Source: a virus. Taken from it: 29,016 nt of DNA. The position numbers were made by a program, and so were the translations under genes. Positions 1 to 29,016 of the stretch are shown here, piece after piece. The DNA lies in IMG/VR virus record IMGVR_UViG_3300034198_006096, positions 1-29,016 of that record; one strand, given 5' to 3'. Below the pieces are notes generated by a model. That model was given only the letters and a program-made list of their open reading frames with translations. It made no database searches and was not told the origin of the DNA. The number at the start of each line of letters is the position of its first letter. Position 1 is the stretch's first letter.

Positions 1-197
1 AGCAAAGAAGTCTTACGACCTCTGCCGATTACGGTCGGCAGTAGCCGTTAGATGATAACGGAAACAGTATAGTATAGTGATGTTTTGCGAAGCGCAGCGC
101 AGCAAGGTCAAGCGAAGTTTAGCCGAGTTGAGCATAGCAAAGAAGTCTTACGACCTCTGCCGATTACGGTCGGCAGCAGCCGTTAGATGATAACGGA
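1..197. repeat. 62-bp direct repeat, two copies, each with two hairpins
   Basis: Positions 1-62 and 136-197 are the same 62-bp sequence with a single difference (T at 42, C at 177). Each copy contains two perfect hairpins. The first has arms CTGCCGA/TCGGCAG (22-28 with 35-41; 157-163 with 170-176). The second has arms CCGTTA/TAACGG (45-50 with 56-61; 180-185 with 191-196). The one mismatch lies in the linker between the hairpins, so both stems are intact in both copies. The left copy starts at the window edge, so there may be more copies upstream. Function is unknown; an origin, a structured RNA or a terminal-repeat part are all possible. Confidence 0.85.
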
Positions 198-275
198 TGG
201 AGCCAAGCATAAGCCGAGCCTAGCATAGCAAAGCGGAGCATTGCCCTGCCCAGTAAAGCACAGCAGAGGATTACT
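80..275. repeat. AGCNN pentamer-periodic arrays
   Basis: Between and after the 62-bp repeats the sequence runs in 5-nt steps beginning AGC or AGT. About ten units lie at 90-141 (AGCGC AGCGC AGCAA and so on), and a second run lies at about 201-268 with one 1-nt slip and a few degenerate units. The window itself opens with AGCAA, so the periodic array and the hairpin repeat appear to alternate. There is no open reading frame with a good start here. The 5-bp period is half a helical turn, which would put the motif on alternating faces of the DNA. I do not know a function. Confidence 0.7.
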
Positions 276-278
276 CAA

Positions 279-341
279 ATGGAGTTCAAATGCAAAATTA
301 TAGATCAATGTATCGCCGCCGCACATTTCGACAGCAGCTAA
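279..341 (+). CDS. possible 20-aa micro-ORF / leader peptide
   Basis: ATG at 279 follows an AGAGGA Shine-Dalgarno at 265-270 with an 8-nt spacer, as good as those of the clear genes here. The frame encodes MEFKCKIIDQCIAAAHFDSS and stops at TAA 339-341, sharing an A with the next ATG (TAATG), the junction type this genome uses between real genes. The peptide contains two Cys and no recognisable domain. It lies between the AGCNN arrays and a foldable inverted repeat, so a leader peptide is conceivable. The ribosome-binding site and coupling are seen in the sequence; translation and role are inferred. Confidence 0.3.
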   Translation: MEFKCKIIDQCIAAAHFDSS

Positions 342-385
342 TGCTACGTGTATCTTATGATACACTTCGACGACTTATCAGTTAG
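341..385 (+). CDS. possible coupled 14-aa micro-ORF
   Basis: This frame starts at the ATG overlapping the stop of the 20-aa micro-ORF (TAATG at 339-343) and encodes MLRVSYDTLRRLIS, ending at TAG 383-385. That stop lies on the first bases of the inverted repeat at 384-476, so a ribosome finishing here would touch the base of the stem. It is too short for homology reasoning. The case rests only on coupling and placement. Confidence 0.2.
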   Translation: MLRVSYDTLRRLIS

Positions 386-476
386 CCTGACGGGCACTTC
401 ACCCCCAGCGGGAGATGCAGCAACCGGGGAGCGTGCGAGGCGCTACAAGGGTAAAGTTCGGGTATTCCGTCAGGCT
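384..476 (+). ncRNA. candidate structured RNA closed by a 10-bp stem
   Basis: AGCCTGACGG at 384-393 is the exact reverse complement of CCGTCAGGCT at 467-476, with a further G-U pair possible inside (394/466). Inside, GCAC (394-397) can pair with GTGC (433-436), and CCCC (402-405) with GGGG (426-429), giving a nested stem. A weak arm GGGTA/TATTC can form at 449-466. I tried to read it as a tRNA; the T-arm-like piece lacks the canonical loop and there is no clear anticodon arm. It matches no riboswitch I know. An untranslated leader RNA, a cis regulator or a protein-binding DNA palindrome are alternatives. Confidence 0.4.
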
Positions 477-552
477 TATGGTTAGACATGGCCCGTGAAA
501 CTTACCAAACTGCATCAACTATCTTTCACTACTAAGCCAGGATGTAAACCTT
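477..552. other. short untranslated stretch before the first clear gene
   Basis: Between the foldable element and the first clear gene I see no convincing sigma70-type promoter and no open frame with a ribosome-binding site. The only contribution I can name is the AGGA at about 538-541 that serves the gene at 553. Confidence 0.4.
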
Positions 553-756
553 ATGGATGGCCTAAATCGCACGGTGTCACTCTCAGAAGCAGACGCCGTG
601 ACTATTGTAACCGCGTTATCAGTATTAGTAAGCGTATCAGAGTCTATCATAGCAGAAACAAATGATTACCCGCCGGAAGTCGTAAATGACTCACAACGTG
701 GGAAAATCCTTCTACAAAGTTTCTGTGAAAAGTTTGGAATTGAATGTGAACATTGA
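553..756 (+). CDS. hypothetical small protein, 67 aa
   Basis: I do not recognise this protein. It starts at an ATG preceded by CAGGA about 12 nt upstream and ends in TGA at 754-756. The N-terminal half (residues 8-35) is rich in Ser, Val, Ala and Ile and could form one amphipathic helix; the C-terminal part has two Cys (residues 58 and 65). There is no signal peptide or clear membrane segment. It is the first clear gene of the rightward module, a position where phages often carry small host-interaction proteins; that is context only. Confidence 0.55.
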   Translation: MDGLNRTVSLSEADAVTIVTALSVLVSVSESIIAETNDYPPEVVNDSQRGKILLQSFCEKFGIECEH

Positions 757-826
757 CTGATAGGTAAAACACGCAGGTTGACCAACTTAGCCATAAAGGT
801 AACATCTCCGTATCAGGAGAGTTACA

Positions 827-1279
827 ATGCTAGATTTAACCGCACTTAATAGCCCTAAAGCGTTCGGCCAGGTGGTCGGCATGACGGATAGGGCAATGGC
901 CCGCTTGGGATTATGGGCGTGCCAGCAAGCAGCCGATGGCTCTCAAGGCTTTGACGACGCTGTAGATATACTACAGGACTTCAACGAAGCCCGCCGCAAA
1001 TCATCCGGCGACCCGCGTATTCAGATCGTTCCTCATAAAGTGCAGGTCTCTAAACTGGGGAGATTGTTACTCGCCGGGGAAACCTTTGGGGATGCCGCAG
1101 TCTCTATGCTAGAGGCTTTCTCTGAGCTTCATATGAAGAAGTTCATTCTTATGCCTTACGGCACTGGCGTCACCTATAATGGTGAATATAATGGCATGGT
1201 CGAGGTCGCCCGCGAGGCCCTGCGCCGTGGCAAAGTTATTACCAGAAAAGAAATTACGGAATTAGTCACAGTTCAATAA
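827..1279 (+). CDS. hypothetical protein, 150 aa
   Basis: This is a well-formed gene: AGGAGAG lies 6 nt before the ATG and the frame stays open to TAA at 1277-1279. The protein is soluble and mostly helical by composition, with basic patches (residues 55-75 and the C-terminal 25 residues, which contain REALRRGK and TRKE). I do not recognise a domain. The C-terminal basic helix could contact nucleic acid, but that is a guess. It lies upstream of the polymerase among early genes. Confidence 0.75.
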   Translation: MLDLTALNSPKAFGQVVGMTDRAMARLGLWACQQAADGSQGFDDAVDILQDFNEARRKSSGDPRIQIVPHKVQVSKLGRLLLAGETFGDAAVSMLEAFSELHMKKFILMPYGTGVTYNGEYNGMVEVAREALRRGKVITRKEITELVTVQ

Positions 1280-1310
1280 CACTTTGTTATTTACAAGTGA
1301 CAAAAGTGTT
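1278..1310 (+). terminator. hairpin at the end of the 150-aa gene
   Basis: AACACTTT (1278-1285) pairs with AAAGTGTT (1303-1310) in an 8-bp AT-rich stem that overlaps the stop codon at 1277-1279. No U-run follows, so this is a weak terminator at best; RNA stabilisation or an operator before the gene at 1352 are alternatives. Confidence 0.3.
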
Positions 1311-1351
1311 GCTATCTGTCCCCCATTAGTTAGCTGGACAGGTAACAATCA

Positions 1352-1810
1352 ATGCAACATGATCCAAAAGATATATTAAAAATAGCATCAGAAACAATTA
1401 CTGAACGCGGCGTAGCATACGGCGGGTTTGAGCAGTCATTCACACTTGCTGCACAAATGGCGTCATTAAGACTATTACGCGAAGTTCATCCATATGAAAT
1501 CATTGTTGGTTTGATCGCCGTCAAAAACGCGCGGTCAGCATATAATGCCGACCACTTTGACAGTCATCTCGATGCCATTAACTACGAAGCATTTCTGCCG
1601 ATGTTTGCAGATGACTACGCTGCAAAAGTAAAAGGTCAGCCAGTTGGTGAACGCGTTGCACCGGCACCGCCTGTCCCGATTGCGCCAATGGCCCCACAAA
1701 ATAAACCAGCGTTCAAGATACCGAAGCCACCAAGAGAGGCAATGCTGGCCGATAGGTTAGCGCAAGCTGCGTCGGGAATTGAGGAACAAATGCACCTCCT
1801 TGAAGAATAA
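1352..1810 (+). CDS. DUF6378-like phage protein, 152 aa
   Basis: Residues 5-90 show the pattern I associate with the phage family DUF6378: an N-terminal helix, then R-G-x-x-Y-G-x-F, a helix, a segment like IVGLIAVKNARSAYN, and a D-S-H-L-D-A-I-N-Y helix. The family is all-helical, common near phage replication genes, and of unknown biochemistry; a resemblance to MazG-type nucleotide pyrophosphatases is only a suspicion. Residues 98-128 are a Pro/Ala-rich linker, followed by a short charged helix with LADRLAQAASGIEEQ. The start is an ATG with a weak AGG about 9 nt upstream. A strong terminator follows at 1841. Confidence 0.7.
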   Translation: MQHDPKDILKIASETITERGVAYGGFEQSFTLAAQMASLRLLREVHPYEIIVGLIAVKNARSAYNADHFDSHLDAINYEAFLPMFADDYAAKVKGQPVGERVAPAPPVPIAPMAPQNKPAFKIPKPPREAMLADRLAQAASGIEEQMHLLEE

Positions 1811-1840
1811 GATTACCCGGCGTGCTCCATCGCGCCGTGT

Positions 1841-1885
1841 AAGCCCCTCGCGTCTAGGTCTCCAGTTGGCGCGGGGGGTTTTTAT
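1841..1885 (+). terminator. rho-independent terminator after the DUF6378-like gene
   Basis: A GC-rich stem forms between CCCC(T)CGCG at about 1844-1852 and CGCGGGGGG at about 1870-1878, and is followed directly by a run of T (1879-1883). This is the strongest intrinsic terminator in the rightward module and separates the first three genes from the polymerase unit. Confidence 0.8.
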
Positions 1886-1897
1886 TAGGAGACACCA

Positions 1898-2068
1898 ATG
1901 AAAATAGCGTTCTGTTTATTCCTAATGGGTGTGTGTTTTGCGTGTTTAGTTGAGGGTTTGTGGACGGATCTGTGGCGTAAGCTCGACGCACACTGGCCAC
2001 AACACCACGGTCACACGGTCACACGGGTTGACCCTTGGTTCGATGATTTCCTTAATCCGAGGATATAA
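1898..2068 (+). CDS. 56-aa small membrane or secreted peptide
   Basis: ATG at 1898 follows a strong TAGGAGA (spacer 6 nt) and the frame runs to TAA at 2066-2068, two bases before the polymerase ATG. The product starts MKIAFCLFLMGVCFACLVEG, with one hydrophobic segment (residues 3-19, three Cys), then a Trp-rich polar tail with several His (PQHHGHT). It could be a single-pass membrane protein or carry an uncleaved signal anchor; a lipoprotein box is not convincing. The position between a terminator and the polymerase suggests an early gene whose translation is coupled to the polymerase. Function unknown. The gene is supported by its ribosome-binding site and tight junction. Confidence 0.65.
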   Translation: MKIAFCLFLMGVCFACLVEGLWTDLWRKLDAHWPQHHGHTVTRVDPWFDDFLNPRI

Positions 2069-2069
2069 T

Positions 2070-3932
2070 ATGCGGCTGATATTCCTTGACTTTGAAAGTT
2101 TTTTTTCAAAGGATTACTCGTTAAGCAAGATGACGGTTCCTGAATATATCTTAAGCCCACACTGGCAGACGCTTGGCTGCGCTGTGATTGACGGTATTGA
2201 TGGCGAGCCACAATGGTTTGAAGGTGACACGGTTGCAGATTGGCTGCGTTCTATTGACGTGACGGAAGCTGCGATCTGTGCACACAACACACAATTCGAC
2301 GGCAGCATCCTGTCGTTACGGTATGAAATATACCCACGCTTTTATTTAGATACGTTGTCTATGTCACGGGCGCAGCTGTCGCACTTGATACCCGGCGGCA
2401 AAGTTGCGTTGGCGTCAGTTGCTAAACACTTAGGCTTACCTGAAAAAGGTGGCGCGTTAGGTAAAGTAGTTGGCCTTGATCTACAGGGCATAAAGGATGC
2501 TGGATTATACGACGAACTCGTGAGCTACGCGCTGCACGATGTTGATCTCTGTCGTCAGATATTCAAGCACCTGACACCCGGTTTTCCTACTCAGGAGTTG
2601 AAGGTAATTGACGGCTTGGTTCGCATGGTCACGCAGCCTAGCTTCGTTATTAACCGTCAACTCCTAGCCAATCATCTTGCACGTCTGCGTTCGCAGAAAG
2701 AAACATTACTTGAGCGTGTCGGTCTTACGAAACTTGAACTGATGTCGGATGATAAGTTCGCCACGGCGTTAAGTAATCTTGGCGTTATGCCGCCGCGTAA
2801 GATCAGCCCGACAACGGGGCGTGAGGCTTGGGCCTTTGCAAAGACAGACAAAGATTTGCAGGCATTGCAGAGCCATGAAGATGAAGACGTGCAGGCGCTC
2901 ATCGCCGCGCGGCTTGGGTTCAAGTCAACCATTGAAGAGACACGAACCGAAAGGTTCATTGCTATTCATGACGCGACACAGCAAGCCAAGGGTAAGTCTT
3001 TCATGCCGGTCGCGTTGAAATATTCCGGCGCACACACACACCGCCTGTCAGGTGATTGGTCTCTTAATCTTCAGAATTTACCATCGCGCGGCAACACGAC
3101 ACTTCGTGACGCGTTGGAGGCACCGGACGGTCACACGGTGGTAACGTGCGATGCCTCGCAAGTTGAGGCGCGATTGACGGCGTGGCTCTCTAAGCAATAC
3201 TCGCTGGTCGATCAGTTCGGTAATAACGAAGATGTGTATAGCTCATTTGCGTCACGCATTTATGGGTATCCTGTCACTAAGAAAAACAAGGTCGAACGGT
3301 TTCTCGGTAAGACCTGTATCTTGGGGCTAGGTTTTAATATGGGTCACGCCAAGTTCCGTGAGACGGTGCGCGTTCAAGCTGCGGCGATGGGTATTGATAT
3401 GCCGATGGATGAGGCAGAGGCGCAACGTATTGTGAACCTCTATCGCTCGACTTATGCTGCGATTTCGCAGACATGGCGTACATTGAACGACATGCTGGCT
3501 CGCATGATTGATGGTCGTATAGGTGGCTTTGAGTTGGGCCCGTGCCGGTTTGAGAAAGACGCGATCCTGTTACCGACGGGGCTAAAGATTAATTACCATA
3601 ACCTACGCCGTGAGGATGGTAACTTTGTCTATGACTACGGGTCAGGCGTACGCAAGGCGTATGGGGGCAAGGTGCTAGAGAACTGTGTCCAGGCGCTCGA
3701 TAGAGTGCTCGTCATCGACGCAACGATGCGGGTTAACCAACGCTTCCGCCATATTGGGCTCCATGCAGCACATAATGTCCATGACGAGGCTGTATGGGTT
3801 GTCCCTGACAGATACGCCGAAGAAGTTCGGGACGCCGCCCTGGAGGAATTTAAACGCCGCCCACTATGGGGTCTCGACCTCCCGCTCGATGCAGAAGCAG
3901 CGATGGGTAAAACTTTTGGGGCTTGCAAATAG
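2070..3932 (+). CDS. DNA polymerase, family A, with 3'-5' exonuclease, 620 aa
   Basis: This is the replicative polymerase of the phage. The exonuclease domain has Exo I at LDFES (D7, E9), Exo II at AHNTQFD (about 70-77) and Exo III at YALHDVD (about 150-157). The polymerase domain has motif A at CDASQVEAR (D361), motif B around GKTCILGLGFNMG (about 412-425) and motif C at HDEA (D572, E573). All catalytic carboxylates are present, so it should be active for synthesis and proofreading. The frame is open back to 1950, but ATG 2070 is chosen because GAGG lies 7 nt upstream, MRLIFLDFES is the usual start of these phage polymerases, and the 56-aa gene ends at 2068. At 620 aa it is compact but has all parts. 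Confidence 0.96.
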   Translation: MRLIFLDFESFFSKDYSLSKMTVPEYILSPHWQTLGCAVIDGIDGEPQWFEGDTVADWLRSIDVTEAAICAHNTQFDGSILSLRYEIYPRFYLDTLSMSRAQLSHLIPGGKVALASVAKHLGLPEKGGALGKVVGLDLQGIKDAGLYDELVSYALHDVDLCRQIFKHLTPGFPTQELKVIDGLVRMVTQPSFVINRQLLANHLARLRSQKETLLERVGLTKLELMSDDKFATALSNLGVMPPRKISPTTGREAWAFAKTDKDLQALQSHEDEDVQALIAARLGFKSTIEETRTERFIAIHDATQQAKGKSFMPVALKYSGAHTHRLSGDWSLNLQNLPSRGNTTLRDALEAPDGHTVVTCDASQVEARLTAWLSKQYSLVDQFGNNEDVYSSFASRIYGYPVTKKNKVERFLGKTCILGLGFNMGHAKFRETVRVQAAAMGIDMPMDEAEAQRIVNLYRSTYAAISQTWRTLNDMLARMIDGRIGGFELGPCRFEKDAILLPTGLKINYHNLRREDGNFVYDYGSGVRKAYGGKVLENCVQALDRVLVIDATMRVNQRFRHIGLHAAHNVHDEAVWVVPDRYAEEVRDAALEEFKRRPLWGLDLPLDAEAAMGKTFGACK

Positions 3933-3980
3933 TTACCTGTCGGGCTATTTTGAAACAGAACTGTAACGAATAGGGTTGCG

Positions 3981-4277
3981 ATGTCGTTGGTACTAGATGC
4001 CGTTACTATTGGCGCTGCGCTTGAACTTCCTACTTCATTGGCGCGGGTTACAATGATGCTCTTAGCGGAGCCGAAAGTAACACCGCAAGAAGTAGAGAAG
4101 AAGCAACAATTCACGGACGGTTGCGGTCGTGTGTATATGTCACGGCTACGGCAGGCGCTGAGTGAAAAGCACGACGTTGAGCTCCGTTCGTCTCGTGGCT
4201 TTGGATATTATTTAAAGCGTGAAGATAAAGAATATCTGACTTCCGTAATTAACGAGTTCCATAAACAATTTACGTAG
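3981..4277 (+). CDS. stand-alone OmpR-type winged-helix DNA-binding protein, 98 aa
   Basis: The protein reads as an isolated Trans_reg_C-type domain. Helices lie at about 17-30 and 34-42, a recognition-type helix at 48-62 (RVYMSRLRQAL), then a beta wing with VELRSSRGFGYYLK (67-79); R-G-x-G-Y-x-L is the hallmark end of OmpR/PhoB effector domains. There is no receiver domain or transmembrane segment, so it cannot be controlled by phosphorylation in the usual way. It likely binds DNA as a phage regulator, possibly of its own unit: two TTACGTA copies lie just downstream. The start has a weak AGGG about 9 nt upstream. It sits alone between the polymerase and a terminator. Confidence 0.75.
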   Translation: MSLVLDAVTIGAALELPTSLARVTMMLLAEPKVTPQEVEKKQQFTDGCGRVYMSRLRQALSEKHDVELRSSRGFGYYLKREDKEYLTSVINEFHKQFT

Positions 4278-4302
4278 GCAACTTTCCTCCCGCTTACGTA
4301 AA
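4269..4302. promoter_or_regulatory. paired TTACGTA sites (8-bp inverted repeat)
   Basis: TTTACGTA (4269-4276) and TACGTAAA (4295-4302) are exact inverse copies, and because TACGTA is itself palindromic they also read as direct repeats of TTACGTA 24 bp apart (4270 and 4294). OmpR-type domains bind tandem direct repeats, and this pair starts at the stop of the winged-helix gene and lies ahead of the nuclease-helicase unit. Operator function is inferred; a simple hairpin is the alternative. Confidence 0.35.
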
Positions 4303-4307
4303 TTACT

Positions 4308-4346
4308 GCCCGGGGGTTTACCCCTAGCAAACTCCCGGGCGCTTTT
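4308..4346 (+). terminator. rho-independent terminator after the winged-helix gene
   Basis: A 12-bp stem (4308-4319 with 4329-4340, GCCCGGGGGTTT against AAACTCCCGGGC, one G-U pair) closes a 9-nt loop and is followed by GCTTTT. It separates the polymerase/regulator unit from the nuclease genes. Confidence 0.8.
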
Positions 4347-4358
4347 AATAGGTGAAAG

Positions 4359-5069
4359 ATGTCAAGATTTGCAGCGAAGCCTACGGCGGCGCGTTCTCCA
4401 ACTGTCTCTAATTTCAACTTTACATACAGTAAACTTGGCACTTTCGAGAATTGTCCAAAGAAGTATTACCATCTCTACGTAGCCAAAGATGTAAAAGAAC
4501 CTGACAGCCCACACCTCCGATTAGGTAATGAAGTTCACGCTGCACTAGCCTTGGCGGCGCAGACAAGATCACCGCTTCCAAATGATCTTGCAAAGTACCA
4601 GCATCACGTTGACCGCACGCTCAAGGGAGTAGGTGAGGGGTGTTCACTGCTCATCGAACAGAAGCTGGCGATGAATAAGAATTTCCAGCCGGTTCCGTTC
4701 TTTGATGACGAGGTATGGTTCCGAGGTATCGTTGACGTAGCGAAAGTCGCTGGCGATGTCGCTGTTGTCTTCGATTATAAAACGGGAAAACCTAAAGAGG
4801 ACATGGTGCAGCTGGCGTTGTTTGCGGCGCTTGTCTTTAGTCACCACCCAGCAGTTCAAAAGATAACCACTGCGTTCGTCTGGTTAGCTGATGACTTTTT
4901 AACAACAGAAGATTTTCGACGCGATGAACTTCCTGACCTCTGGTCTGCGTTGCTCCCTCGCGCTGATGCTTTGGAGAACTCGCACGTAACAATGGAGTTT
5001 CCTCCAGTAGAAAATGCTCTGTGTAAATATTGTCCTGTCACAAAATGCGCGTTCAATAAGCGAGGCTGA
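4359..5069 (+). CDS. PD-(D/E)XK nuclease, Cas4/AddB-like, 236 aa
   Basis: The protein belongs to the PDDEXK_1 (RecB/Cas4) superfamily. It has the family start YSKLGTFENCPKKYY (23-37), a His in GNEVH (H60), GIVDVAK (D126), FDYKTGK (D139, K141) and a following Gln (Q151), which together form the metal-dependent nuclease site. Four Cys are placed as in Cas4/AddB iron-sulfur nucleases: C32 near the N-terminus and C222, C225, C230 near the end. This implies a 4Fe-4S cluster closing the fold. Expected activity is single-strand exonuclease or end processing. AGGTG precedes the ATG. Its stop is one base from the start of the next nuclease gene, so the two are probably co-translated. Confidence 0.9.
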   Translation: MSRFAAKPTAARSPTVSNFNFTYSKLGTFENCPKKYYHLYVAKDVKEPDSPHLRLGNEVHAALALAAQTRSPLPNDLAKYQHHVDRTLKGVGEGCSLLIEQKLAMNKNFQPVPFFDDEVWFRGIVDVAKVAGDVAVVFDYKTGKPKEDMVQLALFAALVFSHHPAVQKITTAFVWLADDFLTTEDFRRDELPDLWSALLPRADALENSHVTMEFPPVENALCKYCPVTKCAFNKRG

Positions 5070-5070
5070 T

Positions 5071-5391
5071 GTGACGCCGGAAGGAAAAGTAAAACAAAAG
5101 GTGCGTGAAGTTTTAAAGGCGCACCCTGACGTTTGGTATTTCATGCCGGTGCTTAACGGGATGGGACAACCGACATTAGATTTTCTCTGCGCTGTACGCG
5201 TCAAAGATACTGCCGCAATGTTTGCGATAGAGACAAAGTCACCGGGCAATAAGCCAACTGAGAGGCAGAAAGTTACGATAGAAAAAATGGAAGCCGTCGG
5301 TGTTAAAGTATTCGTCATCGACGGTGACACGGTCGAACTTGAAACATGGTTACACCAACTGGAGCACTATAGAAATGGAAACCGCTGCTAA
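5071..5391 (+). CDS. VRR-NUC domain nuclease, 106 aa
   Basis: This is a small stand-alone VRR-NUC protein of the PD-(D/E)XK fold. It has an N-terminal E-x-x-V-K helix, G-x-x-Q-P-T-L-D-F (D37), then FAIETKSPGNKPTERQ (E54, K56, Q66), which supplies the D...E-x-K metal site and conserved Gln. Such phage proteins are thought to cut branched or structured DNA. GTG 5071 is chosen over an upstream ATG at 5014: it lies 1 nt after the previous stop, has GAGG upstream, and gives the normal domain start (TPEGKVKQKVREVLK). The gene overlaps the helicase start at 5375 by 17 nt. Confidence 0.88.
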   Translation: MTPEGKVKQKVREVLKAHPDVWYFMPVLNGMGQPTLDFLCAVRVKDTAAMFAIETKSPGNKPTERQKVTIEKMEAVGVKVFVIDGDTVELETWLHQLEHYRNGNRC

Positions 5392-6892
5392 CCTCCTCAT
5401 GCCATATGATGCCCGCGTGGCGGGATTATTTCCCGACGCGGCTATCGTTGGCGACGAGATGCAGCTGCCCCATACCTATTCGGTGACACGGTTACTTCGT
5501 AATATGAATTACGATGTTCCGGCTCCAGTGCTCACACAATATGATTGGAACGGATTATCTCCATACGAGGTGCAAAAGAAAACGGTAGCCATGATGACTA
5601 CCAACCGACGCGCCTATGTATTGAACGGACTTGGTACAGGTAAAACGCTGTGTGCGTTGTGGGCGTTTGATTTCCTACGCAGAACCGGCGAAGCCAATAA
5701 GATGCTGGTCGTAGGCCCGCTATCAACTATGTCGTTTACGTGGGAGTCCGAAGTATTCCGGTTCATGTCGCACTATAAGACAGTGGTGCTCCACGGCACC
5801 AAGGCCAAGCGACTAGCTGCCCTAGAGAGTGACGCAGACATCTATATCATTAATCACGACGGCGTTAGCACAATCTATGACGAGCTAATGGCCCGTGATG
5901 ATATTGATGTAATTGTTCTCGACGAGTTGAGCGTCTACCGCAACGGTAGCTCGCAGCGCAATAAGCTCATGCGTAAGGTAACTCGTAATCGTAAATGGGT
6001 TTACGGTCTCACGGGTTCACCAATGCCCCGCTGCGTGACAGACGTTTGGGGTCTGACACAAGTAATAGATCCATCCAGGGCACCTAAATATTTTAAACAG
6101 TGCCAACAAGAATTAATGTACCAAGTCAGCACATATCGCTACCTCCCTAAAGAGGGGGCCGTCAATAAAGCCTTCGATATGTTGCAGCCCTCGGTGCGTT
6201 ACTCACTCGATGACATCGTCGAGTTACCTGACGTTGTGTATCGCTATGTTGAAGTTCCACTTGGTGCAAACCAGAAGAAACTTTACAAAGAAATGCACGG
6301 TAAAGCAGTAGCGATGGCGGAAGACGGCGAGATTAACGCCGCTAACGCTGCGGCAGTAATGAGCAAGTTGCTGCAAATATCTACGGGCTGGGTTTATAAT
6401 TCAAATAAAGACGTGTTCACGCTCGATAATGAATTGCGCGTGCAAACTATGGTTGAGATGGTAAGCGACGCAGATCACAAGGTTTTAGTGTTCGCGCCAT
6501 TTAAATCTGCTTTATCTGGATTAGGTAAGGCGCTTGAAGATGCGGACATAGAATATGCCACGGTGTCAGGTGACACGTCGGCAAGTGACCGCAACGAAAT
6601 CTTCAGCGCTTTTCAAGACACCGATAAATATAAAGTCCTCGTCGCTCATCCAGCGTGTCTCGCACACGGTATTACATTGACAGCGGCAACGACGATTATC
6701 TGGTTCGGCCCCGTACTAGATTTAGAAGTTTTCTTTCAGGCTAACGGTCGCATCACACGCTTGGGCCAAAAGCACAAGCAGTTAGTGCTGATGTTTGGTG
6801 GCACCCCGATTGAAAAGAAAGTTTACGACATGCTCGGTAGGAAGGAGTCAACACAACGTGAATTCCTCGATCTTATCGCAGAGGCTTCATAG
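5375..6892 (+). CDS. SNF2-like DNA helicase/translocase, 505 aa
   Basis: This is a superfamily 2 helicase of the SNF2 type. The first lobe has a Q-like SPYEVQKK segment, motif I GLGTGKT (85-91), motif Ia LVVGPLSTMSFTWESE, motif II LDELS (182-186) and motif III GLTGSPMP. The second lobe has KVLVFAPFK, a motif V region HGITLTAATTII, and motif VI QANGRITRLGQKHK (about 455). DELS in place of DEAD/DEAH is tolerated in phage members. ATG 5375 is preferred to upstream in-frame codons because GGAG lies 10 nt before it. It is a likely partner of the two nucleases upstream in DNA repair, fork restart or recombination. Confidence 0.9.
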   Translation: METAANLLMPYDARVAGLFPDAAIVGDEMQLPHTYSVTRLLRNMNYDVPAPVLTQYDWNGLSPYEVQKKTVAMMTTNRRAYVLNGLGTGKTLCALWAFDFLRRTGEANKMLVVGPLSTMSFTWESEVFRFMSHYKTVVLHGTKAKRLAALESDADIYIINHDGVSTIYDELMARDDIDVIVLDELSVYRNGSSQRNKLMRKVTRNRKWVYGLTGSPMPRCVTDVWGLTQVIDPSRAPKYFKQCQQELMYQVSTYRYLPKEGAVNKAFDMLQPSVRYSLDDIVELPDVVYRYVEVPLGANQKKLYKEMHGKAVAMAEDGEINAANAAAVMSKLLQISTGWVYNSNKDVFTLDNELRVQTMVEMVSDADHKVLVFAPFKSALSGLGKALEDADIEYATVSGDTSASDRNEIFSAFQDTDKYKVLVAHPACLAHGITLTAATTIIWFGPVLDLEVFFQANGRITRLGQKHKQLVLMFGGTPIEKKVYDMLGRKESTQREFLDLIAEAS

Positions 6893-6901
6893 GAGGAAAG
6901 T

Positions 6902-7327
6902 ATGACACAAGCAGTAGAGACTACAGACACACCGTATAATTTTAATGAGCGTGCAGAACAGTTTCATATCTTCAAAGCCAAGAAAAAAGCTATCGAAGAT
7001 AGGCACAAGGAAGAGCTTAAAGACGTTAACGAGGCGATTGAGTTAATCAAGCTCTCTCTACTCGACCACCTCAATAAGTTCGGCCTCGATAATGTTAAGA
7101 CGCCGCACGGCACTATCCACAAAGTGCGTCGTCGTTCTGCACCTATTGAAGACGCGACTGCATTTCTGGAGTTCGTTCGCAAAAGCGATGCGTGGGAATT
7201 TCTGGATCTCAAGTGCAATCTTACAGCTGCGGCAGATTACATTGACGAACACGGTGACGCCCCTCCAGGCGTGACGTTCAAAGTTCACACAGACATCGGC
7301 GTATTAGCGCCAACAAAGAAAGGTTAA
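6902..7327 (+). CDS. conserved phage coiled-coil protein, 141 aa
   Basis: AGGAGGAAAG before the ATG is the strongest ribosome-binding site in the module. Residues 15-60 form a charged coiled-coil helix (FKAKKKAIEDRHKEELKDVN), followed by a small domain with FGLDNVKTPHGTIHKVRRRS, then AWEFLDLKCN and a closing DEHGDAPPGVTFK segment. This shape is common in phages beside replication and recombination genes, and such proteins are often described as Gam-like or siphovirus hypothetical proteins. I cannot assign a biochemical role. The position between helicase and candidate SSB argues for DNA metabolism. Confidence 0.75.
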   Translation: MTQAVETTDTPYNFNERAEQFHIFKAKKKAIEDRHKEELKDVNEAIELIKLSLLDHLNKFGLDNVKTPHGTIHKVRRRSAPIEDATAFLEFVRKSDAWEFLDLKCNLTAAADYIDEHGDAPPGVTFKVHTDIGVLAPTKKG

Positions 7328-7330
7328 GTT

Positions 7331-8290
7331 ATGAGCGATCTAATTGCATTTCCCGACAGCTTCGGTGCCGTTGCGCACCGCGACGCGGGTTCCTTCCAAG
7401 ACGACTTAGCAGCTGGGTTGTCCAGCAGCTTTGGTGTCCTATCCATACAGGGCAAGGTGTTTCGTATCCGCTACGGCGGCAACGAGACACCATTAGTTGA
7501 CGCGCGTAAAAATCCATTACCACAGCTTGACGTTGTTATTGTCGGCGCATCCCCCCATGTGTCGCGTACATACTACGAGGGTGGCTTTGAGGCTAACGCT
7601 GGCCGCGCGCCGACTTGCTCGTCATCAGACGGCAAAGTGCCTGACGCCCGTGTCGAAAACCCACCGGCTCGGTCATGTCTGGCGTGCCCGTACGCCGTTC
7701 GTGACCAAGTTACGCCAACTAACGCTAAAGTCTCCAAGTGCGCCAATAACAAGCGCATCGCCATTGTCCCCCTTGGCGATCTGGAGAACGAACAGTTCGG
7801 TGGGCCTATGCTGCTGCGCATCCCCGGCGGTTCACTAAAGAGCCTGACCAATTATGCGCAGGCCCTGAAGTCAAAACGCTTTCATAGCTACGAAGTGGCT
7901 ACGACATTGCAGTTTGATTTCGCAGTTGCACATCCACGACTTGTGTTTTCTCCACTGCGTCCGCTTACACCCGACGAGCAGCATGTCATCAACGATATGC
8001 GCGCTGGTGGCCAGTTGAACTCAGTGTTGGCGACATCTGACATGGAGCATGGGGAGGGTTCGCAACGTCAACCTGTTAACGCTGATGTTGCAGCGCAGAA
8101 CGCAATGGATGCTTTTCCAGTAAAAATGGAGCACGCACAACCTGCGTCACCTGTCAAGGTAACTCCGAAAAATAAAGTTACACGTCCTGTGAAATCTCAG
8201 ATTGCTGAGGCAGTGAATGATCCTGTAACAATCACGCCGCCGCAATCATTCGAAGCCGACTTAGACGCGAAACTAAAAGGTCTGATGTAG
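7331..8290 (+). CDS. conserved phage protein with Cys4 motif; candidate ssDNA-binding protein, 319 aa
   Basis: Residues 1-210 look like a beta-rich globular domain with a Cys4 insertion (C96, then C116 and C119 as C-L-A-C, then C137), suitable for a zinc site. From about 225 the sequence becomes a Pro/Ala/Gln-rich disordered linker, ending in a short conserved-looking tail, SFEADLDAKLKGLM. A zinc motif set into a beta barrel plus a flexible tail with an acidic-aromatic tip is the plan of T4 gp32-like proteins, and no other SSB candidate is visible among otherwise complete replication genes. This is inference from architecture only. A terminator follows directly. Confidence 0.65.
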   Translation: MSDLIAFPDSFGAVAHRDAGSFQDDLAAGLSSSFGVLSIQGKVFRIRYGGNETPLVDARKNPLPQLDVVIVGASPHVSRTYYEGGFEANAGRAPTCSSSDGKVPDARVENPPARSCLACPYAVRDQVTPTNAKVSKCANNKRIAIVPLGDLENEQFGGPMLLRIPGGSLKSLTNYAQALKSKRFHSYEVATTLQFDFAVAHPRLVFSPLRPLTPDEQHVINDMRAGGQLNSVLATSDMEHGEGSQRQPVNADVAAQNAMDAFPVKMEHAQPASPVKVTPKNKVTRPVKSQIAEAVNDPVTITPPQSFEADLDAKLKGLM

Positions 8291-8298
8291 TAGCTACT

Positions 8299-8329
8299 GC
8301 GGGAGGTTAACGCCTCCCGCTTATTTTTT
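8299..8329 (+). terminator. rho-independent terminator after the candidate SSB gene
   Basis: GCGGGAGG (8299-8306) pairs with CCTCCCGC (8313-8320) across a 6-nt loop and is followed by TTATTTTTT. It is a strong terminator just before the primase-helicase gene. Confidence 0.85.
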
Positions 8330-8342
8330 GCTGGGGGGATTA

Positions 8343-11255
8343 ATGTTCACCGACGCTCGACGCTTTTTCGCGCGCATACGACACTGGGACACACCTGACT
8401 TCACTGGTATCCACTACACGGTGCCAGGACGTAATGGGGGCAAGGCTTTTTGGAGAGGTAAGCCTGTCCAATCCATAGAAGAAGCAGTTAGACAACTTGC
8501 ATGGATAACTAAACAGACCAACACACGCGACGTATATGTCGCACTTGGAACGCAGCGCGAAACGCAGACGATGACGAAAGATGGTCGTCCGTTTCAGGTC
8601 GCATGGCGTGCTAAAGAGAATACAGTTTCTTTCAAAACTTTGTTCGTTGACATCGACGTTAAAGACGGCGCGTACCCAGACCGCAAAGCAGCAGTCGAGG
8701 CGCTTGGCGCGTTTGTAAAGTCAGCAAATATTCCAACATTTAACATGGTAGTCGCAAGCGGTACCGGCGGATTACATGTCTACTGGGTTTTAGACCGCGA
8801 TGTGCCCGCCGCTGAATGGCACTGGATGGGCCTTGCGCTTGCAAACGCTGGTCTTCAGTTCGGTCTAAAGTTTGATAGTCAGTGCAGCTATGATTACACG
8901 CGCGTCCTTAGAGTTCCTGACACACAGAACTTTAAGATGGGCGACCCATTACCCGTGCAGTTATTACTCTGCGACGATAAAGATATTTCTGTTGAGCTTA
9001 TGGCGGAACGGCTAGAGCCTTTTCGTTCATTAAAGCTAACTCCCGTAGAGACTAATTCAGACTACGAAGACGAACTATTAATGGGCCTAGAGCCACGGGC
9101 TCAGATGCGCGACATCGCCGAGGTGTCGAAGCAATGCGGTTGGGTTCGCAATAGTCTGGACACGGGTGGACGGGACAATAATAACGCGCTGCGCCTGTAT
9201 GCGTATGGGTTAGCGCAGTTCTGCCACGACGCTAAAGACGTAGCTTGGCGCATGGTTCATCAGCGGGCAACGCTTGATGACGATGAGTTCGAGACAACTT
9301 ATGAGCGCGTCGCTGAAACGCACCTCACAAATCCTCGGGGCTTCCCCCGCTGCAATACAATCGAGATGGCGGGCGCGATGGAGTGCCGGGACTGTCCGCT
9401 ACGTGGAACGATTGCGTCACCGTTATCAAAAGTAAGAGCGGCGGAAGCGCCAGTTGTTATTGATAACTGGACACCGTGCCCCACGGGATACACGCTCGAT
9501 AACGACGGCTTTTACTGGCAACCAGAGGTGGACGAGAACGGAGCGCCGGAACCAAACCCACGACCAATATTTCCCAAGCCCATCCATCAGCCTTGGCTGG
9601 CAGAGGTGGACGGAGATTGGTGCCTGCAATTCATCACGACAAAAGCAGGTACTGAACCGCTCTATGCGACAATCAATCTTGGCGACACAAGCTCCAAGGA
9701 TAGCTTGGGTAAGGCGCTGCGCAAGCGGGCGCTTATCTCTGTCCCCGTAACGGACAAGGTGTTTCAGTTCATGACAAGTTTCATCGACCTCTTACAGTCC
9801 GCGAAGCAGGGCATCGTGGATACGAAGCCGTTCGGCTGGCAGAAGGGACTAGACGCCGGGTTCGCCTTCGGGGCGAAGAACTACACTCCTGAAGGTATCA
9901 AACCGGCACCGTTCCCCGGTGACGGCTTGGAGTGCTACGGCGTGCAAGGTTCACCTGACCCTTGGATGGCTGCGGCCAAGTGCGTGACGAGCCAAGGCCG
10001 CCCATCACTCGATGTCATCCTAGCCTCTGCGTTTGCAGCCCCATTGGTAAACCTATGCGGCGGCGACGTTGAGGGTTTCGTCATTGGTGCTGTGTCAGGG
10101 GCCAGTGGTGTCGGCAAGACAACGACGCTTAACATTGCCCAAGCCGTATGGGCTTCTCCACAATCCGCGAAGATGGGCCTGACTGACACGGTCAATTCGA
10201 CCTTTGGTAAGGCTGGTAATTTACGCCACCTCCCGCTCTATTGGGACGAGATCAAAGGTGACCGCGAGACAAAGAACTTTATTCAACTGCTATTCCAGTT
10301 GACAGGTGGCAAGGAAAAGAACCGCATGACCCGTGCGGCTACGGTTCGTGAGGCCAAGACATGGTCAACGATCCTAGTCTACGGCACCAATAGCAGCTTA
10401 TCGAATGCGCTGGTCAGTCAGACAGCTGACACGGTCGCGGGTAACATGCGCCTATTTGAATTCAATGTCCCTGCGATAACTGATGCTACGCGTCAGAGGG
10501 ATATTAGTACCCACGTTGGTGCGCTCAACGATAACTACGGCCATGCGGGTGCTGCGTTCTCTGAATACATAGGCTCGTGCCAGCGAGAGCTACGCGAGCG
10601 GCTTGCCGTCATGCGAGAAGAGTGGGCGCAAGAAGTAGACGCTGATGACAGTGAACGCTTCTGGGTAGCGGCCTGCGCGACCATTTTACTTGGGGCCGAA
10701 CTGGCAAATAAAATCGGACTGACTGAATTTGATGTCACTGCGCTTCGTGCGTTCTTAAAGCGCGAGCACAAGCGCATGAAGACTGAGCTTGGGGAGACGC
10801 AAAACAATCTGTCTAACCCTGTGAACGTGCAGGCGCTGTTTAGTGAATACTTAGCATCGCAGGCGGCACGGTTCACTTTATTCACGAACAAGATACCGGA
10901 AGGTAGCGGCGCTCCACGTAAGGGGGCAATCAAAGTAATTGGTGAGGGTACGTCGCGTATAAATAAAATAGAAACCGTTCACGTACATATCGGTATGGAG
11001 AACCGGTTGATCCGCCTGTCACGATCCTCACTGACAACATGGTCGCATAATAGAGGGCTAGATATAGAGAGTTTTATTGACGCCCTAAAGTTACACCTTG
11101 GTGCAAAGGTGGCACCGTCATGCCGTATTGGTGCTGGTACGGAATACACGAACGGTGCGCGCCCTGGCATTGAAATTCATACAAGGGGTACACCGTTAGA
11201 CGCCTACATAGACGAACTTGACGCTTTGCAGGCGAGTGCGCCGGAGGCGGTTTAA
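8343..11255 (+). CDS. primase-polymerase (AEP) fused to DUF927-type helicase, 970 aa
   Basis: The N-terminal 220 residues carry the archaeo-eukaryotic primase signature: FVDIDVK (D103, D105), ASGTGGLHVYW (138-148) and RVLRVPDTQNFK (187-198). A middle region has a Cys/His cluster (CNTIEMAGAMECRDCP, around 335-350) that may bind zinc. The C-terminal half is a DUF927-like ring helicase with Walker A GASGVGKTT (about 585-593) and Walker B-like LPLYWDEIKG. Together these would prime and unwind at the phage fork. ATG 8343 has GGGGGG 4-9 nt upstream; a TTG at 8328 is also in frame but lies in the terminator T-run. The gene ends inside the 3' end of the convergent HNH gene. Confidence 0.9.
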   Translation: MFTDARRFFARIRHWDTPDFTGIHYTVPGRNGGKAFWRGKPVQSIEEAVRQLAWITKQTNTRDVYVALGTQRETQTMTKDGRPFQVAWRAKENTVSFKTLFVDIDVKDGAYPDRKAAVEALGAFVKSANIPTFNMVVASGTGGLHVYWVLDRDVPAAEWHWMGLALANAGLQFGLKFDSQCSYDYTRVLRVPDTQNFKMGDPLPVQLLLCDDKDISVELMAERLEPFRSLKLTPVETNSDYEDELLMGLEPRAQMRDIAEVSKQCGWVRNSLDTGGRDNNNALRLYAYGLAQFCHDAKDVAWRMVHQRATLDDDEFETTYERVAETHLTNPRGFPRCNTIEMAGAMECRDCPLRGTIASPLSKVRAAEAPVVIDNWTPCPTGYTLDNDGFYWQPEVDENGAPEPNPRPIFPKPIHQPWLAEVDGDWCLQFITTKAGTEPLYATINLGDTSSKDSLGKALRKRALISVPVTDKVFQFMTSFIDLLQSAKQGIVDTKPFGWQKGLDAGFAFGAKNYTPEGIKPAPFPGDGLECYGVQGSPDPWMAAAKCVTSQGRPSLDVILASAFAAPLVNLCGGDVEGFVIGAVSGASGVGKTTTLNIAQAVWASPQSAKMGLTDTVNSTFGKAGNLRHLPLYWDEIKGDRETKNFIQLLFQLTGGKEKNRMTRAATVREAKTWSTILVYGTNSSLSNALVSQTADTVAGNMRLFEFNVPAITDATRQRDISTHVGALNDNYGHAGAAFSEYIGSCQRELRERLAVMREEWAQEVDADDSERFWVAACATILLGAELANKIGLTEFDVTALRAFLKREHKRMKTELGETQNNLSNPVNVQALFSEYLASQAARFTLFTNKIPEGSGAPRKGAIKVIGEGTSRINKIETVHVHIGMENRLIRLSRSSLTTWSHNRGLDIESFIDALKLHLGAKVAPSCRIGAGTEYTNGARPGIEIHTRGTPLDAYIDELDALQASAPEAV

Positions 11256-11530
11256 GTATTAGAGATCATTCCCGCCTTCTTGTTGCGTGGGAATGATCTA
11301 TTTTCACGTTGAGACGTTATTCGTACATTCTTCAACGTGTTAGAGCCGCCTTTGACAAGGGGCTTTTTATGATCGACTTCTTTCTTGGAGCCTTCTTCTA
11401 TGAGGCCAGCCTTGATAGCAGCACGACGTAGCCGATGGCGTTGGGCGTTACCGGAGTCCGACCCGGTTCCGTTTTCCCCGCGCTTTTTCTGCAACTCGTA
11501 CTCGCGTTTATAATCGCGTTTGTAAACCAT
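11252..11530 (-). CDS. small HNH-type nuclease, 92 aa
   Basis: The C-terminal half has VDHKKPLVKGGSNTLKNVRI and then a QREN segment: D53-H54, N64/N68 and N77 fit the beta-beta-alpha metal fold of HNH nucleases, with Asn in the last position. The N-terminal half is very basic (KRDYKREYELQKKR, HRLRRAAIK) and would contact DNA. ATG 11530 is chosen because it overlaps the stop of the 2447-aa gene (TGATG) and has GGAG upstream; a longer in-frame start at 11572 lies inside that gene. It could be a mobile homing-type nuclease or a packaging-associated HNH. It is the last gene of the late operon. Confidence 0.75.
   Translation of the reverse strand: MVYKRDYKREYELQKKRGENGTGSDSGNAQRHRLRRAAIKAGLIEEGSKKEVDHKKPLVKGGSNTLKNVRITSQRENRSFPRNKKAGMISNT
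11263..11304 (+). terminator. probable terminator of the rightward module, inside the HNH gene
   Basis: AGATCATTCCC (11263-11273) and GGGAATGATCT (11289-11299) form an exact 11-bp stem with a 15-nt loop, followed on the plus strand by ATTTTC. It lies 8 nt after the primase-helicase stop and within codons near the end of the leftward HNH gene. It could also stop leftward transcripts, although no U-run follows on that strand. Confidence 0.6.
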
Positions 11531-14500
11531 CAGTGCGCTCCAAATAATTGTTGGTTGCGTTTCAAAATCCATTTCTCATTAGGGTGCGGTGCTTGCCCCA
11601 GATGCGCGTCACGCTGCTTCTTCGTGTGCATCGCACGATAATCGTTAAGCTGCGACCGTGTAAGGCGCGCTTCATGCGGGCGGTCTTTATTCCACCGCTC
11701 AATTTCTCCCCACAAACGAGCCCGTTCATTACCGTCCTTGGCAGTGGCCCACTTCGTTTCAAACGAAGACCGCTCGGCCTGCTGCGCACGGGTCTCTTTG
11801 TAGTTGAGGTTTCTTTCTTCAGCCTCTCGCGCAACGCGTGTCGGTCTAAAACCAAGGCCCGTGGCTACAGCTTCTGTAGGCGACAACGTCTTATCAGACT
11901 TGTTGTAACCACGAGATGTCTTGTCTGCCTCCATGTACCCGCTGACACCCTTACGCACATCAGCGACGGCTTTGATCGGGATAGCGTCGAGCGCATGGGT
12001 TCCGGCCTCACTCCAAGAAGAACTATCACGGAGCCCAGCAAGCGCACGGGCGCTTTCGCCCAATGTGGAGCTGAACGCTCCACCCATTATCTTACCAATC
12101 CATTCGTCGATGCTGCTCTGCTTTGATGACTTAGGAACGTCAGGGAAAAGCATCTGCTGCATACCCAGACGCCCACTGAGGTCAATACCAGCTGCGCGAG
12201 ACGCACCATGAAGGATGACATCTACCGCCTCCGGCGACATACCCGCACCCTTTGTCAGCCAACCACGAACGGTGCCATCGACCCACTGATCCCAATCGTC
12301 GTTGCTGCCAGCAATTCCCATTGCTGCATTGTAAATGACCTTAAACGGTTCCACGGGTAAACCGGCAGCGCCTGCTGCGATTGCCTGAATAACGAGCAAA
12401 CCACCCAAGGCGCTGATAGCTTCAGGGTTGCCCTTGATAGCTTCGCCCATTTGAGAGCCAAGCAGCGTGTAAACTTTAGCGCCATACTTTTTAAACTGAA
12501 GCGCCGCGCCAAAGCTGTTATTGCTGAACAGCGGGCTAGAGTTCGTACGAGAGTAGTTACCCATCGTTTCGGTCACGACATCGTGCGCGTAGTCGAGAGC
12601 TTCCTTATGCGCATTAGCTGCGTCACCAAGTCTGGCTTTTTCTAACTTATAGGCTGCAACGCCAACCAGTGCGCGGTTGATAGTCTCGATGCCCAGCGTC
12701 ATCTGCCGAGACATGCGGTCCATTGTGTCAAGCGTGCGCTCCGCAAAGTTTCCTTCGCGGGTTGTTTCTTGCTTGAAGATATACTCGGCCTCTGGAGACA
12801 TAAGCCCGGTATCAACCATGTGGTCGATAACAGCGGCTAGGTTCTTGCCATCCTCGGCCTTTAGAAGATTATTTCTAATGGTAGCGATGTGATCCGTTGG
12901 CGTAGCATTAATATCTACCGCCTTGAACGTATCCTTAAACGCCCGACGGATAACTCCACCGCCGCCTAACGTACCGCCGATACCACCACCACCGCCAATG
13001 TCACGCAGCGTCGAGGCCATTGTCGCGTAAGACTGAACATGGCCGTGTTTGCCACCGATTGTCGTGCCGCCAAGTATCCAGGGCTCTGTCGCGTTTACGG
13101 CGTGGAAACTGACGCCAAATAATTTATCAAGCGCCGTCACTTGGAGCATACGGCGAACAATCGGGTTTGTTGCTGCGCTGCTCGTACTTTGAAGCAACCG
13201 TGACTTCAGTTCGTCGTAGAGTTCTTTGCGCTCGGTGTTACCCGTAAAGTCTTTGATGTCATCCAAGCGCTGGCTTACTTTATCCAATGCCTCTTGGACG
13301 GCTGGCATATGCTCCGCTGTCGCCATGTCACGGCTGGCACGGTCAAAATAACTAGCGATAGCGCGGGTGTAATCCTCATCCGCACCGCGTATTTTCTCCG
13401 CATGGAGTAAATTCTGACGGATGCTTGTCTTGCTTGCGCGCATCCGTGCAACGGTTTCACCGATTGTTTTAAGGATGGCTTCCTGTTCATCCTGGGGCTT
13501 ACGCTGAAACTCCGCTTGCTTACGCAAACGGTCGCGCAGCGCGTCCATACGAGGAATAAGCGGAGCGGACTCCGGGGATATAAAATCTGGATGCGTGTTA
13601 GCGAACGGCTCACTAACCTCAGAGTACATTGGGCGACCATTAATGGTCTCACCCTTTAATTTATTCTGGAGCGTAAAGCCCTCTGTCGAGCCATAGACCT
13701 TACCAGAATATTTAGTCTTGAGCGGAACACGGTAAACCTCGGGGCTCTCGCGGTCTAGCTCTAATGGCTTCGCAGCGTCATCGACATTGAACTTACCCAT
13801 CTCGACCGAGCCGATGTCGTGGCCGTGGTCTTTAACGGCGCTGTCGATAAACTTCTCGACGCGAGACTTAAACGCAGTCTGAGTTTCACCTTCATTGCGG
13901 GTGAACTCTACGTAGCCGTCCTTGTCGAGGCGACCGCCCTCACCGACATCATAAATAGCTCGCTTGGCTGAGACCCAGTGCGTGCCCTCGCGCTGGAGCG
14001 GAGCATAAGTGCCAGCTTCTTTTTTGAATTTATCCCGAATGGCTCCGAGCCATTGCAAACTCTCGTCACTCTCAGAATTAATGACGCCATCCCAATCATC
14101 GGGAAGATCAAGAGCCTTCTTATCCCGATCTGTCAGTGCGCCGCCGGGAGCTTTATCATCTTCGTAGAAGCGTCGAGCAAGACCCTCTAGGTCACCAAAC
14201 TTTACGCCGGAAAGACGCAACGCCTCATGTAGTTTCGATACAGCAGTTTCAGTGTGATACTTGTTAACAGTATCCCTGACGCGCTTCATCCCGTTCCAAA
14301 GCTGCTCGTTATCTTTAAATTTAGCGAGGCGTTCTTTATTTTTTTCAAGCCAAGCGACACCGGCACGGTTTTCAATGCCCGTATCAAACTGCTCACGACC
14401 GCGCTCGATGTCCACGCCAAAGTGGCGCGCATCATACATGAGATCCGCAGCGTCCTTGAACGCTTCACCGTGAACGCGCTGGAGTTCTACACCGAGCTTC

Positions 14501-17500
14501 AGGGCTTTCTCACCGCCAAGCTGACGCATATATTCTAGCTGCTTACCGTGAATTGCTTCTCGCGCCGTAGCCGCATCTCTTGCAATACGACCGTCAGCGC
14601 CCATACGTTTATCAAGACTTTTAGCTACGTCATGTGTAGCCAAGAATTTACGCTTGGCCGCGCCGAGATACTCCCCGATTTTACTCCGGCGCAACCACCC
14701 ATCATTAACTGGCGGGGGCGGGTCGATCTTTCTTGGTGCCGCTGGCGCGCGTGGTGGTTTTGGCGGCATACCTGTGCCGCCGCCCTGCATCTGCACAGCG
14801 CGTTCAGACAAACCAAGCGCAGCTTCAAGCGCCGTCATAGACTTTGATGGCAGGCCAAAGGCACGGCGCAGCCGATCCATAATAGCCCCATACACGGTAG
14901 CACGGTGCCAATCTCTGAGCCCTATGCGTTTAGCAACGTCAGGCGGCAGCGTGACGCTTTTAAGCGCCGTACGGAACTCCGGGTTACCGTGAAACTCTGC
15001 AATAAATTCCAGAGCGTTCTTTAGGCCATAGTGCTGCTGTCTTGGGGTAAACTCTTTCGGCTTACCTCTCACTAACTTGGTAATGCTGGGGAGTTCTTTT
15101 GCAACAAAAGTCCGTACAGCGTCGATGTCTCTCTGAAGACGGGGATTATTTTTAATAGCTTCTACCGTGGCGGCGTGAGCTACTTCATGTAAAACTACAT
15201 GGGGCGTCAGCATAGCGCCGGGATGAATAAAAACCTCACCCGTTGGACGATGGAAAAATCCATTCATCACACCGTCGGGGTGTGTATCCTTTAAAAATTT
15301 TGTATTTCTCTCTGTGGCAGCGAGGATATGTATTTTAGTGTCGCCAGCAACATCAAGCATTCGCTTGGTCACCAGCGGCATAAACACACGGTCTAGCGGG
15401 TTCGCGGCGCGCAGGCGTGAAAATAGCGTCTTTGGATTGATAACATCTCTGGCGGTTACCGTCCGCGATACATCTAAATCTTTACCAAAAACATTTTTGA
15501 CCGTGTGACCGGCAGCGGCAGCGTCAATCTTCTCAGCCGTCTTAGGTGTAAGCGTAGCATTTTTATCGACATGCGCCAGGAACTCATTCTCTGACAGGTC
15601 GTCGACCATGTCACCGCGAGGGCGTTTCTTTTCAGCCTTTGCTTCGGTGACGCCGAGGCGCTCGGCTTCTTTAGAAGCCTTGACCGCTTCGTTGCGCGCT
15701 GCTTGCTGCTTCTCGAACTCTGGGTTCAAATATTTAGCGGCGGCTTCTTTTTTCAGACGAGCAATACGTTCGGCTGGAGTTTCCTCTCCAGCTGGCTCCT
15801 CAACCTTGGGCTCAGGCTTTGGCTCTGGTTTAGGTTCTGGTTTAGGTTCTGGCTTGGGCTCTGGTTTAGGTTCTGGCTTGGGCTCTGGTTTAGTAGCAGC
15901 CTCAGAAACCGGCTTAGTAGGGCGAGGTCTAACGGGAGCAGGAGGCTCCTCGGTCACGGCACCACGACGCTCAAGTTCCTGCTTGAGCATAAGAGCTTCT
16001 TCTGGGTTCAGATTAGTGTCGGCAAGATTATCTAGTCCACCCTCGGAAGCGTGCTTACTTGCTGCGTAATTATTTCCTTCACTAATGCGGTCCGCCTGAA
16101 CCTCGGAGTTCATCTTTGTGAGGTCGCCACCGTGCAATCTGTTGTGGCGGTCGAGGAAGTTCATCACCCCCTCGTCGTTGATCTTATTTACCGGGCGGCG
16201 GGCAATGCGGCGGGCTTCAGCGATAAGCTGCATCGCTGCATTAGGCGACATGTCGTCACCGATGTTTTCGGCAAGGCTCTCAGGAATAAACGCGTGCTTT
16301 TTGAAATCGCCCTTATTCTTGGCGGTGTTGGTTTGATGCTTCGCGTAGGCTTCAGCAATTTTTTTATCTTTGTTTAGCTCGGCGTTATGCGCCGCAAGCC
16401 GAGAATTAACCTCGTCCAGCATCGCGCCTAATTTTTTGTGAAGGTTTTTAACGCCTTCTTTATTTGTAACGGCAGCGGTGATGTCTGCGTCTGTTAGTTT
16501 ATGCTTGGCGACGATTTCAGCTGCGATGTTGTTGCTGGCCTTGCGCGCGGCAATTTCAGCCTTGTCACGGTTACCCGGTTTTCTGGCCTCAACGCTGCGT
16601 GATATTTTAGTCGGACGATCCCGAGTGCCGTAGTCTGGATGATCCACCGGCTTACCATCACGGATAAGCTCAGAAGTCCCCATGCGAGACTGATTGTGCT
16701 TCTGACGCGTATAAGCTGCTTCTTTACCAACAGCTTCAGCTACCTGCGTCAGGGCTTGGTCTGACGGAACTTTGTCCTCAACATTGATCTCGTTGATGCC
16801 ATCCCAGAAACCGGCTGGTTCTTGCGTATCATTTATGTTGTGTGGAGTGCGCTCAAATGGCTGACCCTGACGAACGGCGTCGCGCTCGCGGAGTGCGGCA
16901 CCTGTGGGTGGCACATCCGCTTCTGGCAGAACGCCACGGCGGGCTTCGTCAGCATATTTTACTCGGTTAAGCGTATCTTCTAGCTTTACAGGTTTACCTG
17001 TCGGGGTAACCGGGTCGGCCTGACGATCTGCCAGCACCTGCTCAATCGGTTCGATGCGGACGGTCTGCTCTGGAGCTTTGACAGCTTCCATAGCCGCTTT
17101 TTGATCTGGGAGCGTATCCGCAGTACCTGCTGATGCCTCAACTTCAGTTCCTTCGGGTGTGCGCGTGACAGCCGCACCGACAGGTTCACCCTGTGCAGCG
17201 GCAGCGGCTACGTCCGCTTTTGACGCAACAGCGTGCGCCGGGTTCATCAAACCAGAAATTGAACCGTCTTTATGCGCCTCGCGGATGGCTTTGGTTGTAA
17301 GCCCTGCGTCTTTGGCGACATCATAGGTCATGCTACCTTTGCCGCGCCCAAGACTAACAACAACGCGCTTGGAGCCTTCAGCTACGGGAGGAATTTCTGT
17401 CCCTGGCGGGTAGCCGATAACAGGCTTGCGGCCTTCGGTCTGCGCCTCTTGTTGCGCAGCAACCGTCTCTGGCTTTTCAGGAATATTCTGGCCAGCGTCG

Positions 17501-18873
17501 ATAGGGCCAGCTTCTGGTGCAGGAGCCGCTGTGGGGGCGGGAGGTAACTCAGCCCATGACGTAATTGGCGGCAATCTCTTTTCACCAGTTACGGGATTGC
17601 CTCCCATAACAGGCTGACCGCCAGATTGTGGCGGTGGTGGCGGATTAGCCCCTGCGGTAACAGGGTTGTTGACCGCGTCAGTTATTTGGCTCTTACCGGC
17701 TGGTGGTGGCGGATTAGCCCCTGCGGTAACTGTGCGTTCGGTAGGCTGAATAGCCTGCGGATTAGAAGCGTTAAGCGCCGCCGTCTGTGCAGGATCGACA
17801 CCCGTAGTATTTACTACAGGAGCCGCCGCTGGCTTACCACCAAGATACTTACGGCCCGCGCCAATCGCGTGGGGAGCGCCAGCAAAGACGCCACCTCCAA
17901 AGCCTGAATTTACGCCAGCGGTAGCAAGCTGGCCCATATCTGGCGTGAACGAAGCGGTGCCGGTCGCGTCCTTTTGAACAGCTTGAGATTTCTGAGAGGC
18001 GTAATCAGAAGCAACGCCACCGACAGCGTTAGCGGCAGCGTTCTCACCAATCTCGCGCAGGGCAGACTTCTCTGCTTCAGTTGCGGCTTTCTCACCGACC
18101 TTCTCGACAGCGCCAGTAAGTGCGCCCGTGCCTGACTTAATCGCGCTACCCGTGACCTTACCAATGACTGCGCCAAGCGCACCTTCGGTAAGAAGCTGCG
18201 GCGTTGTGTAGAGTTCATTACGAAACTGCACGCGAGCAGCGTAAGGGTCGGGTGTAGCCTTTAATATTTCAGCAAAACGAGGACTAGCAGCAGCGAGCTC
18301 CGCGTCCGTCATCTCGTTTGTCTTACCAACTGCGGCTTGCAGTGAACCAGATACTTGGTCAGCCGCACCCATTGGGATAGCCAATTCTGGCGCGAGAACA
18401 TACGGCGCAACGCCGGGAGCCATCTGCGCTGTCTTGATAACAGCAGTATCAATCGGGTTATTCCAAGCCTGCGTCAAAACGCCCGACTGACCTTCACCGG
18501 GTATGAGCGCAGCGTCGGCAATAGCTCTGCCGCCTTCAGTCAGGTGAGTTCGCGCAGCGTCAGCGTTGCGTTGCGAGTTTACCGCCATGTGACGGAATGT
18601 GTCCGACGCGCCTTCCCAACCAATGGCGTCAGCGCCACGCTGGCCTAATGTAGCTATACGAGCGCCAACATCACCGGCACCGGCAAGTCCTGCGTATCCA
18701 TAATCACTAAACGACGCGCCATCCGTGGACGCCGGTTTAACGGTCTCACCATGAGCCTGCGAATATAGATCATCGTAATTTAACGATGTAGTCGTATCCG
18801 CTGCGGGCGCGTCGGGTGCCGCCGTGCTACCGCTGAACGCCTGCTGGTAAAGATCGTCGTAATTGTCAGACAC
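11530..18873 (-). CDS. giant internal virion protein with metallopeptidase motif and LPD/PLxRFG-type C-terminus, 2447 aa
   Basis: This is a probable DNA-ejection protein carried in the capsid. The N-terminus has two copies of a short motif, NYDDLYQQAF (4-13) and NYDDLYSQAH (32-41). A long Ala/Pro-rich region with Gly-rich helices follows, then a KPEP repeat at 995-1022. A zinc metallopeptidase motif HEVAH sits at 1229-1233 (VVLHEVAHAAT). The C-terminal third resembles the large polyvalent proteins of phages: SSPLFSNNSFGAALQFKKY near 2100-2125 is like the PLxRFG/LPD38 signature, followed by a hydrophobic segment near 2150-2170 that could insert into a membrane. The start is GTG 18873, directly after the previous stop, with GGGGGAG upstream. 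Confidence 0.85.
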   Translation of the reverse strand: MSDNYDDLYQQAFSGSTAAPDAPAADTTTSLNYDDLYSQAHGETVKPASTDGASFSDYGYAGLAGAGDVGARIATLGQRGADAIGWEGASDTFRHMAVNSQRNADAARTHLTEGGRAIADAALIPGEGQSGVLTQAWNNPIDTAVIKTAQMAPGVAPYVLAPELAIPMGAADQVSGSLQAAVGKTNEMTDAELAAASPRFAEILKATPDPYAARVQFRNELYTTPQLLTEGALGAVIGKVTGSAIKSGTGALTGAVEKVGEKAATEAEKSALREIGENAAANAVGGVASDYASQKSQAVQKDATGTASFTPDMGQLATAGVNSGFGGGVFAGAPHAIGAGRKYLGGKPAAAPVVNTTGVDPAQTAALNASNPQAIQPTERTVTAGANPPPPAGKSQITDAVNNPVTAGANPPPPPQSGGQPVMGGNPVTGEKRLPPITSWAELPPAPTAAPAPEAGPIDAGQNIPEKPETVAAQQEAQTEGRKPVIGYPPGTEIPPVAEGSKRVVVSLGRGKGSMTYDVAKDAGLTTKAIREAHKDGSISGLMNPAHAVASKADVAAAAAQGEPVGAAVTRTPEGTEVEASAGTADTLPDQKAAMEAVKAPEQTVRIEPIEQVLADRQADPVTPTGKPVKLEDTLNRVKYADEARRGVLPEADVPPTGAALRERDAVRQGQPFERTPHNINDTQEPAGFWDGINEINVEDKVPSDQALTQVAEAVGKEAAYTRQKHNQSRMGTSELIRDGKPVDHPDYGTRDRPTKISRSVEARKPGNRDKAEIAARKASNNIAAEIVAKHKLTDADITAAVTNKEGVKNLHKKLGAMLDEVNSRLAAHNAELNKDKKIAEAYAKHQTNTAKNKGDFKKHAFIPESLAENIGDDMSPNAAMQLIAEARRIARRPVNKINDEGVMNFLDRHNRLHGGDLTKMNSEVQADRISEGNNYAASKHASEGGLDNLADTNLNPEEALMLKQELERRGAVTEEPPAPVRPRPTKPVSEAATKPEPKPEPKPEPKPEPKPEPKPEPKPEPKVEEPAGEETPAERIARLKKEAAAKYLNPEFEKQQAARNEAVKASKEAERLGVTEAKAEKKRPRGDMVDDLSENEFLAHVDKNATLTPKTAEKIDAAAAGHTVKNVFGKDLDVSRTVTARDVINPKTLFSRLRAANPLDRVFMPLVTKRMLDVAGDTKIHILAATERNTKFLKDTHPDGVMNGFFHRPTGEVFIHPGAMLTPHVVLHEVAHAATVEAIKNNPRLQRDIDAVRTFVAKELPSITKLVRGKPKEFTPRQQHYGLKNALEFIAEFHGNPEFRTALKSVTLPPDVAKRIGLRDWHRATVYGAIMDRLRRAFGLPSKSMTALEAALGLSERAVQMQGGGTGMPPKPPRAPAAPRKIDPPPPVNDGWLRRSKIGEYLGAAKRKFLATHDVAKSLDKRMGADGRIARDAATAREAIHGKQLEYMRQLGGEKALKLGVELQRVHGEAFKDAADLMYDARHFGVDIERGREQFDTGIENRAGVAWLEKNKERLAKFKDNEQLWNGMKRVRDTVNKYHTETAVSKLHEALRLSGVKFGDLEGLARRFYEDDKAPGGALTDRDKKALDLPDDWDGVINSESDESLQWLGAIRDKFKKEAGTYAPLQREGTHWVSAKRAIYDVGEGGRLDKDGYVEFTRNEGETQTAFKSRVEKFIDSAVKDHGHDIGSVEMGKFNVDDAAKPLELDRESPEVYRVPLKTKYSGKVYGSTEGFTLQNKLKGETINGRPMYSEVSEPFANTHPDFISPESAPLIPRMDALRDRLRKQAEFQRKPQDEQEAILKTIGETVARMRASKTSIRQNLLHAEKIRGADEDYTRAIASYFDRASRDMATAEHMPAVQEALDKVSQRLDDIKDFTGNTERKELYDELKSRLLQSTSSAATNPIVRRMLQVTALDKLFGVSFHAVNATEPWILGGTTIGGKHGHVQSYATMASTLRDIGGGGGIGGTLGGGGVIRRAFKDTFKAVDINATPTDHIATIRNNLLKAEDGKNLAAVIDHMVDTGLMSPEAEYIFKQETTREGNFAERTLDTMDRMSRQMTLGIETINRALVGVAAYKLEKARLGDAANAHKEALDYAHDVVTETMGNYSRTNSSPLFSNNSFGAALQFKKYGAKVYTLLGSQMGEAIKGNPEAISALGGLLVIQAIAAGAAGLPVEPFKVIYNAAMGIAGSNDDWDQWVDGTVRGWLTKGAGMSPEAVDVILHGASRAAGIDLSGRLGMQQMLFPDVPKSSKQSSIDEWIGKIMGGAFSSTLGESARALAGLRDSSSWSEAGTHALDAIPIKAVADVRKGVSGYMEADKTSRGYNKSDKTLSPTEAVATGLGFRPTRVAREAEERNLNYKETRAQQAERSSFETKWATAKDGNERARLWGEIERWNKDRPHEARLTRSQLNDYRAMHTKKQRDAHLGQAPHPNEKWILKRNQQLFGAH
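15808..15891 (-). repeat. seven KPEP codon repeats inside the 2447-aa gene
   Basis: Exactly seven K-P-E-P units (84 bp, 12 bp each) encode residues 995-1022 in the leftward frame. Synonymous codon differences between units show alternating 24-bp sub-repeats. The segment would form a stiff, extended charged rod or periplasm-spanning spacer, as in TonB-like proteins, between the N-terminal region and the metallopeptidase part. Confidence 0.9.
17633..17730 (-). repeat. 29-bp direct repeat pair inside the 2447-aa gene
   Basis: The same 29 bp occur at 17633-17661 and 17702-17730, 69 bp apart. They encode two copies of VTAGANPPPP in a Pro-rich linker. An in-frame 69-bp duplication is the simplest origin, and the region may vary in copy number between relatives. 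Confidence 0.85.
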
Positions 18874-21800
18874 TTATTGTCTCCCCCAAGTACCTGTAGC
18901 GGGTGCTGGAGTTGCGGCTGGTATAGGTGAGTTACCTGTAGGCGCGCTCGGTAAAATTATTTCCCTGCCATCTGGTAACTTATAAACGGTCTTACCGTCT
19001 TTCTGAACTGATGTGCCTTTATTAGCAAGTACAGCGGTGGCGCTTTTTACAGCATCAGCCGGTGCCATGCCTGGATTATTGTGAAGAATATTCGTTGCCG
19101 TTGTTGAAATATTAGACACCCGTGGGTCGGCGGGGTCTAAGTCGGGGAACATATTTGTCACCGCGCCATTGACGGCTTTATCATAACCGCCAGTGGATAC
19201 CTTGTTATTATCTTGGTGATCGAAGGTACGTTTCTGTTGGTCTTGTTGGAACTGCTGACCATCTTCGCGGCTTGTATCTTGATGCGTAAAGCCAGCCTGT
19301 TGGCGACCAGAATTCATGATATTTGTGTATTGCGTCGTCCATGCAGCGCGTTCTTCAGCAACACCCTTACGAACTTGGTCTTGGTGCTCTTTCGACATCT
19401 GCGAGAAATTACCCGGCAGCGTCGGCATTGGGCCAAGATAATTAATCGCCCTCTTATGCAGCGCATACTCAGGCGAATTATCTTCCGGCGGTGTAATCGC
19501 TGTAGGCTGACGCTGCTGGTATTGTTCATACGCGGGATCTGGCTGCGAAATATTGAGCTTGGTGCCACCTTGTGCAGCTGATGTCAGCGACTGCCAGTAT
19601 GCAGATCCGTCCTTCAAACCAAGTGCAGCGCCGAGTAGCTGTTGCTCAGTCACACGAACTTTCTGGATAACTTCGCCACTAGCGTCTTTGTGCGTGACAA
19701 TAGCGCCGCCATCTTCCGTTGGCTTGGCGCTGACGTTGGTGCCGTCAGGGATATTCTGCTGCGCTTTAGTCAGTGCGGTCACAGCGCCTTCCGTGTCACC
19801 CTTTTTCAAGAGCTCCACGGCTTGGTCGCCATAGCGCGATACAAGCATTTGCTGATGGAAAATAATCGACCGTGCGACTTCTTGTGCGCCCTTTGTGTCA
19901 CCTTGCGCTAAGAGATGCTCGTAACCGGCAACAAGGCCAGCCGTCGTGCGTATACCTTCCGTGAGCTTATAGTTTGGATCGACAGCGTTGCTGAGTGCAG
20001 CAACCTGTTCAGGTGTCGCTGCTTCTTTCTCAGGGCCGAGACCGAGCATGTTCCCAAACGCCGTAATGAGATCATCGCCGCCGCTACCGTCTGTCGGTAC
20101 CGCTTGACCTTGCTGCGCATTGCGACGCGTGCCTGCGGCGTGGATGCCGTAGTCTTGCTCCACACCGTTGATGGCGTTCGTGAGCGCACCGGCAAGCATT
20201 TCTTTGAAATTCTTAGGCTGCTTTGTTTTGGCAGCGATGCGTCTATGTTCAGCGTATTTTTCTAAATCAGCTTGGCGCTTGGCTTCCTGACTGCTTGGAC
20301 CAACAATAGGCGCTTCGTCAAACCCGCCTTCTGGAATGGCTGGCGTGACCGAAGCTGGAGGTGCTTCCTGCGGGGCGGTGGGCTCGGCTCTCGCTACCTG
20401 CGTCGGTGCCGCTTCCTCCGATGGTGCCTGCGGTGCGTCTCCTCCCGAGAGGAAATTACTGAAGGGGTCGTCGTCGACGGGGCCACCAAGAGCGTAGCCG
20501 GGGGAGATTGCAAGCCGCGCTGAGTACCCACCACCGGGGTTTGTATTACGGGAGCCAGTTGCTGGGCTAACGCCGGGTTGCGCCGATGCGACACGGTCGG
20601 GGCGACCTGTGTTTTCTTTAGTAACAAGTCCGCCTTTAGCAAACCCGGGTACCGGGCCACCGTTGGCGAAGCCTCCAAAGAAGCTGCCCAACGCACTACC
20701 AATAGCGTCGAAACCGCCGCCAAAATCAGAATTACCGCCAGCATTACTTTGTGCAGAAGTTGCTCCAGCGGCGTCAGTTCCACTTGTATCATTTAGATTA
20801 TCTGGGTTGCTGAACAGCGACGACAGCCAATCCATAGAACCGGCGTCTTGCTGTGCGGGTTGTTGCGGGGTAGCAGCCGTGGGTGGAGGCGGGTTAGCTG
20901 CGGCGGTATCTGGGACAGCCTTCGGTGTCTCAGGAGGCATAGGCGGGCCTTGCTCATGCGGCATAGGCGGGCCCATGTTTGGATGAAACGACATCGGATC
21001 TTGAACGTCTTTTGCAGCAATATACAACTTGTCGTCGTTAGGGGCCGTACGTAATACGTCTGGCGTCTCATCTGGATAAATCGTCGGGATGCCGTCGCCG
21101 TTTGGATCTGTGGGCGTACTGGCAGCGCCAGCTGCTGGGCCACCATCTACGCGAGGTATCGCGGTATCTTGCTGGGCAGCAGGATTATCTTTTGTGGCGT
21201 TCTGCCAACTTAATTGCTGCTGCTCAAACTGACTTGCGCGGCCTGCATCCTGCGGCATACCAAGCACAGCTGTTCCTTGCGGTAACGAATGACCATCACG
21301 ACGATGGCCCATTGCACCCGTCTCGCTGCGCATACGATTTTCCCAATGGCCGGGATCAGTCCACTGTCCACCCGTGTAAGGAGTAGACGGAATATCCCCG
21401 CCATAGACGCCCGGCTTAACGGGCTGTGGCGTTCCTTGGTTCAGCGCAGGATTTGGGCCAAAACTTTCAGGACGCGTTGGCGGCGTTGGCGCATCGACGC
21501 GGGGATTTGGTATGCTGGCAGCGCCAGCTGTTGGGCCACGGTCAATAGATGGGATGGCCTCGGGACGAGACGGCGGCAACGGCACACCGCTCGTATCTGG
21601 TTTGGCTGGGTTATTACGCGCGTTCTCGGCTTTACCGGGATCATTCCAGCGCGTATCATCCGTACGGATATTGTTTTTACCCTTTGCCATATCATCACCG
21701 TTCCATGTATCTACGAAGCTGCGTGCATTGGCAGGCAACCCAGCGGTATTCTCTCTAATTGAAGCAGCCGATGGGATAGCTTCTCTATTTATTTTGAGTT

Positions 21801-23046
21801 CTTTGTTCGCTAAATCAGCCGTAATAACTTGGTGCCCAGAGCCATCAGCGGATGGCATAGAAACTTTACCGGCACCATCAGTGTAGGCCGTCTTCGCGTC
21901 AGGAAACGCTGTGACGCTCGCACCATTTTTATCGACATGGAGGTACGCTTTGCCGTTCTCTTTAAGAACCTGCATCACGTCCTGTTTAAACTGCGGCCAC
22001 TTATCACCAGCGACAGAGATACAGCCCTGCGTAATTAATCTATCGTTTGTCGCGGAATGAAATTCAATGCCACGGCGGTAATCGCCAATATTTTTATCAT
22101 AGATAGCGTTGTGGTTAATACCGATTGCGCCATGCGCCTGACCCCAAGCACCCATTTCATTAGGTGTGATCGGATAATGCCCTTCTGGGATAGCGCCGCG
22201 ACCTGCGCCACCAGAACCAAACTCATACGTGTGACCGTTTACGGCGATGTTTGATCTTATTTGTCCCGGTGCCGCTTCCCCAACAGGCGCAGACGGTGTC
22301 GCTGATGCGAAGCTATTATTGGAGTAAGAACTCCATAGACTGTCGCCGTTCTTCTGGCGAAGTTCAACTTGATGATCTGCGTTGGCTGGAACTTCGTAGG
22401 ATCGCGTCCAGATGCTATTCCCGTCCTGAACCGTGCGACCTTGCAGCAACCCTTCGAGCACATGCTTATGGGTCGTGTCCAACTCATGACCCAGATACTT
22501 AACTTGTGTTTCTAACGGAATTTTATTGATGTCGTTGGTGCCAGCAAACTTATAGAGGCCGTCAAGGCGCTCTTTATGCCACTGCGCGATACCACCCGAT
22601 GGTGAACCGTTATCATTAGGATTATACGCGGCAGGATTTAACCGTGACCCGCTTTCACCCATTAGCGAACCAACCGCACCCGCCGCCACTTCAGGGCGAA
22701 CGCCACGATTGATTAGCTCGTCCATAATCATTTTATGCGCTTGCGTAGCGCCGCCGCCTGTAGAACCACCCGCCGAAGGAGCGGCAGGGTTTATTACCGC
22801 TTTACTCGGATCAAATCCGTCACGCCCGGCTTGAATTGCTTTTTCTAACGCCGATGTCGTGTCACTCTTGCCTTTACCAGAACTGCCACCAGACTTTTTA
22901 CCGCCACCGGCACCGCCATCTTTACCACCGCCACCGGCACCGTCTTCATGACTTTGCCGAGCGCGTGCAGCCGCCTCCGCTGCACCCTTTGCGGTTAGTT
23001 CAATATAGGATTGGCCTTGATCTTCAGCGTTGCGTGGTAGCGCCAT
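18874..23046 (-). CDS. virion protein with lysozyme and L,D-transpeptidase-fold domains, 1390 aa
   Basis: After a Gly/Lys-rich disordered start (1-95), residues 103-225 match the phage tail lysozyme family (Phage_lysozyme2): VAAGAVGSLMGESGSRLNP, with E131 as likely catalytic acid, then SGGIAQWHKERL. Residues 265-371 look like a DUF2778/Tlde1-type L,D-transpeptidase fold: IPEGHYPIT, then GIEFHSATNDRLITQGCIS with H330 and nucleophile C342. The rest is a long Pro/Gly-rich tail with FANGG/FAKGG motifs and a helical region (about 1000-1200). It likely opens peptidoglycan during DNA injection. The ATG at 23046 has GAGGTGAG upstream. It lies between two other virion genes. Confidence 0.85.
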   Translation of the reverse strand: MALPRNAEDQGQSYIELTAKGAAEAAARARQSHEDGAGGGGKDGGAGGGKKSGGSSGKGKSDTTSALEKAIQAGRDGFDPSKAVINPAAPSAGGSTGGGATQAHKMIMDELINRGVRPEVAAGAVGSLMGESGSRLNPAAYNPNDNGSPSGGIAQWHKERLDGLYKFAGTNDINKIPLETQVKYLGHELDTTHKHVLEGLLQGRTVQDGNSIWTRSYEVPANADHQVELRQKNGDSLWSSYSNNSFASATPSAPVGEAAPGQIRSNIAVNGHTYEFGSGGAGRGAIPEGHYPITPNEMGAWGQAHGAIGINHNAIYDKNIGDYRRGIEFHSATNDRLITQGCISVAGDKWPQFKQDVMQVLKENGKAYLHVDKNGASVTAFPDAKTAYTDGAGKVSMPSADGSGHQVITADLANKELKINREAIPSAASIRENTAGLPANARSFVDTWNGDDMAKGKNNIRTDDTRWNDPGKAENARNNPAKPDTSGVPLPPSRPEAIPSIDRGPTAGAASIPNPRVDAPTPPTRPESFGPNPALNQGTPQPVKPGVYGGDIPSTPYTGGQWTDPGHWENRMRSETGAMGHRRDGHSLPQGTAVLGMPQDAGRASQFEQQQLSWQNATKDNPAAQQDTAIPRVDGGPAAGAASTPTDPNGDGIPTIYPDETPDVLRTAPNDDKLYIAAKDVQDPMSFHPNMGPPMPHEQGPPMPPETPKAVPDTAAANPPPPTAATPQQPAQQDAGSMDWLSSLFSNPDNLNDTSGTDAAGATSAQSNAGGNSDFGGGFDAIGSALGSFFGGFANGGPVPGFAKGGLVTKENTGRPDRVASAQPGVSPATGSRNTNPGGGYSARLAISPGYALGGPVDDDPFSNFLSGGDAPQAPSEEAAPTQVARAEPTAPQEAPPASVTPAIPEGGFDEAPIVGPSSQEAKRQADLEKYAEHRRIAAKTKQPKNFKEMLAGALTNAINGVEQDYGIHAAGTRRNAQQGQAVPTDGSGGDDLITAFGNMLGLGPEKEAATPEQVAALSNAVDPNYKLTEGIRTTAGLVAGYEHLLAQGDTKGAQEVARSIIFHQQMLVSRYGDQAVELLKKGDTEGAVTALTKAQQNIPDGTNVSAKPTEDGGAIVTHKDASGEVIQKVRVTEQQLLGAALGLKDGSAYWQSLTSAAQGGTKLNISQPDPAYEQYQQRQPTAITPPEDNSPEYALHKRAINYLGPMPTLPGNFSQMSKEHQDQVRKGVAEERAAWTTQYTNIMNSGRQQAGFTHQDTSREDGQQFQQDQQKRTFDHQDNNKVSTGGYDKAVNGAVTNMFPDLDPADPRVSNISTTATNILHNNPGMAPADAVKSATAVLANKGTSVQKDGKTVYKLPDGREIILPSAPTGNSPIPAATPAPATGTWGRQ

Positions 23047-23054
23047 TACTCACC

Positions 23055-24212
23055 TCAAGCAGGAATGGCGCTACGGCCTGACTTCGATACAAATTGCGGA
23101 GGGCCGGGGAGCGGCGGCTGCATTGACGGTCTTGTCTCCGTCGTTGCTTCAACTTGTGCGCGCTCTTGTTTGGCCTTGTCGATCATTGAATAAACTTGCT
23201 TCTCACCGAGCCACTTAACCGCGTCGGCGGGGATTACGAATTCACCCGGACTTAATCGAGCATTAACGTCATCGGGGATAGCGCCCTTAGATGGGCTGGC
23301 TTCGTGTGGGACATGCCCGCCTTCTTGCGCCATACCGGCACCAGCAATAGGTGCATCGCTTGGGGGCATACCGTCTTCAGGAATAGCGCCACCTTCATTG
23401 AGCGACATAATAGACCCAAGCATACCCTGTATGCCCTGCATACCGGCAGACGCAGACTGTGTGTTTGCCTGCTGCTGCTTAATGGCGTTGTTGGTATAGT
23501 TATTAAATGCTGTAATTGCGTTGCCCTGTGCTTGGTTGCCAGCGTTAAACCATGCCACAGGCGCAGTCATTGCGTTTGAACTGGTCTGGAAGAAGTTCGT
23601 CAGGCCACCAACGCCCGCAGCGCCAGCCGAAGAACCAACACCCGTCGTCTGATTAATATTATTTTGAAACCCTCGACCTGTATTCACAACGCCCGATTTA
23701 AGCGCCATGCCCTGCATTTGAGTATCGTCAATGGCTTTTGTGCCAGCCGCTGCCTGCGCCGATGCCTGTTGCGTACGCGAGGCTAAGTCGAGCGCACCAT
23801 ACCGTGTGCTGCTCGGGTCAATACCGAAACTTTCTAATTGCTGAGAAGCAGCCTGCCGGGCTTGCTCAAATTGGCTGGCGACCATCGCCTGCGCTTTACC
23901 AGCATTGGCCTGTTGGCGCTCTGGCGTATCCCAAGTGGACGCCTCACGGGCGAATGAAGTTTCGATAGGTTTATAAGTATCATTATATTGGTCCCACTGA
24001 GCGCGAGACATGTCCGATTGAAAATGCTGGTCAGCAACCTGTTGTTTGGTGCTGTCAAGAATATAGGGTTCATACTTGGCGTAGACTTCTTTGGACCATT
24101 TTAATTGTTCCATACCAAGCTGATATTGCTTTTCCGCAGCCATCATAGCTGCGAAGCCCATCATCTCATTGTTGCCGTTCCCGTTGGAACCACCGCCACC
24201 TTTACCGCCCAT
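23055..24212 (-). CDS. internal virion / ejection-type structural protein, 385 aa
   Basis: A Gly/Asn-rich start (1-16) is followed by a long helical region (20-150) rich in Gln, Ala and charged residues, with YEPYILDSTKQQVADQHF and a helix around ESFGIDPSSTRYG. This layout is frequent in podophage ejection proteins. A Gly/Asn-rich, partly hydrophobic centre follows. Near the C-terminus ARLSPGEFVIPADAVKWLG (318-336) matches a motif seen in several phage structural proteins whose exact role is unclear. The start is the second of two close ATGs, with GGAG 8 nt upstream. The neighbours are the GNAT gene and the giant lysozyme gene. Confidence 0.75.
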   Translation of the reverse strand: MGGKGGGGSNGNGNNEMMGFAAMMAAEKQYQLGMEQLKWSKEVYAKYEPYILDSTKQQVADQHFQSDMSRAQWDQYNDTYKPIETSFAREASTWDTPERQQANAGKAQAMVASQFEQARQAASQQLESFGIDPSSTRYGALDLASRTQQASAQAAAGTKAIDDTQMQGMALKSGVVNTGRGFQNNINQTTGVGSSAGAAGVGGLTNFFQTSSNAMTAPVAWFNAGNQAQGNAITAFNNYTNNAIKQQQANTQSASAGMQGIQGMLGSIMSLNEGGAIPEDGMPPSDAPIAGAGMAQEGGHVPHEASPSKGAIPDDVNARLSPGEFVIPADAVKWLGEKQVYSMIDKAKQERAQVEATTETRPSMQPPLPGPPQFVSKSGRSAIPA

Positions 24213-24233
24213 ACCATTAGCTCCGTAGGTAAC

Positions 24234-24695
24234 TTACGCCGCGTGGGCGGCTGCGTGTTTATCTCTCAAACGGTCATACGCTCGCTTGTAAGCAGGGCCT
24301 AAAAACCGGCAATCTTCGCGGCGAAGCGTAAGCACTTGGGCCGCGCCAGTGGGAAAGTACTCATCTATCACAAATTCAGGCTTAAAACCAAAATTAAGGT
24401 CAAATTGCAGGGCCTCTAAATTATGCACCGAGACGATACCGATTACCCGTTTCACCTTAAGATGGTTAAAACAAAAGTCGCTCACAGCGTAGAGCCACGC
24501 CGGTTTACACCATCCCGTCGCAAAGCCAGCGACATGAGTATGAACAGACGCGCCGTTGTACCCGTCAAACAATGCGCCACCTGCCAATGCACCATCTGCA
24601 TCATGCCAGGAAATACACATAGCAAACGGCGTCAGCTGCGTCTCGGCAGCTTTTGCTATCGCTAGTGCGGCCAGTTTGTCATCAAATTGGATCAA
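24234..24695 (-). CDS. GNAT-family acetyltransferase, 153 aa
   Basis: The sequence follows the GNAT fold: a first helix (KLAALAIAKAAE), beta 2-3 with FAMCISWHDADGALAGGALF, a central beta strand with GASVHTHVAG, the acetyl-CoA region with helix KPAWLYAVSDFCFNHL, then KRVIGIVSVHNLEALQF and a final strand with GAAQVLTLRRED. The usual Q/R-x-x-G-x-G/A loop is not clear, as in many phage members. GNAT proteins occur in the late modules of some podophages; the substrate is unknown. The start is a TTG that overlaps the previous stop (TTGA); a later ATG would lose the first helix. Confidence 0.75.
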   Translation of the reverse strand: MIQFDDKLAALAIAKAAETQLTPFAMCISWHDADGALAGGALFDGYNGASVHTHVAGFATGWCKPAWLYAVSDFCFNHLKVKRVIGIVSVHNLEALQFDLNFGFKPEFVIDEYFPTGAAQVLTLRREDCRFLGPAYKRAYDRLRDKHAAAHAA

Positions 24696-24901
24696 GGGTG
24701 CGCTTTCCTGTAAGCATCAAAATCTGCCTTAAGGGCTTCATACTCTTCTTTGCGGCAAAATATTTGATGATTAAGTGAGCCCGCGCCGTTGGCAGCAATA
24801 ATATCCATTGCGTGCATGAGAGCGCGAACAGTAAGTGACAGACTTTCTATAGTCGCAGCAGGCTCTGGGATAGGTGGGATACGCGGTTTGTAATCAGCCA
24901 C
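24692..24901 (-). CDS. hypothetical small late protein, 69 aa
   Basis: I do not recognise this protein. It has a Pro-rich start (RIPPIPEPAA, 6-16), a helix (18-37, ATIESLSLTVRALMHAMDII) and a charged C-terminal helix (KEEYEALKADFDAYRKAH). The start is GTG 24901, with AAGGAA about 8 nt upstream, and the gene overlaps the end of the 786-aa gene by 8 nt. The tight overlap on both sides supports a real gene. A small tail or chaperone-like protein is possible. Confidence 0.6.
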   Translation of the reverse strand: MADYKPRIPPIPEPAATIESLSLTVRALMHAMDIIAANGAGSLNHQIFCRKEEYEALKADFDAYRKAHP

Positions 24902-27254
24902 GGGCGAGTTCCTTTACAGACGTAGCAAGCTGAATATTTGTTACGATCACCATACCCTCTAATTCAAGTTGCCACTGATCTGCTTTAAACCCACTTGGTA
25001 GCATAACGAGTTCGCCGGACTCTCTGATCTCTCTTGTGAAGACAACGCGATCATCGGCGCGTAACCGCAACAAAAGAAGCATGGTGTCAGGATTAAAATA
25101 GACGTTTAGATGGTCTTCTTTGTTGGGAAAGGAGCGGTGCGGGACAGGGCCAGGGAAGAACGGGCCATGTTGCATATACTCGGTTTGAACTTGGAAAAAT
25201 ACTTTACAGGCCATAAAGGCTTGCTTGTAGGGGAACTGAAATACTTTTGACTGCCACAGCCAAGGTCTGAAGAAAATACCCTCTGGCGGGTCCCAATGCC
25301 AAATTTTTCCACCAGACAAAACAAAGTTTTCACCAGTAAATTCGTCTTGGAAAATATGCTGAACGAGCCCGTCAAACTTCATACGCGTATAGCTTGTGTT
25401 GGCGACAGGCCCACCAATGATGCAACCATTATCCATCTGGTCAGCGTGTGGCACAAACTGCGAATGAAGGCCGTCAAGATAGACACCATCGCTAGGCTCA
25501 CTACTGCCGGAGCCAGGACCAACCGCGCCATCGTAGTAATCTTCATCTGACGGCAACGAACCGTCAGAACCCGGATCAATAGATCCGTCATAGACCTCGC
25601 CAGCAATTAATACGCCGCGCTGAACGAAGGCCAAATACGCCCCAGGCACGCGCACAGCCATCAATAAATGCGGCTGGAGTGCAATCCATTCCTGTCGGGT
25701 AAATAATTGCTTGGTGATAATTTCCGCCGCGCCCATACCGTATTGTACGAGGACGAGCCCGTTCTGAGCAGCGTAATAGACGCCATCCTCTGTGCTCAAA
25801 ATAGAGCGCCGAGAAATGCAAGGCTCTTTAATTGCAAGCGCCGTCATCGCCATCGTGGATGGATGGATGCCCGTCACGACGGTGGGATTGCCCTTGGTGA
25901 GCACAACAAGGTTCTGCGCTGCGCGACCAAATCCAACAATCGGAAATGGTACCGCGATTGTATAGACACTTGGAAACGTGTGTGGGCGGTAAGGCTCAGA
26001 GAACCATATCTCGTGGTCGTCACGCCATGCCGCGATGATACCGTTTGGAAGAACAATCGCGCCTTGAAAATCACTCGGCGGCGTATTCCAGTTTGTTGAT
26101 GCAAGCTGCGTCGAGCCAGTTATTTTTTCATCTAATGTTGTATCAACAAATACTGTCGTCGTGGTTGGAACCTCGGTAACCATATAATAATTGGCACCAC
26201 CAGCGCCGTCAGCAATGGTTCGGTAAATGCGTTCATGCGTTATGTTGCGACTGTTTGTTATAGACCCGTCGGGGGGATCTACTGTTACCGTCCATACGTC
26301 ATGTGAATAACCAACAACGACAGTGGGCGGGCTCGGCGCGCTCTCCTCACCATACTCGGTAACGTAGGTGGTCACGTAAGCGCGTGTAACAAGAACGCCG
26401 CGCTTACTCTCAATAGAGACCAACGTCCACTGAGAAGCGGTCCAACCGGCGGATACAGCGATATTAGCTTTATAAAATTTACCGTTGTAAGCGACGAGGT
26501 CGCCAGCAGCGTAACTACTATCAGCGTTCCACGGTGGCGCATACGGAGCGGTTGTATCTTCAGTCCACTTCGTGGCGTCCCAAGCCTTTGTCGTAGTCGT
26601 GTTAGCTCGGAAAAATTGGCCCTTATAAGTGACCATATCTCCAGTAGTGTACGCCTTATCAGAAGAAAAATCTGGCGCTGTTGGCGGCGTCTCTTGGACT
26701 TCTACCCACTTTGATACGTCCCACGCGCCAGCGGCAACTTCTAGTATGGCTTTATAAACTCGACCACCATACGTCACGAAATCATCTTTGATGTATGACT
26801 TCGTGGAGCTAAATACTGCGGGGGCTTTTGCTGTCGCAACTACTTTAGGTGCTTTGTCAGGTGCCGGGACGCCTAAGAGAAAGTCAGGCTCACCAGCGAC
26901 TAACCTGTCGTATGTGTTGTATGTCGGGGGGATAGTTGGGCCGAAGAAATAATAGCGATGATATTTATCATCAACGATAGGCGACCGAAACACTTGCGTG
27001 TATTCGTCGTTTAACTCCAACCACAAGCTACCTTCCATACTATCTACTGGCTGGTATGGGTTAGGTACACGATAGATAGCGCGAGTATTGCGCACGTCTT
27101 CTATGTCGTGAATTGCTTCTGGTTTTCTAAAGCCACGGATGTCGCCGTGTGCAAGCCAAGCGTTCTGCGCGTATGCGGCATTTGTCTCAGGGAGAAGCGT
27201 ATTGGCGCGAAGGGGTATCATCCCCTTAAAATCTTGGAGTAGTATTGCCGCCAC
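24894..27254 (-). CDS. tail/virion protein with three carbohydrate-binding-like repeats, 786 aa
   Basis: Residues 1-130 resemble the opening of podophage structural proteins (DFKGMIPLRANTLLPETNA). Three tandem ~40-residue repeats follow at about 146-186, 196-233 and 242-279, each of the form Y-x-x-G/D-D-x-V-x-Y-x-G-x-x-Y/F-x-A ... W, like chitin-binding CBM5/12 modules. Next come fibronectin-like beta strands (AYVTTYVTEYGEESAPS) and a propeller-like region with WFSEPYRPH and ISRRSILSTEDG. An Asp/Ser/Gly-rich insert lies near 555-595. It is likely a tail or baseplate-like protein that touches surface glycans. The start is GTG 27254, one base after the previous stop, with GGGAGAG upstream. Confidence 0.75.
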   Translation of the reverse strand: MAAILLQDFKGMIPLRANTLLPETNAAYAQNAWLAHGDIRGFRKPEAIHDIEDVRNTRAIYRVPNPYQPVDSMEGSLWLELNDEYTQVFRSPIVDDKYHRYYFFGPTIPPTYNTYDRLVAGEPDFLLGVPAPDKAPKVVATAKAPAVFSSTKSYIKDDFVTYGGRVYKAILEVAAGAWDVSKWVEVQETPPTAPDFSSDKAYTTGDMVTYKGQFFRANTTTTKAWDATKWTEDTTAPYAPPWNADSSYAAGDLVAYNGKFYKANIAVSAGWTASQWTLVSIESKRGVLVTRAYVTTYVTEYGEESAPSPPTVVVGYSHDVWTVTVDPPDGSITNSRNITHERIYRTIADGAGGANYYMVTEVPTTTTVFVDTTLDEKITGSTQLASTNWNTPPSDFQGAIVLPNGIIAAWRDDHEIWFSEPYRPHTFPSVYTIAVPFPIVGFGRAAQNLVVLTKGNPTVVTGIHPSTMAMTALAIKEPCISRRSILSTEDGVYYAAQNGLVLVQYGMGAAEIITKQLFTRQEWIALQPHLLMAVRVPGAYLAFVQRGVLIAGEVYDGSIDPGSDGSLPSDEDYYDGAVGPGSGSSEPSDGVYLDGLHSQFVPHADQMDNGCIIGGPVANTSYTRMKFDGLVQHIFQDEFTGENFVLSGGKIWHWDPPEGIFFRPWLWQSKVFQFPYKQAFMACKVFFQVQTEYMQHGPFFPGPVPHRSFPNKEDHLNVYFNPDTMLLLLRLRADDRVVFTREIRESGELVMLPSGFKADQWQLELEGMVIVTNIQLATSVKELARG

Positions 27255-27255
27255 C

Positions 27256-27558
27256 TTACTCTCCCTTATGACCTATAGTCTTGACCTCTGCCCCATTTAC
27301 CGCGTCGGAAACAAATTGAATTGCTGAGTTCACCATCACAGTTTCGTTTCTAAAACTTTCAACCGCAGCGCCGACCTGACGCGTCTGCTGAGAATTTTCA
27401 ATTAACAAAACTGGTAACCACGAAATTGAGCAACCCCACTCGTCTACTTCTTTACCTGTCTGCGGGTTTGTTCCGCGCACCTGAATAAACCAGCTGCACT
27501 GGAGTTGTATGCAGTCCTTTTTAATTAAAGGACAAAACTTGCCGGGCTTTAATTCCAT
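27256..27558 (-). CDS. conserved phage protein with four Cys, 100 aa
   Basis: The N-terminal half has a fixed-looking Cys pattern, C9, C16, C21 and C43 (KFCPLIKKDC, LQCSWF, EWGCSISW), that could bind zinc or an iron-sulfur cluster. The C-terminal half is a helix with ENSQQTRQVGAAVESFRNE. I recall such proteins beside podophage tail genes, always without assigned function. The ATG at 27558 overlaps the previous stop (TAATG). Confidence 0.7.
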   Translation of the reverse strand: MELKPGKFCPLIKKDCIQLQCSWFIQVRGTNPQTGKEVDEWGCSISWLPVLLIENSQQTRQVGAAVESFRNETVMVNSAIQFVSDAVNGAEVKTIGHKGE

Positions 27559-28145
27559 TAGTCTTTAGACGCCAAAATAACGTCAACGTACGACACGTCC
27601 ATATCAAGCTGGAATGAGTGGGTGTGTGGCTGTCCACCACCGACCGCACCCATTGTAATACCAGTTTTAGATGAAAGTGTTTTCAGGTCGGTATCAATTT
27701 GCGGGTTAACCAGCCAACCGTGACCGCCACCGTTCGCGTTATTGCCAGTGTTCAAGATGTTATGCGTATGACCCGGATCTGTAAGCGGATGGCTATGTGA
27801 TGGTATCTGGTCAATCGTAAGCGCAGTCGCTCCAATCGTGCCACCGTTCGACGGATTAAACACCGCGTCAAAGTCCAACGTGCCGCCAGAAGATACGGCC
27901 CCAGAGACAACTCTGAGAGCCTTATTGTTGTGCGTAGTTAGCTTTGTCCAACCTACAGGCGCTGATGATTGCTGAAACAACATACGCGTACCTGACGGCA
28001 TACCGCCAAGCGCACCATTTCTCAGGCGACCTGTGCTGTCAGCCCACCAGACAAGACCGTTATACTGGTCAATATACAACTCACCATCAGCGAGTTCTGT
28101 CGGACGCGCGCCAGTTTTCGTTCTGTTGAGTTGTATAAGAGCCAT
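27558..28145 (-). CDS. collar/HxH-type tail protein, 195 aa
   Basis: A short N-terminal attachment part (IQLNRTKTGARPTELADGEL) is followed by a tail-collar-like segment, GTRMLFQQSSAPVGWTKL (52-69), typical of phage fibre and collar proteins. Three His-x-His pairs (117-119, 126-128, 174-176) are of the kind that bind iron or zinc at the axis of trimeric fibres such as T4 gp12. A Gly/Asn-rich loop separates the second and third pair, and the end (VSYVDVILASKD) is the usual closing strand. It is probably a trimeric tail tip or short fibre. Confidence 0.85.
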   Translation of the reverse strand: MALIQLNRTKTGARPTELADGELYIDQYNGLVWWADSTGRLRNGALGGMPSGTRMLFQQSSAPVGWTKLTTHNNKALRVVSGAVSSGGTLDFDAVFNPSNGGTIGATALTIDQIPSHSHPLTDPGHTHNILNTGNNANGGGHGWLVNPQIDTDLKTLSSKTGITMGAVGGGQPHTHSFQLDMDVSYVDVILASKD

Positions 28146-28147
28146 TA

Positions 28148-28330
28148 TTAATCTCGCTTAGTAGATGCGTAGGCAGCGTTGGCCTTGGTGCCAGCAGTCT
28201 GCTCGGCGTTAAGCGCGGCTTCCGCCGCCGCCACAGCCGCTTTACCCGCAGCTATTTCCATTTCAGTTGCTGACATTGTAACAGCGTCAAGTTTAGGTTC
28301 CGATCTTGGAGTAGGTTTTGCCTGCGACAT
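28148..28330 (-). CDS. small Ala-rich helical protein, 60 aa (paralogue A)
   Basis: The protein is Ala-rich, with EIAAGKAAVAAAEAALNAEQ as a single long helix ending in TAGTKANAAYASTKRD. It shares AGKAA, AEQTAGT and the helix pattern with its upstream neighbour, so the two are probably a tandem duplication. The ATG overlaps the previous stop (TAATG at 28328-28332). Function unknown. Confidence 0.6.
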   Translation of the reverse strand: MSQAKPTPRSEPKLDAVTMSATEMEIAAGKAAVAAAEAALNAEQTAGTKANAAYASTKRD

Positions 28331-28611
28331 TACGAAGCCTTCTGATTAATGGTTCCGTTGTCGAACTTAGGTTCAACTTTAGCGTGCGCAGTTGCAGCCG
28401 CCGTGCCAGCGGTCTGTTCAGCCGTCACTGCCGCAGTAAACGCAGCGGGCGCAGCCTTACCGGCGGTAACTTCACCAGCCGTAGCCGCAGCAGCTTGAAA
28501 CAACGGGCCAGTGTCAGGTGCCCACTTTGCGGCAGGTGCCGCCGATGGTGTGGTGCCTGCACCCGTACCCGTTCCGGTACCCGTACCCGTGCCTGTTGTT
28601 GTTCCAGCCAT
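28330..28611 (-). CDS. small protein with Thr-Gly repeat and Ala-rich helix, 93 aa (paralogue B)
   Basis: An N-terminal Thr/Gly run (MAGTTTGTGTGTGTGTG, about residues 3-20) leads to a Pro/Ala linker and an Ala-rich helix with TAGKAAPAAFTAAVTAEQ and TAGTAAATAHAKVE. The helix is similar to that of the next gene. AAGGAGA 8 nt before the ATG is a good ribosome-binding site, so this start is firm. The Thr-Gly run is encoded by a short DNA repeat prone to slippage. Function unknown. Confidence 0.6.
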   Translation of the reverse strand: MAGTTTGTGTGTGTGTGAGTTPSAAPAAKWAPDTGPLFQAAAATAGEVTAGKAAPAAFTAAVTAEQTAGTAAATAHAKVEPKFDNGTINQKAS

Positions 28612-28634
28612 ATCGTAATTCTCCTTCTGTATGA

Positions 28635-28652
28635 GTTACCTTTTCAGGTAAC
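28635..28652 (-). other. GAAA-tetraloop hairpin in the leader of the 93-aa gene
   Basis: In the leftward transcript GTTACCT, loop GAAA and AGGTAAC form a perfect 7-bp stem closed by a very stable tetraloop. It lies about 24 nt before the ATG at 28611 and just upstream of the AAGGAGA. No U-run follows, so it is more likely a stabilising or processing element than a terminator. Confidence 0.45.
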
Positions 28653-28683
28653 ATATTCATTACTCTAGCACTAGCCTATTTGG

Positions 28684-28881
28684 CTATCGTTCAAAGAACG
28701 CCCTACGCGTATGCGGTACAGGCTGACCATTGACGACGTCATGGGTAAAGCCATTTATCCAGCCTTCAACATGTGAGAGGCCAGGATAGTGCGCGAGGTT
28801 AAGGGGTAGTTCTTCCTCGCTACAATCCAGCTGCAAAATAACTTCGCCAGTGTCAGGCTTATAAAGCGTGTAGTGTGGCAT
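28684..28881 (-). CDS. hypothetical small late protein, 65 aa
   Basis: A compact protein with a beta-like start (MPHYTLYKPDTGEVILQLDC) and a middle with LAHYPGLSHVEGWINGFTHD, of a kind seen beside phage tail genes without assigned role. The ATG overlaps the previous stop (TAATG at 28879-28883), which supports the start. A short gap with hairpins follows before the next gene. Confidence 0.6.
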   Translation of the reverse strand: MPHYTLYKPDTGEVILQLDCSEEELPLNLAHYPGLSHVEGWINGFTHDVVNGQPVPHTRRAFFER

Positions 28882-29016
28882 TAGCGCATAGCTCCGTGAA
28901 CGACGAGCGAGACATTGCCTATCTCGATGTTTTGACCAGTTGGGCAGGATGGGCCGAGAAGAAGCGCAAAATCGTGATTGCCAGCAGGGAGCGTTCTCTC
29001 GCAGCTGATAGCGTTC
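28881..29016 (-). CDS. 3' end of an unknown late (probably structural) gene, partial
   Basis: The frame is open from the window edge to TAA at 28881-28883 and gives 44 residues, including TLPAGNHDFALLLGPS and NIEIGNVSLVVHGAMR at the end. The alternating hydrophobic pattern suggests a beta-sandwich C-terminus as in tail or fibre proteins. The rest of the gene lies outside the window, so no name is given. It is translationally coupled to the 65-aa gene. Confidence 0.65.
   Translation of the reverse strand, partial: NAISCERTLPAGNHDFALLLGPSCPTGQNIEIGNVSLVVHGAMR

Follow-up and report, generated by a model that had tools for sequence, protein, structure and literature searches.

A putative phage ejection protein pairing a lysozyme domain with a cysteine domain of predicted L,D-transpeptidase fold

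We identified, in a 29,016-nucleotide window of viral DNA (IMG/VR record IMGVR_UViG_3300034198_006096, positions 1 to 29,016), a 1390-residue open reading frame (18874..23046, minus strand) encoding a putative two-domain ejection protein. We consider it reasonably likely that this is an ejected podovirus protein, in a position like that of T7 gp15, which serves to open the host cell wall at two bonds, one in the glycan and one in the stem peptide. This reading draws on a lysozyme domain (PF18013) with its glutamate E131, a predicted L,D-transpeptidase (LDT) fold, a His/Cys dyad present in 19 of 19 domains compared, glycosidase partners that are swapped among relatives, and synteny with ejection genes.

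The assignment to a gp15-like position is based on gene order and local homology. The gene lies between those for a 385-residue virion structural protein in the gp14-like position (23055..24212, minus strand; phrog_8003, E=5.5e-61) and a giant protein of 2447 residues in the gp16-like position (11530..18873, minus strand; phrog_37402, E=6.9e-82), the latter sharing 31% identity over the C-terminus with a Rhizobium phage protein. The order of the cassette is that of Rhizobium phage RHph_TM3_14A, whose syntenic counterpart of 963 residues shows local homology to our reading frame; local BLASTP was used here because aligning the two proteins over their full length with MAFFT put the lysozyme domain in the wrong place. 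This counterpart contains the lysozyme and lacks the second, cysteine-bearing domain (the Cys domain). A C-terminal region of our reading frame (residues 1007-1165; 19552..20028, minus strand) is common to phrog_35176 and the Rhizobium phage protein, where there is a TPR_16 match. Synteny and homologues together suggest that the product is a virion protein. The T7 gp14-gp15-gp16 ejectosome and its SP6- and Bcep22-like equivalents have the same cassette order, and in the Bcep22-like phage JC1, which has a similar cassette, similarly placed proteins were detected in virions by mass spectrometry (PMC9144972).

The glycan-cutting domain is a Phage_lysozyme2 domain (PF18013; residues 104-238; 22333..22737, minus strand; E=1.7e-21), with a score of 77.3 bits against a Pfam gathering score of 28.2. 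Its presumed catalytic glutamate, E131 (codon 22654..22656, minus strand), is invariant across five aligned lysozyme relatives, which upholds the sequence-only reading's proposal of a lysozyme-like domain with this residue.

The Cys domain spans residues 259-377, with an approximate start (21916..22272, minus strand). E131, H330, C342 and the string HSATNDRLITQGCIS are all present as that reading had described them. C342, the presumed nucleophile (codon 22021..22023, minus strand), is the sole cysteine among the 1390 residues, and every aligned homologous domain likewise has a single cysteine. H330, the presumed catalytic histidine (codon 22057..22059, minus strand), falls on the motif histidine of Csd6. 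We found 18 homologous IMG/VR loci, and both residues are invariant in all 19 domains; given this invariance and the lone cysteine, the His/Cys pair goes far beyond chance. Such conservation is unneeded by a binding module, and we regard it as very improbable that the domain is a catalytically dead wall binder that positions the lysozyme, even though, like wall-binding modules, it occurs within a larger protein and, in several relatives, next to a catalytic domain that is exchanged.

Searches with the lone Cys domain gave no matches in the PDB (phmmer) or in cultured phages and plasmids (tblastn), and two of its homologues gave none in cultured phages. Two matches at E<0.01 in 299 bacterial genomes were rejected because about three were expected by chance and their reading frames lack the H...GC motif. 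A profile search of 398 genomes returned one candidate, a 172-residue protein (E=1.2e-4). The family is found here in uncultured phages only, in some of them paired with interchangeable glycosidases.

AlphaFold2 gave an unusable model from the single sequence (pLDDT 46.8), and the model built on the 19-sequence alignment was used instead (mean pLDDT 91.2, pTM 0.84). Foldseek ranks 1-11 in the PDB were all L,D-transpeptidase (YkuD) folds, with a modest best E-value of 5.8e-3, as were all 50 VIA-align rows; among viral structures, Foldseek returned three small phage proteins (E 0.004-0.15). The Cys domain is predicted, on these comparisons, to belong to the LDT fold family, in keeping with the sequence-only reading. 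Within the fold, Foldseek placed hydrolases first, whereas the top VIA rows were YkuD and LdtMt1/2 (Z 8.0-8.4), with carboxypeptidases tied within 1. A family profile compared with all PDB sequences matched only Csd6, Pgp2 and Tlde1a, all L,D-carboxypeptidases, with the His and Cys aligned, at modest individual E-values of 0.075-0.32.

The sequence-only reading had proposed two peptidoglycan-active domains in one protein, the second carrying an L,D-transpeptidase-type cysteine and matching DUF2778/Tlde1 in its His-Cys spacing. The first part stood and the family assignment did not. The spacing here is 12 (H-S-X10-C; 10, 12 or 15 in homologous domains), while the alphaproteobacterial DUF2778 (PF10908) sequences that we fetched mostly have 13-14 and Tlde1a has 10 (H121/C131; PMC9638812). 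The PF10908 score of 18.2 bits lies below the gathering score of 30.1, and profile similarity to the DUF2778 set tested (18.3) did not exceed the maximum from shuffled columns (19.4). The Cys motif, T-Q-G-C-I, departs from the (S/T)HGCh motif of Tlde1 (PMC9638812), with Gln replacing the His of SHGC and Q/E/A/L at this position, C-2, across homologous domains. The conserved disulphides of Tlde1a are impossible in a protein with one cysteine. What the Cys domain shares with Tlde1/DUF2778 is the fold, a His...GC motif, a weak Pfam match and the weak PDB profile match to Tlde1a.

The nearest sequence family by profile comparison is DUF5675 (PF18925; 35.7 against a shuffled maximum of 19.7), although the Pfam match itself (18.2 bits, E=0.0023) is below the gathering score of 26.7. 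Several phage members of DUF5675 have a spacing of exactly 12; unlike our reading frame, the members fetched are small, of roughly 140-210 residues. The Cys domain falls outside the published YkuD spacing, H(S/G/D)X14-19C, as do DUF5675 and Tlde1a. The L,D-carboxypeptidases Csd6 of H. pylori, Pgp2 of C. jejuni and Bd1075 of B. bacteriovorus have the same fold as that predicted here, with the His and the T-x-G-C motif aligned, but they are cellular periplasmic enzymes with a D-Ala-pocket Trp at H-2 and a spacing of 16 rather than 12 (H160/C176 in Csd6, with Nepsilon2 and Sgamma about 4 A apart; PMC4599014), and the carboxypeptidase profile matches carry no glycosidase fusion, in contrast to our protein.

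Two positions near the dyad bear on the reaction. The Trp at H-2 that forms the D-Ala pocket of LD-carboxypeptidases (PMC10653827) is replaced by E328 here and by M/E/Q/A among homologues, and the Arg found two residues after the Cys in many LD-transpeptidases (PMC10653827) is replaced by S344 here and by K/A/S/V among homologous domains. As both are missing, the substrate of the Cys domain may differ from those of either class. As one alternative, the domain might catalyse transpeptidation or amino-acid exchange rather than hydrolysis, capping or re-cross-linking stems around the entry hole; this would limit lysis from without or close the wall once the DNA has passed. The fold is common to transpeptidases, which head the VIA rows, and Tlde1a performs both reactions (PMC9638812); however, the Arg is absent, T-x-G-C stands in place of S-H-G-C, and Foldseek and sequence profiles put hydrolases (Csd6, Bd1075, DpaA, Pgp2) first, and we judge this alternative unlikely. 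Quite unlikely, in our view, is a DpaA-like enzyme acting on a non-standard L,D link, such as an Lpp-type protein-peptidoglycan bond or the 3-3 cross-links abundant in some hosts, instead of ordinary tetrapeptides. DpaA also lacks both residues, having Met and Ala there (PMC10653827), and is Foldseek rank 3, and Met occupies H-2 in 8 of 19 homologous domains, though Glu does so here; the likeness to DpaA, however, is in fold only.

The partners of the domain vary. Cys domains that share 80-95% identity within one set of related phages are followed by different enzymes (Phage_lysozyme2, a phiKZ-gp144-like transglycosylase or an endolysin-like domain), giving three identified glycosidase families. 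Pfam detected no glycosidase in L128, L131 or L139, and those of L128 and L131 were identified by PHROGs only. At locus L134 the Cys-domain gene is directly downstream of a DNA-ejection gene. No recognised glycosidase was found in the same protein for L125, L127 and several tape-measure-like proteins. The partner of the L133/L136/L139 type is a candidate glycosidase, as are lysozyme-looking stretches in L095 and L126. Almost every phage carrying this gene cassette lacks the Cys domain, which is thus not essential to the cassette.

Our preferred reading remains a wall-opening protein directed at two bonds, with the Cys domain probably acting on peptide stems of the host wall. The muramidase-type domain (E131) would cut the glycan strand, and the Cys342-His330 dyad would attack the stem peptide at residue 3 (meso-diaminopimelate), on the carbonyl of its L-centre, a bond of the class that the YkuD/LDT fold uses. 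Net hydrolysis would be expected, of L,D-carboxypeptidase or L,D-endopeptidase type, releasing a stem or cross-link during assembly of the periplasmic conduit for the DNA. More doubtfully, the Cys-domain family may edit the wall at the entry site and not simply cut it, by capping, exchanging or re-cross-linking stems or by cutting links beyond the reach of lysozymes (3-3 or protein-wall), and in this way govern how large the entry hole is and how long it lasts.

In phi29 gp13, the peptidase is an M23 enzyme, of another family than the LDT-fold Cys domain, and the host is Gram-positive. This tail-tip protein resembles the one proposed here in that a single virion component joins a lysozyme-like domain to an endopeptidase domain (PMC9863714). 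The T7, SP6 and Bcep22-like ejectosomes have one glycosidase in the accessible part of PMC8954989, which mentions no LDT-fold Cys domain and reports that a wall hydrolase domain can move between the gp16 and gp15 positions. YkuD/LDT domains also occur among the phage lytic proteins of PhaLP, where the fold appears rare, with only 10 table entries, and the accessible account describes no ejection proteins with swapped glycosidases (PMC8310338).

Gram-negative phage entry enzymes have been reviewed as having a single catalytic domain (PMC9863714), whereas this protein and several relatives appear to join two different chemistries. If the Cys domain is active, some phages would break not only glycan but also peptide links to let DNA pass, and the family would provide compact, testable wall enzymes. 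With a near-constant Cys domain and swapped glycosidases, which wall bonds DNA injection requires to be cut becomes a directly testable question.

The two-domain protein, a 1390-aa open reading frame on the minus strand (18874-23046) of the 29,016-base IMG/VR virus record, contains a single domain above the Pfam threshold, Phage_lysozyme2 (aa 104-238, E=1.7e-21). Its residue E131 is the same in all five aligned relatives, in agreement with the lysozyme-like domain proposed from the sequence alone. C342, in the second domain (aa ~259-377; hereafter the Cys domain), is the sole cysteine among all 1390 residues. A near-identical stretch also occurs in IMGVR_UViG_3300032221_000187, and that record therefore provides no independent evidence. 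Searched alone, the Cys domain matched DUF5675 (E=0.0028) and Tlde1 (E=0.0065) in Pfam, both under their own cut-offs, and gave no match among PDB, cultured-phage and plasmid sequences. A DNA motif scan of IMG/VR with I-x-F-H-x8-T-x-G-C-I recovered two true homologues of about 51% identity, and later profile scans yielded 18 homologous loci, excluding the near-identical phage. The resulting 19 aligned sequences do not represent 19 independent lineages, as L129 and L130 are close, as is the L128-L139 group; within them, the His, the Cys and a T or S at C-3 are each present in 19/19, each domain holds exactly one Cys, and I-P-x-G-x-Y-P, His330, Gly341 and Cys342 are among the columns that never vary. 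Among 398 genomes, the sole match was a 172-aa bacterial protein (L142, 1381-1899), a distant version of the domain (E=1.2e-4) with a His-Cys spacing of 11.

An AF2 model of the Cys domain built on the 19-sequence alignment reached a pLDDT of 91.2 and a pTM of 0.84. Foldseek against the PDB placed L,D-transpeptidase (LDT)-fold enzymes at ranks 1-11, led by Csd6, Bd1075 and DpaA, with modest E-values (5.8e-3 to 2.0) and no other fold in between, and all 50 VIA-align rows were LDTs (Z 6.5-8.4). A profile search of 177,635 PDB sequences returned Csd6, Pgp2 and Tlde1a only, each individually weak (E 0.075-0.32), and in these alignments the family His and Cys fall on the motif His and Cys of all three. 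The aligned Csd6 residues are 16 apart, the same spacing as its catalytic His160 and Cys176 (PMC4599014). Combined, conservation, model, structural matches and profile results strongly support a predicted LDT fold with a catalytic-type His/Cys dyad, bearing out the L,D-transpeptidase-type Cys of the sequence-only reading. A domain that purely binds is a rival reading, against which stands the retention of both residues throughout the family; a DpaA-like substrate is another, DpaA being among the leading structural matches.

The proposed kinship with Tlde1/DUF2778, in contrast, did not hold. Profile comparison identified DUF5675 as the nearest family (35.7, against 19.7 at most in 60 column-shuffles), whereas the Tlde1/DUF2778 set scored 18.3 against a shuffle maximum of 19.4. 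The His-Cys spacing is 12, as in phage members of DUF5675, and differs from the 13-14 of most DUF2778 members fetched and the 10 of Tlde1a (PMC9638812), so that the claimed spacing match also fails. Neither the Arg at C+2 of LD-transpeptidases nor the Trp at H-2 of LD-carboxypeptidases (PMC10653827) is present in the Cys domain. Given this subfamily comparison, the domain counts as a divergent member of the YkuD fold, and its sequence does not reveal which bond it would act on. The preference for hydrolysis comes only from its nearest matches and its context; the missing Arg speaks against the rival activity, transpeptidation or exchange.

As judged from domain matches, pairing of the Cys domain with a wall-cutting enzyme recurs. 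In eight related phages (L128, L131-L134, L136, L137, L139) the domain keeps 80-95% identity, whereas the stretch after it differs in type: a PF18013 lysozyme in L134 (E=6.4e-24), where a DNA ejection protein (phrog_4287) lies directly upstream; a transglycosylase in L131 (phrog_4067, E=4e-19; phiKZ gp144, E=7.5e-5); an endolysin-like domain in L128 (phrog_873, E=8e-14), to which L132 and L137 are >70% identical; and a fourth type in L133, L136 and L139. The domain also lies in tape-measure-looking proteins (L095, L126, L129, L138, L140, L141), with PHROG matches to tail or tape-measure in L095 and L126 and sub-threshold Pfam matches only in L129. In L127 it sits in a podovirus-like cassette with no glycosidase recognised. 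Separately, in L125 (7929-10226) it forms part of a long fusion protein in which no glycosidase is recognised, and podovirus-like genes occur at the same locus.

On the minus strand, the cassette runs from a phrog_511 internal virion protein (24894-27254) through an acyl-CoA N-acyltransferase (phrog_4470, 24234-24695), a 385-aa virion structural protein (phrog_8003, 23055-24212) and the two-domain protein to a 2447-aa giant protein (11530-18873). The phrog_511 protein has three stretches of CBM_5_12 carbohydrate-binding modules (E=2e-16), a chitin-binding family and unusual for an internal virion protein. The acyltransferase gene occupies the same position in two other phages, Rhizobium phage RHph_TM3_14A and Ochrobactrum phage POI1126. 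The giant protein had no match in Pfam; it contains VVLHEVAHAATVEA, an HExxH-type metallopeptidase-like motif, and HTMWHEATHAATLRQ is similarly placed in the counterpart from the Rhizobium phage. The C-terminus of the giant protein has a relative in 26 IMG/VR records, not counting the near-identical phage, and PF18013 was above threshold in 3 of the 31 records searched. From the acyltransferase onward, RHph_TM3_14A has the same gene order; its counterpart of the two-domain protein, 963 aa long, shares the lysozyme domain (PF18013, E=3.3e-14) and in one region shows homology to aa 1009-1142, and the Cys domain was not found in it. Direct search of the phage records examined with the Cys domain matched only the near-identical phage, and the domain is therefore an accessory module in this cassette. 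The host is presumed to be Gram-negative, given the ejection cassette and the relative in a Rhizobium phage.

Two-domain virion lysins are already known, such as phi29 gp13, which the putative two-domain protein resembles in this respect, but a review describes virion lysins of Gram-negative phages as carrying only one catalytic domain (PMC9863714). Phage lytic proteins with a YkuD domain have precedents, though rare ones (PMC8310338). In T7, the ejected gp16 has a single transglycosylase domain, and this wall hydrolase can shift to the gp15 homologue (PMC8954989); compared with that arrangement, the protein at the gp15 position here adds a predicted LDT-fold Cys domain. In the Bcep22-like phage JC1, gp64, gp68 and gp69, at positions similar to the cassette genes, were found in virions by mass spectrometry (PMC9144972). 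The most likely putative role, which we hold with fair rather than firm confidence, is that the Cys domain would cut or trim stem peptides beside the glycan cut while the DNA conduit assembles.
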